Positions 1 to 64,000 of a DNA stretch of 64,000 nt are shown here, piece after piece. Made by a program: the position numbers and the translations under genes. This DNA comes from an uncultured Mitsuokella sp. Its GTDB lineage: Bacteria > Bacillota > Negativicutes > Selenomonadales > Selenomonadaceae. The stretch is taken from assembly GCA_945873115.1 (NCBI GenBank), contig CAMCBT010000002.1, forward strand, positions 1-64,000, given 5' to 3'. Position 1 is the stretch's first letter, and every line of letters starts with the position of its first letter. The notes under the pieces are model-generated. The model had not been told where the DNA came from. It did no database searches and saw only the letters and a program-made list of their open reading frames with translations.

Positions 1-96
1 CTGCACGACCTTCTGCACGACCTTCTGCACGACCTTCTGCACGACCTTCTGCACGGCCTTCTGCACGGCCTTCTGCACGGCCTTCTGCACGGCCTT
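1..96 (-). repeat. 12-bp tandem repeat coding for EGRA units
   Basis: Eight perfect-length 12-bp units run from the window edge: four of CTGCACGACCTT, then four of CTGCACGGCCTT. On the coding strand each unit is GAAGGtCGTGCA or GAAGGcCGTGCA, that is Glu-Gly-Arg-Ala, differing only at a silent Gly codon. A degenerate EGHA unit precedes them. The array continues beyond the window. Confidence 0.95.
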
Positions 97-904
97 CTGC
101 ATGCCCCTCAGCGAAACCGTCGTCATGGGCTTCCTGACGATAGGAGTTGTAGTCAAGGATTGCCATTTCGCGGTTGATGTAGTTCAGTCGATCATCCTTG
201 TCGACGAAGAATAGGTCAGCGGCTTGGAATGCGTCGGCGATAGCTGGGTCTGACATGATGAGTTCCTCCTTTTCCTGTCGGGATAGTTTGTTGGCAAAGT
301 AGGACACCCAGCGCTCCATCTTGCTCATGTCGCGAATGGGTTTGTTCAGATACTTCGCATATTTGGGAAGCTCGATGAAGTGAAGCTCGAGATCCCTGTT
401 GAGCCGTATACCTGCTGCGATATCGTAGATTCCAAATGTGGTGTGTGGATTTTTGCAGTCAAACAGATTGAACTGCATGATATTGATGGTGATGCAAGGG
501 CGCAGTGACTGATACATCTTTCCTGCAGGAAGCTGGGATTGATAGAGCTGCGCCCAGTAGAAGAGGGTTCGCTTTGTCATGTTGTGGTAGTTTATAACCT
601 GCACCTCGACATCGACCGTTTCGCCGGAATCCAGAGTGCAAACAACGTCAAGCCGCGAGAGCTTTTCTCCAGCGGCAACAGGAATCTGCTCCGTAGGGCG
701 GAAGGTCAATGTGATGATTTCGTGGCCGATGGATTCCTGCAGCACAGCATTTAGAAAGTCTCGCATGATGGATGTGTGTTCCTCACGGCCGAAGATAAAT
801 TTGAACAGTACATCATTCATTGGATTGAAATATCCGGTTTTGATTTCCTGTTCAAGCTTTTCCAGCATTTCTCTTTGATCTTCGATTGGTTTTTCCCTTG
901 ACAT
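1..904 (-). CDS. Rpn-family recombination-promoting nuclease / putative transposase (3' end outside window)
   Basis: The protein reads inward from position 904 and is still open at base 1, so its C-terminus is missing. Seen: an N-terminal region with FNPMNDVLFKFIFG, then RLDVVCTLDSGE followed by VDVEVQV, the Asp and Glu-x-Gln pattern of the PD-(D/E)XK fold. Near the window edge the protein becomes a run of EGHA/EGRA tetrapeptides, the hydrophilic repeat tail usual in this family. The second of two adjacent ATGs (904) is preferred over 907 because AGGAGG lies 7 bases upstream of it. Known for the family: Rpn proteins are DNA endonucleases that stimulate RecA-independent recombination and resemble transposases. 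The target here is unknown. Confidence 0.88.
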   Translation of the reverse strand, partial: MSREKPIEDQREMLEKLEQEIKTGYFNPMNDVLFKFIFGREEHTSIMRDFLNAVLQESIGHEIITLTFRPTEQIPVAAGEKLSRLDVVCTLDSGETVDVEVQVINYHNMTKRTLFYWAQLYQSQLPAGKMYQSLRPCITINIMQFNLFDCKNPHTTFGIYDIAAGIRLNRDLELHFIELPKYAKYLNKPIRDMSKMERWVSYFANKLSRQEKEELIMSDPAIADAFQAADLFFVDKDDRLNYINREMAILDYNSYRQEAHDDGFAEGHAEGRAEGRAEGRAEGRAEGRAEGRAEGRAEGRA

Positions 905-1123
905 CATAGCACCTCCTGTTGTAGATTCAAAACACCTGTTACCACTTGTTTCTACAGTACTCACTATCTTTATTTTAGTCGAATATGGGTGGAATTACAA
1001 GAGGGTTTACGAACATTTGATACATAGGAAGGATGCAGTTTTGATTTATTTTACCTCGGATTTGTATTTTCATCGCGACTACCAGAAGGTGGGAGCCCTT
1101 GGCGCCTGAAAATAACATAGCAT

Positions 1124-1158
1124 GGGAAAAGAGGGGCGAAGCACGTGCTTCGTCCCTC
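1124..1158 (-). terminator. Intrinsic terminator of the AI-2E family gene
   Basis: Arms GAGGGGCGAAGCAC and GTGCTTCGTCCCTC (1131-1158) pair over 14 bp with one G-U and almost no loop. On the minus strand the stem is followed by TTTTCCC. It lies 15 bases past the stop codon at 1173. Confidence 0.75.
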
Positions 1159-1172
1159 ATCTTGTCTTGCGC

Positions 1173-2231
1173 CTATTGTTTTTTCTTGTCGGGATCTGGC
1201 TTCTTGAGCCACCGGGATTGCATGAGGCAGTCGTGGGTCGCCTTGCTGTCCCGGAAGATGTCCTCGATGACGAGCTTTACGATGACGATGAAGGGCACGG
1301 CCAGGAACATGCCGGCGGCACCCAAGACCTCGCCTCCAAGGATAATGCCCAGAATGATGGCGATGGGGTGGAGGTTCAGGGATTTGCCGATGAGGGTCGG
1401 GTAGACGATATTGTGGTTGACCTGTGTCAGTATGACGTAGAAGCCCAGGGTCTGGAGGGCAATCCACACGTCCTCTGTCGCCGTGAGCATGGTGCCGAAG
1501 GCGGAGGCCACCGTGGGCCCTAGGACCGGGATGAACTCTGCGACTCCGGAGACCATGGCAAAGACGGAGGCATAGGGAAGGCCCCGAATGGTAAAGTACA
1601 AAAAGACGATGGTGCCCGTGATGCAGCAGATGACGAGCTGGCTGCAGATGTATGTTCGCAGGGCGGAGAGAATCTGGTTGAAGAGGCGTATGACGCGACT
1701 GTTGTCCCGGGTGGGGAAGAGGCCTGCGATATAGCCCTTTATGGCCTCCCCGTCCTTCAGCAGGTAAAAGGCCACGAAGAGGATGATGATGAGGTCGATG
1801 AATTTGCTGAAAATGGAGATGAGCAGGGAGAGGGAGGATTTCAGGGCATCGATGCTGGCGGCCCGCAGATCCTTCCAGATGGAGTCGATTTCATCGCTCA
1901 GAAAAGGGGAATGGCTCGCGAAGGTGGCCTGCATCTTATTGGAAATTTCCGGGAAGTCCGTGACGAAGAGGGTGAAGGTGGGGATGAAGCTGCTAGATAC
2001 GAGCCCCAGGAGACCAAAGGCCAGCAGGATGAAGGCCAGGAGCACGACGGCGGCGGCTATCCCCCGGGGAATCTTCTTCTCCAGGCGGTCCACGATGGGC
2101 ATGAGGAGGAGCTGCAGCAGCAGGGACAAAAAGATGATGAAGGCCAGCTGCGGCAAAAACCAGAAGGTGGATAGGAGCAGGGTGAAGGTAATGCCGAGGA
2201 GGATGGAGGTCCGGTAGGCGCCTAGTTGCAT
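1173..2231 (-). CDS. AI-2E family transporter (PerM/YdiK-like permease)
   Basis: A 352-residue polytopic membrane protein. An N-terminal pair of hydrophobic segments (about residues 8-46) is followed by a basic loop, a further helix, a long polar stretch (about 85-150), and a C-terminal membrane half containing RGLPYASVFAMVSGVAEFIP, then VLGPTV and a conserved Pro-Gly-rich tail. This layout and length match the AI-2E exporter-like family, whose members have been linked to autoinducer-2, sodium or proton transport. The substrate cannot be read from sequence. The gene follows the M48 protease by 11 bases on the same strand, suggesting cotranscription. Confidence 0.85.
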   Translation of the reverse strand: MQLGAYRTSILLGITFTLLLSTFWFLPQLAFIIFLSLLLQLLLMPIVDRLEKKIPRGIAAAVVLLAFILLAFGLLGLVSSSFIPTFTLFVTDFPEISNKMQATFASHSPFLSDEIDSIWKDLRAASIDALKSSLSLLISIFSKFIDLIIILFVAFYLLKDGEAIKGYIAGLFPTRDNSRVIRLFNQILSALRTYICSQLVICCITGTIVFLYFTIRGLPYASVFAMVSGVAEFIPVLGPTVASAFGTMLTATEDVWIALQTLGFYVILTQVNHNIVYPTLIGKSLNLHPIAIILGIILGGEVLGAAGMFLAVPFIVIVKLVIEDIFRDSKATHDCLMQSRWLKKPDPDKKKQ

Positions 2232-2242
2232 ATTTGTAATCC

Positions 2243-3328
2243 TTATTTTTTATCCTTGATATTGTTCAGGCGGTCGGCTAGGGTGCTGGCCGCCTCGTCA
2301 TTTCCCGTGCAGGTGAGGATGGGCTGAGCCCCCAGCAGGACAGTGTTCCCCTGCACAGAGGCCGCGCTTTTGTTGTGGCCGTTATGGAAAGCGGCGGCGA
2401 GGTTGCCGGCGACGAAGTAGGAGCGCTCCGCGGTGGACATGCTGCCAGTGGCGGCAGGCTTCACGAAGGTCTCCCCGTTTACGGATACTGTGCCATCCTT
2501 CACCGTCACATGGTCGCCGCTGTAGTCGGTGAGGTATTTCGCATTCGTATCCCGGCGGCTATCGTCGGAGGGGTGATCGGATAGGAACTTTTGGAGGGCC
2601 GAGGGCTGGCTCTTTGATTTTTCGAGAACCCGTTGCCAGAGGGCCGCACCAGCCCCCGGGTTGTAGTCCGTGTGGGTGATGTACTCGAAGGCGAGCTTGT
2701 CCGCCTCCTTTTCCTGGGGGCGGGTATTTTGGGTGCTGTCGTAGACGGCTGCTGCATACTGACCGAGGCGCATGCCGGTGGCGTAGCCAGCTACTTTTGT
2801 CCATAGCCCGTTGCGCATGCCGCGGGCGGGGTGGTTTTTCTGCCCGTGGCCCATCTCATGTCCGATGACGAAGGCGATTTCATCGTCATTCGTCAGCATA
2901 TTGAAGAGGCCCGTGTTGACGCTTATGTTGTGTCCCAGGGTGCAGAAGGCATTGAACTCTGTTCGATTGTTGATGAAGTAGTTGTAGGGGCGCTCGTAGA
3001 TGGAGTCGTCCACGGCACCGATACCAGCCGTGAGGTTTGCCATGATGGTATCCAGGCGACGATTAAGATAGGGGTCCGTATTCACACCATTTTCCTGCTG
3101 AAGCTGCTGGAAGAGCTCCTGGCGTCCTTCCTCCGTCTTATCGTATTTATGGATGAATGCCTCCATCTGCTGGCTGGCGACGGCACCAGCTATGGCGACG
3201 CCAATGATATTTTCGAGGCCCGCCTCCGCCTGGGGCGCAGGCAAAGCGCCATAGGATAGGGGAAGAGCCATTGCTCCAGTCAGCAGGCAGGCAGCTATTT
3301 TCTTCGGAAGGGAACGGGATAGCTTCAT
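2243..3328 (-). CDS. M48-family metalloprotease, exported
   Basis: An exported zinc peptidase. The start at 3328 (MKLSRSLPKK) is chosen over an upstream ATG at 3346 because GGAGG sits 10 bases before it and it opens directly into a signal peptide ending near PAPQAEA. The zinc motif HEMGH lies about residue 160, with the third ligand in EKEAD about 50 residues later, the M48 arrangement. No lipobox is seen, so the product is probably periplasmic. M48 proteins such as BepA act in outer-membrane protein quality control, which fits a diderm host. The C-terminal 100 residues have no recognisable domain. Confidence 0.88.
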   Translation of the reverse strand: MKLSRSLPKKIAACLLTGAMALPLSYGALPAPQAEAGLENIIGVAIAGAVASQQMEAFIHKYDKTEEGRQELFQQLQQENGVNTDPYLNRRLDTIMANLTAGIGAVDDSIYERPYNYFINNRTEFNAFCTLGHNISVNTGLFNMLTNDDEIAFVIGHEMGHGQKNHPARGMRNGLWTKVAGYATGMRLGQYAAAVYDSTQNTRPQEKEADKLAFEYITHTDYNPGAGAALWQRVLEKSKSQPSALQKFLSDHPSDDSRRDTNAKYLTDYSGDHVTVKDGTVSVNGETFVKPAATGSMSTAERSYFVAGNLAAAFHNGHNKSAASVQGNTVLLGAQPILTCTGNDEAASTLADRLNNIKDKK

Positions 3329-3435
3329 GATAGTTCTAGCCTCCATTTCGGTTTTGTTTCATTATACCATACAATTTTTATTTTCCCGTGAAAATGGATG
3401 AAATTTTTCCCCTGGCAAGGCATAGGGAAAAATAC

Positions 3436-3464
3436 TTGCACAATCGGCAAGAATCTTAGATAAT
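3436..3464 (+). promoter_or_regulatory. Sigma-70-type promoter for the serine hydrolase
   Basis: TTGCAC at 3436-3441 and GATAAT at 3459-3464 are separated by 17 bases, placing the transcription start about 60 bases before the GTG start codon at 3534. The divergent M48 gene starts at 3328. Confidence 0.6.
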
Positions 3465-3533
3465 AGTGCTGTACTTCTGGTTTTACAGGCCACTTGCTAA
3501 GAGGTCTGGCAGTATGCGATTTCGGGTGAGTTT

Positions 3534-4469
3534 GTGAAGTTCAAAAATATTCTTGTGGCGTTTTTGGTGCTGGGAGGCATTGAGTGTGCCGGACTCCTGG
3601 GCTATACCTTTTGGGCGGAGATGCATGATAAGCGTATCGTGCATGAGGCCCAGGCGGAGCCGTCCCTTCCTGTGACGGTGTCGGATCACGCGGCGATGAA
3701 GTCGCGAAGCGATGTTCTCTTCCAGGGCGGTGAGGGGGATTATGCCGTCTATTTTCTCCGGGCGAATGCGGAGCAGCAGCCCTTCCTCTACAACAGCCAG
3801 CCCATGCAGTCCGCCAGCATGATAAAGCTCTTCATCCTGGCAAAGGCCATGCAGGATATCCATGACGGGCGGCTCTCCTATGAGGCACAGGTGCCTGTGA
3901 AGGAAAGCGACCTGGTGGATGGGGCGGGCATCCTCAACATCTACCATGTGGGCGAGACCCGCTCAATTGGCAACCTCCTCAATATCATGATTACGGAAAG
4001 CGACAATACGGCAACGAATATCCTCATCGAACAGCTGGGCATGGAGGCCATCAACGCCTATATCCAGAAGCATGGCTATGCGGATACCATCCTCCAGCAC
4101 AAGATGATGATTGCAAACGGGGGCCTTTCGAACCTGACCTCCGTAAAGGATGTGGGGACGCTGCTCTTCCGCATCTACCGTCGGGAGTGCGTGGGGGCGA
4201 AGGAGGATGCCCTCATGGAGGACATGCTCCTGGGGCAGAAGGATCGGGAGTGCTTCCCCACGGCACTCGGGGATTGGAAAATTGCCCATAAGACGGGGGA
4301 AATCACCGGCTCCTATCACGATGGAGGCATTCTGCATCGGGATGGGGAGGATCTCATACTCGTTCTCATGAGCACCCAATGGCGGGACCGGGCGAATGCC
4401 ATGATGCGCCTTCGCCAGGCCGCCCAATACTTCGCCTTGCAGACGAAAACGACTGGGAGCAAAAAATAA
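3534..4469 (+). CDS. Serine hydrolase of the class A beta-lactamase fold
   Basis: A 311-residue protein with an N-terminal membrane anchor or signal (about residues 5-25). The three motifs of penicillin-interacting enzymes are present: SxxK as SMIK (about 95), SDN inside ESDNTATN (about 156) and KTG inside HKTGEITG (about 250). The omega-loop Glu-x-x-Leu-Asn motif of true class A beta-lactamases is not seen; the matching region reads NGGLSNLTS. It is therefore more likely a cell-wall-related hydrolase or binding protein than a resistance enzyme. GTG start, with only weak ribosome-binding sequence upstream. Confidence 0.8.
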   Translation: MKFKNILVAFLVLGGIECAGLLGYTFWAEMHDKRIVHEAQAEPSLPVTVSDHAAMKSRSDVLFQGGEGDYAVYFLRANAEQQPFLYNSQPMQSASMIKLFILAKAMQDIHDGRLSYEAQVPVKESDLVDGAGILNIYHVGETRSIGNLLNIMITESDNTATNILIEQLGMEAINAYIQKHGYADTILQHKMMIANGGLSNLTSVKDVGTLLFRIYRRECVGAKEDALMEDMLLGQKDRECFPTALGDWKIAHKTGEITGSYHDGGILHRDGEDLILVLMSTQWRDRANAMMRLRQAAQYFALQTKTTGSKK

Positions 4470-4473
4470 GAAG

Positions 4474-4511
4474 ATTCGAGAAAGAAAGGATTTTTCTGAC
4501 GTTTCTCGAAT
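4474..4511. other. Inverted repeat between serine hydrolase and CBS gene
   Basis: ATTCGAGAAA (4474-4483) and TTTCTCGAAT (4502-4511) are perfect 10-base complements around an 18-base spacer. There is no T-run, so this may be a weak terminator, an RNA processing site or an operator for the CBS gene 50 bases downstream. Confidence 0.5.
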
Positions 4512-4560
4512 ACTACAGAGAGCAAAGAAGATATGTCCATACGCAAATGGAGGGATTCCT

Positions 4561-5007
4561 ATGCTGGTAAAGGAAATCATGACGGCGCAGGTGGCGACGG
4601 TAAAGCCCACGACGCCCATAAAGGATATTGCGAAAATCTTGGTGGAAAAGGACATCTCGGGCGTGCCTGTGGTGGATGATGCCTATCATGTGGTGGGCAT
4701 GATCAGCGAGGGCGACCTCATGCAGAAGGAGACGCCGCCGGAGATCCCGGACGGGCTCTGCGTCCTCGGTGCCATCATATTCTACAGCGGCCTCAAGGAA
4801 TATCGGGATGCCTTCCGGAAAATCTGGGCGGCGACGGCGGAGCAGATTATGACGAAGGAGGTCATCTCTGTCCGGGAAGAGGATGAGGTGTCGAAGGTCG
4901 CCAAAATCCTCCTTGAGAAGAAAATCAAGCGTGTGCCCGTCGTAAACAGCGAGGGGGTACTCTCCGGCATCGTGAGCCGCCGGGATATCGTGAAGATGCT
5001 CCTCTGA
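4561..5007 (+). CDS. CBS-domain pair protein
   Basis: A 148-residue soluble protein made of two CBS motifs and little else. The first starts at VKEIMTAQVATVKPTTPI and includes SGVPVVDD and GMISEGDLM; the second starts at AEQIMTKEVISVREEDE with KRVPVVNSEG and GIVSRRDIVKM. Such stand-alone CBS pairs bind adenine nucleotides (AMP, ATP, SAM) and act as energy sensors, but the partner is not evident. An insertion of about 35 residues separates the two motifs. The start has AATGGAGGG upstream. It precedes the kinase-like gene by about 60 bases and could share its transcript. Confidence 0.88.
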   Translation: MLVKEIMTAQVATVKPTTPIKDIAKILVEKDISGVPVVDDAYHVVGMISEGDLMQKETPPEIPDGLCVLGAIIFYSGLKEYRDAFRKIWAATAEQIMTKEVISVREEDEVSKVAKILLEKKIKRVPVVNSEGVLSGIVSRRDIVKMLL

Positions 5008-5067
5008 GGTTATCGGACGCTTCAACAGCCTCGGAGGAGAGGGCTGCATGGGGAAATGGAGAATGCT

Positions 5068-6111
5068 ATGGATGGCAAGGAATGGCGCACCTGCCGGCTG
5101 ATGCTGGACGGGCGGGCCCTGAAGGTACGGTATAGCGAGCAGGCAATCGAGGCGCTCTTTCTTCCGCTCCTCCGTCGGCTGACGCAGCTGCATAAGGAAA
5201 AGGGGCGGCGCATCCTTCTCTTTATCGCCGGGCCCACCGGCGTGGGAAAAATCGCGCTGGCGCTTTTTCTCGAAAAGCTCGCCCAGATGACAGAGGGCTT
5301 GGAGGCGGTGCAGCCGGCAGATTTACGCGCCTTTCGCCACAGCGGCGACTACATGGCGACCCATACGATTCTTCGAAATGGGAAAAAGCTTCCCCTACGC
5401 ATGGCCAGGGGCTGCCCGGAGGCCTATGACCTTGAGGGCCTCCTCGAAAAGCTCTCCCATATCCAGGAGGAGGGCGTGCGTTTTCCCGTCTATGATAGGA
5501 ATACTCATGAGGCACTTCCTGACGTGGCACTTCTCCGGAAGCCTATCGTCGTCATGACGGGCAACTGGCTCCTCCTGGGAGAGGGAGACTGGCCGCAGCT
5601 TCGGAATTTTGCCGACTATACCCTCATGATTACGGCAACCCCCTCGATTCTTAGGGCCCGCCTCATGGAAAAGGGGAAAAAGCGTGGCCAGACCGAGGCG
5701 GAGGTGCTTCGCCGGTACGAGGAGGATGACGAGAAGAACGCAGAGCGTGTCCTGAAGCGTTCCTGGCCAGCGGATGAGACCTGGGTCATGACATCGGACG
5801 GAGACTATGCGCGAAAGCAAAAGCCCCGGCCGCTCTATGGGCGGGAGCGGGCGGCCTTTTGGAAGCGGCCCAATGTGGAAATAGACGACCCCTATTTCCT
5901 TCGTACCATGAATGAACGTCTGGCAGGCCTTAAAGAGGGGAACACCGCGGGAGATTCCTACGAAAAGGGCTTTGTGGAGGGGCTTGTCCGAGCCCGAGGG
6001 GATATCGTGCGGAAGCTCCATGAGAAGGGCATGGACGAGCGGACGCTTCAGGATACCTTCCACGTGCAGCCAGGGGAGCTTGCGGACCTTCTTCGGAAAA
6101 AGGATTCCTGA
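5068..6111 (+). CDS. Nucleoside/nucleotide kinase family protein with altered Walker A
   Basis: About 347 residues of the P-loop kinase family that includes uridine and pantothenate kinases. Seen: LLFIAGPTGVGK followed by Ile instead of the expected Ser/Thr (about residue 60), then RHSGDYMATHTI, PVYDRNTHEA and GNWLLLGEGDW, the usual order of substrate-binding motifs. The start at 5068 (MDGKEW) is favoured by GGAG six bases upstream; 5056 is in frame but poorly spaced. The last 45 residues (KGFVEGLVRARG onward, then VQPGELADLL) look like the charged tail of Rpn-type proteins rather than kinase sequence. The Ile change raises doubt about ATP turnover. Confidence 0.75.
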   Translation: MDGKEWRTCRLMLDGRALKVRYSEQAIEALFLPLLRRLTQLHKEKGRRILLFIAGPTGVGKIALALFLEKLAQMTEGLEAVQPADLRAFRHSGDYMATHTILRNGKKLPLRMARGCPEAYDLEGLLEKLSHIQEEGVRFPVYDRNTHEALPDVALLRKPIVVMTGNWLLLGEGDWPQLRNFADYTLMITATPSILRARLMEKGKKRGQTEAEVLRRYEEDDEKNAERVLKRSWPADETWVMTSDGDYARKQKPRPLYGRERAAFWKRPNVEIDDPYFLRTMNERLAGLKEGNTAGDSYEKGFVEGLVRARGDIVRKLHEKGMDERTLQDTFHVQPGELADLLRKKDS

Positions 6112-6145
6112 AGGCGGTTCAAATTCCTTTCGAAGAATACCCTTC

Positions 6146-6174
6146 TTGACACTTCTGCTAAAAAACATTAGAAT
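6146..6174 (+). promoter_or_regulatory. Strong promoter upstream of rny
   Basis: TTGACA (6146-6151), 17-base spacer, TAGAAT (6169-6174). Near-consensus; it gives a leader of about 45 bases before the rny start. Confidence 0.8.
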
Positions 6175-6226
6175 AGTACGGTATGATTCATAGAGAATCA
6201 TCGCATAAACTCAGAATAAGACTGAA

Positions 6227-7783
6227 ATGAAAAGGGGGGTGAACGATATCGTTGAAACAGTATTGGTGGGCGTAGTAGCGGTTCTTCTCGGTGCCGGTGG
6301 CGGCTATGTGGCGCGCAAGCGCACGGCAGAGGCGCAGATCGGATCGGCTGAGGACGAAGCCAAGCGCATTGTGGCAGAGGCCCAGGCGCAGGGCGAATCC
6401 AAGAAAAAGGAGGCTCTCATCGAGGCGAAGGAGGAAATCCATCGCCAGCGTCAGGAGCTTGATAAGGATACACGCGATCGTCGTCAGGAAATATCCAGGC
6501 AAGAGAGACGTGTCGTTCAGAAAGAAGAAAACCTCGATCGGAAGCTCGATTCCATCGAGCGGAAAGAGGAACAGCTGGCCAAAAAGGAGGCGCGCATCAG
6601 CCGCACTCAGGCGGCTGTCGATGAAATGCACGAGCAGCAGAAGGCTGAGCTCGAGCGCATCGGCGGCTTGACCTCGGAGGAAGCGCGGACGCTTCTCATG
6701 GAGGAGGCTGAGGCGGAGCTCAAGCACGAAAAGGCCATCAAGATCAAGGAGTACGAGCAGCAGACGAAGGACGAGGCTGACAAGAAGGCTCGGGAGATTC
6801 TCTCCATTGCCATCCAGCGTTGTGCTGCCGACCATGTGGCAGAGACCACGGTCTCCGTGGTGGCCCTGCCGAATGACGAGATGAAGGGCCGCATCATCGG
6901 CCGCGAGGGCCGCAACATCCGCACCCTCGAGACGCTGACGGGCATCGACCTCATCATCGATGACACGCCGGAGGCAGTCCTACTCTCGGGCTTCGACCCG
7001 GTGCGCCGGGAGATCGCCCGCATCGCTCTCGAGAAGCTCATCCAGGATGGACGCATCCATCCTGCTCGCATCGAGGAGATGGTGGAGAAGGCGAAGCGGG
7101 AAGTGGATGCCCGCATCAAGGAGGCTGGCGAGCAGGCCACCTTCGACACGGGCGTCCATGGGCTCCATCCAGAGCTCGTAAGGCTCCTGGGCCGCATGCG
7201 CTACCGCACAAGCTACGGGCAGAATGTGCTAAACCACTCGGTGGAGGTGGCACATCTCGCGGGCATGATGGCAGCCGAGCTGGGCTGCGATGTGACGCTC
7301 GCAAAAAGGGCCGGCCTTCTCCACGATATCGGCAAGGCCATCGACCATGAGGTCGAGGGCTCCCATGTTCAGATTGGTGCCGATCTCGCGCGGAAATACC
7401 GGGAGTCGAAGGATGTCATCAACGCCATCGAGTCCCATCACGGGGATGTGGAGCCCACTTGTGTGGAGTCTGTCCTCGTGGCGGCAGCCGATGCCGTATC
7501 CTCGGCCCGTCCCGGCGCCCGTCGGGAGAGCCTGGAGTCGTATCTCAAGAGGCTCAAGAGCCTCGAGGCTATCGCTGAGTCCTTTGAGGGCGTGGAGCGC
7601 TGCTTCGCCATCCAGGCAGGCCGCGAAATCCGCGTCATGGTTCGCCCGGACAAGGTGGACGATGCAGAGGCGACGGCACTGGCTCACAACATTGTCAAGA
7701 AAATCGAAGACGAGCTCGAGTATCCGGGCCAGATCAAGGCCACGGTCATTCGCGAGACCCGCGTCGTCGATTACGCAAAATAA
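6227..7783 (+). CDS. rny: Ribonuclease Y
   Basis: The membrane-anchored endoribonuclease that starts bulk mRNA decay in Firmicutes. Seen in order: a transmembrane helix (about 10-26), a long charged coiled coil (about 30-200), a KH RNA-binding domain with [12 protein letters not shown] (221-232), and an HD domain with LLHDIGKA (HD at 366-367) and a downstream His-Asp pattern (SHHGDVEP). The length of 518 is typical. The start is uncertain: AAGGGGGG lies inside the first codons of the ATG at 6227, so GTG at 6239 or a later start may be used. It sits upstream of ymdB, a classic rny neighbour. Confidence 0.96.
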
Positions 7784-7826
7784 GGGACGGCAGCAGGTCT
7801 GCTGGTCCTGCGATACGCCAGTATCG

Positions 7827-7860
7827 AAGAGGGGTGCGGGGTCTTTCCCGCGCCCCTCTT
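7827..7860 (+). terminator. Terminator-like hairpin after rny
   Basis: Arms AAGAGGGGTGCGGG (7827-7840) and CCCGCGCCCCTCTT (7847-7860) pair over 14 bp. The T-run is short (CTCTTTCC), so some read-through into the next gene 22 bases later is likely. Confidence 0.65.
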
Positions 7861-7882
7861 TCCAAATTGAGAGGATAAGACC

Positions 7883-8440
7883 ATGTTTGGCTTTCAACTA
7901 TTTCGCAAGACAAGGGAAGCCCTGCAGGCGAGACATAAGGCAGGCATAGAGTTCATCGGCGCTCTTCTCATCTGCTACCCGGAGTTCTACGCGGCAAGCT
8001 ATGATGCGAAGGGGCTGTCCCTCGAGATAAACTTCCTGCTGCAGGGGGAAATCGACGAGAAGAAGCTCCGGGAGTTTCCTGCCTTCCTGCAGGAGAGCAT
8101 CGAGACGTACCATGTGCTAGAGGATGGCATCGAGCCGGAGGTATCCATGGCCAGTGTCGACGTAGGAAATGGGGAGGAAAAGGGAACCGTTCTGAGCTAT
8201 ATCACCCGGGACCTCGTCTCACTGACCCGAGGAGAGCTTGACATGATTGCCGACCTTCTCATCGACACCTTTGGGGATGCCCTGGTCATTGACAAGGCAG
8301 AGGGCCTCCTGGAGGATTCCTTCCTCGATATGGAGAGCAATGTGCTGGACAAGATGCTGGGCGAAATGCCAAAGCTTCATCTGCGCCAGAGCCTCACAGG
8401 ACTGCGGGAGGGCGACCGGGTAATCGTTTACAATAACTGA
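7883..8440 (+). CDS. Protein of unknown function between rny and ymdB
   Basis: I do not recognise this 185-residue acidic, soluble protein. It has no signal peptide or membrane segment. It begins MFGFQLFRKTREALQ, has an alternating beta-type section (LSLEINFLLQGEIDEKK) and a helical, Asp/Glu-rich second half ending GDRVIVYNN. AGAGGATAAGACC precedes the start. It is 11 bases upstream of ymdB and almost certainly cotranscribed with it, so a role in RNA turnover or envelope stress is possible by position only. Confidence 0.8.
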   Translation: MFGFQLFRKTREALQARHKAGIEFIGALLICYPEFYAASYDAKGLSLEINFLLQGEIDEKKLREFPAFLQESIETYHVLEDGIEPEVSMASVDVGNGEEKGTVLSYITRDLVSLTRGELDMIADLLIDTFGDALVIDKAEGLLEDSFLDMESNVLDKMLGEMPKLHLRQSLTGLREGDRVIVYNN

Positions 8441-8451
8441 AAGGCTAAGTC

Positions 8452-9231
8452 ATGCGAATTATGCTGGTGGGGGATGTGGTCGGCCGGACGGGCCGACGGG
8501 CATTCCGAAAATTTATGCCGGAGCTTCGGCGCGAGCATGCCATCGACATCGTTGTCGTCAATGGGGAAAACTCCGCCGGCGGCAAGGGCATCACGCGAAA
8601 GTCCCTCGATGAGCTCTATCAGGGGGGGGCTGATATCGTCACCTCCGGCAATCATGTCTTTGACAAGAAGGATGTGCTGGACTTCATCGAGGAGGAGCCC
8701 TTCCTCATTCGCCCGGCGAACTATCCGGAGGGGGCTCCTGGGAAGGGCATGTGCGTCTATCCCTTCAAGGCGAAGAACATCGGCGTCATGAACCTTTCCG
8801 GCCGCTCCTTTATGCCGGCTCTTGACTGTCCCTTTCAGAAGGCAGAGCAGCTCACCGCTGAGCTCCGGGAGGCCGCAGATATCATTCTGCTGGATTTCCA
8901 TGCGGAGACCACCTCGGAAAAGCTCGCCATGGGCTACTTCCTGGATGGCAAGGTCACGGCTGTGGTGGGCACCCATACCCATGTCCAGACGGCGGATGAG
9001 TGCCTTCTCCCGAAGGGAACGGCCTATATCACAGATCTCGGCATGACGGGGCCCATCGACTCCGTCCTCGGCGTCAAGAAGGAAATCATTATTGAGCGGT
9101 TCCGCTCTGCGCTCCCCGCCCGCTTCGACGTGGCGGAGGGGCCGGCCATGCTCTGCGGCGTTCTTTTGACCATCGACGACGGAACGAACCGCCCGCAGAA
9201 GATAGAGCGCATTTTCCTGCGGGAGACGTAA
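8452..9231 (+). CDS. ymdB: YmdB-family metallophosphoesterase (TIGR00282)
   Basis: A 259-residue binuclear metal phosphoesterase that hydrolyses 2',3'- or 3',5'-cyclic nucleotides and, in Bacillus, affects the biofilm/motility decision. Seen: MLVGDVVGRTGRRAF at the N-terminus, VNGENSAGGKGIT (about 36), TSGNHVFDKKD (about 67), LDFHAETTSEK (about 147) and GTHTHVQTADE (about 173), which carry the metal-binding Asp, Glu, Asn and His residues of the family. It forms a tight run with the unknown gene upstream and the PHP gene downstream (35 bases). Confidence 0.95.
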   Translation: MRIMLVGDVVGRTGRRAFRKFMPELRREHAIDIVVVNGENSAGGKGITRKSLDELYQGGADIVTSGNHVFDKKDVLDFIEEEPFLIRPANYPEGAPGKGMCVYPFKAKNIGVMNLSGRSFMPALDCPFQKAEQLTAELREAADIILLDFHAETTSEKLAMGYFLDGKVTAVVGTHTHVQTADECLLPKGTAYITDLGMTGPIDSVLGVKKEIIIERFRSALPARFDVAEGPAMLCGVLLTIDDGTNRPQKIERIFLRET

Positions 9232-9266
9232 GGAAGCGGGAGAGAAAAGAGGATTGGAGGAAAGAA

Positions 9267-10094
9267 ATGCCAAGCGACCTTCATACGCATACGACCTTTT
9301 CCGACGGCAAGCTTACGCCGGAGGAGCTCATTGCGGCAGCAAAAGAGGCAGGGCTTCACTATATTGCCATCACAGACCATGACACCGTAGATGGCATTGC
9401 CCATCTCTATGACAACGGCCTGTACCCGGCCAAGAGCATCGGGATTATCCCGGGCATCGAGTTCAGTGCCCACCATCCCACCCAGGAAATTCATATCCTG
9501 GGGTACAACATCGACATATTCTGCACGGAGCTCATCGACAAGCTCAGCGAGGTGACAAACGCCCGCTGGGATCGCTTCTCGGAGATTGTATCGAAGCTCA
9601 ATGGCCTCGGCTATGAAATCAGCGAGGCGGAGGTCCTGCAGATTGCCGGTACCAGCAAGTCCATCAGCCGCTCCCATATCGGCCGGGTTCTCGTGAAAAA
9701 GGGCTATTTCCCCTCTGTCCGGGAGGCCTTCGACGTGCTTCTGAGCAAGGGAAAGCCAGCCTACGTGGCCCACTACCGACTGGAGGTGGAGGACATCCTC
9801 TCCCTCATCAAGGCGGCTGGCGGGCAGGCAGTGCTGGCCCATCCGAAGCTCGTCCATGACGATGCGCTTGTGGAGGCTCTTTGCCAGAAGGGGATAGAGG
9901 GGCTCGAGGTCTTCTATCCCCAGCATGATGCAGAGGATACGGAGCGCTACCGGAAGCTGGCGGAGAAGTACAGTCTCTTCATGACAGGAGGCTCCGACTT
10001 CCACGGCTTTCCAACCCGTTATCCGACGAAGCTCGGGGAGTTTACCATCGAGGACGCGTACGCAAAGGAGCTCTATCGGCCGGAAAAGGCATGA
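9267..10094 (+). CDS. PHP-domain phosphoesterase (RNase AM / nucleoside bisphosphatase type)
   Basis: A 275-residue PHP protein. Seen: DLHTHTTFSDG (residues 4-14), ITDHDTVDG (about 36), EFSAHH and HILGYNID, then VLAHPKL (about 190) and GGSDFHG near the C-terminus, giving the His/Asp/Glu metal cluster. The family contains 3',5'-nucleoside bisphosphate phosphatases and the 5'-to-3' RNA-trimming enzyme YciV (RNase AM). Beside rny and ymdB a nucleotide- or RNA-end-processing role is reasonable but inferred. AGGAAAG precedes the ATG; the next gene begins 16 bases after the stop. Confidence 0.9.
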   Translation: MPSDLHTHTTFSDGKLTPEELIAAAKEAGLHYIAITDHDTVDGIAHLYDNGLYPAKSIGIIPGIEFSAHHPTQEIHILGYNIDIFCTELIDKLSEVTNARWDRFSEIVSKLNGLGYEISEAEVLQIAGTSKSISRSHIGRVLVKKGYFPSVREAFDVLLSKGKPAYVAHYRLEVEDILSLIKAAGGQAVLAHPKLVHDDALVEALCQKGIEGLEVFYPQHDAEDTERYRKLAEKYSLFMTGGSDFHGFPTRYPTKLGEFTIEDAYAKELYRPEKA

Positions 10095-10109
10095 GGGAGG
10101 AGGAGCAGG

Positions 10110-10967
10110 ATGGATGTCATTGCATTGGTGGGGCCCAGCGGCACCGGGAAAAGCCATAGAGCCCTCGTGGTGGCCCATAAACACCACGCGGATGCCATCA
10201 TCGACGACGGCATTCTCATTAAGGATGGAAAAATCATCGCCGGGGCCTCGGCAAAGAAGGAGCAGAACCGCATCATGGCCGTTAGGCGCGCCATATTCGT
10301 CCTGCCAGGCCATGCGGAGAGCGTCCGCTCTGCCATTGAGAAGGTTCTGCCAAAGCGCATCCTTGTCCTTGGCACCTCGGAGAACATGGTGCACAAGATC
10401 ACAAAGGCCCTGAAGCTCCCGGCCATCAAGAAAATCATCCGCATCGAGGATATCGCCTCTAAGGCGGACATGGAAAAGGCCCAGTTCTATCGGCTGAAGC
10501 AGGGAAAGCACATCATCCCCGTGCCCACCATCGAGCTGAAGCCCCATTTTTCCGGCTACCTCATCGATCCCCTGCAGTCCTTTTTCAAGCAGAGTGCCAC
10601 AAAGAGGCGGCGCCTGGGGGAAAAGTCCATCGTCCGGCCCGCCTTCAGCTATTTTGGCAAGCTCGAAATCGACGACAAGGCCATTCGGGAAATCATCCAG
10701 AAGAAGCTGGAGGATCAGACGGAGGTGCGGACTATCAACCATATCCATGTCTCCCATGTCTACGAGGGGGAGGAGGATAGAGGCCTCCACATCACAAGCG
10801 ATGTGAGCCTGACCTACGGCAGCCATATCCCCACCCTCATGCAAGAGGTCCAGCGGGAAATGCGGGACGTGGTGGAATATATGACGGGCATGACGGTGCA
10901 CGATGTGAGCATCCGGGTGCGGTCCCTCGTGGTGGAGAAGGAAAGGGGGCAACTATGCAGGAAATGA
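10110..10967 (+). CDS. P-loop ATP-binding domain fused to Asp23/Gls24-like domain
   Basis: A 285-residue two-part protein. The N-terminus has a Walker A motif GPSGTGKSH at residues 8-16 in a short nucleotide-binding fold (to about 130). After a basic linker (KQSATKRRRLGEKS) the C-terminal third, from about 175, resembles the Asp23/Gls24 (DUF322) alkaline-shock fold, with VRTINHIHVSHV, LTYGSHIPTLMQEVQREMRDVVEYMTG-type helix and VHDVSIRVRSLVVEK. Asp23 proteins are envelope-stress proteins that coat the inner membrane face in staphylococci. The 3' end overlaps ftsH by 13 bases, implying translational coupling. The nucleotide substrate is unknown; the split into two domains is by eye. Confidence 0.8.
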   Translation: MDVIALVGPSGTGKSHRALVVAHKHHADAIIDDGILIKDGKIIAGASAKKEQNRIMAVRRAIFVLPGHAESVRSAIEKVLPKRILVLGTSENMVHKITKALKLPAIKKIIRIEDIASKADMEKAQFYRLKQGKHIIPVPTIELKPHFSGYLIDPLQSFFKQSATKRRRLGEKSIVRPAFSYFGKLEIDDKAIREIIQKKLEDQTEVRTINHIHVSHVYEGEEDRGLHITSDVSLTYGSHIPTLMQEVQREMRDVVEYMTGMTVHDVSIRVRSLVVEKERGQLCRK

Positions 10968-12841
10968 AAACGCCCAACAAGAAGCTGGCGTTCTACTATG
11001 TCATCGTCATTGCGGCCATCCTCATGTTCAACGAGATGGCGCGGCCCTACTTCGAGGAGGCCCAAATCCAGCAGGTGGATTACAGCACCTTCATGCAGGC
11101 CATTGACGAGAAGAAAATCGACCACGTGGAGGTCCAGTCGAACCAGATTGTCTTCACGGAAAAGGATGACGACAAGAAGTACAAGACGGGCCTCATGAAC
11201 GACCCGAATCTGGCGGAGCGCCTCGACAAATCCGGCGCCACCTTCACTCAGGACATCAAGGCGGAGGCAAATCCCATCCTCTCCTTCTTCCTGGCATGGA
11301 TTCTCCCCATTCTCATCTTCTTCGCCATCGGCCAGTACATGAGCCGGAAGCTCATGGACAGGGCCGGAGGTAACTCCATGATGTTCGGCGGTTCCGGCAA
11401 CCAGGCGAAAATCTACGTGCCATCGTCGGAGGGCATCCACTTCAGCGATGTGGCAGGCGAGGATGAGGCAAAGGAGAACCTCTCCGAAATCGTCGATTAC
11501 CTTCATAATCCCCAGAAGTACTCCACCATCGGTGCCGCCATGCCGAAGGGCGTGCTCCTCGTAGGCCCCCCGGGCACCGGCAAGACCATGCTGGCAAAGG
11601 CCGTGGCCGGCGAGGCCAATGTTCCCTTCTTCTCCATCGCCGGCTCCGAGTTCGTGGAGATGTTCGTGGGTATGGGCGCCTCGAAGGTCCGGGACCTCTT
11701 CAAGCAGGCAAAGGAAAAGGCTCCCTGCATCGTCTTTATCGACGAGATTGATGCCATCGGCCAGAAGCGCAGCGGCAACCTCATGGGCAACGATGAGCGA
11801 GAGCAGACGCTGAACCAGCTCTTGACAGAGATGGACGGCTTCGAGGGCAATACCGGCGTTATCATCCTGGCGGCCACGAACCGCCCGGACTCCCTCGACC
11901 CGGCACTTCTCAGGCCCGGCCGCTTCGACCGGCGGGTGCCGGTGGAGTTGCCGGATCTCAAGGGCCGGGAGGACATCCTGAAGGTCCATGGCAAGAAGGT
12001 AAAGCTCGATGAGGGGGTCAACTTCCACAACATCGCCCGCATGGCGGCCGGTGCCTCCGGCGCAGAGCTCGCCAATATCATCAACGAGGGAGCCCTCCGG
12101 GCCGTCCGGGGTGGCAGAAGCACTGTGACCCAGACGGATCTGGAGGAAAGCGTGGAGGTGGTCATCGCCGGCTACCAGAAGAAGAACGCCATCCTTTCCG
12201 ACAAGGAAAAGCATACGGTGGCCTATCACGAGATCGGCCACGCCCTGGTGGCGGCACTCCAGACCCACTCGGCACCGGTGCAGAAAATCACCATCATCCC
12301 CCGCACCTCAGGAGCCCTGGGCTATACCATGCAGGTGGAGGAGCAGGACAAGTATATCGTGACCCGGGAGGAGCTGGAAAACAAGCTGGCAACCTTCACG
12401 GGAGGCCGGGCTGCAGAGGAGGTCAAGTTCGGCGAGATTTCCACCGGCGCCGCCAATGATATCGAGCAGGCCACGAAGATGGCAAGGGCCATGATTACCC
12501 GCTACGGGATGAGTGACGAGTTCGACATGGTGGCCATGGAGACGGTGAACAACCGCTACCTGGGCGGCGATACGACGCTCGCCTGCTCCGCCGCTACCCA
12601 AGAGAAAATCGACAAGCGGGTGGTGGAGCTCGTGCGTGCCCAGCACGACAAGGCAAAGAAGCTCCTGGAGGAGAATCGGGAAAAGCTCGACGAGCTGGCT
12701 GCCTACCTCTACGAAAAGGAGACCATCACCGGCGACGAATTCATGAAGATTCTCCATGCTGAAGAAGAGGAAAAGGCGGAGGGCCCCGAGGAGCAGCGCT
12801 CAACAGAACCAACGGAAAAGACGTCCTATAACCTTGCATAA
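10955..12841 (+). CDS. ftsH: ATP-dependent zinc metalloprotease FtsH
   Basis: A 628-residue membrane AAA+ protease that degrades misassembled membrane proteins and short-lived regulators. Seen: TM1 (about 10-27), a periplasmic section, TM2 (about 107-127), Walker A GPPGTGKT (204-211), Walker [13 protein letters not shown], the second region of homology ending in RPGRFDRR, and the zinc site HEIGH at 425-429 with the distal Asp ligand in the C-terminal domain. AAAGGGGG lies just before the ATG. The acidic tail ([12 protein letters not shown]) is normal for the family. Confidence 0.98.
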
Positions 12842-12869
12842 AGATAGCAGCCTTCCCCATAGGAGGTGG

Positions 12870-12914
12870 AAAGACAAGAATCTGCGCACATGCGCTCGGT
12901 TCTTGTCTTTTCTT
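12870..12914 (+). terminator. Terminator of the rny-ftsH block
   Basis: Stem AAAGACAAGAA (12870-12880) with TTCTTGTCTTT (12900-12910) followed by TCTTG. An outer CCCCATA/TATGGGG pair can extend it. Confidence 0.75.
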
Positions 12915-12953
12915 GTATGGGGAAAATAAATCAAGAGAAATCTCCCAAAAAGC

Positions 12954-12983
12954 TTGCAAGTTTATGCAAAAAAGTTGTATAAT
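12954..12983 (+). promoter_or_regulatory. Promoter of the arginine operon
   Basis: TTGCAA (12954-12959), 18-base spacer, TATAAT (12978-12983). The first start codon, argC, is 50 bases further. No clean ARG box was found here, although the A/T-rich bases around the -10 could hold a weak one. Confidence 0.65.
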
Positions 12984-13033
12984 TATAAATATCATCGCGG
13001 CAAGAGCCGTTAGACTTGTGGTGGAGGGGTTTT

Positions 13034-14068
13034 ATGAAGGTCAGCATTATCGGCGCCACGGGCTATGCGGGGGCGGAGCTCCTGCGAATCCTGTATAGTC
13101 ATCCGGAGGTGGAGGTGGTACACATCACCTCCGAGAGCCATACGGGGGAGGTGATTTCCTCCCTTTACCCGCACCTTCGCGGGCGATGCGGAATGGTGCT
13201 GGAGTCCATGGAGGACATGGAGCGCATCGGGCGGGACAGCGACTTCGTCTTTATCGCCCTGCCCCATGGCCACGCCATGAGAGTGGGAAAGGCTCTGGAG
13301 AAGCTGCCGACCCGTATCATCGATCTCGGCGCGGACTACCGCTTCGACGATACGGCAGTCTATGAGACCTGGTACCATGTGGAGCATACCCATCCGGACG
13401 CGTCGCGGGTCTACGGGCTGGCGGAGCTCTATCGGGATAAAATCCGAGGAGCGAAGATCATCGGCAATGCGGGCTGCTTCACCACGGCAAGCATCCTGGC
13501 CCTGGCTCCCCTCGCAAAGGAAAGGCTCATCAACGAAAACACCATCCTCGTGGATGCCAAGTCCGGCGTCTCCGGCGCCGGTCGCTCTCCGAAGCAGTCG
13601 AACCATTTCCCGGAGCTCTACGACAGCTTCACTGCCTACGGCGTGGCGACCCATCGCCATACGCCGGAGATCGAGCAGGCCCTGATGGAGCTCTCCGGCG
13701 AGAAGACGATTATAAACTTCACGCCGCACCTCGTCCCCATGTCCCGGGGGATTCTCGCCACCTGCTATGCCAGCCTGAAGCCGGGCGTCACGCCTGAGCA
13801 AGTGGATGAGGCCTTCCAGCGGCTCTATGGCGACGAGTTCTTCATCCGCCTGCTGGGTCGGGGCGGCTATCCCGCCACGAAGGCGGTGCGGGGCTCGAAC
13901 CTCTGTGATATCGGCTGGCACATCGACGAGCGCACGGGCCGGGTCATCGTCCTCTCTGCCATCGACAATCTGGTGAAGGGGGCCGCAGGCCAGGCAGTGC
14001 AGAACTTCAACATCGCCTGTGGCTTTGATGAAAAAACGGGCCTCGACGTGATTCCCATGTATCCTTGA
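13034..14068 (+). CDS. argC: N-acetyl-gamma-glutamyl-phosphate reductase
   Basis: Third step of arginine synthesis: NADPH reduction of N-acetylglutamyl phosphate to the semialdehyde. The start at 13034 (MKVSIIGATGYAGAEL) follows GGAGGGG by 7 bases; an in-frame GTG at 13016 lacks a site. Seen: the nucleotide-binding GATGYAG at residues 7-13, the catalytic Cys148 in GNAGCFTTA, and the conserved APHLVPM-like NFTPHLVPMSRG. 344 residues, normal. It is the first gene of a seven-gene operon. Confidence 0.97.
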   Translation: MKVSIIGATGYAGAELLRILYSHPEVEVVHITSESHTGEVISSLYPHLRGRCGMVLESMEDMERIGRDSDFVFIALPHGHAMRVGKALEKLPTRIIDLGADYRFDDTAVYETWYHVEHTHPDASRVYGLAELYRDKIRGAKIIGNAGCFTTASILALAPLAKERLINENTILVDAKSGVSGAGRSPKQSNHFPELYDSFTAYGVATHRHTPEIEQALMELSGEKTIINFTPHLVPMSRGILATCYASLKPGVTPEQVDEAFQRLYGDEFFIRLLGRGGYPATKAVRGSNLCDIGWHIDERTGRVIVLSAIDNLVKGAAGQAVQNFNIACGFDEKTGLDVIPMYP

Positions 14069-14070
14069 TG

Positions 14071-14105
14071 TATAATTTAACTGAATTTATGAATATTTAT
14101 TCACT
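14071..14105 (+). promoter_or_regulatory. Internal -10 element with a perfect ARG box (ArgR operator) before argJ
   Basis: TATAAT at 14071-14076 is followed by TATGAATATTTATTCACT at 14088-14105, an exact match to the ARG-box consensus TNTGAATWWWWATTCANW. It lies between the argC stop and the argJ start, where ArgR-arginine would block a promoter or elongation. The -35 element is poor, so the promoter part is tentative; the operator is strong. Confidence 0.75.
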
Positions 14106-14119
14106 CTGGAGGAAAGAAT

Positions 14120-15331
14120 ATGTTCAGCGATAAGAATGCAAAAGCAGGCGTCACCTTCCCGAAGGGCTTTACCGCAGCCGGCGTGAAAGCGGGCATCAAG
14201 AAGAGCGGCAACCTGGACGTGGCCCTCATCTATACGGAGAAGGAGGCGGCTGTGGCCGGCACCTTCACCCAGAACCAGGTGGCGGCCGCTCCGGTCTTTG
14301 TCTCCAAGGCGGTCGTGAAGGGCGGCATAGCCCATGCTATCGTGGCGAACGCTGGCTGTGCCAATGCCTGCACCGGCGAGCAGGGAGACAAGGACGCAAA
14401 GGAGACCCAGGCCTTTGCGGCAAAGACTCTGGGGATCAATCCCAGTGAGGTCATCGTGGCCTCCACCGGCGTCATCGGCGTGAACCTCCCCATGGAGAAG
14501 CTGAAGTCCGGTGTGGAGGCGGCGGCAAAGAGCCTCTCCACCACCGGCAGTGTCGATGCGGGGAGCGCCATCATCACCACGGATACCCATTCCAAGGCCT
14601 GCGCCCTCGAGGTAAATATCGGCGGTGTGCCCGTCCGCTTCGGTGCCATCGCCAAGGGCTCCGGCATGATTCAGCCGAATATGGCTACCATGCTGGCCTT
14701 TATCACGACGGATGTGTCCATCGACCAGCCCCTCCTTCAGAAGGCTCTTTCCTCTGTGGTGGAAAAGACCTTCAACATGATTTCCATTGACGGGGACATG
14801 AGCACGAACGACATGGCTATCGTCCTCGCCAATGGAGAGGCGGGCAACGCGAAGATTACCTCGGAAAATGAGGACTACAAGAAGGTGGAGGAGGCCCTTT
14901 ACAAGATTTGCCGGGGGCTGGCGGAGCACATCGCCTCCGATGGCGAGGGCGCCACGAAGTTCTTGACCATCAATGTCACGGGTACCAAATCCTTTGCGGA
15001 TGCAAAGACAATCGGCATGTCCGTCGCTAACAGTCCTCTCGTGAAGACCGCCTTCTTCGGCGAGGATCCGAACTGGGGCCGCGTTATCTGTGCCGTGGGC
15101 TACGCGGGCGTTCCCATGGATCCCAACAAGACTGTCGTGAAGTTTGGCGGCATCCCCGTCTATGCCAAGGGCGTGGGCGTAGCCTACGACGAGGCGGCAC
15201 TCCGGACTGTCATGGCGGCCCATGACATCATCATCGACATCGACATGGGAGAGGGGGAGGCCGAGGCCACGGTTTGGACCTGCGACTTTTCCTATGAGTA
15301 CGTGAAGATAAATGGTGAGTACCACACCTGA
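14120..15331 (+). CDS. argJ: Glutamate N-acetyltransferase / amino-acid acetyltransferase
   Basis: Recycles the acetyl group from N-acetylornithine to glutamate; bifunctional forms also use acetyl-CoA. Seen: KGSGMIQPNMATMLAF, where Thr190 is the residue at which the precursor cuts itself into alpha and beta chains and becomes the nucleophile. 403 residues, typical. The presence of argJ, and no argA or argE in the operon, indicates the cyclic acetyl pathway. GGAGG precedes the ATG by 9 bases and the ARG box lies just upstream. Confidence 0.97.
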   Translation: MFSDKNAKAGVTFPKGFTAAGVKAGIKKSGNLDVALIYTEKEAAVAGTFTQNQVAAAPVFVSKAVVKGGIAHAIVANAGCANACTGEQGDKDAKETQAFAAKTLGINPSEVIVASTGVIGVNLPMEKLKSGVEAAAKSLSTTGSVDAGSAIITTDTHSKACALEVNIGGVPVRFGAIAKGSGMIQPNMATMLAFITTDVSIDQPLLQKALSSVVEKTFNMISIDGDMSTNDMAIVLANGEAGNAKITSENEDYKKVEEALYKICRGLAEHIASDGEGATKFLTINVTGTKSFADAKTIGMSVANSPLVKTAFFGEDPNWGRVICAVGYAGVPMDPNKTVVKFGGIPVYAKGVGVAYDEAALRTVMAAHDIIIDIDMGEGEAEATVWTCDFSYEYVKINGEYHT

Positions 15332-15346
15332 TGAAGGCGGCAGAAT

Positions 15347-16237
15347 ATGAAGGAATTTGAAGCAAGGGACAAGGCCCAGATCCTCGTGGAGGCCCTCCCG
15401 TACATTCAGGAGTTCTATGGTAAGACCGTCGTCATAAAGTACGGTGGCAATGCCATGATTAACGATACTCTGAAGGAAAAGGTCATGGAGGATGTGGCCC
15501 TCATGAAATATGTAGGCATCCGCACCGTCATCGTCCATGGCGGTGGGCCTGAGATTACCGGCTTTTTGGAGCGGGTAGGCAAGGATACGAGCTTCGTCGC
15601 AGGCCTCCGGGTCACGGACGAGGAGACGGTGGAAATCGCCGAGATGGTTCTCGACGGCAAGATAAACTCCGAAATCGTGAACCTCCTGAACCGGCGAGGT
15701 GTCCGGGCGGTGGGCATCTCCGGCAAGGATGCGGGACTCATCACGGCGGAGAAGAAGCTCGCCACCGTCTACGAGGGCGAGGAAAAGCGTAAGGTGGACA
15801 TCGGCTACGTGGGCACCGTGAAGGAGATCCGCGTCCAGCTTCTGGAGGACCTCTTGGACGGGGGCTATATCCCCGTCATCGCCCCCATCGGCGTCGGCGA
15901 GGAGGGGGAGAGCTACAACATCAACGCGGACTACGTGGCGGCGGAGATTGCAGGTGCTCTTGAGGCGGAAAAGCTCCTGTTGCTGACGGATATCGAGGGT
16001 ATCTACAAGGACTTTCACGACAAGAGCTCCTTCCTCTCCACGCTCCGCGCTGAGGAAGCCAGGGAATATATCAAGGACGGCAGCATCGCCAGTGGCATGA
16101 TCCCGAAGGTGGAGGCCTGCCTCACAGCCCTTGAGACAGGTGCGGGGAAGGCCCATATCATCGACGGGCGCCTGGAACACTCCATCATATTGGAGCTCTT
16201 CACATCAAAGGGCATCGGCACCCAGATTATCCGCTGA
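15347..16237 (+). CDS. argB: Acetylglutamate kinase
   Basis: Phosphorylates N-acetylglutamate, the usual point of arginine feedback. Seen: VVIKYGGNAM (about 27-36) for phosphate binding, VHGGGPEIT (about 63-71) for the acetylglutamate site, and ISGKDAGLI and the late LLLTDIEGIY of the amino-acid kinase fold. The N-terminal extension of about 20 residues (KAQILVEALPYIQEFYGKT) resembles the helix that arginine-sensitive hexameric enzymes use, so feedback inhibition is likely. 296 residues; 16 bases after argJ. Confidence 0.97.
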   Translation: MKEFEARDKAQILVEALPYIQEFYGKTVVIKYGGNAMINDTLKEKVMEDVALMKYVGIRTVIVHGGGPEITGFLERVGKDTSFVAGLRVTDEETVEIAEMVLDGKINSEIVNLLNRRGVRAVGISGKDAGLITAEKKLATVYEGEEKRKVDIGYVGTVKEIRVQLLEDLLDGGYIPVIAPIGVGEEGESYNINADYVAAEIAGALEAEKLLLLTDIEGIYKDFHDKSSFLSTLRAEEAREYIKDGSIASGMIPKVEACLTALETGAGKAHIIDGRLEHSIILELFTSKGIGTQIIR

Positions 16238-16252
16238 GCGGGAGGGAAAACT

Positions 16253-17461
16253 ATGAAAGAAAGCGATAGCGTAATCTTTGAAAAGGACGCGAAGGGCTAT
16301 GTCCCCGTCTTCAATCGCTATAAAATCGTCCTGGACCATGGCGAGGGCGCATATCTCTGGGATAACAACGGCAAGAAGTATCTGGACTTCCTGGCGGGCA
16401 TTGCCGTAAATGTCCTGGGCCATGCCTATCCGCCTCTGGTGAAGGCAATCACGGATCAAGCGGCAAAGCTTATCCACACCTCGAACCTCTACTACACCCA
16501 GCCCCAGGCGGATGCGGCTGATAAGCTGGTGAAGCTTAGCGGCCTCGGCAAGGCCTTCTTCGGCAACTCAGGCGCAGAGGCGAATGAGGGCGCCATTAAG
16601 ATAGCGAGGAAATGCGCCCACAATATTGATCCGGAGAAATCCCAGATTATCTCCGCCTGGCACAGCTTCCACGGCAGGACGCTGGCGACGCTCACTGCCA
16701 CGGGCCAGCCGAAGTACCAGGAGGGGGTGGGCCCCATCCCCGAGGGCTTCGACTACGTCCACTTCAACGACTTCGAGGAGCTGGAGCGCATGGTTACCGA
16801 CAAGACGGCGGCCGTGCTCCTGGAGCCTATCCAGGGGGAGGGCGGCGTTCACACGCCGAAGGGGGACTACCTGAAAAAAGTCCGCGCCCTTTGCGACAAG
16901 CATAAGGCCCTTCTCATTTTCGACGAAATCCAGACGGGCATCGGTCGCACCGGCTCCTTCTTCGCCTATGAAAAGTATGGCGTAAAGCCCGACATCGTGA
17001 CGCTCGCCAAGGGCCTCGCCGGCGGCGTGCCCATCGGCGCCTTCGTGGTGACGGACGAGGTGGCAAAGGCCTTCCATCCCGGCGATCACGGCACCACCTT
17101 CGGCGGCAATCCCCTCGCCTGCGCCGCAGCAAACGTCGTCCTGGACACCATCCCGAAAAAGGAATTCCTCGAAAACGTCACAAAAGAGGGGGACTACTTC
17201 AAGGAAAAGCTCCAGGGGCTTCAGAAGAAGTACCCCGGCTACATCAAGGACGTCCGCGGCGAAGGCCTCATCCTCGGCCTGGAGCTAAGTGACACAGAGC
17301 ACGGCCGCGACATCGTGAACGAGGCCATGGAAAAGGGCGTCATCATCAACTGCACCGCCGGCAACGTCCTGCGCTTCATCCCACCGTTGATTATTACGGA
17401 AAAAGAAGTGGACTTTCTCATAGAGTGCCTTGATGAGATTCTCGTGAAATATGCGAAGTAG
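16253..17461 (+). CDS. argD: Acetylornithine aminotransferase
   Basis: PLP enzyme making N-acetylornithine from the semialdehyde. Seen: GNSGAEANEGAIKIARK (cofactor phosphate loop, about 103), HSFHGRTLATL, FDEIQTGIGRTG (about 224) and the Schiff-base Lys253 in TLAKGLAGG. 402 residues, class III aminotransferase length. It lies 15 bases after argB. Enzymes of this family can also serve lysine synthesis (succinyl-diaminopimelate). Confidence 0.96.
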   Translation: MKESDSVIFEKDAKGYVPVFNRYKIVLDHGEGAYLWDNNGKKYLDFLAGIAVNVLGHAYPPLVKAITDQAAKLIHTSNLYYTQPQADAADKLVKLSGLGKAFFGNSGAEANEGAIKIARKCAHNIDPEKSQIISAWHSFHGRTLATLTATGQPKYQEGVGPIPEGFDYVHFNDFEELERMVTDKTAAVLLEPIQGEGGVHTPKGDYLKKVRALCDKHKALLIFDEIQTGIGRTGSFFAYEKYGVKPDIVTLAKGLAGGVPIGAFVVTDEVAKAFHPGDHGTTFGGNPLACAAANVVLDTIPKKEFLENVTKEGDYFKEKLQGLQKKYPGYIKDVRGEGLILGLELSDTEHGRDIVNEAMEKGVIINCTAGNVLRFIPPLIITEKEVDFLIECLDEILVKYAK

Positions 17462-17467
17462 CTTCTC

Positions 17468-17496
17468 TAGTCAATTATTTCCGCATGATGTATAAT
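17468..17496 (+). promoter_or_regulatory. Possible internal promoter before argF
   Basis: TAGTCA (17468-17473), 17-base spacer, TATAAT (17491-17496) in the 80-base gap between argD and argF. The -35 is weak. Confidence 0.45.
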
Positions 17497-17542
17497 CATA
17501 AGTATGTTGTAATAAGATTTGCTCGAAATGGAGGGAATGCGA

Positions 17543-18475
17543 TTGCTAAAAGGAAAGGACATGCTCTCGATTCACGACCTCTCCGTCGATGAAGTCGAAG
17601 AGATTCTCGCGCTTGCCGCCGAGCTCAAGGCCATGCAGAAGGCAGGCGTCGCCCATCGCATCTTGGAGGGCAAGACCCTCGGCATGATATTCGAAAAATC
17701 ATCCACCCGCACCCGTGTCTCCTTTGAGACCGGCATGTACCAGCTGGGTGGCCAGGCCCTCTTCCTGTCAAACCGGGATCTCCAGCTTGGCCGCGGCGAG
17801 CCCATAAAGGACACGGCCCGCGTCCTCTCCCGATATCTCGATGGCATCATGATCCGCACATTTGGCCACGACAGGGCCGAGGAGCTGGCCACCTGGACGG
17901 ACATCCCCGTCATCAACGCCCTGACGGATCTCCTCCATCCCTGCCAGGTCTTGACGGATCTCCTGACCATCCGGGAGCACAAGGGCAAGGACCTCTCGAA
18001 GCTCAAGATGGTTTACGTGGGGGACGGAAACAACATGACGAACTCCTTCCTCTACGGCGCCGCGAAGACCGGCATGACCTTCGTGGCGGCGACGCCTGAG
18101 GACTACCATCCGGATAAGACCGTCTTTGAAAATGCCCTGCGGGATGCGGAGGAGACGGGCGCAGACCTTTCCCTCACGACCGACCCCTACGAGGCGGTAA
18201 AGGAGGCGGACATCGTCGTCACCGACACCTGGGCCAGCATGGGCCAGGAGGCGGAGCACGAGGCTCGGAAGAAAATCTTCGCTCCCTACCAGGTAAATGG
18301 AGACCTCCTGAAGAAGGCAGACAAGCGGGCAATCGTCATGCACTGCCTGCCGGCCTATCGGGGCGAGGAAATCACCGAGGCTGTCTTCGAGGCCAATGCG
18401 GACGTCATCTTCGACGAGGCGGAGAACCGCCTCCACACCCAGAAGGCAATCATGGCACTTACCATGGGGGACTGA
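17543..18475 (+). CDS. argF: Ornithine carbamoyltransferase (anabolic)
   Basis: Makes citrulline from ornithine and carbamoyl phosphate. The likely start is TTG at 17543 (reading MLKGKDMLSIHDL), because GGAGGG lies 7 bases upstream; ATG 17537 is too close to that site and TTG 17519 has none. Seen: SSTRTR carbamoyl-phosphate site (about 53-58), HPCQVLTDLLT, and HCLPAYRGEEI (about 269). 310 residues, normal. Gene order DF-GH supports the anabolic role rather than the deiminase pathway. Confidence 0.95.
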   Translation: MLKGKDMLSIHDLSVDEVEEILALAAELKAMQKAGVAHRILEGKTLGMIFEKSSTRTRVSFETGMYQLGGQALFLSNRDLQLGRGEPIKDTARVLSRYLDGIMIRTFGHDRAEELATWTDIPVINALTDLLHPCQVLTDLLTIREHKGKDLSKLKMVYVGDGNNMTNSFLYGAAKTGMTFVAATPEDYHPDKTVFENALRDAEETGADLSLTTDPYEAVKEADIVVTDTWASMGQEAEHEARKKIFAPYQVNGDLLKKADKRAIVMHCLPAYRGEEITEAVFEANADVIFDEAENRLHTQKAIMALTMGD

Positions 18476-18519
18476 GCTCCTCCGGGCAGATAAACATTTT
18501 TTGAAACGAGGGAAATATC

Positions 18520-19728
18520 ATGGCTAAAATCAATAAAGTCGTACTGGCATATTCCGGCGGTCTCGATACCTCCGTCATCATTCCTTGGCTCAAGGAGCAC
18601 TACGACGGCTGCGAGGTCATCGCCGTCTGCGCCGACGTGGGGCAGGGGGACGAGCTGGATGTCGTTCATGACAAGGCACTGAAGTCCGGCGCCTCGAAGG
18701 TCTACATTGCAGACCTGAAGGAGGAGTTCCTGACGGAATACGTCTGGCCCACCCTGAAGGCCGGTGCCGTCTACGAGGAGAAGTATCTCCTCGGCACCTC
18801 CTTTGCCCGCCCCATCATTGCCAAGTGCCTGGTGGAAATCGCAAAGAAGGAGGGCGCGGATGCCATCGCCCACGGTGCAACGGGAAAGGGCAATGACCAG
18901 GTTCGCTTCGAGCTCACTGTCAAGGCTCTGGCTCCGAACATCACCCTCATCGCTCCCTGGCGCGAGTGGGATTTGGACTCCCGCTCCGCTGAAATCGAGT
19001 ATGCCAAGAAGCACGGCATTCCCATCGCCACGGAGAACAAGACCTACTCCATGGACCGCAACATCTGGCACCTTTCCCATGAGGGATCGGATCTCGAGGA
19101 TCCGGCCAACGAGCCCCACAATAGCATGTTCCTCATCTCCAAGGCACCGGAGGATGCTCCCGACAAGCCGGAGTATGTGACCGTGGGCTTTGAGAAGGGC
19201 ATCCCCGTCTCCGTCAATGGCAAGAAGCTTGGCGCCGTCGACCTCTTGACGGAGCTCAACGAAATCGGCGCCCGCAACGGTGTCGGCATCGTGGATATCT
19301 GCGAGAACCGCCTCGTGGGTATGAAGTCCCGCGGTGTCTATGAGAACCCGGGCGGCTCCATCCTCTACTATGCCCATCGGGAGCTAGAGTACCTCTGCCT
19401 CGACCGGATGACCTTCCATTACAAGCAGCAGGCTGCCATCCGCTTCGGCGAGCTCGTCTATGACGGTATGTGGTTCTGCCAGCTCCGAGAGGCCCTCTCC
19501 GCTTTCGTGGACAGCACCCAGGAGACCGTCACCGGCGAGGTGAAGCTGAAGCTCTACAAGGGCAACATCATCTCTGCAGGCTCCAAGAGCCCGTATTCTC
19601 TCTACAGCCAGGAGTTCGTCACCTTCGAGCATGACGATGTCTACAACCAAGCGGATGCCACGGGCTTCATCAACCTCTTCGGCCTGCCGCTGAAGGTTCG
19701 CGCCCTCATGCAGGAGAAGACGAAGTGA
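18520..19728 (+). CDS. argG: Argininosuccinate synthase
   Basis: Couples citrulline and aspartate using ATP. Seen: the PP-loop [10 protein letters not shown] (residues 8-17), [13 protein letters not shown] (about 126) and the conserved [10 protein letters not shown]-like [13 protein letters not shown]. 402 residues, full length. The last four bases overlap the GTG start of argH (GTGA), implying coupled translation. Confidence 0.98.
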
Positions 19729-21155
19729 GCGAGGCAATGTGGGGCGGCCGGTTCGCCAAATCCACCGATGAGATGATAAACGAGTTCCAGGCCTCCATCG
19801 GTTTTGACAAGCGCATGTACCACGAGGATATCGCAGGCTCCATCGCCCACGCGAGGATGCTTGCCAGATGCGGCATCATCAGCGAGGAGGATGCAAAGGC
19901 CATCATCGCGGGACTCAAGGGGATACTCGCTGACATCGAGGCGGGGAAGTTCGACTTTTCCGTGGATCTCGAGGATATCCACATGAATATCGAGAAGCGG
20001 CTGACGGAGGCCATAGGGGAGGCGGGGGGCCGCCTCCATACGGCCCGCAGCCGCAACGACCAGGTGGCCCTCGACACCCATCTCTACATCCGCCGGGAGA
20101 CGGTGGCTGTCCAGAAGGAGATTGAGAATCTTCAGCAGGCCCTCGTGGAGACGGCGGAAAAGTATCGGGATGTCATCATGCCGGGCTATACCCATCTCCA
20201 GCGGGCCCAGCCCATCCTCTTTGCCCACCATCTTCTCGCCTATTTCTCCATGCTGGCGCGGGACTTCGAGCGCTTCGGCGGCGTCTATCGCCGATCGGAC
20301 ATCATGCCTCTCGGAGCGGGGGCCCTTGCGGGTACCACGTTCCCCATCGACAGGAAGTTCGTGCAGGAGGCACTCCACTTCGATGCCATCTATACGAACA
20401 GTCTCGATGCCGTCAGCGATAGGGACTATATCATGGAGTTCCTGTCAGCGGCCTCCATCCTCATGGTGCACCTCTCCCGCCTTTCGGAGGAGACCATCCT
20501 CTGGTGCAGCCGGGAGTTCTCCTTCGTGGAGCTGGACGATGCCCACTGCACCGGCTCCTCCATGATGCCCCAGAAGAAGAACCCGGATGTCTCCGAGCTC
20601 GTCCGTGGCAAGACGGGCCGCGTCATCGGCCACCTCATGGCCATGCTCACCACGGTGAAGGGTTTGCCCCTGGCCTACAACAAGGATCTCCAGGAGGACA
20701 AGGAGGGCATCTTCGATGCCATCGACACGGTGAAGTTCAGCCTAGCCGTCTATGCCCAGCTCATTCGGGGCATGAAGGTCCGGGAGGACGTCATGCGCCG
20801 GGCTGTCACAGAGGATTTCTCCAATGCGACGGATTTGGCGGATTATCTCGTGAAGAAGGGCATGCCCTTCCGCAAGGCCCACGCCGTGGCCGGCACCGCC
20901 GTCCACGAGTGCATCGAGCGGGGAATATATCTCGAGGATCTGAGCTACGCCGACTTCAAGCACCTCTCGCCCCTCTTCGAGGAGGACGTGAAGGAGGCCA
21001 TTCTTCCAGAGACCTGCGTCAAGAACCGCAACTCCCTTGGTGGTACCTCCTATGAGCAGGTAGACCTGCAGGTAAAGGCCGCTAAGGCTCTCCTGCAGCA
21101 AGCAAATGAAACCCTGAAGGACTACGAAGCTCGTCAGAAAATCCTTGTGGACTGA
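19725..21155 (+). CDS. argH: Argininosuccinate lyase
   Basis: Releases arginine and fumarate. GTG start overlapping the argG stop. Seen: MWGGRFAK at the N-terminus, [12 protein letters not shown] (about 107), HLQRAQPI, and the fumarase-superfamily signature [12 protein letters not shown] (about 277-288) with its catalytic Ser. 476 residues, slightly longer than the usual 460 but with no insertion that stands out. Last gene of the operon. Confidence 0.97.
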
Positions 21156-21172
21156 CACGCCGAGGAAAAGCA

Positions 21173-21210
21173 ACGAAGCGGGCCATGGATTTTTCCATTG
21201 CCCGCTTCGT
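21173..21210. terminator. Long hairpin after argH
   Basis: ACGAAGCGGGC (21173-21183) and GCCCGCTTCGT (21200-21210) are perfect complements, and the inner CATGGA/TCCATT also pair, leaving a 4-base loop. On the minus strand it is followed by TTGCTTTTCC. It probably stops argH and may also serve pcrA read-through. Confidence 0.65.
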
Positions 21211-21236
21211 GTGTAATATGTAACTGCCAGCATCAA

Positions 21237-21423
21237 GACTCCCTCCGACGCGCTTCGCGCACCACCAAGCTAGGCTCAACAGGTTGGCAATGGCTTTGTT
21301 ATGGCAGAGATACTCATGCGTAATGTATGACGAATTCGTTCAACGTATCATCCCATTGCCAATCCATCGAGTTTTGCCTCCTCCTCCTCGCGAGGGGGAT
21401 GGCCCGAAAGGTCAGGGGGAGTC
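21237..21423. repeat. Possible degenerate MITE-like intergenic element
   Basis: A 187-base non-coding stretch bounded by GACTCCCTC and GGGGGAGTC (8 of 9 complementary), with internal small palindromes GCGCTTCGCGC and CCTCGCGAGG. It fills the gap between argH and the end of pcrA. No transposase or duplicated target site is clear; it is called only from its ends and composition. Confidence 0.35.
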
Positions 21424-21466
21424 TACGGGAAAGCTGAAGCGCGAATTTGGGGCGAGCCCATGCCGC

Positions 21467-23653
21467 TCATATCTTCTGCAACTTCACATGGAAAGCAATG
21501 CTCCTGTTCGTGGCGAGCTCGTCGAAATGGATGACATAGGCCCGTTTTTCCTGGTCGATAGCCACAATCGTGCCATCGCCAAAGACCCGATGGGTCACCC
21601 GGTCACCCTCCTGGTAGGCCACCGGCTCTGCTTTCCGCGACATGCGCTTCATGGACGACTGGACGAAGGCCCTCGTTTCCTCCACGAGCTTTTCCGGCAG
21701 CGACGTTGTGAAGTCCAGTAGCTTCGAATCGATATCGAGGATAAAGCGGGAGGGGTACCGCATGGATCCATCCATATTGAGTCCCTCTGCATCCGATAGA
21801 TACAGTCTTTTTTCCGCTCGCGTCATGGCCACAAAGGCCAGGCGGCGCTCCTCCTCCATGGCCTCGGGGGTGCGGGTCTTGCGGGAGGGGAAGACCCCTT
21901 CATTCAGGGCGCAGAGAAATACGTAGGGAAACTCCAGCCCCTTTGCCGTATGAACCGTCATGAGCCGCACCCGGTCGCCGGGGTCGCCCACGTCCTGATT
22001 CGTAAAGAGGGCCGCATGGTTTAGATAGTCCACAAGCCCCGCCTCTTCGCCGCAGCTTACCTCATACTCATGGACGGACTGCTTGAGCTCTGCCAGATTG
22101 TCCAGCCGCTCCTGGCTTCCCTCCGTGCGAAGCATGGCCTCATAGCCGCTCCTGTCCAGCACCTGCGCGAGAATCTCCGAGACGGATTCTCCCTGGCTGA
22201 GATCCGAGAGATTTTCCACAAGGGCGAGGAAGTCCCTGGCCTTTGTCCCATTCCAAATGGGCTTTTCGAGGCTTTCCTTGAAAGCCTCGAAAAGCGTGAG
22301 GGAATGCTCCTCGGCGAATTCCAGCAGGAATTTTCGCCGTCGTTCGCCGATATTGCGCTTGGGGACATTTACCACCCGCAGGAAGGAGAGGTCATCCCGG
22401 TAGGTCAGCAGGCGCAGATACGACAGGGCATCCTTGATTTCCCGCCGCCCGAAGAACTGCACGCCGCTATATATCGTATAGGGGATTTCCGCCTTTAGGA
22501 GCTGCTCCTCGATGCTCCGGGTGATGTAATGGGCCCTATAGAGCACCGTCATATCCCGATAGGGGATGCCATTCTTATGCAGCCCTTGGATTTCGCCTGC
22601 CAGCCAGCAGGCTTCCTCCTTCTCCGCTGTGGCATGGTGGCAGACTACTCTTTTCCCGCTGGGCAGCACCGGCACGAGCTTCTTTTCCACGCGGCTTTTG
22701 TTCTTCCCGATAAGGGAGTTGCAGACGGCGAGAATCTCCGGCGTCGATCGGTAATTTTTCAGCATGAAAATCGTTTTCGTCCCCGGAAAATGGGCCTCGA
22801 AGTCGAGAAGATACTTGCCCGAAGCTCCGCGCCAGCTATAGATGGTCTGGTCGGGATCTCCCACCACGAAGAGATTCTTATGCCAGCCGCAGAGCACATT
22901 CATGAGCCGGTACTGGGGCTCGTCAATGTCCTGGAATTCATCAATCATGATGTATTCCAGCCGCTGCTGCCATTTCTCCCGGATATCCGCGTGCTCGGAA
23001 AAAATATAGAGAGAAAACTTGATAAGGTCGTTGTAGTCGAGGCCGAAGCATTTCTTCTGCTCGTAGAGATACCCGTAGAAAAGGATATCCTGCTTCCTTT
23101 CGGCCTGGTCGTATTTCTCCTTGAGCCTCGCAAGCGGCAGGGTGATGAGCTCCTGGTAATACTCCGGCTCCTCGTAGAGCTTTCGCAGCTCGAACATATC
23201 CCGGGCCTGTCCGTAGGTCATATCCCTTAGCGTCAGCCCCCGCTCCTCGTAGATTCTCGCCAGCATATCGTCGATATCTGCGTTGTCCAGCACGAGGAAG
23301 CTCTTGGGGTAGCCCACCGCGTGGCTGTCCTCCTGCAGGATGGAGACGCAGAACCCATGGAAGGTATTGATATAGCCCGTGTCATTGTCGCCGGTGAGCG
23401 CATGGATGCGGCTGCGCATTTCTGAGGCCGCCTTGTTGGTAAACGTCACGCAGAGGATGTTCCCCGGCAGGATGCCAAGCTCCTCCACGAGATAGGCAAA
23501 TCGGTGGGAGAGGGCCCGGGTCTTCCCAGACCCCGCCCCTGCCAGCACTCGCACATACCCCTCCGTCGTGGTGACCGCCTCCCGCTGGGCAGCATCGAGC
23601 CCCGCCAGCAGACCCGTTTCTTCCGCATTATATTCTTGATTGATGGTATCCAT
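21467..23653 (-). CDS. pcrA: ATP-dependent 3'-5' DNA helicase of the UvrD/PcrA family
   Basis: 728 residues with the superfamily 1A motifs in order: Q-motif region LDAAQREAVTTTEG, Walker A LAGAGSGKT (37-45), TFTNKAASEMRSR (Ia), DEFQDIDEPQY (II), VVGDPDQTIYSWRGA (III), LKNYRSTPEIL (IV), LMTVHTAKGLEFPYVF (V) and VAMTRAEKRLYLS (VI). The C-terminal end (GDRVTHRVFGDGTIVAI) is the Tudor-like domain of PcrA that contacts RNA polymerase. Known roles are repair, Rep-like replication support and clearing RecA. It is convergent with the arg operon. Confidence 0.95.
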   Translation of the reverse strand: MDTINQEYNAEETGLLAGLDAAQREAVTTTEGYVRVLAGAGSGKTRALSHRFAYLVEELGILPGNILCVTFTNKAASEMRSRIHALTGDNDTGYINTFHGFCVSILQEDSHAVGYPKSFLVLDNADIDDMLARIYEERGLTLRDMTYGQARDMFELRKLYEEPEYYQELITLPLARLKEKYDQAERKQDILFYGYLYEQKKCFGLDYNDLIKFSLYIFSEHADIREKWQQRLEYIMIDEFQDIDEPQYRLMNVLCGWHKNLFVVGDPDQTIYSWRGASGKYLLDFEAHFPGTKTIFMLKNYRSTPEILAVCNSLIGKNKSRVEKKLVPVLPSGKRVVCHHATAEKEEACWLAGEIQGLHKNGIPYRDMTVLYRAHYITRSIEEQLLKAEIPYTIYSGVQFFGRREIKDALSYLRLLTYRDDLSFLRVVNVPKRNIGERRRKFLLEFAEEHSLTLFEAFKESLEKPIWNGTKARDFLALVENLSDLSQGESVSEILAQVLDRSGYEAMLRTEGSQERLDNLAELKQSVHEYEVSCGEEAGLVDYLNHAALFTNQDVGDPGDRVRLMTVHTAKGLEFPYVFLCALNEGVFPSRKTRTPEAMEEERRLAFVAMTRAEKRLYLSDAEGLNMDGSMRYPSRFILDIDSKLLDFTTSLPEKLVEETRAFVQSSMKRMSRKAEPVAYQEGDRVTHRVFGDGTIVAIDQEKRAYVIHFDELATNRSIAFHVKLQKI

Positions 23654-23744
23654 CCTGTCCCCCTGATTTTGTCTTTGTTACTATGAAACCCCAAGAAGTC
23701 AAGCCGTAGGCGCAGACTGATTGGCTGGTTTCTTGCAAGGGCGG

Positions 23745-23776
23745 CGCACAATGTCCACAAAGTGGACGTTTGTGCG
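23745..23776. promoter_or_regulatory. 32-base interrupted palindrome upstream of pcrA
   Basis: CGCACAA-TGTCCAC and GTGGACG-TTTGTGCG pair around an AAA centre with a one-base bulge. It lies about 90 bases before the pcrA start and could be a protein-binding site or a stem in the pcrA leader. No regulator is assigned. Confidence 0.5.
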
Positions 23777-23843
23777 TGTAGTTTGCTATAAGTATAGCAC
23801 GGCAGGCAAAAGAAATGTATAATAGGGGAGGAACGGAATTTGA

Positions 23844-23927
23844 AGCAAAGTTTTTGACAAGCAGTGGGAAGGCATCGGCCCCGTCGTCGGCAAGGCCTTC
23901 TACGACGGCATGAAGGTAAAGAAATAA
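23844..23927 (+). pseudogene. Orphan C-terminal coding fragment
   Basis: A frame without a start, beginning just after a TGA at 23841, reads SKVFDKQWEGIGPVVGKAF then YDGMKVKK and a stop. The composition is protein-like, and no other frame explains it. It looks like the tail of a lost gene whose identity I cannot tell. The rest of the gap from 23654 to 24008 holds the palindrome, A/T-rich putative promoter bases and a terminator. Confidence 0.4.
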
Positions 23928-23938
23928 AAGACACACGT

Positions 23939-23994
23939 AAAGCCTGCAAAGCAAGGAAAACACAATGCAGTCGTTTTCTTTGCTTCGCAGGCTT
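23939..23994 (-). terminator. Large terminator hairpin after the PagL-like gene
   Basis: AAAGCCTGCAAAGCAAGGAAAAC and GTTTTCTTTGCTTCGCAGGCTT pair along almost their whole length around an 11-base loop. On the minus strand the stem runs into TTTACG. It begins 15 bases past the stop codon at 24009. Confidence 0.7.
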
Positions 23995-24008
23995 GAAAAC
24001 TTTATCCA

Positions 24009-24758
24009 TCAGAATCCATGGGTATAGGCGAGCATGATTCCGTTGCCGTTGTAGCCGGGGTTGTGGCTGCCCATGCCGTTGGAGGAGTGATGGAAGGACC
24101 AGCCGATGGTGATGGCATCATTTTTGGTGTAGTGGTAGGAGAAGCGGGGGCCGATGCGCCAGAGGAAGCCGTAGGCGCGGCCGTCGTAGGGATGGGCTCT
24201 GTTGTAGAAAAGGAGCGAACCCGTGGCATCGATTGCGCCCGTGAGGCGGCCTGAGATGGGGTATTCGTAGCGGAGCAGGACGGCGGGGCCGAGTCCGACG
24301 GCGCTGGAACTGCCGTAAATATCACTGTGGTCTTCCGTGGCATTGTCGCCCGTGGCCCGCTGGAGCGTCCCGCCGTAGGAGAGGGAGAGGCGCTTGCCTA
24401 TATCTTTGCCCTTTTGGAAGTAGTGGAGGTTGTAGACGTTGACATGGCGCTTCTCAAAGGAGGAGCCGTGGAGATACTCGGCTTCAAGCTCCCACGCTTT
24501 GCCCTGGCTCTTTGTCTTTGTGCCGGACTCTTTTGCGTCTATCTTGTCCCTCGAGCCCGTGGCGTCTTCTACGCTTGCCGTGTTCTTCTTGTCCGTTACG
24601 TAAGAAGTGGGTGCAGCGTTTGTTATGTCTGCTGCCTTCGTCTCTTTGACGGTGTCTGCGGCATTTTGGGCATTTGCACCTGCGGGTATAGGGGCGAGGA
24701 GGAGTGCTGCCCCGCAGAGGAGTGCGGCACGGATTCTATTCGTTTTCGTTTGGCTCAT
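24009..24758 (-). CDS. PagL-like lipid A 3-O-deacylase / acyloxyacyl hydrolase family protein
   Basis: A 249-residue outer-membrane protein. The start at 24758 (MSQTKTNRIR) has GAGGTGA 6 bases upstream; an in-frame GTG 9 bases earlier is less likely. A signal peptide ends near PAGANA, then a low-complexity Thr/Asp-rich linker of about 50 residues, then amphipathic beta strands typical of a small barrel. The C-terminus has WSFHHSSNGMGSHNPGYNGNG, matching the PagL His-x-Ser-Asn active-site region, and ends in an aromatic residue (HGF) as barrel proteins do. PagL removes the 3-O acyl chain of lipid A. The linker is unusual for PagL. Confidence 0.75.
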   Translation of the reverse strand: MSQTKTNRIRAALLCGAALLLAPIPAGANAQNAADTVKETKAADITNAAPTSYVTDKKNTASVEDATGSRDKIDAKESGTKTKSQGKAWELEAEYLHGSSFEKRHVNVYNLHYFQKGKDIGKRLSLSYGGTLQRATGDNATEDHSDIYGSSSAVGLGPAVLLRYEYPISGRLTGAIDATGSLLFYNRAHPYDGRAYGFLWRIGPRFSYHYTKNDAITIGWSFHHSSNGMGSHNPGYNGNGIMLAYTHGF

Positions 24759-24780
24759 TTTATTCACCTCGTGAATGTCA

Positions 24781-24809
24781 TTCTAGCATATTTCCAACAA
24801 TTTGTCGCC
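24781..24809 (-). promoter_or_regulatory. Extended -10 promoter of the PagL-like gene
   Basis: On the minus strand GCGACA (24809-24804), 17-base spacer, TAGAAT (24786-24781) preceded by TG one base upstream (TGCTAGAAT). Confidence 0.55.
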
Positions 24810-24883
24810 CGCTCATCAATCACTTGGTACATTCTAATATACATTGCGCTTCGGGTCTGAAATTCTAAAAATGAAATAACGCC

Positions 24884-24912
24884 TTGAGAAAAACTTCATT
24901 CTTTAGTAGTAT
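24884..24912 (+). promoter_or_regulatory. Putative promoter for the envelope block
   Basis: TTGAGA (24884-24889), 17-base spacer, TAGTAT (24907-24912), 43 bases before the small membrane protein gene. Confidence 0.45.
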
Positions 24913-24954
24913 TATGATGAACATGATTACTATAGCAGGAATGGAGTTTTTTCT

Positions 24955-25158
24955 ATGGGCTGGCTTCGGAAAGCGATAGGGCCTCTCGATATCGTCATTG
25001 CTATCGGTGCCCTTTATGTATTTTGGAAAATAGACTATACCCATGTGGATGTGGTGGACTATATCTATATGGTGACCTTCGGGATATGGATTCTTCTGCT
25101 CATCGTGCGTTTGCTTATCTACCGTCATCGGGCAAAGCAGGAAGGGAGACTTCAATGA
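24955..25158 (+). CDS. Small two-helix membrane protein
   Basis: 67 residues, no family recognised. Two hydrophobic segments (about 12-26 and 38-56) are separated by a short polar turn (KIDYTHVDVVDY), followed by a basic tail RHRAKQEGRLQ, suggesting both ends in the cytoplasm. GGAG lies about 9 bases upstream. The stop overlaps the ATG of the HAD gene (ATGA), which argues that it is a real, translationally coupled gene. Confidence 0.7.
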   Translation: MGWLRKAIGPLDIVIAIGALYVFWKIDYTHVDVVDYIYMVTFGIWILLLIVRLLIYRHRAKQEGRLQ

Positions 25159-25955
25159 AGAAGGCAGTATTCTTCGATATCGACGGCACGCTCATCAATA
25201 TGCTGGCCGGACAGTATACCATGCGGCCTGCTGTGCGAAAGGCCATAGGGGCCCTGCGGGAGGCGGGACATCATACGTTTATTTCCAGCGGGCGGCCCTA
25301 TCTTTACCTTGATAGGGACATCATCGAGAGCCAGCTCTTCGACGGCTATGTGCTCATGAATGGTGCCCTCGTGTTGCTGGAGGGAGAGGTCATCCACCAC
25401 CAGCCCCTGCCGAAGAAGACCGTCGCGGATGTCGTCAAGCTCTGCGAGGAGCATGGGGTGGAGTATACGCTGGAGGGGCTGAGGGACATCTACCTTCCAA
25501 AGGAGTCTCCTCTTTCCGAGGCCTTCACGGAGGCTATCCGTGTGCCTCTTTCCTCCTTTACCCGCTCCTTTGACGTGCAGGCCATCGATGTCTACAAGAT
25601 GGAGTTCATCGCTCGGGAGGATGGGGCTGGGGGCCTCTTTGAGAAGTTCATCGCCTATCCCGGCCTCACAGGTGTCATCGATAAGTACCATGCGAAGAAC
25701 ATGGAGGTCTACTCCGATACGGAGACAAAGGCCACGGGCATCCTCCATGCCCTCGAGGCTCTCTCCATCCCCGTCGCCGAAAGCTACGCCTTCGGCGATG
25801 GCATGAACGACCTGGAGATGATGGAGACCGTGGGCACGGGCCTTGCCATGGGAAACGCCCGAGAGGCCGTCAAGGAGCGGGCGACACACATCGTTCCCCC
25901 TGTCGGCGAGGATGGCGTGGCCACGGGCATCTATGAGTATATCCTGAAGGAGTAA
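25155..25955 (+). CDS. Cof-type HAD-superfamily phosphatase
   Basis: 266 residues. Seen: motif I FFDIDGTLI with the nucleophile Asp near residue 8, motif II ISSGRPY, a C2B cap domain, Lys in SDTETKATGI, and motif IV FGDGMNDLEMM. The Cof/YbiV group dephosphorylates sugar phosphates and pyridoxal phosphate with broad specificity; the natural substrate here is unknown. It starts inside the stop of the preceding small gene and ends 3 bases before the next ATG, so the run is a tight operon. Confidence 0.92.
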   Translation: MKKAVFFDIDGTLINMLAGQYTMRPAVRKAIGALREAGHHTFISSGRPYLYLDRDIIESQLFDGYVLMNGALVLLEGEVIHHQPLPKKTVADVVKLCEEHGVEYTLEGLRDIYLPKESPLSEAFTEAIRVPLSSFTRSFDVQAIDVYKMEFIAREDGAGGLFEKFIAYPGLTGVIDKYHAKNMEVYSDTETKATGILHALEALSIPVAESYAFGDGMNDLEMMETVGTGLAMGNAREAVKERATHIVPPVGEDGVATGIYEYILKE

Positions 25956-25958
25956 GCT

Positions 25959-26945
25959 ATGAGGCGTTATTTTGGAATGCTCCTGGGGGCGCTGCTGCTC
26001 TCCATCGCACTTCTTACGGGCTGCGGCGGTCAGAGCACAGGGGCTCCTGCAGGAGAAAAGCAGGCGGCAGCAGGAGATGTGAAAATCTCCATGCTCAATG
26101 TGGGCCAGGGGGACTCCATCCTCATAAAGACCAGCGAGCAGACGGTACTCATCGACACCAGCGATGTGGACGAGCGGGACAAGCTCAAAAAGGAGCTGGA
26201 CAAGGCCGGTGTCAAGAAAATCGATAAGGTCATCCTGACCCATCCCCACGCGGATCATATCGGCGGCATGGAGGTGCTCCTGAAGGACTACCAGGTGGGA
26301 GAGGTCTTTGACAACGGTATGCCCTCCACCTCGAAGCTCTTTATCGGCTATCTGAAGGAGCTCAAGGCGAAGAACATAAAGCGCACGGCCTTGAAGGCCG
26401 GGGATGTGCTGGACTTCGGCGGCGGCGTCTCCTTCCACGTCTACTATCCCACAGAGGAACTCCAGAAGAAGGGACAGGCAAAGGACTATAAGCGCGACCC
26501 GAATAACGAGTCGGTGGTGGGGCGTCTCGTCTATGGCAGCTTCTCCATGCTCTTCACGGGGGATGCGGAGACTCCGGTGGAGGAGGAGCTCCTGAAGGAA
26601 AAGGGCATAGACCTCAAGAGCACTATCCTGAAGGCACCCCATCACGGCAGCTCCACCAGCTCCTCGCCAGCGTACCTGAAGGCCGTCTGGCCGGAGGTGG
26701 TTCTCATTTCCTGCGGCATCAATAACGACTACGGCCACCCCCATACGGATGCGCTGGCCCGCTTCAAGGGAGATGCCACCTACATCGACCGGAAGACTCA
26801 TAAGGAAAAGCATACGAAGCTTGTAAAGAACGACAAGGGGGAGACCCTGAAGGCCAAGGTCTATGAGACGGACAAGAATGGCACCATCACCATCGAGACG
26901 GATGGTACGAGCTACACCGTGACACCGGAGGAGGAGAGCAAATGA
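25959..26945 (+). CDS. ComEC/Rec2-like metallo-beta-lactamase-fold lipoprotein
   Basis: 328 residues with a lipoprotein signal ending LLTGC (lipid Cys about 22). Mature part: MLNVGQGDSILIKTSEQTVLIDTSD, then THPHADHIGGME (metal-binding HxHxDH), FTGDAETPVE, and KAPHHGSSTSSSPAYLKAV, the set found in the C-terminal hydrolase domain of ComEC. Known relatives are secreted phosphodiesterase/nuclease-type hydrolases or free-standing competence-like domains without the membrane channel. Anchoring outside the cytoplasm suggests extracytoplasmic nucleic-acid or phosphodiester cleavage. It overlaps the DUF3006 gene by 4 bases. Confidence 0.88.
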   Translation: MRRYFGMLLGALLLSIALLTGCGGQSTGAPAGEKQAAAGDVKISMLNVGQGDSILIKTSEQTVLIDTSDVDERDKLKKELDKAGVKKIDKVILTHPHADHIGGMEVLLKDYQVGEVFDNGMPSTSKLFIGYLKELKAKNIKRTALKAGDVLDFGGGVSFHVYYPTEELQKKGQAKDYKRDPNNESVVGRLVYGSFSMLFTGDAETPVEEELLKEKGIDLKSTILKAPHHGSSTSSSPAYLKAVWPEVVLISCGINNDYGHPHTDALARFKGDATYIDRKTHKEKHTKLVKNDKGETLKAKVYETDKNGTITIETDGTSYTVTPEEESK

Positions 26946-27139
26946 TTTCTGCCTATATTGACCGCTTCGAGGAGGAGATTGCCGTCCTCTATCTGGGCGA
27001 TGCCATGAAAAAGGTCAATTTTCCAAAGGAATTCCTGCCGGAGGGTGTGGGCGAGGGAGATTACCTCCGCATTGACATTTCCTTCGACAAGGAAGCAACG
27101 GATCGGGCGGCCCAGGAGGCCCTCGACCTCATGAAGTGA
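26942..27139 (+). CDS. DUF3006-family protein
   Basis: 65 residues. The pattern AYIDRFEEEIAVLYLGD, a central FPKEFLPEGVGEGDYLRID and a short amphipathic helix at the end is that of DUF3006 proteins, which are widely found directly after ComEC-like metallo-beta-lactamase genes, as here (ATGA overlap). Function unknown; the constant pairing suggests a regulator or chaperone for the hydrolase. Confidence 0.85.
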   Translation: MISAYIDRFEEEIAVLYLGDAMKKVNFPKEFLPEGVGEGDYLRIDISFDKEATDRAAQEALDLMK

Positions 27140-27155
27140 TGGGAGCAAACATCCA

Positions 27156-28214
27156 TTGAGCAAGAAATATTTTTCCTATGTCCGGCTGATGGCCTGCCTT
27201 TTTCTCGCCTGCTTGTACCTTGCGGCGGGACTGCAGGCAGCCAGCGCCGAGGCCCATCGGCTGAATTACTTCAAGTCCTACGAGACAAAGGTGGAGGGGC
27301 GGCAGGCACTTCGCATCGAAATCGGCATGACGGGAGACGCCCTTACCTACCAGGTCATGGCGAAGCCGACGCTAAAAAGGCAGCTAATTCTGGATCTCTC
27401 CGCCACAAAGCGGGGGGATGTCCGGGAGAAAATTGCACTGAAGGACGACCTGGTGGAGGGAGTGACCCTCTCCAATCGCTCGCGGAATCTTCAGGCCGTG
27501 GTGCAATTCAAGGATACCTTTGAAGCGGATCAGTATGAGATTCACACAGAGAAGGCTGACCATCGCAATGGACTGCCCTACCGGCTCATCATCGACATCT
27601 TCAAGGAGGCCCCTCAAGCGGCTTCCCTTCTGGGGGATGGGGTCAAGGGACGCACGATTCTCCTGGATCCTGGCCATGGGGGCAGTGACAGTGGTGCCAT
27701 CGGCTACAGCGGCGTGACGGAGGCTTCTGTGACGCTTCCCGTGGCCCAGAAGACCCGGGATATCCTGGAGAAGGCCGGAGCCAACGTGGTCATGACAAGG
27801 GATACGGATGTGGATGTCTATGCCAGGAATGCCTCTGCTAGGCAAGAGCTTCAGGCTCGCGTCGATGTGGGGGCAAGTGCCGGTGCAGATGTATTCGTAT
27901 CCATCCACTGCAATGCCTTTTCTTCCCCTTCGGCCCATGGCATGGAGACCTACTACTATGGGGGCTCCATTGAGGGGGAGCGCTTGGCAACGCTATTAAA
28001 TGAGGAGCTGGAGGCGGCTGGCGGTCTTTACGACCGGGGCGTGAAGGCCGCGAACTTCTACGTCATAAAGCACTCCGCCATGCCTGCTTCCCTCATCGAG
28101 CTGGGTTTTGTCACAAACCCCGGCGAGGAAGCGAAGCTCGCGGATGATGCCTATCAGGAGACGCTGGCCGAGGCCATCGGCCGGGCTATCGAGCGGTTTT
28201 TCACTGGAGAATAA
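27156..28214 (+). CDS. N-acetylmuramoyl-L-alanine amidase with AMIN domain
   Basis: 352 residues, TTG start. A signal peptide (to about residue 32, QAASAEA) precedes an AMIN domain (about 35-150, with LILDLSATKRG and LIIDIFKEA) that directs amidases to the septum, then an Amidase_3 domain: LLDPGHGGSDSGAIG with a zinc His, VTEASVTLPVA with the Glu ligand, SIHCNAF with a second His and SLIELGFVTNPGEE with the catalytic Glu. It cuts the bond between muramic acid and the stem peptide during cell separation. Confidence 0.93.
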   Translation: MSKKYFSYVRLMACLFLACLYLAAGLQAASAEAHRLNYFKSYETKVEGRQALRIEIGMTGDALTYQVMAKPTLKRQLILDLSATKRGDVREKIALKDDLVEGVTLSNRSRNLQAVVQFKDTFEADQYEIHTEKADHRNGLPYRLIIDIFKEAPQAASLLGDGVKGRTILLDPGHGGSDSGAIGYSGVTEASVTLPVAQKTRDILEKAGANVVMTRDTDVDVYARNASARQELQARVDVGASAGADVFVSIHCNAFSSPSAHGMETYYYGGSIEGERLATLLNEELEAAGGLYDRGVKAANFYVIKHSAMPASLIELGFVTNPGEEAKLADDAYQETLAEAIGRAIERFFTGE

Positions 28215-28229
28215 GGGAGCGTGTCTACT

Positions 28230-28829
28230 ATGAATACGAAAGCCATAAAGAGGCTGCTGCTGGCCCTCGTCGCTATCCTGGCGCTCGTGCTGGTGGCGGG
28301 CTGCAACAGCCAGAAGGATAGCCCGGAGACCAGCTCCGCGCCTGCCTCCTCTGCCATTTCCACGCAGAGCGATAGCAAGGAAAATCCAAAGGATACGGGG
28401 AGCAAGGAGACGAATGGAAAGCTCACCCTCACGGTTTATTTCCCCAATGAGGAAGGCACAAAGCTCCTGGCGGAAAAGCGCACCGTGGACGGGAATAAGG
28501 ACAAGTACACCGCCGCCGTCGAGGCACTCCTGGCGGGCCCGAAGGAGAAAGGCAGCGTCGCCATCCTGCCGAAGCAGACAAAGCTTCGGAGCGTGAAGGT
28601 ATCAAATGGTGTCGCGAAGGTGGACTTCACGAAGGGGCTCCAGAAGAGCTTCGTGGGCGGCTCCACCGGTGAGGAGATGCTGGTGGGCTCCCTGGTGGAC
28701 ACCCTGACGGAGTTTGACGAGGTCAAGAAGGTGCAGATTCTCGTGGAGGGCAAGGAGCTTGACTCTCTAAGCGGCCACATGGATCTCTCTGTGCCCATCG
28801 CCCGCATGACGAATCTTTTGGAAAAATAA
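28230..28829 (+). CDS. GerMN-domain lipoprotein
   Basis: About 199 residues. ATG 28230 (MNTKAIKR) is preferred over GTG 28221 because GGGAG lies 10 bases before it. A lipobox LVAGC gives a lipid Cys near residue 24, followed by a Ser-rich linker. The C-terminal 115 residues form a GerMN (sporulation/germination) domain: LTVYFPNEEGTKLLAEKR, AVEALLAGPKEKGSVAILP and VDFTKGLQ. The domain occurs in GerM and other envelope lipoproteins of spore-forming and non-spore-forming Firmicutes. Next to the amidase it may act in peptidoglycan remodelling. Confidence 0.88.
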   Translation: MNTKAIKRLLLALVAILALVLVAGCNSQKDSPETSSAPASSAISTQSDSKENPKDTGSKETNGKLTLTVYFPNEEGTKLLAEKRTVDGNKDKYTAAVEALLAGPKEKGSVAILPKQTKLRSVKVSNGVAKVDFTKGLQKSFVGGSTGEEMLVGSLVDTLTEFDEVKKVQILVEGKELDSLSGHMDLSVPIARMTNLLEK

Positions 28830-28838
28830 GGGAGCTTT

Positions 28839-30296
28839 ATGGATAAAAAGGAATTGCGCCTTGTGGCACTCGGGGCGATGCTCATTGCCTTTGCGGGGGT
28901 GAATCTTCTCGCCATCACGGATCCCGTGGAGTCGAACTACGTCCTGACGGCAAAGGAAATGCTTGCCTCCGGCGACTTCATCTCGCCTCGCATCTACGGG
29001 AACTTCTGGTATGACAAGCCCATATTTTTCTACTGGGAGCTTATAGTGGCCTTCTCCGTCTTCGGCGTGAATGAGTTTGCCGCCCGCTTCTTCCCCGTGG
29101 TATTTTCCCTCTTGAATGCGGCTACGGCCTTCGGGTTTGGCAAGAAGCTATACGGAGAGAAGACCGGCACCATCGCCGCGATGATCTTTGCCTCCACGGT
29201 GGCCTTTTTCTACCTGTCGAAGGCCGTCATCACGGACATGACTTTCGTGTTCTTCTTCAATGCCACCCTTATCGCCTTCTACCAGGCCTATAAGACGGGC
29301 AATCGGAAAATCTATCTCCTGTCCTTCCTCTTTGCCGGCCTCGGGACGCTGACGAAGGGGCCCATCGGCATCCTGATGCCGGGGCTTATCCTCCTCATTT
29401 TTCTCTGCGTCCGCCGCCGGCCGAAGGAGCTCCTCCACATGATGTGGATTCCGGGCCTCATCATCTTTGCCGCCGTCGGGGGCTACTGGTACTACCAGAT
29501 GTATCAGCTCCATGGACAGGACTTCATCCTGAACTTCTTCGGCGTACACAATTTCCTGCGGGCGACGGTCTCCGAGCATCCGCGAGATGACGTGTTCTGG
29601 TACTATACGATGATATTCTTCGCGGGCTTCTTCCCCTGGTCCTTTCTCATGGTCTACAAGCTCAAGAAGAAGTGGAAGGAGCTGCGCGCGGCCGCCTGGC
29701 GGGAGGATGTCATCTTCCTCCTCATCTGGGTGGGCGTCGTCAACATCGCCTTCCAGCTTATGGCTACGAAGTACGTCACCTATACCCAGCCCTCCTTCCT
29801 GCCGCTGGCCCTTTTGGCGGCACTGATCCTTCGGGACTCGGAGCTTCTCGTGAAGCGTGTCTTTTCCGGCTTTGTCATATTCTATGTGGCGCTCACATAT
29901 CTTGCGGCGGTCCCCCTGTGCGAGGAGAATTCCGGCCGGCAGGCGGCGAGAGCACTTCAGCGGATTGACCCAGAGGAGCAGACACCCGTCGTGAGCTTTG
30001 GCGACTACAGCACCTCGGCCGTCTTCTACTATGGGGAAAACATCCCCGCCCTTGGCTGGGAGTCGGATATCGAGAAGAAGGAGCCCGGTGGCATGAACTG
30101 GAATGCGAAGAACGTCATGCCTCATGAGGCCTTTGAAAAGCTCCCAGTGGGGGAGCCTATCTACGTGGTCTGCCAAAAGAGACGATATGACCTTTTCCAG
30201 CAGGCGCTTCCCCATGCCGATTTTGAAATTGTAGAGGACTTGCCTAAGCTGCTGGTGGTAAAGCTGGTGCTCACCCAGAAGGAATCGAAACCATAA
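28839..30296 (+). CDS. ArnT/PMT-type glycosyltransferase (GT39/GT83 family)
   Basis: 485 residues with about ten membrane helices. The first periplasmic loop has DPVESNYVLTAKEM, containing the acidic catalytic residue of polyprenyl-phosphate-dependent transferases, and NFWYDKPIFFYW, a strongly conserved substrate-site motif of ArnT-like enzymes. A C-terminal periplasmic domain begins near residue 370. Such enzymes move a sugar from undecaprenyl phosphate to lipid A, protein or another glycan. The two following genes could make the lipid-linked sugar donor. Acceptor and sugar are unknown. Confidence 0.88.
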   Translation: MDKKELRLVALGAMLIAFAGVNLLAITDPVESNYVLTAKEMLASGDFISPRIYGNFWYDKPIFFYWELIVAFSVFGVNEFAARFFPVVFSLLNAATAFGFGKKLYGEKTGTIAAMIFASTVAFFYLSKAVITDMTFVFFFNATLIAFYQAYKTGNRKIYLLSFLFAGLGTLTKGPIGILMPGLILLIFLCVRRRPKELLHMMWIPGLIIFAAVGGYWYYQMYQLHGQDFILNFFGVHNFLRATVSEHPRDDVFWYYTMIFFAGFFPWSFLMVYKLKKKWKELRAAAWREDVIFLLIWVGVVNIAFQLMATKYVTYTQPSFLPLALLAALILRDSELLVKRVFSGFVIFYVALTYLAAVPLCEENSGRQAARALQRIDPEEQTPVVSFGDYSTSAVFYYGENIPALGWESDIEKKEPGGMNWNAKNVMPHEAFEKLPVGEPIYVVCQKRRYDLFQQALPHADFEIVEDLPKLLVVKLVLTQKESKP

Positions 30297-30310
30297 CAGG
30301 AAGCGAGAGA

Positions 30311-31291
30311 ATGAATCAGAAGTTTATTTCCATTGTCGTGCCCGTCTACAATGAGTCGGACAATATCCGTCACTTCTACGAGGCCGTCTGCACGGAAATG
30401 AAGAAGCTCCCATATGTATGGGAGCTTATCTTCGTGGATGACGGGTCGAAGGACAACAGCCGGGAGATTCTCCTGGATCTGGAGGAAAAGGACAGTCGCG
30501 TGCAGCCCATCTTTCTCGCGAAGAACTCCGGCCACCAGCTGGCCCTGACCTGCGGTCTCGACCATGCGGATGGGGATGCGGTCATCACCATGGATGGGGA
30601 TATGCAGCATCCGCCGGAGCTCCTCCATGAGCTTTTGGCCTTCTGGGAGGAGGGCTACGAGGTGGTGCAGACCATCCGGGAGGCCACGGAGGACGCCACC
30701 TGGCTCAAGAAGACCACCTCGGCGTCCTACTACAAGTTTCTCAATATCATCTCCGAGGTGCCTGTCCAGCCGGGGGGCTCCGACTTTCGCCTCATGGACC
30801 GGAAGGCTGTCATGGCCTTCCGCCGCTATCGGGAGCATGCCCGCTTCATCCGGGGTATCGTGGGCTCCATGGGCTTTCGCCAGAAGCAGTATCGCTTCAC
30901 GGCACCGCCTCGCTTCGCCGGGGCCTCGAAGTTCTCTCCCAAGAAGATGCTGCGCCTCGCCATCGATGGCGTCTTCGTCTGCTCCACCTTCCCGCTGCGC
31001 ATTGGCCTCTACATGGGCTTCGTGACGATGATCGCGAGCCTCTTGATCTTCATTCATGTGCTCTTCGAGACCTTCGTCCGGGCGGACACGGTGGCGGGCT
31101 GGCCGACGATCATGGCATGCATCCTCTTCTTCGGCGGCATGCAGCTCATGGTGCTGGGCATCATCGGCGAGTATCTGGGGCGCACCTACGAAGAGGCAAA
31201 GCGGCGGCCTCTCTATCTCATCGCCCGGGGCAAGCCCTCGGACGCACTGAAGGGCATCCGGCGGGAGGGGAGCCTCGTCGATGAGACTTAA
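30311..31291 (+). CDS. Polyprenyl-phosphate glycosyltransferase (GT2, ArnC/GtrB-like)
   Basis: 326 residues. N-terminal GT-A domain: SIVVPVYNESDNI, IFVDDGSKDNS (nucleotide-sugar binding Asp residues), ITMDGDMQHPPEL (DxD-like) and GGSDFRLMDRKAV. Two C-terminal membrane helices (about 230-300) as in GtrB and ArnC, which load a sugar on undecaprenyl phosphate on the cytoplasmic side. It overlaps the next gene by 11 bases. GtrB and GtrA normally work as a pair. Confidence 0.92.
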   Translation: MNQKFISIVVPVYNESDNIRHFYEAVCTEMKKLPYVWELIFVDDGSKDNSREILLDLEEKDSRVQPIFLAKNSGHQLALTCGLDHADGDAVITMDGDMQHPPELLHELLAFWEEGYEVVQTIREATEDATWLKKTTSASYYKFLNIISEVPVQPGGSDFRLMDRKAVMAFRRYREHARFIRGIVGSMGFRQKQYRFTAPPRFAGASKFSPKKMLRLAIDGVFVCSTFPLRIGLYMGFVTMIASLLIFIHVLFETFVRADTVAGWPTIMACILFFGGMQLMVLGIIGEYLGRTYEEAKRRPLYLIARGKPSDALKGIRREGSLVDET

Positions 31292-31682
31292 AGGGGCTAT
31301 ACACCATCATTTCTTCCGGAAGGAATTCCTCCTGTTCCTCGTCGTCGGCACCTTCAACACCTTTTTCTGCAGTGCGCTGGCAAAGCTCTTGGAGCCAATC
31401 CTCGGGAATGCGAATGTGGCCTTCAACATCGGCTACATCATCGCAAATATCGTGGCCTACGTCATAAATGGTAGGCTCGTCTTTCCCTCGCCCCTGACAG
31501 TGATTGGCTACGGGAAATTCTTCCTGTCCTATGTGCCGAACTACGCCATCCAGAATATCATCGTATTTGCCCTATACAATGTGCTGGAGCTTCCGACGCT
31601 GGCCGCCTATATCATCGCGGCCATCCTGGGGGTGCCCATCACCTATCTTTTCGTCAAGATTTTCGCCTTTGGCCGCGTATAA
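31281..31682 (+). CDS. GtrA-family flippase-like membrane protein
   Basis: 133 residues with four predicted helices and the GtrA features FLVVGTFNTFFC and NIVAYVINGRLVF, with a Phe-rich C-terminus. GtrA proteins are thought to turn the undecaprenyl-phosphate sugar to the outer face of the membrane. With GT2 and the ArnT-like transferase upstream it completes a load, flip and transfer set. It starts inside the end of the GT2 gene. Confidence 0.9.
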   Translation: MRLKGAIHHHFFRKEFLLFLVVGTFNTFFCSALAKLLEPILGNANVAFNIGYIIANIVAYVINGRLVFPSPLTVIGYGKFFLSYVPNYAIQNIIVFALYNVLELPTLAAYIIAAILGVPITYLFVKIFAFGRV

Positions 31683-31684
31683 GC

Positions 31685-31729
31685 AAAAATGACAGCACGG
31701 AGAAATTTCTCACAGTGCTGCCATTTTTG
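31685..31729. terminator. Bidirectional terminator between GtrA and PTS IID genes
   Basis: AAAAATGACAGCAC and GTGCTGCCATTTTT form a stem flanked by A and T runs on both strands, with an inner GAGAAATTTCTC palindrome. It separates two convergent operons. Confidence 0.85.
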
Positions 31730-31772
31730 TATGGGCGCAGGGGATTGGACGCGCCCTATATGCGACCTTGCA

Positions 31773-32597
31773 TTACTTCACATTCATAATGCCAAGGGCA
31801 TAGCAGATGATGCCGATTGCGAAGAGGCCGAAGATGATCCAGATCGCATTGACCTTCCGCTTCAAAAGCGCCATGCAGGCGAAGGTCATGAGGAGCGGTA
31901 CAAGGCCCGGCATGAGCTGATCCAGGATGCTCTGGACCGTCGTGACGACGACCTCACCCTTTGCATTCGTGATTTCCGAGACCACCACGGGGATGTTGAC
32001 GCTCGTCCACTTGTTGACCAGGGCGCCCATGACGAAGAGGCCGAGGATGGAGGCACCCTCCGTGAGCTTCTGGAGCTTGTTGCCCGCGATGTCCTGCACG
32101 ATGTCCGTGCCCTTTGCATAGCCGTACTGGATGCCGTAGTAGCGGACGAAGAGGCGGATGATGTTGAAGAGCAGGAAGAAGAGGATGGGGCCTGCCAGGC
32201 TGCCGTTGATGGCGAAGGAAGCGCCGAGTGCTGCCGTGATGGGGCGCAGTGTGCCCCAGAAGATCGGGTCACCGACACCGGCCAGGGGGCCCATCATGCC
32301 GACCTTGATGCCGTTGATGACGCCATCGGGGATGTCCGCACCATTTGCCTTCTTCTCCTCCATGGCGGCGGTGATGCCGATGATGGGGGCGGTGACGAAG
32401 GGCTGGGTGTTGAAGAATTCCAGGTGGCGCTTGATGGCCTGCTTCAGGTCATTGCCGCTGTAGAGACGGCGCAGGATTGGCACCATGCCGAAGCAGTAGC
32501 CCAGGCCCTGCATGCGTTCCATGTTCCAGGAGGCCTGCAGGAAGTTCGAGCGGATAAATGTCCAAAAGAGATCCGATTTTGTGAGTTTCTTTTCCAT
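31773..32597 (-). CDS. PTS mannose/fructose/sorbose-family subunit IID
   Basis: 274 residues. Seen: LFWTFIRSNFLQASWNMERMQ at the N-terminus, FFNTQPFVTAPIIGI, and GMMGPLAGVGDPIFWGTLRP, the IID signature, followed by C-terminal membrane segments. With IIC it forms the membrane channel of a mannose-class phosphotransferase system. The substrate cannot be fixed from sequence; mannose, glucose, fructose and amino sugars are all known for the class. Last gene of the IIB-IIC-IID set. Confidence 0.95.
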   Translation of the reverse strand: MEKKLTKSDLFWTFIRSNFLQASWNMERMQGLGYCFGMVPILRRLYSGNDLKQAIKRHLEFFNTQPFVTAPIIGITAAMEEKKANGADIPDGVINGIKVGMMGPLAGVGDPIFWGTLRPITAALGASFAINGSLAGPILFFLLFNIIRLFVRYYGIQYGYAKGTDIVQDIAGNKLQKLTEGASILGLFVMGALVNKWTSVNIPVVVSEITNAKGEVVVTTVQSILDQLMPGLVPLLMTFACMALLKRKVNAIWIIFGLFAIGIICYALGIMNVK

Positions 32598-32617
32598 TGT
32601 GTATGTCCTCCCTTCGC

Positions 32618-33439
32618 TTAGTCGAGCTCGTCGTCAAGATCATCCTCCGCAGCATTGGTGCTGCCGCCCTTTGCCTCGGCAGCAGGGGCAGCGGAGAGGG
32701 CTGCATACTTCGGATTGAGCTGGATGTAGACAATGGCGAGGACGAGGCCGATGATGCCGAGGGCCACAAGGTTGAAGTTCGTGTAGGCAGCCACGACGAA
32801 GCCCAGGAAGAAGAAGGGCATGAGATACTTTGCACCCATCATGTTGATGACCATCGCATAGCCGACGACGACAATGAAGCCGCCAGCCACCTGCAGGCCG
32901 CCAGTGATGACCGGCGGGATGGCGTTCAGGATATCCTGGACAGCGCCCGTGCCCACCGTCATGGCTACGAGGACGGCGGGGATGCCGACGCGCAGGCCGA
33001 AGAGCAGGAGAGCAAGATAGTTCATGAGGTCGATGCCGAAGAGGTTGCCTTCCTCAGCGTATGTATCTGCTCGGTGCTGGAATACGACGGAGACCGTCTT
33101 GCAGATGATGAGGAGCACCTGCCCGGCAGCGGCGAGCGGAATGGCGATGGCGATGCCGGCGGCCAGGTTCTGACCGCCCGCCACCACGAGAATCGTGGAG
33201 ATGACGGAGGCCACAGCCGCATCCGGGGCGATGGCCGCGCCGATGTTCATCCAGCCGAGGGCAATCATCTCCAGCGTGCCGCCGATGATGATGCCCGTGG
33301 TGATGTCTCCAAGGATGAGGCCGGTGACGGTGCAGGCGATGAGGGGGCGATGGGTCTGCATCTCATCGAGGACGGAGCCCATGCCGGCGATGGTGGCAAA
33401 TATAAAAACCAGTATGATTTGGATGGAGCTAAGTTCCAT
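32618..33439 (-). CDS. PTS mannose/fructose/sorbose-family subunit IIC
   Basis: 273 residues, about six to eight hydrophobic segments, with VLDEMQTHRPLIACTVTGLILGD-type start and GGTLEMIALGWMNIGAAIAPD, both conserved in IIC of the mannose class. It ends in an acidic tail (AAEDDLDDELD) that is longer than usual. It lies 24 bases from the IIB gene and 20 from IID. Confidence 0.95.
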   Translation of the reverse strand: MELSSIQIILVFIFATIAGMGSVLDEMQTHRPLIACTVTGLILGDITTGIIIGGTLEMIALGWMNIGAAIAPDAAVASVISTILVVAGGQNLAAGIAIAIPLAAAGQVLLIICKTVSVVFQHRADTYAEEGNLFGIDLMNYLALLLFGLRVGIPAVLVAMTVGTGAVQDILNAIPPVITGGLQVAGGFIVVVGYAMVINMMGAKYLMPFFFLGFVVAAYTNFNLVALGIIGLVLAIVYIQLNPKYAALSAAPAAEAKGGSTNAAEDDLDDELD

Positions 33440-33463
33440 GATGACTATCTCCTTTCACTCAGC

Positions 33464-33940
33464 TTACTTCAGGACGCTCATGAGGTCAACGCTCTTGTCG
33501 GAGGCGACCTTGCGGATTTCGAGCTCGATGCCCTTTTCATGAAGCTCCTTGAAGGCGTTGATATCGTCATCATCCACGGAAATGGCATCCGTGATCATGT
33601 GCTTGCCGTCCTTGAAGCTCATGCCGCCGATGTTGACGCTCTTGATGGGTACGCCGGCCTCCACCATGCGGAGAACCCCCTGGGGCCCCGTGAAGAGCAG
33701 TAGGCACCGGTCATCCTGGTACTTCGGATTGTTATATACACGGACAGCCTTGTCGATGTCCACCACGTGGCTCTTGATGCCGGCGGGGGCCACCTGTTTC
33801 AGGAGCGTGGAGCGGACCGTGTCCTTTGCCACCGCATCATCACAGACGATGATGCGCTGGCAGTTCGTTGTCTTCGACCAGATGGTGGCGACCTGTCCAT
33901 GGATGAGACGGTCATCAATGCGAGCAAGAACGATGTTCAT
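33464..33940 (-). CDS. PTS mannose/fructose/sorbose-family subunit IIB
   Basis: 158 residues, soluble. Seen: LARIDDRLIHGQVATIW with the phosphorylated His14, then CDDAVAKD and GGMSFKDGKHMITDAI. It passes phosphate from IIA to the sugar. No IIA gene lies beside it. GGAGG precedes the ATG, and a sigma-54 promoter is 70-90 bases upstream. Confidence 0.95.
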   Translation of the reverse strand: MNIVLARIDDRLIHGQVATIWSKTTNCQRIIVCDDAVAKDTVRSTLLKQVAPAGIKSHVVDIDKAVRVYNNPKYQDDRCLLLFTGPQGVLRMVEAGVPIKSVNIGGMSFKDGKHMITDAISVDDDDINAFKELHEKGIELEIRKVASDKSVDLMSVLK

Positions 33941-34011
33941 AATAGAACCTCCTCAAAAATAGAATGCGAAATCCGAAGGATTCCCATAAAATGTTTCACG
34001 CCCATATAATA

Positions 34012-34028
34012 TGCAAGAACCGTGCCAA
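34012..34028 (-). promoter_or_regulatory. Sigma-54 (-24/-12) promoter of the PTS operon
   Basis: Minus-strand TTGGCACGGTTCTTGCA matches the consensus TTGGCACRNNNNTTGCW at every fixed position. The first start codon (33940) is 72 bases downstream. It agrees with the adjacent AAA+ activator carrying GAFTGA. Confidence 0.9.
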
Positions 34029-34142
34029 TACACTGCAAATCCATGAAAAATTTTCGGATAGTGAGAATAAAAGTCTAGAATTGTCAGGAAAATCATTGTA
34101 TTTTCCATACTAAGAAAGCAGAAAAATTATTTTGCGCAAAAA

Positions 34143-34184
34143 AAAAATACACAGGCAGGCTAAAGAGTCTGCTTGTGTATTTTT
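34143..34184. terminator. Terminator after the LevR-type regulator
   Basis: AAAATACACAGGCAGGCT and AGTCTGCTTGTGTATTTT pair around AAAG, with A/T runs on both sides. It separates the regulator from the PTS operon. The remaining 34030-34142 is A/T-rich and may hold the activator's upstream sites, which I could not define. Confidence 0.8.
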
Positions 34185-34229
34185 AGTGTATTCTTTTAGT
34201 GTATCACTTTGTGGGAAGCTAGTGTATCA
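34185..34229. repeat. Three AGTGTAT direct repeats
   Basis: AGTGTATT at 34185, AGTGTATCA at 34198 and AGTGTATCA at 34221; the last covers the regulator stop codon. Spacing is 13 and 23 bases. Confidence 0.5.
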
Positions 34230-36941
34230 TACAATGCTCGTCATGAAATCGTACTCATCCTCTGCCAGATCGATATGGAGGGTGTCGCGAAATAGTGCGC
34301 CAGCCTCCTTGAGGGCTATGAGCTTTCTTTCATCGATTTCCTCCCGGCTTCCCTGGAAGTCCAGGGGGGTATGAAGGACGGCCCTTTCCAGGGCGCAGCC
34401 AGCATGGACGATGAGGCGGACTCGCTGGGATGTCGTGTAGGTGCTCGCAAGCTTTTTTTCCACCTGGCTGCAGAAGCGCAGGAGGAGCGGCAGCACCTTC
34501 TCCGGATTGAGATAGGTGAGAAAGGCCCGTAGCGACTCGTCACAGAGATCCTTTAGTACGCTGCCAGTCTTTTTCTCCGGCACATGGACTTCTCCCGTCA
34601 GGATGGCGAGGAGCGCTGCCTCGCCATCGCCTCCGATGAAGTCCTCCAGAGAGATGAAGGGGATGGGGGCCTCTGGCTTTTTGAGGCCTACGGCGGCAAG
34701 GATGGGGCGGGTGGCCTCGATTTCATGAATGCATTCCTCAAGATTTTCTATGCCGATGGGGATGACGGGGATATCGAGGGTAGCGGCCCGGAGGGTGTTT
34801 TCCACCAGGGACTTGAGCTTTTCCGCAGCCCCCTGGCCTGTCGTGCAGATGGTGACGATGACGCCGGATTTCTCCTGTACGGCGAGTGCCGCATTCTCAT
34901 AGCCGCGGAAGCCCCGGAGAGACTCGTATATGCCGGAGAGGTCGAGGCCTGCGATTTCCGTCTTGCGCATGGCCTCGAGAATGAGTGGCGTGGACACCAT
35001 GTCGATGGTCTTCGCCTCGATATGGAGCCGCTCCTCGAGAGCTGGCCCCAGGCCGAGAAGGGAGCCCATGTCGGCGAGGATGAGCACGCCCTTCTGGCAG
35101 GGCACGCCCTTCAGGAGGGCCACGGCTTTCTCCAGGATATCATCGGGACTCGCATCGAGGGGCATGTCGATGGAGAGGAGGATTGTGTCCGTTCCGCTGA
35201 AGAGCTCCTCTGCTGTATCCACCATGCTGGTGGCGGCACTCTTTCCGTGGGCTGCCACGAGGATGACGATTTTGTCAGAGAGGTCGTCATCCTGGGAGGA
35301 CTCGATGAGGAGAGCGATGTACTCCATCTCTGCCTGGGGCACCTCGACGCGATACCGCGCCTTGATGCGGCGGGTGATTTCGGCGGCGATTTTCAGGTGC
35401 CGGGCGCTGGGAAGCGTCCCCTCGAGGCCGGGGTAGGGGATGGTTTCCTTTCCCTTCACTCGCTTCAAAAAGGCGGAAAGATGCAGGCCGAAGGCGTAGA
35501 AGAAGCGGTTGCGATAGCTGCGATTCAGCTCCTTCTGGACATAGAGGGTGATTTCATCCGCGAAGTCTACGAGGGGCGGGTCGAGAATCTTCAGCAGCCT
35601 CTCCCGGGTCGTCATCTCCACGGGATGTTGCTTGTCGTAGAGCGTCTTGATGTAGGCATTGACCTCTGCGGACACCGCATCCCGGATGTAAGGGGCACTG
35701 ATGCCCTCCTGCTGGAGGAGCTCCACCTTGTCCGATACGATCTGATAGAGGTTATAGGAGTCGTCATCGTCCGCAGCAGGGAGCGGCAGGCTGCCGTCCG
35801 GGAACAGCGTCAGGGACTTCGTGACAATACAGGAGAGATCCGCGAGAGCCTTCCTGTCGGCGGCCAGCTTCAAAAGCCCCGCCTTTGCGGCAGCTGGCAG
35901 CATGGAGAAGTCCACATCCATCCAGTCGGGATTGTCGATGGAGTTCAAGAAGGCCTGGGCGCAGGCCAGCTTGATGTTGGATTTCAGCTGACCCACATTG
36001 CCGCCCTCTATGCTGCCGAGCAGGGATTTTATGCTCTCGATATCGATGCGGATGGGCTTGTTCACACCCTGGGCCTCCTTCTGGAAGAGGAGCTTCATGA
36101 TATCGAGCTTTTCGTCGAGGGAGCGCTCCGAAAGGGGCGGGATGCGGATGATGTTCGGGATGCGGCGGACGAAGGTCTTCGTGAGGGCGGACTCCGGATC
36201 CTCCGTGGTGGCACCAATGATGAGGACCTGGGCGCTTCTCTCCCGCTTCGTCTCCCCGAGGCGGCCGTAGGTGCCCGTATCCATGAAGTAGAATATCATC
36301 TCCTGGCCCTCAGGCGGTAGCCGGTGGATTTCATCGAGGAAGAGCACACCACCATTCGCCGACTCCACGAGGCCCTCCTTTGCCAAGGCAGCTCCCGTAA
36401 AGGCGCCCTTGGCGTGGCCGAAGACATGGGAGAGGAGAAGCTGGGGGTTCGTGTAGTAGTCTGCGCAGTTGAAGGTGATGAAGGGGGCATCCTCTCGGAA
36501 GCGATGCATGGCCACTCCGTAGGTGAACATGAGGTGGGCAAAGAGCGTCTTTCCCACGCCGGTCTGGCCGACGATAAGGGTGTGGAGGCCGTTTGGCGGG
36601 TAGAGGACGCCCGCCTTTCCCTGCTCCACCTGATGGTGGAGGCTCCTGTCATAGCCGATGAGTGGGGAGAAGGGATCGGATTCCTCATGGGGGACTCGAT
36701 GAGAGTGAGGGGAGATGAGGCCGGGGGCCTCGTGATCCCCAGAGGGTTTGTCCTTTGCTAGAAGGTACCTTACCGGGCGGCCCTCCGTTTTTTCGAGGAG
36801 GCCGTCCCGAACGAGCTCATTTAAATCCTTTGAGGCATTGTTGCGAAGGATGGAAAGGGACGAGGCCACCTCCTGGGCTGTCAGGCCCGTCTCCTTCGCC
36901 GACTCCTCGATGAGGGAGAGAATGCGTTCTTTTCGTTTCAT
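34227..36941 (-). CDS. Sigma-54-dependent LevR-type transcription activator
   Basis: 904 residues; start 36941 (MKRKERILSLI) has AGGAGG 8 bases upstream. Order seen: winged-helix HTH (about 1-60), AAA+ domain with Walker A GQTGVGKT (about 135), GAFTGA sigma-54 contact loop in GHAKGAFTGAA (about 185) and LFLDEIHRLP; PRD1 (about 450-550, with FGLHLSAFLKRV); an EIIA-Man-like domain (about 560-690, with VAAHGKSAATSM carrying a candidate phospho-His); a IIB-like stretch with VTICTTGQGAAEKL; PRD2 to the C-terminus. LevR-type proteins sense PTS flux by phosphorylation and drive mannose-class PTS operons, matching its neighbour. Confidence 0.95.
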   Translation of the reverse strand: MKRKERILSLIEESAKETGLTAQEVASSLSILRNNASKDLNELVRDGLLEKTEGRPVRYLLAKDKPSGDHEAPGLISPHSHRVPHEESDPFSPLIGYDRSLHHQVEQGKAGVLYPPNGLHTLIVGQTGVGKTLFAHLMFTYGVAMHRFREDAPFITFNCADYYTNPQLLLSHVFGHAKGAFTGAALAKEGLVESANGGVLFLDEIHRLPPEGQEMIFYFMDTGTYGRLGETKRERSAQVLIIGATTEDPESALTKTFVRRIPNIIRIPPLSERSLDEKLDIMKLLFQKEAQGVNKPIRIDIESIKSLLGSIEGGNVGQLKSNIKLACAQAFLNSIDNPDWMDVDFSMLPAAAKAGLLKLAADRKALADLSCIVTKSLTLFPDGSLPLPAADDDDSYNLYQIVSDKVELLQQEGISAPYIRDAVSAEVNAYIKTLYDKQHPVEMTTRERLLKILDPPLVDFADEITLYVQKELNRSYRNRFFYAFGLHLSAFLKRVKGKETIPYPGLEGTLPSARHLKIAAEITRRIKARYRVEVPQAEMEYIALLIESSQDDDLSDKIVILVAAHGKSAATSMVDTAEELFSGTDTILLSIDMPLDASPDDILEKAVALLKGVPCQKGVLILADMGSLLGLGPALEERLHIEAKTIDMVSTPLILEAMRKTEIAGLDLSGIYESLRGFRGYENAALAVQEKSGVIVTICTTGQGAAEKLKSLVENTLRAATLDIPVIPIGIENLEECIHEIEATRPILAAVGLKKPEAPIPFISLEDFIGGDGEAALLAILTGEVHVPEKKTGSVLKDLCDESLRAFLTYLNPEKVLPLLLRFCSQVEKKLASTYTTSQRVRLIVHAGCALERAVLHTPLDFQGSREEIDERKLIALKEAGALFRDTLHIDLAEDEYDFMTSIV

Positions 36942-36975
36942 CCGGGAATCCTCCTGGCCTTCTGGGGACAAAGAA

Positions 36976-37000
36976 AGGCGTGTTGCTTGTCAACACGCCT
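36976..37000 (-). terminator. Terminator after the 90-residue gene
   Basis: AGGCGTGTTG (36976-36985) and CAACACGCCT (36991-37000) pair around 5 bases; on the minus strand TTTCTTTG follows. It insulates the regulator gene from the small gene upstream, although part of the transcript may read through. Confidence 0.75.
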
Positions 37001-37019
37001 CGCCCCGGGATAGGGCTGC

Positions 37020-37292
37020 TTAAATGATGTCGAGAGAAAGGATGGTGCCAAACTCCATAGAGGAGGAGGCATCGACGGGATTGCCCTCTAGGACAGCCGT
37101 GCGGGCGCCATCGAGAGCCTCGTCTGCGATATGGACGCGGCCCGCCTTGCACTCCTCCTCAATTTTTTCCCAAAGCGCCTTGCGCGCCTTCTTCGTATCC
37201 TGATACACCGTCTTGTTGTAGAAGATGTTCATGGATTCCTTGCTTTTCTCCTCGTCGCAGTTGAAGAAGAGATAGGCATGCTTTTCCTTCAT
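37020..37292 (-). CDS. Small soluble protein of unknown function
   Basis: 90 residues, not recognised. MKEKHAYLFFNCDEEKSKESMNIF-type start, a Lys/Glu-rich helix (KKARKALWEKIEEECKAG) and a C-terminal GTILSLDII. AAGGGGG lies 9 bases before the ATG, and an extended -10 (TGCTATAAT, 37389-37397 on the minus strand) lies upstream, which together support a real gene. No link to the PTS regulator can be shown. Confidence 0.65.
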   Translation of the reverse strand: MKEKHAYLFFNCDEEKSKESMNIFYNKTVYQDTKKARKALWEKIEEECKAGRVHIADEALDGARTAVLEGNPVDASSSMEFGTILSLDII

Positions 37293-37388
37293 CAGAGGTT
37301 CCCCCTTGAATGCCAGAGAGCCATATCGAGCTCTAGTTCCCTGGGACGTAATAGAATCAAAATGTGGCTAGGTAACACTACATGAAGC

Positions 37389-37397
37389 ATTATAGCA
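37389..37397 (-). promoter_or_regulatory. Extended -10 promoter of the 90-residue gene
   Basis: Minus-strand TGCTATAAT, about 95 bases before the start at 37292; the -35 region is poor, as allowed for extended -10 promoters. Confidence 0.5.
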
Positions 37398-37473
37398 TAC
37401 TATCGCAAAAGAGGAAAATAATAAAATCTTCGCTCTATTCAGCGGTTGTTGAGGATTAAAGCATTCTCGATAG

Positions 37474-37779
37474 TCCCGCTGGAATGCGGTGCTCGGCGTA
37501 GAGCAGGACATCAAGGGCGTTCCGGGCCTTTCCCTTTCTACGAATATGCGCTATACGGGCGATACCTATATCGATTCTGCAAATGCTTTCCGCGTATCGC
37601 CCTGGGTGACCTGGGATCTGGGGGCAAAGTATCGTTTCACGGCAGACAAGACTCCCATGACGCTGCGGTTCGATGTCTATAATCTCTTCAATCGCAACTA
37701 CTGGCGCGGACTTGACAACAATAGCATCTTTCTGGGAAAAGAGCGCACCTACGCAGTCACGCTCACCATGGACTTCTAA
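37474..37779 (+). pseudogene. Truncated TonB-dependent siderophore receptor (C-terminal 100 residues)
   Basis: The frame reads SRWNAVLGVEQDIKG, then LSLSTNMRYTGDTYIDSANA, LGAKYRF, RFDVYNLFNRNYW and ends TMDF, the last barrel strands and C-terminal Phe of a FhuA/FpvA-type receptor. A TAG at 37471 blocks the frame upstream, and nothing resembling the plug domain or the other 500-600 residues exists in the preceding 180 bases. It is a remnant left by deletion or rearrangement. It sits directly before iron ABC transporter genes, where an intact receptor would be expected. Confidence 0.85.
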
Positions 37780-37795
37780 GGGGGTATCATGCGAA

Positions 37796-38782
37796 TTGCA
37801 GGGCCAGCCCCTTCGGCTGGCGCTCCTGCTCCTCCTATGCTTTGCAGCCTTTTCCCTTTTCTATCTCTCCTCGGGCATCCGCCCGACGACGGTCGCAGAT
37901 GTATTTTCCTCCCTCTCGGGCGGGGGCACGCCCGATGCCCTCGTCATCGAAACCATCCGGGTACCGCGCCTCTTTGCGGCAATCCTTGCGGGCATGAGCT
38001 TTGCCGTCGCCGGCACACTCATGCAGGGAGTGACGAACAATCCGCTGGCGAGTCCCTCCATCCTCGGCATCAATGCGGGGGCGAGCTTCGGCCTGGCCCT
38101 TGCGATGGTGTTCTTCGAGGAGGGCTCTCTCCTTCTGACGATGGCGGCCTCATTTCTGGGGGCGGCCATTGCAACGGGGCTCGTCCTCATCCTTGTCGCC
38201 CTGCGGGGCGGCAAGGTGACGCCTGTCTACATCGCCCTTGCGGGCACGGCGGTGAGTGCCGTGTTTCTCGCCATCACGGAGGTGCTCGTCGTCATATTCG
38301 ATGTGGCGCAGGATTTGAGCTACTGGACGGCGGGCGGGCTCGGCGGCATCGGCATGGAGGAGGTCATTTCTGCCTTTCCCTGGATTGTCCTTGGGCTTCT
38401 CATCGCCGTGTCCATATCCCGCTCTGTGACGCTCCTCGCCTTTGGCGATGAGCTGGCGACGGGGCTCGGGGGGCGCATCGTGCGCATCCGGCTGCTGGCG
38501 GGGCTCTCCGTCCTCCTGCTGGCGGGATCAGCCGTCTCCGTTGCAGGCCCCGTGGGCTTTATCGGTCTCGTCGTGCCCCATATCGTGCGGCAGCTCGTGG
38601 GCATCGACTATCGGCGCATCATTCCCTTCTCCGCGCTCCTCGGGGCGCTCCTGACGGTCGTCGCGGATCTCTTTGCTCGCACGGCTGCCGCGCCATTCGA
38701 GGCACCGCTGGGGGCTGTCATGGCCCTCGTCGGAGTGCCGTTCTTTCTCTATCTTGCCAATCGGAAGGAGGCGGCCCATTGA
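37796..38782 (+). CDS. FecCD-family iron-siderophore ABC permease (first)
   Basis: 328 residues, about nine or ten helices. Seen: ETIRVPRLFAAILAGMSFAVAGTLMQGVTNNPLASPSILGINAGAS in pieces, the FecCD/BtuC signature, and late GPVGFIGLVVPHIVRQLVG, the region contacting the ATPase. No ATG exists in frame near the N-terminus; TTG 37796 (LQGQPLRLALLL) is the best start, with GGGGG 11 bases before. An out-of-frame ATG at 37789 has better spacing, so a small indel near the start is possible. Imports ferric siderophores or heme with the next genes. Confidence 0.85.
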   Translation: MQGQPLRLALLLLLCFAAFSLFYLSSGIRPTTVADVFSSLSGGGTPDALVIETIRVPRLFAAILAGMSFAVAGTLMQGVTNNPLASPSILGINAGASFGLALAMVFFEEGSLLLTMAASFLGAAIATGLVLILVALRGGKVTPVYIALAGTAVSAVFLAITEVLVVIFDVAQDLSYWTAGGLGGIGMEEVISAFPWIVLGLLIAVSISRSVTLLAFGDELATGLGGRIVRIRLLAGLSVLLLAGSAVSVAGPVGFIGLVVPHIVRQLVGIDYRRIIPFSALLGALLTVVADLFARTAAAPFEAPLGAVMALVGVPFFLYLANRKEAAH

Positions 38783-39801
38783 GCGCACAAAGACGCTTTT
38801 ACCTGCTGCTCGTCCTGCTCATCTGCGGGACGCTGGCCGCCTTCTTCTGGCATCTGACCACAGGCTTCCACTACTACACGCCGGGCCATATCCTCGCAGT
38901 GCTTCTGGGAGGCGGGACGGAGGAGGAGCGATTGGCGGTCTTTGACTTCCGCATGGTGCGCTCCCTGCTGGCTGTCCTCGTGGGCATGGGGCTCGCGCTT
39001 TCGGGTCTCATATTCCAGACGACCTCCAGAAATGAGCTGGCAAGCCCGGGGCTCCTGGGCGTCAATGCGGGGGCAGGACTCTTCGTCCTGGTGCTCCTGT
39101 TCTTCGTGCCGGAGAGCGACACTCTGGGGTTATGGGCCCAGCCTATGGCAGCCGTTCTGGGCGGTATCCTGGCGGCGGGGACGATCTATCGTATCACCTA
39201 CCGGAAGGGGCGCCAAACGAGTGCCTACATCCTCGTCCTCAATGGCATCGCCGTCTCGGCCGGCATCCATGCGCTCCAGATGCTCCTCATCGTCATGCTG
39301 GACCCGAATAAATTTCACTCCGTCAATGTGTGGCTCGTGGGAAGCATCTTCGGCAGCACCTGGGACTACGTCTCCGTGCTGGCACCAATCCTTTTCGTGT
39401 TTTTTCTGCTTTTCCTGGCGATGCACGAGACGCTGGATCTGCTCTCCTTTTCCGACGAGACGGCCATTGGCCTTGGCGTGGCATTGGAGAGGTCGCGGCT
39501 GCTGTTCCTGGCGGGGGCGACGGTGCTTGCGGCCGCGTGCGTCGCAGTGAGCGGGGCCATCGGCTTTATCGGCCTGATATGCCCCCATATCGCCCGCAGC
39601 CTCGTGGGGGCGTCCCACCGGCGGGTGCTGCCTGTGACGGCTCTCGTCGGTGCGCTCCTGCTGCTGCTCTCCGACGAGGTGGCGCGCATTATCATCGCCC
39701 CCGACGAGATGCTCGTTGGCCTTATCGTCGCACTCATCGGTGCGCCCTATTTCCTCTATCTCCTGGCGCGTGGCCGAAAGGAAGGTGCAAATGCAGCTTG
39801 A
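38779..39801 (+). CDS. FecCD-family iron-siderophore ABC permease (second)
   Basis: 340 residues, TTG start overlapping the stop of the first permease (TTGA). Seen: DFRMVRSLLAVLVGMGLALSG, TTSRNELASPGLLGVNAGAG and GAIGFIGLICPHIARSLVGASHRR. The two unequal permeases would form a heterodimeric channel, as in FecC/FecD. It overlaps the ATPase gene by 11 bases. Confidence 0.92.
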   Translation: MSAQRRFYLLLVLLICGTLAAFFWHLTTGFHYYTPGHILAVLLGGGTEEERLAVFDFRMVRSLLAVLVGMGLALSGLIFQTTSRNELASPGLLGVNAGAGLFVLVLLFFVPESDTLGLWAQPMAAVLGGILAAGTIYRITYRKGRQTSAYILVLNGIAVSAGIHALQMLLIVMLDPNKFHSVNVWLVGSIFGSTWDYVSVLAPILFVFFLLFLAMHETLDLLSFSDETAIGLGVALERSRLLFLAGATVLAAACVAVSGAIGFIGLICPHIARSLVGASHRRVLPVTALVGALLLLLSDEVARIIIAPDEMLVGLIVALIGAPYFLYLLARGRKEGANAA

Positions 39802-40585
39802 AACAAAGAATCTCGTAGCAGGCTACGACAGGGCCGTCATCATCGACGGCATGAATCTCACGATACCGGCGGGGAAGGTCACGGCCCTCATCGGCGCAAA
39901 CGGCTGCGGCAAATCGACACTTCTGAAGACAATCTGCCGCATCCAGCCGGCCCTCGGCGGCTCCGTCCTCCTGGATGGGGAGGACATCCACGCGGCAGAC
40001 AGCAGGGCACTCGCGAAAAAGCTTGCCATCCTGCCGCAGAATCCCACGGCACCTGCTGGCCTCACGGTGCGGGAGCTCGTGAGCTACGGCCGCTCGCCCC
40101 ATCGGGCCTGCCTCTTCGCCCGAACGACAAAGGAGGACGTGAGCCTAATCGACTGGGCACTTGCGGAGACGGGCATGGAAGAGTATGCGGATAGATCCAT
40201 TTCGGCACTCTCCGGCGGCTAGCGCCAGCGGGCCTGGATTGCCATGGCCATCGCCCAGGATACGGAGATCCTCTTCCTCGATGAGCCCACGAGCTTCCTC
40301 GACGTGTCCCATCAGATGGACATCCTCTCCCTCGTGCGCCACCTCAATGACGCCTATGGCAAGACCATCATCATGGTCATACATGAGCTCAATATGGCAG
40401 GGCGCTATGCCGATCATCTCATCGCCATGCGGGCAGGAGAGATACGGGCCGAGGGGGCGCCGGAGGAGACCTTTACCCGGGAGATGCTCCGGGAGGTCTT
40501 CGGCATCGATGCGGAAATCCTGCCGGATCCCCGTACTGGGCGCCCCACCTGTATTCCATACCGAAAGGAGCAGGCCCATGCGTAG
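39791..40585 (+). pseudogene. Iron-siderophore ABC ATPase interrupted by an amber codon
   Basis: The reading frame gives a full FecE/FhuC-type ATPase: Walker A GANGCGKST (about residue 36), Q-loop LPQNPTAPA, signature ISALSGG, then TAG at 40220-40222, then RQRAWIAMAIAQ, Walker B EILFLDEPTSFLD and switch His in MVIHELNM. The stop replaces Gln of LSGGQ, one C-to-T change from CAG. Everything after it remains open to 40585 and well conserved, so the mutation is recent, or is a sequencing error. As written, a 143-residue fragment lacking Walker B is made and transport should fail. Confidence 0.88.
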
Positions 40586-41654
40586 GCTCCTTCTGGCGGG
40601 GCTGGCACTCCTTCTCTGCCTCGTCCTCGCAGGCTGCGGCGTACCCCAGAAAAAGAGCACGGCGATTTTCCCTGCAGACGAAATCCGGGCCGATACGGAC
40701 GAGGCCATCGACGCGGAGCTCTGGGATCGCTTTGCGAAGACAAAGAAAAGCGTCCAGAAGCAGTTTTCCGAGGAAAACGGGGAGCGTGTCTTCACCCATA
40801 AGTATGGAAAGACCGTACTGCCGGAGCATCCAGAACGCATCGTCGTCATCGGCCTTGAGGATACGGCCGTCTCCCTGCACATGAAAATCGTCGGTGCCCA
40901 TATCGCCAAAACCTCCTACCTGTATCCGGAGCTCACGGCCATGGACATCGAGAACATCGGCATCAAGACGGAGACGAAGACGGTCAACCTGGAGCAGGTG
41001 CAAAGCCTCGCCCCGGACCTCATCCTCCTGCGGGATAGCTACGATGAAAGCACGTACCGCGCCCTCTCCCGCCTGGCACCCGTCGTGCCGCTGGACCTCC
41101 AGAAGGAGGAGGTGGCCGTGCTGGCCGCAGGCTATGCGACGGGCATGGGGAAGGAGGGGGAGGTGCGGCTCTGGGAATACTACGGCCGTGTCAAGGAGGC
41201 CCGTAAAATCCTGAAGGATCGCATCGGAAACGATACGGTGGCCTTCCTGCGGGTCCTGAAGAAGGACCTCCGCCTCTATCCCTACTCGGCAAACAACACG
41301 AACCGCTTTCTCTACGAGCTCCTGAATCTCCGGCCCGACCCCATGCAGGTGGCTCTCGATACGGATCCCTTCAACATGGCGCTCTCCATGGAGAAGCTGC
41401 CGGATCTGCGGGCGGACTACCTCATCCTATCCAGCGGCTACGGGGCGAACAGCACCAACAAGGCAGGCGCCGCCCAGAAGCGCTATGAGGAGCTTATGGG
41501 CGACCCCCTCTGGCACACGCTCCCCGCTGTGGAGGCAGGCCATGTGCTGCAGGTGGACTCCGTCATTTGGAATGCCCACGGCCTCATCGCCAAGGAGCTC
41601 GCCATAAAGGATCTCGTCGATCATCTAGGCGTACCCAGCGGGGTACAGGAATAA
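40578..41654 (+). CDS. Iron-siderophore ABC substrate-binding lipoprotein
   Basis: 358 residues. Lipoprotein signal LLLAGLALLL...LVLAGC (lipid Cys about 20). Mature protein: ERVFTHKYGKTVLPEHPERIVVIGLEDTAVSL, LAPDLILLRDSYDE and GHVLQVDSVIWNAHG, the bilobed FepB/BtuF-like fold. The N-terminal 60 residues after the Cys are unusually long and charged. It begins within the last codons of the ATPase frame. In a diderm it would deliver the ligand from the periplasm to the FecCD channel. Confidence 0.9.
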   Translation: MRRLLLAGLALLLCLVLAGCGVPQKKSTAIFPADEIRADTDEAIDAELWDRFAKTKKSVQKQFSEENGERVFTHKYGKTVLPEHPERIVVIGLEDTAVSLHMKIVGAHIAKTSYLYPELTAMDIENIGIKTETKTVNLEQVQSLAPDLILLRDSYDESTYRALSRLAPVVPLDLQKEEVAVLAAGYATGMGKEGEVRLWEYYGRVKEARKILKDRIGNDTVAFLRVLKKDLRLYPYSANNTNRFLYELLNLRPDPMQVALDTDPFNMALSMEKLPDLRADYLILSSGYGANSTNKAGAAQKRYEELMGDPLWHTLPAVEAGHVLQVDSVIWNAHGLIAKELAIKDLVDHLGVPSGVQE

Positions 41655-41673
41655 AGCTGCACGTACAAACGTC

Positions 41674-41707
41674 CTCTTGCGTGTCTTGGGCTCCGCCCTC
41701 GCAAGAG
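41674..41707. other. Hairpin between binding protein and exbB
   Basis: CTCTTGCG (41674-41681) and CGCAAGAG (41700-41707) pair, with GGGC/GCCC inside. No T-run, so an RNA stability or partial termination element is more likely than a full terminator. Confidence 0.5.
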
Positions 41708-41737
41708 AGCAGCCAATCATTGTAACAGAGGGAAAAC

Positions 41738-42361
41738 ATGGAACTTATCACAACAGGCATCGAATTCTTTCAGAAGGGCGGTCTCGTCATGTACGTGCTG
41801 CTCCTCTGCTCCATCTTCGTCGTGGCCATCGGCATCGAGCGGGCGATATACTTCACCCGCATGGACTCCGGCCGCTCCTTTGCCAGGGACTTCTACCTGG
41901 CTCTCTCCAATGGGGAGACGGAGCGGGCGGTCGGCATGACGGAGGGGGTCCGCGGAGCATTGGCCGATATCCTCTTTGCCGTCATGACGAAGAAACCCGC
42001 GGCGAAGAAGAATCCTTCCGTCTACATGGAGGTCCAGTCGGGCATCGCCCTGGCGAAGCTCAAGAACCGCCTCTACTACCTCTCGGTCATCGTCACCATG
42101 GCGCCGCTCCTCGGGCTGCTCGGCACCATCAGTGGCATGATTTCCTCCTTCTCCGTATTCAACCTCCAGAATGGGGAGCCGACGGCTATCACGGGCGGTG
42201 TCGGCGAGGCACTCATCGCCACGGCCATGGGCCTCTGCGTCGCCATCATCTCCCTGGCCGTCCACGCCTACTTCACCCAGCGCATCGAGAATATCGTCAC
42301 GGATATGGAGCAGTGCTTCTCCCTGGCAGAGGCATCTCTTAACGGGGAGGCGAGCGCATGA
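41738..42361 (+). CDS. exbB: MotA/TolQ/ExbB proton-channel protein
   Basis: 207 residues with three membrane helices: about 15-35, 107-130 and 150-172 (TMAPLLGLLGTISGMISSF and ALIATAMGLCVAIISLAVHAY). The conserved Thr in TAMGL and the Gly/Pro-rich second helix belong to the proton path. With ExbD it energises TonB by the proton gradient. The stop overlaps the exbD start (ATGA). Confidence 0.95.
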   Translation: MELITTGIEFFQKGGLVMYVLLLCSIFVVAIGIERAIYFTRMDSGRSFARDFYLALSNGETERAVGMTEGVRGALADILFAVMTKKPAAKKNPSVYMEVQSGIALAKLKNRLYYLSVIVTMAPLLGLLGTISGMISSFSVFNLQNGEPTAITGGVGEALIATAMGLCVAIISLAVHAYFTQRIENIVTDMEQCFSLAEASLNGEASA

Positions 42362-42768
42362 GGCTTCGTGATCGCAGGGCCTTCCAAAAGCCGGAGGTCA
42401 TGATCATCCCCATGATTGACATCATGTTCTTTCTGCTGGTCTTCTTCATGCTCAGCACCCTCTACATGGTGAACCTGAAGACGGTGGGTATCAATCTGCC
42501 GAAGGCGGCTACCGCCCAGACCCAGATGAGCGTCACCTACCTCGTCACCGTGAAAAAGGACGGGGGCCTCTACCTGGAGGACAAGCCCATCGCCCATGAC
42601 CAGCTCCTCGCCGCCGTCAAGGCGGAGAACATGAAGAACAATCGGTTCTCCATCGTCGTCCGGGCAGACGAAGGCATCGACTATGGAAATGTCATAAAGC
42701 TCCTGGACGATTTTCGGGAGGCGGGTATCACCCGCTTTGGCCTAGCGGCCGATGCCGGCGGGAGGTGA
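42358..42768 (+). CDS. exbD: ExbD/TolR biopolymer transport protein
   Basis: 136 residues. One N-terminal helix (about 22-42) containing MIPMIDIMFFLLVFFML, whose Asp in MID is the essential protonated residue, then a periplasmic domain (YLVTVKKDGGLYLEDK, VVRADEGIDYGNVI). Coupled to exbB by a 4-base overlap; tonB starts 5 bases after its stop. Confidence 0.95.
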   Translation: MRLRDRRAFQKPEVMIIPMIDIMFFLLVFFMLSTLYMVNLKTVGINLPKAATAQTQMSVTYLVTVKKDGGLYLEDKPIAHDQLLAAVKAENMKNNRFSIVVRADEGIDYGNVIKLLDDFREAGITRFGLAADAGGR

Positions 42769-42772
42769 GGAT

Positions 42773-43444
42773 ATGCCAACGGAATCCCGAGGAGAGCTGG
42801 CCGGCTGGGGTATCTCAGCCCTCCTGCATGTGGTGATTTTCCTGGTGGTGGCTGCCACCGGCCTCTTTGCCGCCGTCTCCTCCTACTCCCATCCTGTGGA
42901 TGTGGATATCTATGACCTGGCGGAGGCCCAGCCCCAGGAGGAGAGCAACCGAGATCCGGAAGCTGAGGCGCTGGCACCTGAGCCTGAAATCTCCGAGGTC
43001 ATCATCCCGGATTCCACCTTGAAGGAGGAGCCCCGGAATGAGGAGGAGAAAAAGGAAAAGCAGGAAAAGAAAGAGGCCCGGGAGGGGCAGAAGGAGGCCC
43101 CGAAGGCAGCCGGCAATCCCACCCCGGAGGGGACGCCAAAGCCCGTGCGGGACGCCTCCAAGGAAAAAGTGGTGGCAAAGATCCCCGTCCTACTGTCGAG
43201 GGGACCTGCGGTCTATCCCGAGTCCCTGCGGGCCCAGAAGGCTGCAGGCAGTGTCCAGGTGGCCTACGTGGTGGGGGCGGACGGCTCCGTGCAAGGGCCA
43301 AGCGTCTCTGCCAGCTCCGGCTACCCGGAGCTGGATGCCGCAGCCCTCGCTGCGATCCAGACCTTCTATTACGAGCCGGGAAGAAATGGCTACGACGAGC
43401 CCGTAGCCGTCCGCGGCACCTACACTTTCCACTTCCATCCCTGA
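42773..43444 (+). CDS. tonB: Energy transducer TonB
   Basis: 223 residues; start 42773 with GGAGGTGAGG directly upstream. N-terminal helix (about 10-35, LHVVIFLVVAATGLFAAV), then a Glu/Lys/Pro-rich spacer (about 50-130) that crosses the periplasm, then a TonB C-terminal domain: YPESLRAQKAAGSVQVAYVV and VSASSGYPELDAAALAAIQ, ending GTYTFHFHP. The spacer is Glu/Lys- rather than Pro-dominated. As the exbB-exbD-tonB set is intact while the local receptor and ATPase are damaged, it probably serves receptors elsewhere. Confidence 0.93.
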   Translation: MPTESRGELAGWGISALLHVVIFLVVAATGLFAAVSSYSHPVDVDIYDLAEAQPQEESNRDPEAEALAPEPEISEVIIPDSTLKEEPRNEEEKKEKQEKKEAREGQKEAPKAAGNPTPEGTPKPVRDASKEKVVAKIPVLLSRGPAVYPESLRAQKAAGSVQVAYVVGADGSVQGPSVSASSGYPELDAAALAAIQTFYYEPGRNGYDEPVAVRGTYTFHFHP

Positions 43445-43514
43445 TGGAAGCTTGCGGCGGCTTCAGGAGAAAAATATCTTGTTTCTTCCATGTAACTTTG
43501 ATAAAATGAGCCTT

Positions 43515-43548
43515 AAAGGCCACGACTTGCCGAGCCGTGGCCTTTTTT
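43515..43548 (+). terminator. Terminator after tonB
   Basis: AAAGGCCACG (43515-43524) with CGTGGCCTTT (43536-43545), then TTT. Strong intrinsic terminator. Confidence 0.88.
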
Positions 43549-43606
43549 GCAAGACAATTTTTAGCGCAAGCTTTGCGGGCAGTACGAGAAAGGTCGGCGA
43601 AAACGA

Positions 43607-44398
43607 GTGGCGGAGAAGCTGAAACTGTATGGATTCAACAATTTGACAAAGTCCCTGAGTTTCAATATCTATGATATTTGCTATGCAAAATCAGAGCGGG
43701 AGCAGCAGGACTATATCAAATACATCGATGAACAGTACAACTCCGAACGCCTGACGAAAATCCTGTCCACCGTCACGGAGATGATTGGCGCCCGCATCCT
43801 CAACATCGCGAAGCAGGACTACGACCCCCAGGGGGCCAGCGTCACCATGCTCATCGCCGAGGAGGAGGCCGTCATCTCCGGCCGGAAGAAGCCCGTGGAG
43901 TCGGCCATCCTGGGGGACACCATCCTCGCCCATCTCGACAAGAGCCATGTGACGGTGCACACCTACCCGGAGTTTCACCCGGAGACGAGCATCGCCACCT
44001 TCCGAGTCGATATCGACGTGGCCACCTGCGGGGAGATATCGCCCTTGAAGACGCTGGACTTTCTCATCGCCCAGTTCGACTCGGACATCATCACCATGGA
44101 CTATAGGGTCCGGGGCTTTACCCGCGACCTCCATGGCCGGAAGCTCTTCATGGATCAGAAGATGATTTCCATCCAGGAGTACATTGCGAAGGAGACCTTG
44201 GAGCGGTACGACGCGGTGGATATCAACCTCTATCAGGCCAATCTCTACCACACGAGGATGCTCATCAAGGAGCCACCCCTCCAGAACTACCTCTTCAATA
44301 CGGATATCTACGAAATCCCGCCTATGGACAGGCTCGACATCAGCAACAGCCTGCGCCGGGAGATGATCGAGATCTTCAGCGGGAAAAACCTCTACTGA
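43607..44398 (+). CDS. speD: S-adenosylmethionine decarboxylase proenzyme
   Basis: Makes decarboxylated SAM, the aminopropyl donor for spermidine. 263 residues, the longer Escherichia-type form rather than the short Bacillus type. Seen: DKSHVTVHTYPE, where Ser113 is the residue at which the chain splits to give the pyruvoyl group, and DVATCGEISPLKTLDFLI with the catalytic Cys. GTG start; AAAGG lies about 13 bases upstream. It is 16 bases before speA. Confidence 0.94.
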   Translation: MAEKLKLYGFNNLTKSLSFNIYDICYAKSEREQQDYIKYIDEQYNSERLTKILSTVTEMIGARILNIAKQDYDPQGASVTMLIAEEEAVISGRKKPVESAILGDTILAHLDKSHVTVHTYPEFHPETSIATFRVDIDVATCGEISPLKTLDFLIAQFDSDIITMDYRVRGFTRDLHGRKLFMDQKMISIQEYIAKETLERYDAVDINLYQANLYHTRMLIKEPPLQNYLFNTDIYEIPPMDRLDISNSLRREMIEIFSGKNLY

Positions 44399-44414
44399 TT
44401 CTTAAGGAACTGCC

Positions 44415-45863
44415 ATGTATCTCACACAGGATCGCGCTCCCGTCCTCGAGGCTCTGGAGCGCATGAAGCGGGCGCGGCTCGTGCCCTTTGACGTGCCGGG
44501 CCATAAGCGGGGGCGGGGCAACCCGGATCTTCGCGCTTTTCTCGGGGAGAAATGCCTCGATGTGGATGTCAACTCCATGAAGATGCTGGACAACCTCTGC
44601 CACTCCGTCTCCGTCATAAGGGACGCGCAGGCTCTCGCGGCGGAGGCCTTCCATGCGGCCCACGCCTTTTTCATGGTGGGGGGGACCACCTCCTCCGTCC
44701 AGGCCATGATTCTCTCCGCCGTGAAGCGGGGGGACAAGATCATCATGCCCCGCAATGTCCATCGGAGTGCCATCAATGCCCTGATACTCTGCGGGGCTAT
44801 TCCCGTCTACGTGAATCCTCAGATGGATGCGACCCTCGGCATATCCCTCGGCATGCGGGTGGAAGATATCCGCGCCGCCATCGAGAAGCACCCGGACGCC
44901 AAGGCGGTGCTGGTGAACAATCCCACCTACTACGGTATCTGCTCGAACCTGCCTGCCATCGTGGAGCTGGCCCATGCCCACGGTATGCTGGTGCTGGCAG
45001 ACGAGGCCCATGGCACCCATTTCTACTTCAGCGAGGAGCTACCCATCTCCGCTATGGACGCGGGAGCAGATATGGCCTCCATCTCCATGCACAAGTCCGG
45101 AGGGTCCCTGACCCAGAGCTCCATGCTCCTGGTGGGGCCGAAGGTCCATGCGGGCTATGTCCATCAGATTATCAACATCACCCAGACCACCAGCGGATCC
45201 TATCTTCTCATGGCGAGCCTCGACATCAGCCGGCGAAATCTCGCCCTCCATGGCAAGGAAACCTTTGAGGAGGTCATCCGCCTGGTGGAGTATGCCCGGG
45301 AGGAAATCAACACCATCGGCGACTACTACGCCTATGGCCGGGAGCTCATCAATGGGGATGATGTCTATGACTTCGACGTGACGAAGCTCTCCATCTTCAC
45401 CCGCCCGGTGGGCCTCGCCGGCATCGAGGTCTACGACCTCTTGCGGGATGAGTACGACATCCAGACGGAGTTCGGCGACATTGCCAATATTCTCGCCTAC
45501 GTCTCCGTGGGGGATAGGCCAAAGGACATCGAGCGCCTCGTGGCGGCCCTGGCTGAGATCCGCCGCAACTACCGCAAGGACTCCTCGAAGATGCTCAAGG
45601 CCGAGTACATCGACCCGGAGGTGGTCGCTGGCCCCCAGGAGGCCTTTTACGCCGAGAAGGAGTCTCTCCCCATGGAGGAGACAAAGGGAAGGGTCTGCAG
45701 CGAATTCATCATGTGCTATCCCCCCGGCATCCCCATTCTCGCCCCCGGCGAGCGTATCACGGAGGAAATCCTCACCTACATCCGCTACGCCAAGAAAAAG
45801 GGCTGCCAGATGACAGGCCCCGAGGATATGAGCATAAAAAGGCTGAACGTGATGAAGGAGTGA
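44415..45863 (+). CDS. speA: Arginine decarboxylase, Orn/Lys/Arg decarboxylase class-I fold
   Basis: 482 residues of the fold-I group lacking the N-terminal wing domain, as in Bacillus SpeA. Seen: PFDVPGHKRGRG at the start, MVGGTTSSVQAMI, VNNPTYYGICSNL, LVLADEAHGTHFYF and the Schiff-base Lys227 in SMHKSGGSLTQSS, then the C-terminal CYPPGIPILAPGERI. Substrate cannot be fixed by motif (lysine and ornithine enzymes share it), but agmatinase speB in this window argues for arginine. Coupled to speD. Confidence 0.88.
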   Translation: MYLTQDRAPVLEALERMKRARLVPFDVPGHKRGRGNPDLRAFLGEKCLDVDVNSMKMLDNLCHSVSVIRDAQALAAEAFHAAHAFFMVGGTTSSVQAMILSAVKRGDKIIMPRNVHRSAINALILCGAIPVYVNPQMDATLGISLGMRVEDIRAAIEKHPDAKAVLVNNPTYYGICSNLPAIVELAHAHGMLVLADEAHGTHFYFSEELPISAMDAGADMASISMHKSGGSLTQSSMLLVGPKVHAGYVHQIINITQTTSGSYLLMASLDISRRNLALHGKETFEEVIRLVEYAREEINTIGDYYAYGRELINGDDVYDFDVTKLSIFTRPVGLAGIEVYDLLRDEYDIQTEFGDIANILAYVSVGDRPKDIERLVAALAEIRRNYRKDSSKMLKAEYIDPEVVAGPQEAFYAEKESLPMEETKGRVCSEFIMCYPPGIPILAPGERITEEILTYIRYAKKKGCQMTGPEDMSIKRLNVMKE

Positions 45864-46058
45864 TACTCTTGTCCGACGTCTTCCGAAACGGAAGTCGCCG
45901 ACATAACCTTCAGCCATTCCATGCAGATTCTTGTGGAAGCCATGCTGGCAACAGTGCAGGAAACATTTCATGTCACGGACGAGCAGGTTGAAAGATTCTG
46001 CCAGTGCTTTCTTTCTAAGCTGCCGTCCTCCATGCAGAGACTATGGCAAGCCGTTTGA
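45864..46058 (+). pseudogene. Possible frameshifted small gene after speA
   Basis: The frame ending at 46058 reads ETEVADITFSHSMQILVEA, MLATVQETFHVTDEQVERF, CQCFLSKLPSSMQRLWQAV and a stop, a plausible helical protein. Its natural start appears to be TTG 45869 (SDVF), which has GGAG 8 bases upstream but lies in another frame; a one-base change near 45882 would join them. ATG 45921 gives a 45-residue version in frame. Family unknown. The following 46059-46133 shows no gene. Confidence 0.4.
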
Positions 46059-46133
46059 TGAATTTTGTCCCCTGAGATATGCAGTTTTCAAAGAACTGTA
46101 GTTTGTATGTGGGAAGTTTGAGTATTTTCATTA

Positions 46134-46162
46134 TTGACAACACCGGATAATTGCGATATGAT
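46134..46162 (+). promoter_or_regulatory. Promoter of the SAM riboswitch-metK unit
   Basis: TTGACA (46134-46139), 17-base spacer, TATGAT (46157-46162); transcription should begin close to 46169. Confidence 0.8.
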
Positions 46163-46174
46163 GAAAAAAACAGC

Positions 46175-46320
46175 ATAGGAACTCATCCAGAGCAGTGGAG
46201 GGACTGGCCCTGTGAAGCTGCGGCAACCATTGACTTCGTCAAAACGGTGCCAATTCCTTTAGGCATAGGCCTATAAGATGAGAGTATAAAAGAGGCTCTC
46301 ATTGAGAGCTGTTTTTTTGT
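46175..46320 (+). promoter_or_regulatory. SAM-I (S-box) riboswitch with terminator, upstream of metK
   Basis: The conserved S-box core is present: CTCATCCAGAGCAGTGGAGG (from 46182), GGCCCTGTGAAGCTGCGGCAACC, GGTGCCAATTCC and the closing GATGAG (46277-46282) that pairs with CTCATC as P1. A terminator GCTCTC-ATT-GAGAGC (46295-46309) plus TGTTTTTTT follows; its 5' arm can pair with GATGAGAG as antiterminator. Known behaviour: SAM binding stabilises P1 and favours termination, so metK is shut down when SAM is plentiful. Confidence 0.95.
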
Positions 46321-46366
46321 CCAAATTTATTGCTTAAAAGGAAATAAGCAAGGAGGTCTATACAGT

Positions 46367-47557
46367 ATGAGCAAGAAGCGTATGCTTTTCACATCCGAGT
46401 CGGTTACAGAGGGTCATCCGGACAAGATGGCAGACCAGATTTCCGACAGCATTCTCGATGCGATTCTCGAGCACGACCCTGAGGGGCGTGTGGCCTGCGA
46501 GACCCTTGTCACTACGGGCCAGGTTCATGTGGTGGGGGAGATTTCCACGAAGTGCTATGTGGATATCCCGAAGATTATCCGCAAGACCATCACGGATATC
46601 GGCTATACCCGGGCAAAGTACGGCTTTGACGCGGAGACCTGCGGCATCCTCGTGTCCCTCGACGAGCAGTCCCCGGATATCGCCCAGGGCGTCAATAAGG
46701 CTATCGAGGCTCGGGAGGGGGAGATGGACGAGGCGGATGCCATCGGCGCCGGTGACCAGGGCATGATGTTCGGCTATGCCACAAATGAGACGAAGGAGTA
46801 CATGCCGCTGCCCATTGCCCTCGCTCATCGCCTGGCCCGTCGCCTCACAGAGGTGCGCAAGAGCGGGGAGCTCAGCTATCTGCGCCCGGATGGCAAGACC
46901 CAGGTCACCATCCTCTATGAGGATGGCAAACCCGTCGCCGTCGATACGATTGTCATCTCCACCCAGCATGATGATGATGTGACGCTGGAGCAGATCCGGA
47001 AGGATCTCATCGAGAAGGTCATCAAGCCGATTGTCCCGGCCGACCTTCTGAAGGAGGATGCCCGTATCTTCGTCAACCCTACGGGCAAGTTCGTCATCGG
47101 CGGGCCCCAGGGGGACTCGGGCCTCACGGGTCGCAAGATTATCGTGGATACCTACGGCGGCTGGGCCCGCCACGGTGGCGGTGCCTTCTCCGGCAAGGAT
47201 CCCACGAAGGTGGATCGCTCCGCAGCCTACGCGGCTCGCTACGTAGCGAAGAACATCGTGGCGGCGGGCCTTGCGGATCGCTGTGAAATCCAGCTGGCCT
47301 ACGCCATTGGCGTAGCCCATCCGGTCTCCGTCATGGTGGACACCTTCGGCACGAACAAGGTAGCTGAGGAAAAAATTGAGGAGTTGGTGAAGAAGCATTT
47401 CGACCTTCGTCCCGCAGGTATCATCCGGATGCTCGACCTCCGCCGCCCCATTTACCGCCAGACAGCGGCCTACGGCCACTTCGGCCGCACAGATGTGGAT
47501 CTCCCCTGGGAGCACACGGACAAGGCCGAGGCTCTTCGCCAGGAGTCGGGGCTTTGA
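46367..47557 (+). CDS. metK: S-adenosylmethionine synthase
   Basis: Makes SAM from methionine and ATP. 396 residues. Seen: [21 protein letters not shown] in two pieces at the N-terminus, [12 protein letters not shown] (about 124), and [19 protein letters not shown] (about 268), the phosphate-binding loop. AAGGAGGT lies before the ATG. Placed between the SAM-using speD and speE genes and controlled by its own S-box. Confidence 0.98.
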
Positions 47558-47588
47558 TCTGCGAGGCTCTTGTTTGATACGATTTTAT

Positions 47589-47625
47589 AGAGAGGCTCGG
47601 CGAGCAGCGGGGCTTCTCTTTTTCT
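47589..47625 (+). terminator. Terminator after metK
   Basis: AGAGAGGCTC (47589-47598) pairs with GGGCTTCTCT (47610-47619) with two G-U pairs, then TTTTTC. Confidence 0.8.
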
Positions 47626-47806
47626 ATTGGGAAGAAACAGGATAGTTTTCTGGCTTCGTGTAAAATAATACTCGGTGGGGTTGCAATAGATTGTTTCAAA
47701 CAGAGGGCTTCTGGCATGAAATACTGTATGCCCGTAGAAACAGGATATTTCAAGGTCTTAAATTATTCACCGAAAAAGCTCGACACATACGTTTTTTGGA
47801 ATATGG
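47626..47806. other. Intergenic region between metK and the chemoreceptor gene
   Basis: A/T-rich, no convincing gene. It holds a 12-base direct repeat AGAAACAGGATA at 47633-47644 and 47736-47747. A 33-codon frame at 47716 has no ribosome-binding site. Confidence 0.5.
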
Positions 47807-47835
47807 TTGTAATTTGATGGTTTGGCGCGTATAAT
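47807..47835 (+). promoter_or_regulatory. Promoter of the chemoreceptor gene
   Basis: TTGTAA (47807-47812), 17-base spacer, TATAAT (47830-47835). It reads as a vegetative promoter rather than a SigD/sigma-28 flagellar one. Confidence 0.65.
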
Positions 47836-47876
47836 AATTCTGTGCAATTACTAATTTTTAGAAAGTGAGTGGAGTT

Positions 47877-49586
47877 ATGAAAGACCTAAGTGTTGCGAAG
47901 AAGCTTTTGCTCTCCTTCGGCACCCTCCTCATTCTCTTTGTGCTGTTTGGTATTTTTGCCAGGAACAGCGCCTCGGAGCTCGGCGAGGTGGCGAAGGGCA
48001 TCAGCCAGCGCACGGAGCTGGTGGAGAATTCCAACAACGTGGAAATCAAGGTGCAGCAGGTCCGCATGGATGTCTTTGCCACGAAGACAGCCCAGACGGA
48101 GGCGGAGCGGGCGACGGCCAAGGAGAATCTGGCCAAGTCCCGGGCAGCCGTGGATGCGGCCTTTGATGACTACGAAAAGGCAAAGAAGGCAACGGACTAC
48201 GGCAGCCCGGAACTCACGGAGAAGGCTCTCGCCGAGCTCCAGGAGGAGCGCAAGCTCTGGGAGACCTACAAGGCGGCCAGCAAGAAGTCGGAGGCCTCCA
48301 CAGATCCCCAGTCCACGCGAGACCCGGAGGTGGTAAACTCTTACGGAGCCCTCATCAAAGCTGTGCAGCAGGATGTGGAAAATGTCATAAAGGACTCCAA
48401 GGCCATGGAGGCGCAGGGGGCTGAGACGGCCTCCCGTGTCACGACGACCATCATCCTCGCACTCCTGGTGGTCATTGTGCTGACGGTGGCCATCCTCGTG
48501 GTGCTTCGCCGGGAAATCAATATGTCGGTGGAGCAGATCATGGCTGGAGCAAAACGCATGGCAGAGGGTGACCTTCGAGCCCGTATCTCCCTTGGTCGGG
48601 AGGATGAGTTCGGACAGATTGGCCAGGCCTTTGATACCATGAGCGAGAGCATGAGCAAGATGCTGAGAAGCGTCAAGGATACGGCGGTGACCCTTTCCGA
48701 TACGAGCCATCAGCTTACGGAGAACTCGGAGCAGTCCGCCCAGGCCACTCAGAGCGTGGCGGAGACGGTCACGGGGGTGGCCTCCAGTGCTGCTGAACAG
48801 CTCACAGCCCTCGAGGGCGGAGAGGAGAATGTGGAGAACCTCTCCAGGAGTATCGATGCGACGAATGAGATGGTCAGCACCATGCGCACCAGCATCGAGG
48901 AGGCCATGAAGCGGGCGGACGAGGGCAGCCAGCGGGCCACGAAGACGGCCTCTCTTATGGATGACCTGGCAAAGCAGGTGGCAGAATCCGCCCGCATCGT
49001 GGAGAGCCTCGGCCAGCGCTCCCAGGAAATCGGATCCATCGTGGAGACCATCTCTGCCATCGCCGACCAGACGAACCTCTTGGCCCTCAATGCGGCCATC
49101 GAGGCGGCTCGCGCAGGGGAGAACGGCCGTGGTTTCTCCGTCGTGGCAGATGAAGTCAGGAAGCTGGCCGAAGCCTCCCAGGATGCGACCCAGAAAATAA
49201 GCAGCCTCATCGGCGGCATCCAGAAGGAGACGGAGGAGGCTGTCACCTCCATGAACAGCGGCCGGGAGCAGGCGGAGACGAGCCGTGACCGGGTGGCGGC
49301 AAATGCAAAGGGCTTCGCCACCATTCTGGAGCGTATTGCAGAATGCAATACGGGGGCAGATAATATCGTCGGCAAGATGGATCAGGTCCGGAAGGACATG
49401 GAAATCATCGTCGGCGTCACCCGCAACCTCAAGAACGAGTCGGCAAAAATCAGCGACTCCTCCCAGAATGTCTCGGCGGCGACAGAGGAGCAGGCCGCAG
49501 GCATGGAGGAGATTGCAGCCAGTGCCCACAATCTCTCGGATATGGCGAAAAGCCTCCGGGAGGGCGTGGCGAAGTTCCAGGTCTAA
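47877..49586 (+). CDS. Methyl-accepting chemotaxis protein
   Basis: 569 residues; ATG 47877 (MKDLSVAKK) is the customary start, though GTG 47865 is in frame. TM1 (about 12-30), a helical periplasmic sensor of about 150 residues of the four-helix-bundle type (with [16 protein letters not shown]), TM2 (about 190-212, [18 protein letters not shown]), HAMP (about 215-265) and a long cytoplasmic coiled coil whose tip contains [27 protein letters not shown] in pieces, the CheA/CheW contact. Ligand unknown. The C-terminal part is closely similar to the short fragment after typA. Confidence 0.95.
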
Positions 49587-49603
49587 AGAGCCCCATAGGA
49601 GAG

Positions 49604-49633
49604 GTCCCCGCAGTGAGCGGGGATTTCTTTTTT
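49604..49633 (+). terminator. Terminator after the chemoreceptor gene
   Basis: TCCCCGC (49605-49611) with GCGGGGA (49617-49623), then TTTCTTTTTT. Confidence 0.85.
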
Positions 49634-49777
49634 ATCACGTGTCTTTTTCTTGACTTCTCGGATTTTCATAGTAGAATTAAAGGGAATTGGTTTCTCCCCT
49701 AGGAGATTATGCCCACATTTTATGGGGGTAGCTGACAGAGTATATAAGCAGAATGTTTTTGGAGGCAGATTACTAGA

Positions 49778-51601
49778 ATGAATATGATGACGAATGAGAA
49801 GCTTCGCAATATCGCGATTATCGCCCACGTCGACCATGGCAAGACGACGCTTGTGGATGCGATGCTGAAGCAGAGCCATGTCTTCCGCTCCAACGAGCAG
49901 GTGGCGGAGCGGGTCATGGACTCCGGGGATATCGAGCGGGAGCGCGGTATCACGATTCTCTCGAAGAATACGGCCATCATGTATAACGATGTGAAAATCA
50001 ACATCGTGGACACCCCGGGCCATGCGGACTTTGGCGGTGAGGTGGAGCGCGTCCTCAATATGGTGGACGGCGTCCTGTTGCTCGTCGATGCCTTCGAGGG
50101 CCCCATGCCCCAGACGAAGTACGTCCTTCGGAAGGCCCTGGAGCAGAAACTCAAGCCCATCGTCGTCATCAATAAGATTGACAAGCCGAACCAGCGGGTG
50201 GACGATGTCTACGACGAGGTGCTGGAGCTTTTCATGGAGCTGGACGCAGACGACGACCAGCTGGATTTTCCCGTCATCTACGCCACGGCCCGCGACGGCA
50301 TCGCCAAGTACAGCATGGAGGACGACAGCCCGGATCTGAAGCCTCTGATGGAGACCATCATCAAGGAGATTCCTGCACCCCAGGGAGATCCCAAGGCGCC
50401 GCTCCAGATGATGGTCACCACACTGGAGTCGGACTCCTTCGTGGGCCGTGTGGCCATCGGGCGCATCATCCGCGGCACGGCAAAGACGAACCAGAACGTG
50501 GTTCTCATCAACGGCGACCAGGAGCAGAAGGCGAAGATTGGCAAGGTCTTTACCTACCAGGGTCTCCAGCGGGTCGAGGTGCCGGAGGCCTCCATGGGGG
50601 ATATCGTCGCCCTCACAGGTCTCGGGGATGTGTCCATCGGCTACACGGTGGCGGATGCGGAGACCCCGGAGGCGCTGCCTACCATCAACATTGACGAGCC
50701 CACCCTCCAGATGACCTTCGGGGTCAACACGAGCCCCTTTGCGGGCCGTGAGGGCCAGTTCGTCACCTCCCGCCATCTTCGCGACCGCCTCTTCAAGGAG
50801 GTGGAGACGAACGTGGCCATGAAGGTGGAGGAGACGGACTCCGCTGACGTGTTCAAGGTCTCCGGCCGTGGCGAGCTCCATCTCTCCATCCTCATCGAAC
50901 AGATGCGCCGGGAGGGCTACGAGCTGCAGGTCGGAAAGCCGGAGGTCGTCTACAAGACCATCAATGGCCAGCTCTGCGAGCCAATTGAGAACCTCACCGT
51001 GGAGGTGCCCCAGGAGTACATGGGCGCCGTCATGGAGGGCCTCGGCACCCGCAAGGCGGAGCTCACGAACATGACGGATACGGCAGGCTACATGCGCCTG
51101 GAGTTCACGATTCCGGCCCGCGGCCTCATCGGCTTTCGCTCGGAGCTCCTGACCAGCACGAAGGGCAACGGAATCATGAACCACGTCTTCCATGGTTATG
51201 CGCCCTACAAGGGGGATATCCCGGGCCGTACCCGCGGATCTCTCGTGGCCTTTGAGCAGGGGGAGACGACGGGCTATGGCATCTACACCCTGCAGGATCG
51301 GGGCACCATGTTCATCTCCCCGGGCCAGCAGGTCTATGAGGGCATGATTGTCGGCGAGAACTCTCGGGAGAACGATATCGACATCAATCCCTGTAAGAAG
51401 AAAAATGTCTCAAATATGCGTACCTCCTCCTCCGATGAGGCCATCCGCCTGACGCCGCCGCGCATCCTCTCCCTAGAACAGGCCATCGAGTACATCAATA
51501 ACGATGAGCTGGTGGAGGTTACACCGGAGAACATCCGCCTGCGGAAAGCCATTCTCGACCGCACGGTCCGTGGCCGTGCAGCAAAGAACGCAAGAAAATG
51601 A
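49778..51601 (+). CDS. typA: Ribosome-associated GTPase TypA/BipA
   Basis: 607 residues of the translational GTPase superfamily. Seen: [16 protein letters not shown] (G1), [12 protein letters not shown] (G2), [15 protein letters not shown] (G3), NKIDKP (G4), then domain II, and the BipA-specific C-terminal domain ending [13 protein letters not shown]. It assists 50S subunit assembly and growth at low temperature or under stress. GGAGG lies upstream. Its stop overlaps the ATG of a chemoreceptor fragment. Confidence 0.97.
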
Positions 51602-51786
51602 ATGACATCGTGGATTCCTCGGCCAGCATCACGGAATCGGCCAAGAGTGTCTCCGGTGAGGCAGAAAATGTCTCCGCAGCAACAGAGAAGCAGGCAGCTG
51701 GCATGAAGGAAATCGCTGCCAGCAGCCGCCAGCTGGCAAATTTGGCGGATAATCTCAAGGGCGTCGTCTCGAAGTTCAAGCTTTAA
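51598..51786 (+). pseudogene. C-terminal fragment of a methyl-accepting chemotaxis protein
   Basis: 62 codons starting on the typA stop (ATGA). The product, with ITESAKSVSGEAENVSAATE and KQAAGMKEIAASSRQLANLA, matches the last 60 residues of the intact receptor at 47877 (there [20 protein letters not shown] onward) and ends VSKFKL as that one ends VAKFQV. It lacks the sensor, membrane, HAMP and signalling-tip regions, so it cannot be a receptor. It may be translated by coupling to typA, but is best seen as a leftover of a second receptor gene. Confidence 0.85.
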
Positions 51787-51821
51787 TCTGAAAAAAAGTT
51801 GGATTTCCAGTGGCAGGGTCT

Positions 51822-51850
51822 TTGCATTTTTCTGCAAGATATGCTATGAT
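51822..51850 (+). promoter_or_regulatory. Promoter of sepF
   Basis: TTGCAT (51822-51827), 17-base spacer, TATGAT (51845-51850). It gives a leader of about 135 bases containing two GTGCACAA repeats (51872 and 51896) and a GCAG/CTGC hairpin. Confidence 0.65.
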
Positions 51851-51992
51851 GATTAAGAAATTATTCAATATGTGCACAATAGAGTACCGCTGATGGTGCA
51901 CAAAAGTTGCTTTCACTGCATAGTGGCTGGGCGCAGGCATCTAGCTGTCTGCTTTACCCGAGTGCAGTCAGGACAGGGAAGGAAGAAGTCGC

Positions 51993-52529
51993 ATGGTTGG
52001 AGTAGAGAAGCTCAAGGCAAAGCTGCAGGACGTTTTTGACATGATTCTGCCTCCGATGGAGGAGGAGTACATGGCTGAGGAGCCGAAGATCCGGGAAAAA
52101 AAGGAGACGGATCGCGCAGTATCGGAAACCTATGCGCACCAGGAGCAGTACAAGGTTGCAGGAGGCGATCCTGTCTATGTGGATCACAGGGAATATGCGC
52201 AGGAACGTCCTGCAGGCTATAGCGAGCGGCCCCAGCGTCCCCAGTTCACCGTCCATACGACCCGTCCCGCTGAGCTCAGCGTGCAGGTTTTCGTGCCTGC
52301 AAGCTTCGACCATGTGACGGACATCGCCGATGACCTGCGGATCCAGAAGGCTTGCATCGTCAACTACGAGAAGCTGGAGGAGACGGAGCAGCGCCATATT
52401 TCTGACTTTGTCAATGGTGTCTGCTATGCGATGGATGGCACAGTCACCCGGATTACGGAGCGCATTTATCTCTATGTCCCCGAGGGCGTCGATGTGTCGG
52501 AGTCTATTCCCTACCCCATTGTGGACTAA
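51993..52529 (+). CDS. sepF: Cell division protein SepF
   Basis: 178 residues. An N-terminal amphipathic membrane-binding helix (VEKLKAKLQDVFDMI), an acidic/polar linker (about 25-95) and a C-terminal core with VQVFVPASFDHVTDIADDL, KACIVNYEKLEETEQRHISDF and GVCYAMDGTVTRITERIYLYVP. SepF tethers FtsZ to the membrane and forms rings that shape the septum in Firmicutes. Here it is not next to ylm genes, being preceded by its own promoter and leader. Confidence 0.95.
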   Translation: MVGVEKLKAKLQDVFDMILPPMEEEYMAEEPKIREKKETDRAVSETYAHQEQYKVAGGDPVYVDHREYAQERPAGYSERPQRPQFTVHTTRPAELSVQVFVPASFDHVTDIADDLRIQKACIVNYEKLEETEQRHISDFVNGVCYAMDGTVTRITERIYLYVPEGVDVSESIPYPIVD

Positions 52530-52570
52530 AATGAGCTATCCAGGCATCCTGCAATAGTTGCTTCCCATGG

Positions 52571-52606
52571 GCCAGACAAACGGGCAACCGTTTTTGTCTG
52601 GCTTTT
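52571..52606 (+). terminator. Terminator after sepF
   Basis: GCCAGACAAACGG (52571-52583) with CCGTTTTTGTCTGGC (52588-52602), then TTTTG. The pepD start follows at 52630. Confidence 0.8.
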
Positions 52607-52629
52607 GTATTTCAGAAAGAAGGCTATCT

Positions 52630-54096
52630 ATGTCAATCGAGAAAATGACCGAGCAGGAAATTCGTGAGGGCGTACTGAAGGAGTTTGAAAAGCTGGCAGC
52701 AATCCCCAGGCCCTCGGGACACGAAAAGGGCGTCAGCGATTTTTTGAAGGGCTATCTTGCGGAACTGGGTTTCTCCGTGACCCAGGACAGCGTGAACAAT
52801 ATCATCGCGGATGTCACCGCCACGAAGGGCTCTGAGGGAGCGCCCCGCACCGTTCTGCAGGGCCATATGGATATGGTCTGTGTGGCGGCCCCTGGGGTCA
52901 CGTATCATCCTATGACGGATCCCATCCGGCTGAAGCGGACGAAGGAGTACCTTATGGCAGAGGGTACGAGCCTCGGGGCTGACGACGGGATCGGCGTGGC
53001 GGAGGCCATCTTCATGGCAAAGAACAGTGAGAGCCACGGTCCCCTGCGCCTCATCTTCACCGTGGATGAGGAGCGGGGCATGGAGGGGGCAATCCACCTC
53101 GCCCCTGAGGCTCTGAAGGATGTGACGTATCTCATCAACTGCGATAGCGAGAACTACGATGAGCTTACCGTGGGCAGCGCCGGCAGTGTGGATCTGGCAT
53201 TTCGTAGAGAACTGAAGCGCACGTCGGTGACGCTTCCTAAAGTTTATGAGCTTTCCGTCAAGGGCTTGAAGGGCGGCCATTCCGGTGAGCGCATCGGCGA
53301 CGGGCGGGGCAATGCGATAAAGGCTCTTGCCTCGGCCCTGCGGTCCCTGCAGGAAAAGGGGCAGGTGGAGCTTATTTCCTTCGAGGGCGGTACGGCGCGA
53401 AATGCCATCCCCAGCTCCTCCAAGGCGGTCTTTGCCACCGATTTGTCTGAGGCAGAAATCCAGTCAATGCTAAAGGAGGAGGAAACGCGCTTCCTCGCCA
53501 AGCACGGCAATGCGGAAACGGGCATCGATTTCCTGCTGGAGGAACGAGAGGCCGAGGGGGAGGCAATCATCCCCGGCGATACCATGCGTCTCCTTCGCCT
53601 TGTAGGACTTCTGCATTCCGGTACCTATGCCATGTCTACAGTCATCCCGGGGCTTGTGGAAACCTCGGCAAATCTCGGCCTCCTGACAATGGAGGGAGAC
53701 ATGGCTGAGGTAGCTTTCTTCCCTCGCTCCTCCATCGATGGGAAGGTGGACGACTTCCGCCGCTATGCCAAGGATGTGGCAGACCTCACGGGCTTTGAGC
53801 TTCAGGTGGGCACCCAGTCCCCGGGCTGGAAGGAGAACAAGTCCAGCCGCCTGGCGAAAATCATGACGGAGGTCTTTGAGCAGCAGAACGGGATGCCCAT
53901 GAAGGTGGCCTCCATCCATGCGGGCCTTGAATGCGGCTGGCATCTTCGGAAGAATCCGGGCCTCGACATGGTATCCATCGGCGTGACGACCCAGGACATT
54001 CACAGCCCGAAAGAACGACTGCTCCTCAAGACGATTGCGCCCCAGGTGCGGCTCATCGACGAAACGCTTCGTCGCATTGCCGCGGAGAAGGCGTAA
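52630..54096 (+). CDS. pepD: Aminoacyl-histidine dipeptidase (PepD/carnosinase-like, M20)
   Basis: 488 residues; start 52630 (MSIEKMTEQE) with AGAAGG upstream. Seen: AIPRPSGHEKGVSDFL, VLQGHMDMVC (zinc His), TSLGADDGIGVAEAI (bridging Asp), FTVDEERGMEGA (catalytic Glu and metal Glu), and CDSENYDELTVGSAG. It splits Xaa-His and other dipeptides in the cytoplasm. 11 bases ahead of speE, so probably cotranscribed, though no metabolic link to polyamines is evident. Confidence 0.93.
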   Translation: MSIEKMTEQEIREGVLKEFEKLAAIPRPSGHEKGVSDFLKGYLAELGFSVTQDSVNNIIADVTATKGSEGAPRTVLQGHMDMVCVAAPGVTYHPMTDPIRLKRTKEYLMAEGTSLGADDGIGVAEAIFMAKNSESHGPLRLIFTVDEERGMEGAIHLAPEALKDVTYLINCDSENYDELTVGSAGSVDLAFRRELKRTSVTLPKVYELSVKGLKGGHSGERIGDGRGNAIKALASALRSLQEKGQVELISFEGGTARNAIPSSSKAVFATDLSEAEIQSMLKEEETRFLAKHGNAETGIDFLLEEREAEGEAIIPGDTMRLLRLVGLLHSGTYAMSTVIPGLVETSANLGLLTMEGDMAEVAFFPRSSIDGKVDDFRRYAKDVADLTGFELQVGTQSPGWKENKSSRLAKIMTEVFEQQNGMPMKVASIHAGLECGWHLRKNPGLDMVSIGVTTQDIHSPKERLLLKTIAPQVRLIDETLRRIAAEKA

Positions 54097-54107
54097 GGGA
54101 GGACAAT

Positions 54108-54962
54108 ATGGAGTTATGGTTTACGGAGAACCACACGCCGAATGTGCGGTTCTCCATCAAGGTGAATCGCCAGCTGTACTCGGGGGAAAGCGAATTCCAG
54201 CGCATCGATATCTTCCAGTCGGAGGAGTTCGGCCGCTTCCTGACCCTCGACGGCTACATGATGCTGACGGAAAAGGATGAGTTCATCTACCACGAGATGA
54301 TTACCCATGTGCCCATGTGCGCCTTTCCGGGGGCAAAGGATATCCTCATCATCGGCGGCGGCGATGGGGGAGCCGTACGGGAGCTGGCTCAGTATGACAG
54401 CATCCGCCAGATCGACCTTGTGGAAATCGACGAGGAGGTGGTGAAGGCCTGCCGAGAATATCTTCCCAGCACTGCCGGGAAACTGGACGACCCTCGAGTG
54501 CACATCCACTACGAGGATGGGCTGAAGTTCGTCCGCCATGCCCACGATGCCTACGATATCATCATCGTAGACTCCACGGATCCCTTCGGCCCCGGCGAGG
54601 GACTCTTCACGAAGGAGTTCTATGGCAACTGCTTCAAGGCCCTGCGGGAGGACGGCATCATGGTGAACCAGCATGAGAGCCCCTTCTACCCCGAGGATGG
54701 CTATGCCATGCAGCGGGCCCACAAGCGTATCGCCGAGTCCTTCCCTATCTGCCGGGTCTATCAGGCCCATATTCCCACCTATCCCTCGGGCCATTGGCTC
54801 TTCGGCTTCGCCTCGAAGAAGCGGGGCCCCGTGGAGGGGGTGGACTTTACCCGATGGAAGGCCCTGGGAATAAGAACCCGCTACTACAATACCCAGCTGC
54901 ACACCGGAGCCTTTGCCCTGCCAAACTATGTGGAGGAGATGCTGAAAGATGTGGAACCGTAA
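54108..54962 (+). CDS. speE: Spermidine synthase (polyamine aminopropyltransferase)
   Basis: 284 residues; start 54108 (MELWFTENHTPN) with GGGAGGA upstream. Seen: LTLDGYMMLTEKDEFIYHEM, IIGGGDGGAVRELAQY for decarboxylated-SAM binding, VEIDEEVVKACREYLP, and IIVDSTDPFGPGEGLF with the catalytic Asp. Transfers aminopropyl to putrescine. The last 14 bases overlap speB. It works with speD, speA and metK encoded 5-11 kb upstream. Confidence 0.96.
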   Translation: MELWFTENHTPNVRFSIKVNRQLYSGESEFQRIDIFQSEEFGRFLTLDGYMMLTEKDEFIYHEMITHVPMCAFPGAKDILIIGGGDGGAVRELAQYDSIRQIDLVEIDEEVVKACREYLPSTAGKLDDPRVHIHYEDGLKFVRHAHDAYDIIIVDSTDPFGPGEGLFTKEFYGNCFKALREDGIMVNQHESPFYPEDGYAMQRAHKRIAESFPICRVYQAHIPTYPSGHWLFGFASKKRGPVEGVDFTRWKALGIRTRYYNTQLHTGAFALPNYVEEMLKDVEP

Positions 54963-55830
54963 TGTAGAGACCTTCTTGGGCTGCGACAAGTCCTTCGAGG
55001 AGAGCCGTATCGTCCTCTTCGGCGCAGCCTACGACTCCACCACCTCCTATCGCCCGGGTACCCGCTTCGCCAGCCGTACCATGCGGGCAGAGTCCTATGG
55101 TCTGGAGACCTACAGTCCCTACGAGGACCTGGACCTGGAGGACGCGGCCATATTCGATGGGGGAGATATCGAGCTCCCCTTTGGGGATACGGAAAAGGCT
55201 CTGGGGCTCATCGAGGAGCAGGCGAGACGGATCCTCGAGGCCAAGAAGCTTCCCTTCCTCATCGGTGGCGAGCACCTGGTGACCCTCGGTGCCTTTAGGG
55301 CAGCTCTTGAAGCCTATCCGGATATTTGCATCATTCACTTCGATGCCCATACGGATTTACGGGATGAGTACCTCTCCGTGAAGCTCTCCCATGCCAGCGT
55401 CATCCGCCGTATCTGGGATCTCGTGGGAGACGGGCGCATCCATCAGTTCGGCATAAGGAGCGGCGAGCGGGCGGAGTGGAAATGGGCGAAGGAGGGCCAT
55501 ACACACCTCGTGCCCTTCAGCTTCGATGGCCTCGCGGAGACGGTCGCCTCCCTGAAGGGAAAGCCCATATACCTGACTATCGACCTCGACGTGCTGGACC
55601 CCGCCTATTTCCCCGGCACCGGCACCCCAGAGGCCGGCGGCGTGACGTTTCTGGACCTCCTGAAGGCCGCCCGCACGGCCATCGGCGGCGCCAATGTGGT
55701 GGCCTGCGACCTGGTGGAGCTCTCGCCCCCCCTCGACACCAGCGGTGTCTCCACCGCCGTAGCCCTGAAGCTCCTGCGGGAAATGCTCCTGGCCCTGGAG
55801 CGCCCAATCCTTCGTCCCGCTACGGTTTGA
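54949..55830 (+). CDS. speB: Agmatinase
   Basis: 293 residues of the ureohydrolase family. Seen: GGEHLVTLGAF, HFDAHTDLRDEY (two metal Asp and His), SHASVIRRI, TIDLDVLDPAYFPGTGTPEAGG (metal Asp pair) and DLVELSPPLDTSG. It releases urea from agmatine to give putrescine. Translation overlaps speE, so putrescine and spermidine synthesis are coupled. Confidence 0.94.
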   Translation: MWNRNVETFLGCDKSFEESRIVLFGAAYDSTTSYRPGTRFASRTMRAESYGLETYSPYEDLDLEDAAIFDGGDIELPFGDTEKALGLIEEQARRILEAKKLPFLIGGEHLVTLGAFRAALEAYPDICIIHFDAHTDLRDEYLSVKLSHASVIRRIWDLVGDGRIHQFGIRSGERAEWKWAKEGHTHLVPFSFDGLAETVASLKGKPIYLTIDLDVLDPAYFPGTGTPEAGGVTFLDLLKAARTAIGGANVVACDLVELSPPLDTSGVSTAVALKLLREMLLALERPILRPATV

Positions 55831-55838
55831 TTGCTATC

Positions 55839-55867
55839 TTGACGAACTATCGTTTTTCGGTTACAAT
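55839..55867 (+). promoter_or_regulatory. Promoter for the glmS leader
   Basis: TTGACG (55839-55844), 17-base spacer, TACAAT (55862-55867). Transcription would start near 55874, inside the upstream terminator stem described next. Confidence 0.65.
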
Positions 55868-55868
55868 T

Positions 55869-55911
55869 ATCTAGCATTTGCAAGAATCTTCCTGCAGGTG
55901 CTAGATATTTT
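55869..55911 (+). terminator. Terminator after speB, overlapping the glmS promoter start
   Basis: ATCTAGCA (55869-55876) with TGCTAGAT (55899-55906), then ATTTTTA. The inner TTGCA/TGCAG can add pairs. Transcripts from speB can form the whole stem; transcripts starting at the glmS promoter lack most of the 5' arm and should escape. Confidence 0.75.
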
Positions 55912-55959
55912 TAATCCAGAGGTATTTCCTGTCGTCTGGTGTATGAAAAGGAAGCATTT

Positions 55960-56112
55960 CCTAGCGCATGAGCTTCTATGGAAGCTGACGAGGAGAAGGT
56001 TGTCGAATTTTCAGCGGATGCCTTCCGGCGGGCCCAGTCGATAGGGATGGGGGAAAACGCTCGCGCAAGCGGGCGGACAAGACCATCTCAGGGCGCGGCA
56101 GGAGAAGAACAC
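55960..56112 (+). ncRNA. glmS: glmS ribozyme-riboswitch
   Basis: The leader has the conserved glmS ribozyme core: CTAGCGCATGAGCTTC, GAAGCTGACGAGGAGAAGG, TTGTCGAATTTTCAGCGGATG and CCTTCCGGC, followed by a P3/P4-like GC-rich section (GCGGGCGGACAAGACC). The self-cleavage site should be between A55963 and G55964. Known mechanism: glucosamine-6-phosphate acts as cofactor for cleavage, the RNA is then degraded and glmS expression falls. The exact 3' border is approximate. Confidence 0.92.
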
Positions 56113-56124
56113 AGGAGGTTTCCT

Positions 56125-57954
56125 ATGTGCGGTATTGTTGGCTATGTAGGCGATAATCAGGCGGCTCCATTCCTGCTGGAGGGGCTCTCGAAGCTGGAGT
56201 ATCGCGGCTACGACTCGGCGGGCATCGCTGTCTTTGATGGCAAGGGCATCCGTGTGGAGAAGAGCGTGGGGCGCCTGGCGGCCCTCCGGGACAAGATAAA
56301 GGACAACATGCCCGTGGGCACCATCGGCATCGGCCATACCCGCTGGGCCACCCACGGCCGTCCGTCAGATCGGAATGCCCATCCTCATACGGACTGCTCG
56401 GGGGACTTCGTCATCGTCCACAACGGCATCATCGAGAACTATCTCTCCCTGAAGGAGGAGCTCATCGAGACCGGCCATGACTTCAAGAGCGAGACGGACA
56501 CCGAGGTGGTGGCACATCTCTTGGAGGAGGTCTACAATGGCGACTTTGTGTCCTCCGTCCGGGAAGTGCTGCGTCGCATCGAGGGCTCCTATTCCCTCGT
56601 CTTTATGAGCAAGAAGCACCCGGAGGAGCTCATCTGCACGAAGCAGGACAATCCGCTCGTCATCGGCATCGGGGAGGGGGAGAACTTCATCGCCTCCGAT
56701 ATCCCCGCCATCATCGCTCGCACTCGCCGCACCTACATCATGAATGACGGCGAGCTGGCCGTGGTGACGAAGGATGCCATCAAGATTACGAACCGGGCCG
56801 GCGAGCCGGTGACGAAGAAGGTCTTCGAGGTCAACTGGAATGCAGAGGCCGCGGAAAAGGGCGGCTATGAGCACTTCATGCTGAAGGAGATCCACGAGCA
56901 GCCGAAGGCTGTCCGGGATACCATGAGCCAGCGCATCGCAAAGGACGGCAAGTCCATCGTCATGAAGGAGCTCAAGTGGGATGCGGACTACCTGAACTCC
57001 TTCCGCAAGGTCCATATGGTGGCCTGCGGCACGGCTTATCATGCGGCCCTCGTGGGCAAGTTTTACATCGAGCGCCTGGCCCGCATCCCGGTGGAGGTGG
57101 ATGTGGCCTCCGAGTTCCGCTATCGCCAGCCCATCGTGGACGAGTCCACGCTCCTCATCGTCGTCTCCCAGTCCGGCGAGACAAGCGATACGCTGGCGGC
57201 CCTGAAGGAGTCGAAGCGCCTGGGGGCAAAGACCCTGGCCCTCACGAATGTGGTGGGCTCCTCCATCGCCCGGGAGGCGGATCAGGTGCTCTACACCTGG
57301 GCCGGCCCTGAGATTGCCGTGGCCTCCACGAAGGCCTATACGACCCAGATCATCCTCTTCTTCATGCTGGCCCTCTACATGGCAGAGCTCAAGGGCTCCC
57401 AGACCCCTGAGGCAGTGGAGTCCCTTATCGGAAAGCTCAAGGAGATCCCCGCCCAGATTGGCGAGACCCTCTCCGATGTGGAGCCCATCAAGACTTTTGC
57501 AAAGCAGTACGGCTTCAATGAGGATGTCTTCTACATTGGCCGATCCCTTGACTACGAGGTGGCCCTGGAGGGCGCCCTGAAGCTCAAGGAGATTTCCTAC
57601 ATCCACGCGGAGGCCTATGCGGCCGGCGAGCTGAAGCATGGCACCCTCGCCCTCATCGTGGAGGGCGTACCCGTCATCGCCCTTGCCACCCAGAAGAGCG
57701 TCTACGAGAAGACCCTCTCGAATATCAAGGAGGTCAAGGCCCGGGATGCCGTCGTCATCGGCATCGCCGCCCAGGGCAATACGGATCTTGAGAAGTATGT
57801 GGATCACGTCATCTACATCCCGAACACGGATGAGCTCCTCATCCCGATTCTCGCCGTGGTTCCCCTCCAGCTCCTTGCCTACTACGCCGCCATCACCCGT
57901 GGCTGCGATGTGGATAAGCCCCGCAACCTGGCAAAGTCTGTCACGGTGGAGTAA
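56125..57954 (+). CDS. glmS: Glutamine-fructose-6-phosphate aminotransferase (isomerizing)
   Basis: 609 residues; start 56125 with AGGAGG 7 bases upstream; Cys2 follows the initiator Met, as needed for the N-terminal nucleophile. Seen: CGIVGYVGD, GHTRWATHGRPSD, HNGIIENY in the glutaminase domain; two SIS domains with ACGTAYHAALVGK, VSQSGETSDTLAAL and SLDYEVALEGALKLKE; C-terminal KPRNLAKSVTVE with the isomerase Lys. First committed step to peptidoglycan and lipopolysaccharide amino sugars. Controlled by the ribozyme in its leader. Confidence 0.98.
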   Translation: MCGIVGYVGDNQAAPFLLEGLSKLEYRGYDSAGIAVFDGKGIRVEKSVGRLAALRDKIKDNMPVGTIGIGHTRWATHGRPSDRNAHPHTDCSGDFVIVHNGIIENYLSLKEELIETGHDFKSETDTEVVAHLLEEVYNGDFVSSVREVLRRIEGSYSLVFMSKKHPEELICTKQDNPLVIGIGEGENFIASDIPAIIARTRRTYIMNDGELAVVTKDAIKITNRAGEPVTKKVFEVNWNAEAAEKGGYEHFMLKEIHEQPKAVRDTMSQRIAKDGKSIVMKELKWDADYLNSFRKVHMVACGTAYHAALVGKFYIERLARIPVEVDVASEFRYRQPIVDESTLLIVVSQSGETSDTLAALKESKRLGAKTLALTNVVGSSIAREADQVLYTWAGPEIAVASTKAYTTQIILFFMLALYMAELKGSQTPEAVESLIGKLKEIPAQIGETLSDVEPIKTFAKQYGFNEDVFYIGRSLDYEVALEGALKLKEISYIHAEAYAAGELKHGTLALIVEGVPVIALATQKSVYEKTLSNIKEVKARDAVVIGIAAQGNTDLEKYVDHVIYIPNTDELLIPILAVVPLQLLAYYAAITRGCDVDKPRNLAKSVTVE

Positions 57955-57973
57955 ATCCAAAGCAATTTCCGGA

Positions 57974-57999
57974 AGGCCGCAGAAAAATCTGCGGTCTTT
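57974..57999 (+). terminator. Terminator after glmS
   Basis: AGGCCGCAGA (57974-57983) with TCTGCGGTCT (57988-57997), then TTC. Confidence 0.75.
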
Positions 58000-58144
58000 C
58001 ATTGTGTGAAAAGGATTTTTCCAATTCATGTAGAATAGAAGCATTATGAATCCCCTTTTGGGGGGTGAAACCTTAGGCTGTAACGGTTTTCAAACCGTAG
58101 GATTTATTTGTTGCATTCTATCTGATTGGAAAGGATTGTTGCAG

Positions 58145-58645
58145 GTGGCAGAGGAAAAGTATAAGTTTACAGAGGATTACTACACGGGAATCCCCTTCAT
58201 CGACGAGGAGCACCGTCATCTTTTCGAGCTGGCCAACCAGGCCCACGACACCATGACGGATGCCTTCACGGTGGACAAGTACGACAAGATTGTGGCGCTC
58301 CTTGAGGAGCTCAACGAGTACACGAAGACCCACTTCGCCCATGAAGAGGAGTACATGAAGAGCATCAACTTCCAGTACTACTGGAGCGAGCTCCGGGCCC
58401 ATAAGATGTTTGTGGCAAAGCTGGACTCCTATGACTTGTCGCAGATTGACCAGAGCCAGGATCAGGCTATCCTCGACCTTCTCGATTTCCTGACGAAGTG
58501 GCTGACCGTTCACATCAAGGGGGCAGACCGTCGCATCGGCGACGCGACGAAGAAGCTGGAGGCGGAGGGCGATAAAACGGCCCTCAATGCCGGAAAGATT
58601 CAGGCAGCTGTCGACAAGAAGGCTGTAAAGCCAAAAAAGGCATAA
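58145..58645 (+). CDS. Bacteriohemerythrin
   Basis: 166 residues; GTG start 58145 with AAAGGA 9 bases upstream. The hemerythrin ligands are in place: [15 protein letters not shown] (His and HxxxE), [10 protein letters not shown] (HxxxE), [11 protein letters not shown] and [14 protein letters not shown] (His and Asp), forming a di-iron four-helix bundle that binds oxygen. A Lys/Ala-rich C-terminal extension of about 30 residues is extra. In anaerobes such proteins act in oxygen sensing or protection. The 140-base leader has an ACGGTTTTCAAACCGT hairpin. Confidence 0.93.
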
Positions 58646-58686
58646 GGGGTCTGTTGCCGAAGTTTCAGTGGCAACAATTCCCCAGG

Positions 58687-58718
58687 AAAAGAACCGTTTC
58701 AAGCGGTTCTTTTTTTTC
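58687..58718 (+). terminator. Terminator after hemerythrin
   Basis: AAAAGAACCG and CGGTTCTTTTTTTT form a perfect stem with a long T-run. A TATAAT at 58733-58738 just after it may serve guaA. Confidence 0.88.
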
Positions 58719-58817
58719 GGCTGTTACTATGCTATAATGGGAAACGTGAAGAATCGTCGTGGGAGGAAATGGCTGACGCGTCAGCGCTTTCCCATTGTTT
58801 TCGAGGAGGAACCAGCT

Positions 58818-60377
58818 TTGACCAGGCCAGAAAATGAAGTGATTCTCGTATTGGATTTCGGTGGGCAGTACAACCAGCTCATCGCGCGTCGCGTCCGTGA
58901 AAACCATGTGTACTGCGAGGTGCGCCCCCATACCTTCTCCCTTGACCGCATCCGGGAAATGCAGCCGAAGGGCATCATCCTGACGGGAGGCCCCAACAGC
59001 GTCTACACGGATGATGCGGTGCTGGCACCGAAGGAGATATTCTCCCTGGGCATTCCGGTTCTTGGCATCTGCTATGGCTCCCAGCTCATGGCCCATCAGC
59101 TCGGCGGCAGGGTGGAGCGCGCTGATACCAGCGAGTATGGCAAAACGGATGTGACCCTCACGGCAGAGGGCAAGAAGTCGGAGCTCTTCACGGAGGTGCA
59201 GGAGGAGAGCATCTGCTGGATGAGCCATACGGATCTCATTGCTGAGACGCCCGCAGGCTTCCGTATCACGGCCACGACGCCCGTCTGCCCCGTGGCGGCC
59301 ATGGAGGATGTGTCGCGCAACCTCTATGCCACCCAGTTCCATCCCGAGGTCATGCACACAAAGTATGGCCGCCAGATGCTCAAGAACTTCATCTACAATG
59401 TCTGCAAGTGCTCGGGAGACTGGCAGATGGACTCCTTCGTGGAAAAGTCCATCCGGGAGCTTCGGGCGAAAATCGGCGACGGGAAGGTGCTCTGCGCTCT
59501 CTCCGGCGGCGTGGACTCCGCTGTGGCGGCCGTGCTCCTCTCCAAGGCGGTGGGACGCCAGCTCACCTGCGTCTTCGTGGATCACGGCCTGCTGCGCCGC
59601 CACGAGGGGGACGAGGTGGAGGCCGTCTTCGGGTCGAAGAGCAAGTATGAGCTGAACTTCATCCGGGTCAATGCAAAGCAACGCTTCTACGAGCGCCTCG
59701 CAGGCATCACGGATCCGGAGCAGAAGCGCAAGATTATCGGGGAGGAGTTCATCCGGGTCTTCGAGGAGGAGTCGAAGAAAATCGGCAAGGTGGACTTCCT
59801 CGTCCAGGGCACCATCTACCCGGACGTCATCGAGAGCGGCCTCGGCAACTCCGCCGTCATCAAGAGCCATCACAATGTGGGCGGCCTGCCGGATTATGTG
59901 GATTTCAAGGAAATCATCGAGCCCCTGCGCCTCCTCTTCAAGGACGAGGTTCGCTCTGCTGGCCGGGAGCTGGGTCTCCCCGAGAATATCGTCAATCGCC
60001 AGCCTTTCCCGGGGCCGGGCCTCGGCATCCGCATCATCGGGGAGGTCACGGAGGAGAAGGTCCAAATCCTGAAGGAGGCGGACTTCATCTATCGGGACGA
60101 GCTCAAAAAGGCGGGCCTTGCAAAAGACCTTGGCCAGTATTTCGCAGCCCTCACGAATATGCGCAGCGTCGGTGTCATGGGGGATGGCCGCACATACGAC
60201 TATGCCATTGCCCTTCGCGCTGTAAAGACGAATGACTTCATGACGGCGGAGAGTGCCCAGCTTCCCTGGGAGATTCTCCAGAAGGTCACGAGCCGCATCG
60301 TCAACGAGGTCAAGGGCGTGAACCGGGTGCTCTACGACTGCACGGGCAAGCCGCCGGCAACGATTGAGTTCGAATAA
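58818..60377 (+). CDS. guaA: GMP synthase (glutamine-hydrolysing)
   Basis: 519 residues. TTG start at 58818 (reads [20 protein letters not shown]), with GAGGAGGA 8 bases upstream. Class I glutamine amidotransferase domain: [14 protein letters not shown], Cys85 in [10 protein letters not shown], and FHPEV; then a PP-loop ATP domain [14 protein letters not shown] and a C-terminal dimer domain [13 protein letters not shown] ending KPPATIEFE. Converts XMP to GMP. No guanine or PRPP riboswitch was recognised in the 80-base leader. Confidence 0.97.
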
Positions 60378-60426
60378 TTTTTTGCTCTTTTGGGGATATG
60401 CTGGAAAGAATAGGCAGGTGAGGAAG

Positions 60427-60558
60427 ATGGACGACCACCCGAGTTTGTGGAACGGAAAACGAATGCAAGTATGTTCTTCCGGGGAGGCCCGTCTATCTTT
60501 CTGAAGAAAGACCTCTCCGGTTTGCGCGGAATAAGCCCCTCAAATCGGGGTTCTTTTC
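60427..60558 (+). promoter_or_regulatory. Candidate leader-peptide attenuator upstream of corA
   Basis: A 25-codon ORF at 60427-60504 (MDDHPSLWNGKR and MQVCSSGEARLSF) has AGGTGAGG 4 bases before its ATG. Its stop codon sits in the loop of a long stem: CCGGGGAGG/CCTCTCCGG (60479-60487, 60512-60520) with inner TCTTTCT/AGAAAGA. A second GCCCC/GGGGT stem (60535-60551) followed by TCTTTTC resembles a terminator 25 bases before corA. Part of this may simply end guaA. Confidence 0.4.
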
Positions 60559-60582
60559 TGCAGCTCAGTCGAGGAGTCTTTT

Positions 60583-61536
60583 ATGCTGCAAATTTTTAAG
60601 TCCTTGGAGTCGGGCCCCCTGCAGGAGCTCTCTCTGAAGACCCTGGAAAAGGGCGCCTGGATCAACATCGTGGATCCGACACCCTACGAGCTGAAGGTTA
60701 TCAGCAATCTCACGGAGGTCGATCCCGACTTTTTGCGATCCGCACTGGATGATGAGGAGAGATCCCACACAGACGTGGAGGAGAACTCCGTCATGGTCCT
60801 GACGAATGTGCCGGTCTACCGGGGGGAGGACAGCTACGATGCCCTGCCGCTCGCCATCATTGTGACGGCGGACTACATCATAACCGTCTGTCTGGAGGAA
60901 ACACCCGTCATCACGGAGTTCAATGAGCGCACATCACGTCTTTTTCGCACCTTCAAGCGGACGAGGTTCCTCTTCCAGATTCTCTACAAGTCTGCCACCT
61001 ACTTCCTGCGGTATCTTCGCCAGATTTCGAAGCTCTCCGACGAGATCGAGGATCAGCTCCGCAATGACATGAAGAACAGCGAGATTCTCCGACTTCTGGA
61101 GCTCCAGAAGGGCCTGACGTACTTCAACGCGGCCTTGCGCTCCAATGGGGCTGTGCTCGATAAGCTCCTCAGGATGCGGACGAACAGCCAGATTACCCCG
61201 CTCCTCAAGGCCTATGAGGAGGATGAGGATCTTTTGGAGGATGTCATCATCGAGAATAAGCAAGCGAGGGAAATGGTGGAGATGTACAGCACGATTCTCT
61301 CCCGTATGGCAGATACCTTCTCCTCCATCATTTCCAACAACCTGAACTTGGTCATGAAGTTCCTGGCGGCCATGACGATTATCCTCGCCATTCCCACGGT
61401 GGTGTCCAGCTTCTTCGGCATGAATGTGCCCGTGCCCTTCGCGGAAAATGCCCATGGCTTTCTCTACGTCATGATGATTGCTTTCTCCATCAGCGGTTTC
61501 ATTGCCTATGTGCTCTGGAATCGCGATATGTTCTAA
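60583..61536 (+). CDS. corA: CorA-family magnesium/divalent cation transporter
   Basis: 317 residues. A cytoplasmic alpha/beta N-terminal domain (about 1-240), a long helix with many acidic residues (KAYEEDEDLLEDVIIEN) and two C-terminal helices. The signature YGMN/GMN appears as SFFGMNVPVPF at the end of TM1, followed by a short acidic loop (FAENAHG) and TM2, ending in the basic/aromatic WNRDMF. Forms a pentameric channel for Mg2+ (also Co2+, Ni2+). A complex non-coding leader precedes it. Confidence 0.93.
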   Translation: MLQIFKSLESGPLQELSLKTLEKGAWINIVDPTPYELKVISNLTEVDPDFLRSALDDEERSHTDVEENSVMVLTNVPVYRGEDSYDALPLAIIVTADYIITVCLEETPVITEFNERTSRLFRTFKRTRFLFQILYKSATYFLRYLRQISKLSDEIEDQLRNDMKNSEILRLLELQKGLTYFNAALRSNGAVLDKLLRMRTNSQITPLLKAYEEDEDLLEDVIIENKQAREMVEMYSTILSRMADTFSSIISNNLNLVMKFLAAMTIILAIPTVVSSFFGMNVPVPFAENAHGFLYVMMIAFSISGFIAYVLWNRDMF

Positions 61537-61552
61537 GTCCCTGGGAGGTACT

Positions 61553-61777
61553 ATGCTAGCAGAGTCCCATCTGAAGACCGGTGTCATTTACGGCGACAAT
61601 GAGAATGGGGAGTATGTCTACATGCCCGCCAGCGAGGTGGGCGTAAAAAATCCCATCTGTGTCTATGAGGCAGATGGGCTGCGGGAGGATGTGGTTATGA
61701 AGGAGGCCCTGCGCCTCATCCAGGTGCGGAGTCTCCGGCCTACGAAGCATCCTCTATGGGGCGAGAGCTCCTGCTAG
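61553..61777 (+). CDS. Small protein of unknown function after corA
   Basis: 74 residues; GGGAGGT is 4 bases before the ATG at 61553. Sequence begins MLAESHLKTGVIYGDNENGE and has KEALRLIQVRSLRPTKHPLWG near the end. No membrane segment and no known family. The good ribosome-binding site and 16-base gap suggest cotranscription with corA. Confidence 0.6.
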   Translation: MLAESHLKTGVIYGDNENGEYVYMPASEVGVKNPICVYEADGLREDVVMKEALRLIQVRSLRPTKHPLWGESSC

Positions 61778-61789
61778 GCTTTCTTTAGC

Positions 61790-61834
61790 AAGCACGGCAC
61801 AAAGACCTAAAAGCAGGCCTTTGCCTGCGTGCTT
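61790..61834. terminator. Bidirectional hairpin between the small gene and the phosphatase gene
   Basis: AAGCACG/CGTGCTT enclose an inner GCAGGC-CTTT-GCCTGC hairpin. It overlaps the stop codon of the convergent phosphatase gene. Confidence 0.55.
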
Positions 61835-63074
61835 AATTTGTCAATGTGACGCTATCTATTATGTTGCCGTCTTCGTCACGGCAGGTGATGGAGAGCGTCT
61901 TTTTCTTTGCCTGGAGCGCTAGGTAATTGCGAAAGCGGGCGGAATCTCCCTGGCTCATGGAGACCCGGTCAAAAGAATCTGGCGGTACAGAATAGCGCTG
62001 GTCGCCGCCGGGGCCGAAGAGGATGTAATAGGGGCCCTGGTTCGCGCTCTTTCCACCATAGATATGGCCGCGATTCCGATAGGTATGCATATGGCCGGAG
62101 AGCACCAGGTCGATGCCTAGGGCGTCAAAGGCGGGGCGAAAGACTGAGCCCGCGTCGCTGAAGCCGCCGGAGGACTGGCTGCCCGCCTGGTACTCGTCGT
62201 AGGCCAGAATGTCCTTGTGCATGAGGACAATATTCCAGGGCCGGGTGCTTTCCTCCACATCGTGTTTCAGCCACAGAAGCTGCTCTGCGCGAAGACCAGG
62301 GGAGAGACCCTCCAGCTCCAGGAACTGGGTGTTCAGCACGATGAAGTGGCAGGGGCCGTAGTCGAAGGAATAGTAGTAGCCCTGGAATCTCGGACTGCCA
62401 TTCATGGGCAGGGGGAAAAGGGCCAGATAGCCAGCGGGAAGGCTGTTTTTCCAGTCCAGGCCATAGCACTCGTGGTTGCCCATGACAGGAGTGAGAGGCA
62501 GGTATTCCCGTGTGCCCGCCATGGCATCCAGAAAGGCCTGCCACTGGAAAAGGGCGGCTCCGTTATCCACGAGATCTCCGACAATGGCATAGAGCTCCGC
62601 CTCGGGATAGGCACTCCGCGCCCTTTGGAGGAAATTTCCCCAGACCGCATAGTCGACACACTGGGTATCATCGAAGAGAAGTGCCGTGAACTCGTCGTCC
62701 TCCGTAGGAGCGGTGCGGAACGGAATCCAGGGGGAGGCAGAGCCATCCATCCGCAGACGGTACTCGTAGCCGGTGGCAGTCGTGAGCTCCGTCGCCATGG
62801 CGCAGACGAAATAGAAGCCATCTGAACCTAGCATATTTCCCGTGACGCTGACGGGAAAGGTACGGAGAGTATCTCCCGATTTCACATCGAGAGAGGCGGA
62901 GGCAGGCGGCGTATCCGTCTGCCAGACGAAGAGGCGGGAGTGGGCGGGGTCCTTCGTGATGACCTGGCAAAGATAGGGAAAGGCGGGCGCAGCTGCGGCG
63001 GGGCGCAGGAAGGGGAAGGCAGAGAGGGCCAGCGTCCCCCAGAAGGCGCGGGTGAGAAAGGAACGGCGAGTCAA
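61833..63074 (-). CDS. Tat-exported metallophosphoesterase (purple-acid-phosphatase-like)
   Basis: 413 residues. The N-terminus MTRRSFLTRAFWGTLAL carries a twin-arginine motif and hydrophobic stretch ending near RPAAAAPA. A fibronectin-like N-terminal part (about 35-125, with PAHSRLFVWQT) precedes a calcineurin-type domain: LLFDDTQCVD, AIVGDLVDNG, VMGNHECYGLD, IVLMHKDIL and VLSGHMHTYRNRG, giving the Asp, Asn and His metal ligands. Periplasmic phosphomonoester cleavage is likely; substrate unknown. The first metal motif reads DDTQ rather than DxH, which is common in purple acid phosphatases (DxG/DxQ variants) but worth noting. Confidence 0.88.
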   Translation of the reverse strand: MTRRSFLTRAFWGTLALSAFPFLRPAAAAPAFPYLCQVITKDPAHSRLFVWQTDTPPASASLDVKSGDTLRTFPVSVTGNMLGSDGFYFVCAMATELTTATGYEYRLRMDGSASPWIPFRTAPTEDDEFTALLFDDTQCVDYAVWGNFLQRARSAYPEAELYAIVGDLVDNGAALFQWQAFLDAMAGTREYLPLTPVMGNHECYGLDWKNSLPAGYLALFPLPMNGSPRFQGYYYSFDYGPCHFIVLNTQFLELEGLSPGLRAEQLLWLKHDVEESTRPWNIVLMHKDILAYDEYQAGSQSSGGFSDAGSVFRPAFDALGIDLVLSGHMHTYRNRGHIYGGKSANQGPYYILFGPGGDQRYSVPPDSFDRVSMSQGDSARFRNYLALQAKKKTLSITCRDEDGNIIDSVTLTN

Positions 63075-63201
63075 GGCGATACCTCCTAAAAGAATCTTCT
63101 GTCAGTGTAGCGTAATAGCGCGTAATTTCAATGGAAATTCTGGAAATCCTCCCCTCTACGCGGTAAAATAGAGGAAAAGGTACGAACAAGGAGGGATTTT
63201 T

Positions 63202-64000
63202 ATGGCAATCCTAGCAGCTATGGCTGTTCCTCACCCGCCCATCATCCTGCCGGAAATCGGCAAGGGTGAGGAGAGGCGCATCCAGAAGACAATCGATGCC
63301 TATAATGAGGTCATGAAAAGGGCACTTTCGCTTCAGCCTGATACCGTCATCCTCACGAGCCCCCATGCGGAGCTCTATTCGGACTATTTCCATATCACGT
63401 CCGGCAGGGAGGGCCACGGGGATTTCAGTGCCTTCCGGGCCCCGGAGGTGCAGGTGGACGTGGCCTATGACTGGGAGATGGCGGAGGCACTGGAGAGGCT
63501 GGCAGCAGGAGAAAACTTCCCCGCAGGCTTCCTGGGGGCCCGCCAGCAGAATCTCTCGCCAGATCATGGGGCGATGCTTCCCCTGGATTTCCTGCATCGC
63601 AATCTTCCCGAGGGACAGGCCATGCCCCGGGTTCTTCGGCTGAGCCTTTCCGGCCTATCGAACCGCGACCATTACCACTTCGGCCAGCTTATCCGCGAGG
63701 CGGTGGATGGGCTCGGCCGCCAGGCCGTCTTTATCGCCAGCGGTGATCTTTCCCACAAGCTCCTGCCGGAGGGGCCCTATGGCTTTGCAAAGGAAGGGCA
63801 CGTCTTTGATAGGATGGCCTGTGAGGCCCTTGGAAGCGGAGACTTCCTTTCTCTATTGACCCTTGACCATGATATGTGCGAGGGAGCGGCGGAGTGCGGC
63901 CTGCGCTCCCTTTGGATCATGGCGGGAGCTCTCGACAGGCGGACAGTCCAGCCGGAGCTTCTTTCCTACGAGGGCCCCTTCGGTGTGGGCTATGGGGTGG
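63202..64000 (+). CDS. MEMO/class III extradiol dioxygenase (LigB)-like protein, AmmeMemoRadiSam system (3' end outside window)
   Basis: 266 codons are open to the window edge. Seen: AAMAVPHPPIILPEIGKG with an early His pair, VILTSPHAELYSDYF, SPDHGAMLPLDFL and VFIASGDLSHKLLPEGPYGF, the conserved His/Asp positions of the MEMO/LigB fold. In Firmicutes this domain is usually fused to a C-terminal AMMECR1 domain and followed by a radical SAM gene (AmmeMemoRadiSam), for which only a nucleic-acid or protein modification role has been proposed. GGAGGG is 5-6 bases before the ATG. Confidence 0.82.
   Translation, partial: MAILAAMAVPHPPIILPEIGKGEERRIQKTIDAYNEVMKRALSLQPDTVILTSPHAELYSDYFHITSGREGHGDFSAFRAPEVQVDVAYDWEMAEALERLAAGENFPAGFLGARQQNLSPDHGAMLPLDFLHRNLPEGQAMPRVLRLSLSGLSNRDHYHFGQLIREAVDGLGRQAVFIASGDLSHKLLPEGPYGFAKEGHVFDRMACEALGSGDFLSLLTLDHDMCEGAAECGLRSLWIMAGALDRRTVQPELLSYEGPFGVGYGV

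Follow-up and report, generated by a model that had tools for sequence, protein, structure and literature searches.

The corA leader of a Mitsuokella-like member of the Selenomonadaceae is probably a peptide-coding attenuator, which would couple translation of corA to the passage of ribosomes through an acidic and proline-containing N-terminus. The window analyzed here, a DNA stretch of 64,000 nucleotides, carries upstream of corA a short ORF that is conserved under coding selection and whose relatives are found in association with both corA and M-boxes. The leader RNA is predicted to sequester the corA Shine-Dalgarno (SD) sequence and to release it upon refolding.

Genomic Context of the corA Leader

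The source genome belongs to a Mitsuokella-like organism: its CorA shares 99% identity with the CorA of an uncultured Mitsuokella MAG and 89–92% with those of other Mitsuokella. The corA gene (positions 60583–61536; like guaA and the parts of the leader described below, on the forward strand) encodes a 317-aa divalent cation channel of the CorA family (PF01544, E 5.6e-49), in whose translation the GMN motif can be read. Against TIGR00383 the protein reaches 106.7 bits, under the cut-off of 200.75, and its Mg2+ specificity is therefore only putative. Profile searches of the window's genome gave one CorA match and no MgtE match, and a scan with Rfam covariance models found no M-box (RF00380) in the window's leader or in its genome; judged among CorA and MgtE transporters, corA may thus be the main Mg2+ importer of this genome. 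A 73-aa ORF without an NCBIfam match (61556–61777) follows 19 nt 3' of corA, possibly in the same operon.

The upstream neighbor is guaA, encoding GMP synthase (NF000848; 58842–60377, start approximate), whose end lies 49 nt from the ATG of the leader ORF. Neither the leader of the window nor that of its nearest relative (L032) has a clear promoter of its own; the window has a TATAAT match in five of six letters, located so that it overlaps the stop codon of guaA, and no good -35 element was seen by eye. TATAAT elements were found upstream of 50 of 57 leaders, as against 48% in base shuffles, an excess too weak for promoter conservation to be used as evidence, and this candidate was set aside. 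The leader and corA are presumably cotranscribed. Elsewhere in the window lie a SAM riboswitch (46180–46284; RF00162, 91.5 bits) and a glmS ribozyme/riboswitch (55952–56099; RF00234, 80.9 bits), the latter overlapped by an ORF listed from position 55978, so that the real start of glmS is probably near 56128.

A Leader Peptide Under Coding Selection

The ORF MDDHPSLWNGKRMQVCSSGEARLSF (60427–60504) comprises 25 codons and a TGA stop (60502–60504), is kept upstream of corA and is preceded by the SD region GGTGAGGAAG (60417–60426), which is conserved in relatives. Both the ORF and its ribosome binding site had been proposed in the initial annotation, which named a lack of ORF conservation as an outcome that would speak against it; the proposal stands, since the ORF is conserved. 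The 23-mer formed by the ribosome binding site, the ATG and the DDHP codons occurs once in the window at up to three mismatches, compared with no occurrence in 100 shuffles. When 81 genomes of the family were searched for the pattern at up to two mismatches, it was found in 26 places, all of them just upstream of corA (compared by eye), and a block made of the start codon, GAY, GRY and CACC is present in 42 of the 77 contig loci that carry corA relatives, the window's own copy (L002) not being counted.

The D2, D3, H4 and P5 codons (60430–60441), a putative ribosome-destabilizing segment, show a pN/pS of 0.012 over 40 distinct ORFs; the underlying set retained 121 of the 124 motif-ORF loci (see below), with ORF starts limited to -300 to -80. 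Among 30 ORFs of the form MDDHP....PKR, pN/pS is 0.0 at PKR and 0.85 at codons 6–9. These low values at DDHP and PKR, set against that of the codons between them, indicate strong coding selection on the N-terminus and an almost free linker; the C-terminal half of the leader peptides varies freely. Further loci have MDGDHP or MDADHP, i.e., a frame-keeping insertion of a whole codon, and two leaders (L061 and L063) start with GTG in place of ATG. Judging from these sequence patterns, the 25-codon ORF encodes a leader peptide on which coding selection acts, and the combination of this selection with the SD suggests that the ORF is translated.

The synonymous codon choice is constrained as well. 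Histidine is encoded by CAC in 40 of 40 ORFs, proline by CCT in 36 of 40, and serine at codon 6 by AGT in 19 of 21, while the Arg codon R12 (60460–60462) is CGA in all 31 distinct PKR-bearing relatives, even though CGA accounts for only three of 94 Arg codons in four genes of the window, where CCT and AGT are also rare. The strong retention of the rare codons CGA, CCT and AGT could reflect slow decoding or a nucleotide-level constraint. An RNA-only element (a riboswitch or thermosensor), or else a free-standing small protein, with the ORF or the switch being incidental, would account for the structure of the leader (z -2.86; see below) and for the constrained third positions at CAC and CCT in the start region. 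Either reading is nonetheless very improbable given that DDHP and PKR undergo synonymous changes and almost no amino-acid changes, that start codons are swapped and insertions keep the frame, and that the window leader has no Rfam match; the freely variable C-terminal half, in turn, is unlike a folded protein.

Distribution of the Leader ORF and Association With M-Boxes

The leader ORF was sought more widely as an SD-preceded ORF of 10–60 codons with Asp or Glu at position 2 and Pro within positions 3–7. Such motif ORFs precede corA in 59 of 75 loci of Selenomonadaceae, 30 of 59 of other Negativicutes and 35 of 87 of other Bacillota, whereas dinucleotide shuffles of the three groups yield 5.1, 3.3 and 4.7%, respectively. 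As the shuffle rate implies, some chance ORFs are left in these lists (e.g., L263 and L085); two loci were dropped from the scan, L091 for having less than 120 nt upstream and L203 because no CorA start was found. The N-termini include MDVDRPS, MDADHPS, MDGDPSK, MDGSPSP, MDDPGTS and MEGDPGS. The motif ORF is absent from 16 of the 75 Selenomonadaceae loci, i.e., within the window's own family, and inspection by eye places among the loci without it a Quinella MAG and its neighbors as well as a sizeable share of the other Negativicutes. Two peculiarities in the corA copies were noticed: the MAG JAQYBD01 (SUG1706) carries corA on two contigs (L034 and L102) with two differing leader copies, suggesting a strain mixture or a duplication, and at G137:C20:3440-5244 a second, broken corA-like gene with an internal stop directly adjoins an intact corA.

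Upstream regions of mgtE were rejected as a negative control, since in other Bacillota acidic/Pro SD-preceded short ORFs occur in 10 of 29 of these loci (29 of 30 being used), or in four of 29 if only ATG starts are counted. TrkH upstream regions were taken instead, and here the motif ORF is found in one of 30, with none starting with ATG. Examples of the mgtE leader ORFs are MDPSPLPSSKKL and MDSGPEGGLFKR, from a group of loci that comprises L273 (from about position 470 onward), L278, L280, L281, L282 and L288; in L273 the ORF is preceded by an M-box.

Among 16 relatives scanned with Rfam, the M-box is the sole family matched in a corA leader. Taking the Rfam scans together (16 and 60 loci), 15 of the 76 loci have an M-box immediately before corA, and 13 of them contain, between the M-box and corA, an SD-preceded ORF that begins with M-D or M-E. 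This tandem arrangement in the sequences points to Mg2+ as the signal. In the window leader, which the initial annotation had correctly described as devoid of M-box landmarks, no match attains the gathering score of any Rfam family; weak matches (E up to 10) were to eukaryotic lncRNAs or far below the cut-off and were taken as chance.

The same leader and switch could, in principle, answer to another signal, such as proline supply or charged tRNA-Pro, EF-P status, or slow decoding of the rare codons CGA, AGT and CCT. P5 is conserved and P10 is present in many leaders, these codons are kept despite their rarity, and the proline-responsive mgtP of Salmonella offers a precedent (PMC3641672). Yet the leaders usually contain one or two prolines and never runs of them, and the acid at position 2 is steadier than the proline, some relatives keeping the former and lacking the latter (MDSDGDSS in L139 and MDSGDSR in L144). 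As the tandem with M-boxes likewise favors Mg2+, we regard a different signal as unlikely.

A Predicted Switch Between Alternative RNA Folds

The region 60406–60600 folds better than its shuffles (z -2.86, with two of 200 as good); for the longer region 60378–60600 the corresponding values are z -1.51 and 13 of 200. Four arms can be delineated. Arm 1, AGGAAGATGGACG (60421–60433), includes the leader SD and start codon and pairs over 13 bp with positions 60490–60502 of arm 2, which forms the end of the leader ORF (60479–60502). Arm 3, GAAAGACCTCTCCGG (60506–60520), can pair either with arm 2 or, by about 60506–60518, with arm 4, the corA SD (GAGGAG) and its flank (60569–60581, limits approximate), which it is predicted to sequester. 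The 2:3 hairpin (60479–60520, 15 bp) consists of an outer stem of CCGGGGAGG (60479–60487) with CCTCTCCGG (60512–60520) and an inner stem of TCTTTC (60496–60501) with GAAAGA (60506–60511), and has the leader TGA inside its TGAA loop. According to the folding model, the combination of 1:2 and 3:4 would hide the corA SD and 2:3 would free it. The hairpin in whose loop the ORF ends, a strong hairpin also in the initial annotation, is present, and it is the predicted ON form, not an OFF form. A model in which the free RNA is ON failed, the corA SD being mostly paired in free RNA, and the four-arm model took its place.

For 106 of 122 leaders, the energy needed to open the corA SD was computed in three states: free of ribosomes (N), with arm 1 masked (E) and with a ribosome standing at the leader stop (S). 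The same was done for 424 nulls with a shuffled middle, four per leader; in the other leaders no SD was found, there was overlap, the spacing exceeded 110 nt or too little upstream sequence was available. In state N the mean cost is 6.2, 7.3 and 6.7 kcal/mol in Selenomonadaceae, other Negativicutes and other Bacillota, compared with 3.0, 4.4 and 3.2 kcal/mol in the nulls. Covering arm 1 lowers these means to 4.5, 4.1 and 3.8 kcal/mol, whereas those of the nulls rise slightly to 3.6, 5.1 and 4.0 kcal/mol. The cost drops by at least 2 kcal/mol in 19 of 56, 19 of 30 and 12 of 20 leaders of the respective groups and in 1–4% of the nulls; overall, 50 of 106 leaders show such relief, the window included (6.6 kcal/mol in N and 1.6 kcal/mol in E), and 56 of 106 stay below 2 kcal/mol. 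In state S only the other Negativicutes, with a mean of 6.7 kcal/mol, match a simple attenuator. Re-closure of the SD with a ribosome at the stop is absent from the window (2.0 kcal/mol), and the Selenomonadaceae mean of 4.5 kcal/mol is the same as in E; in the window, the leader stop lies so near arm 3 that a ribosome terminating there would cover this arm too.

Simple alignment covariation was abandoned for too little variation, RNAalifold on ten close leaders giving one pair with changes on both sides, and a swap test was used instead, with the leaders thinned to 34 of 56, 27 of 30 and 18 of 20 in the three groups. Mean self-pairing beats swaps between species for all three helices, as exemplified by 2:3 in Selenomonadaceae (-26.1 within and -19.6 between species). 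The support for helix covariation is moderate, since the self-pair falls among the top 10% of its swaps in only 10–17 of 34, 6–11 of 27 and 3–5 of 18 leaders, depending on the helix.

The initial annotation had also placed a terminator-like stem before corA. A hairpin with a weak T run is indeed present (60533–60552; terminator-like site at 60534–60552), with the stem AGCCCC-TCAAATC-GGGGTT followed by CTTTTC, but the stem is weak and the 3.5-kb region holds nine such sites, as against 2.7 +/- 2.0 in shuffles, so that by itself it means little. If 60533–60552 were an intrinsic terminator switched by leader translation, or a read-through terminator of guaA, control would be exerted by transcription attenuation, in agreement with the position of the leader 49 nt past guaA and with L032 having, at the corresponding position, a hairpin that differs in sequence. 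This is rather improbable: the T run is short and broken, most relatives have, by eye, no T-run hairpin between leader and corA and an arm 3 that faces the SD directly, and the hairpin fits within the 3:4 loop. Termination as the main output was consequently demoted to an alternative, and within the folding model the structure is better read as a hairpin that the 3:4 loop encloses.

Proposed Mechanism and Comparison With Known Leaders

Under a peptide-coding attenuator, a leader without a ribosome would form 1:2, leaving arm 3 to hold the corA SD in arm 4, and corA would be OFF. A ribosome initiating, stalling or aborting at MDDHP would cover arm 1 and leave arm 2 free to capture arm 3, which would open the corA SD and turn expression ON, whereas a ribosome reaching the stop would occupy arm 2 and allow 3:4 to reform, returning corA to OFF. 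By analogy with MgtL and MgtQ, low Mg2+ would destabilize ribosomes on the acidic/Pro stretch and thus switch CorA on; we infer both this ribosome abortion and the direction of control. Since the predicted folds hide the corA SD, as in mgtQ-mgtB, control is more likely to act on translation than on transcription. The initial comparison with an MgtL-type leader-peptide attenuator gains support from the coding conservation and breadth of the ORF, its weak terminator probably not being the main output.

The closest parallel is mgtQ-mgtB of Salmonella, described in PMC8092293 as a translation-aborting uORF of eight codons within the mgtC-mgtB region of enterobacteria. Shared with it are a short SD-preceded ORF with an acidic second residue and a proline near its start, located after another gene and upstream of a Mg2+ transporter, as well as, by prediction here, the mutually exclusive 1:2 plus 3:4 and 2:3 topology with the transporter RBS in 3:4 (PMC8092293). 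That source has mgtQ translation opening the mgtB RBS at the level of translation, the output proposed here for corA, and reports that the acidic codons of mgtQ mattered and the Pro codon did not (PMC8092293). The mgtQ-mgtB transporter is a P-type ATPase, whereas the present leaders belong to Bacillota and precede corA, in some cases following an M-box; they mostly have 25–35 codons and, by eye, no likeness to mgtQ beyond acid and Pro. For mgtL-mgtA of E. coli and Salmonella, PMC11282234 describes an N-terminal acidic/Pro EPDP motif that causes intrinsic ribosome destabilization, and similar N-termini occur in relatives here (MEGDPGS, MDGDPSK and MEADPK); mgtL acts through Rho-dependent transcription termination (PMC11282234), whereas the output predicted here is access to the corA SD.

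Another uORF precedes corA itself in Salmonella and E. coli, namely corL, whose leader also adopts two alternative folds (PMC11552253; PMC6429828) and whose translation is inversely related to corA expression (PMC11552253). As characterized there, corL and the "corA motif" belong to Gammaproteobacteria and differ in being Rho-dependent, with a UUG start and few acidic or Pro residues (PMC11552253; PMC6429828). In the pe20 operon of Mycobacterium tuberculosis, an M-box is followed by the conserved, translated uORF2 (Rv1805A), with an N-terminal proline and SD/anti-SD competition; the uORF is under the control of that M-box, and its peptide is described as mycobacteria-specific (PMC12810186). 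Unlike uORF2, the uORFs described here mostly lack an M-box and lie directly before corA. We propose that the leader works like mgtQ and mgtL, by analogy, and claim no homology to them, to corL or to the gammaproteobacterial corA motif. A search of the open-access literature found no description of a leader peptide for corA from Bacillota, and "corA" does not appear in the main texts of two large ncRNA surveys (PMC11109978; PMC8632094).

Implications

In the literature found, Mg2+ sensing through ribosome destabilization by an acidic/proline nascent chain has so far been enterobacterial (mgtL and mgtQ), and corA is often regarded as constitutive. There is about an even chance that acidic/proline Mg2+-sensing leader peptides form a phylum-wide layer of Bacillota regulation, acting on corA and mgtE through SD sequestration, that some of them are stacked behind an M-box as a two-input Mg2+ gate that combines riboswitch and ribosome, and that in Selenomonadaceae, mostly without an M-box, the ribosome is the main Mg2+ sensor for corA. 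If true, the same logic before corA across Bacillota, partly beside M-boxes, would represent a widespread sensing principle, and the many natural leader sequences would be available for testing which residues destabilize the ribosome. A route by which anaerobic gut bacteria can regulate corA would be revealed as well.
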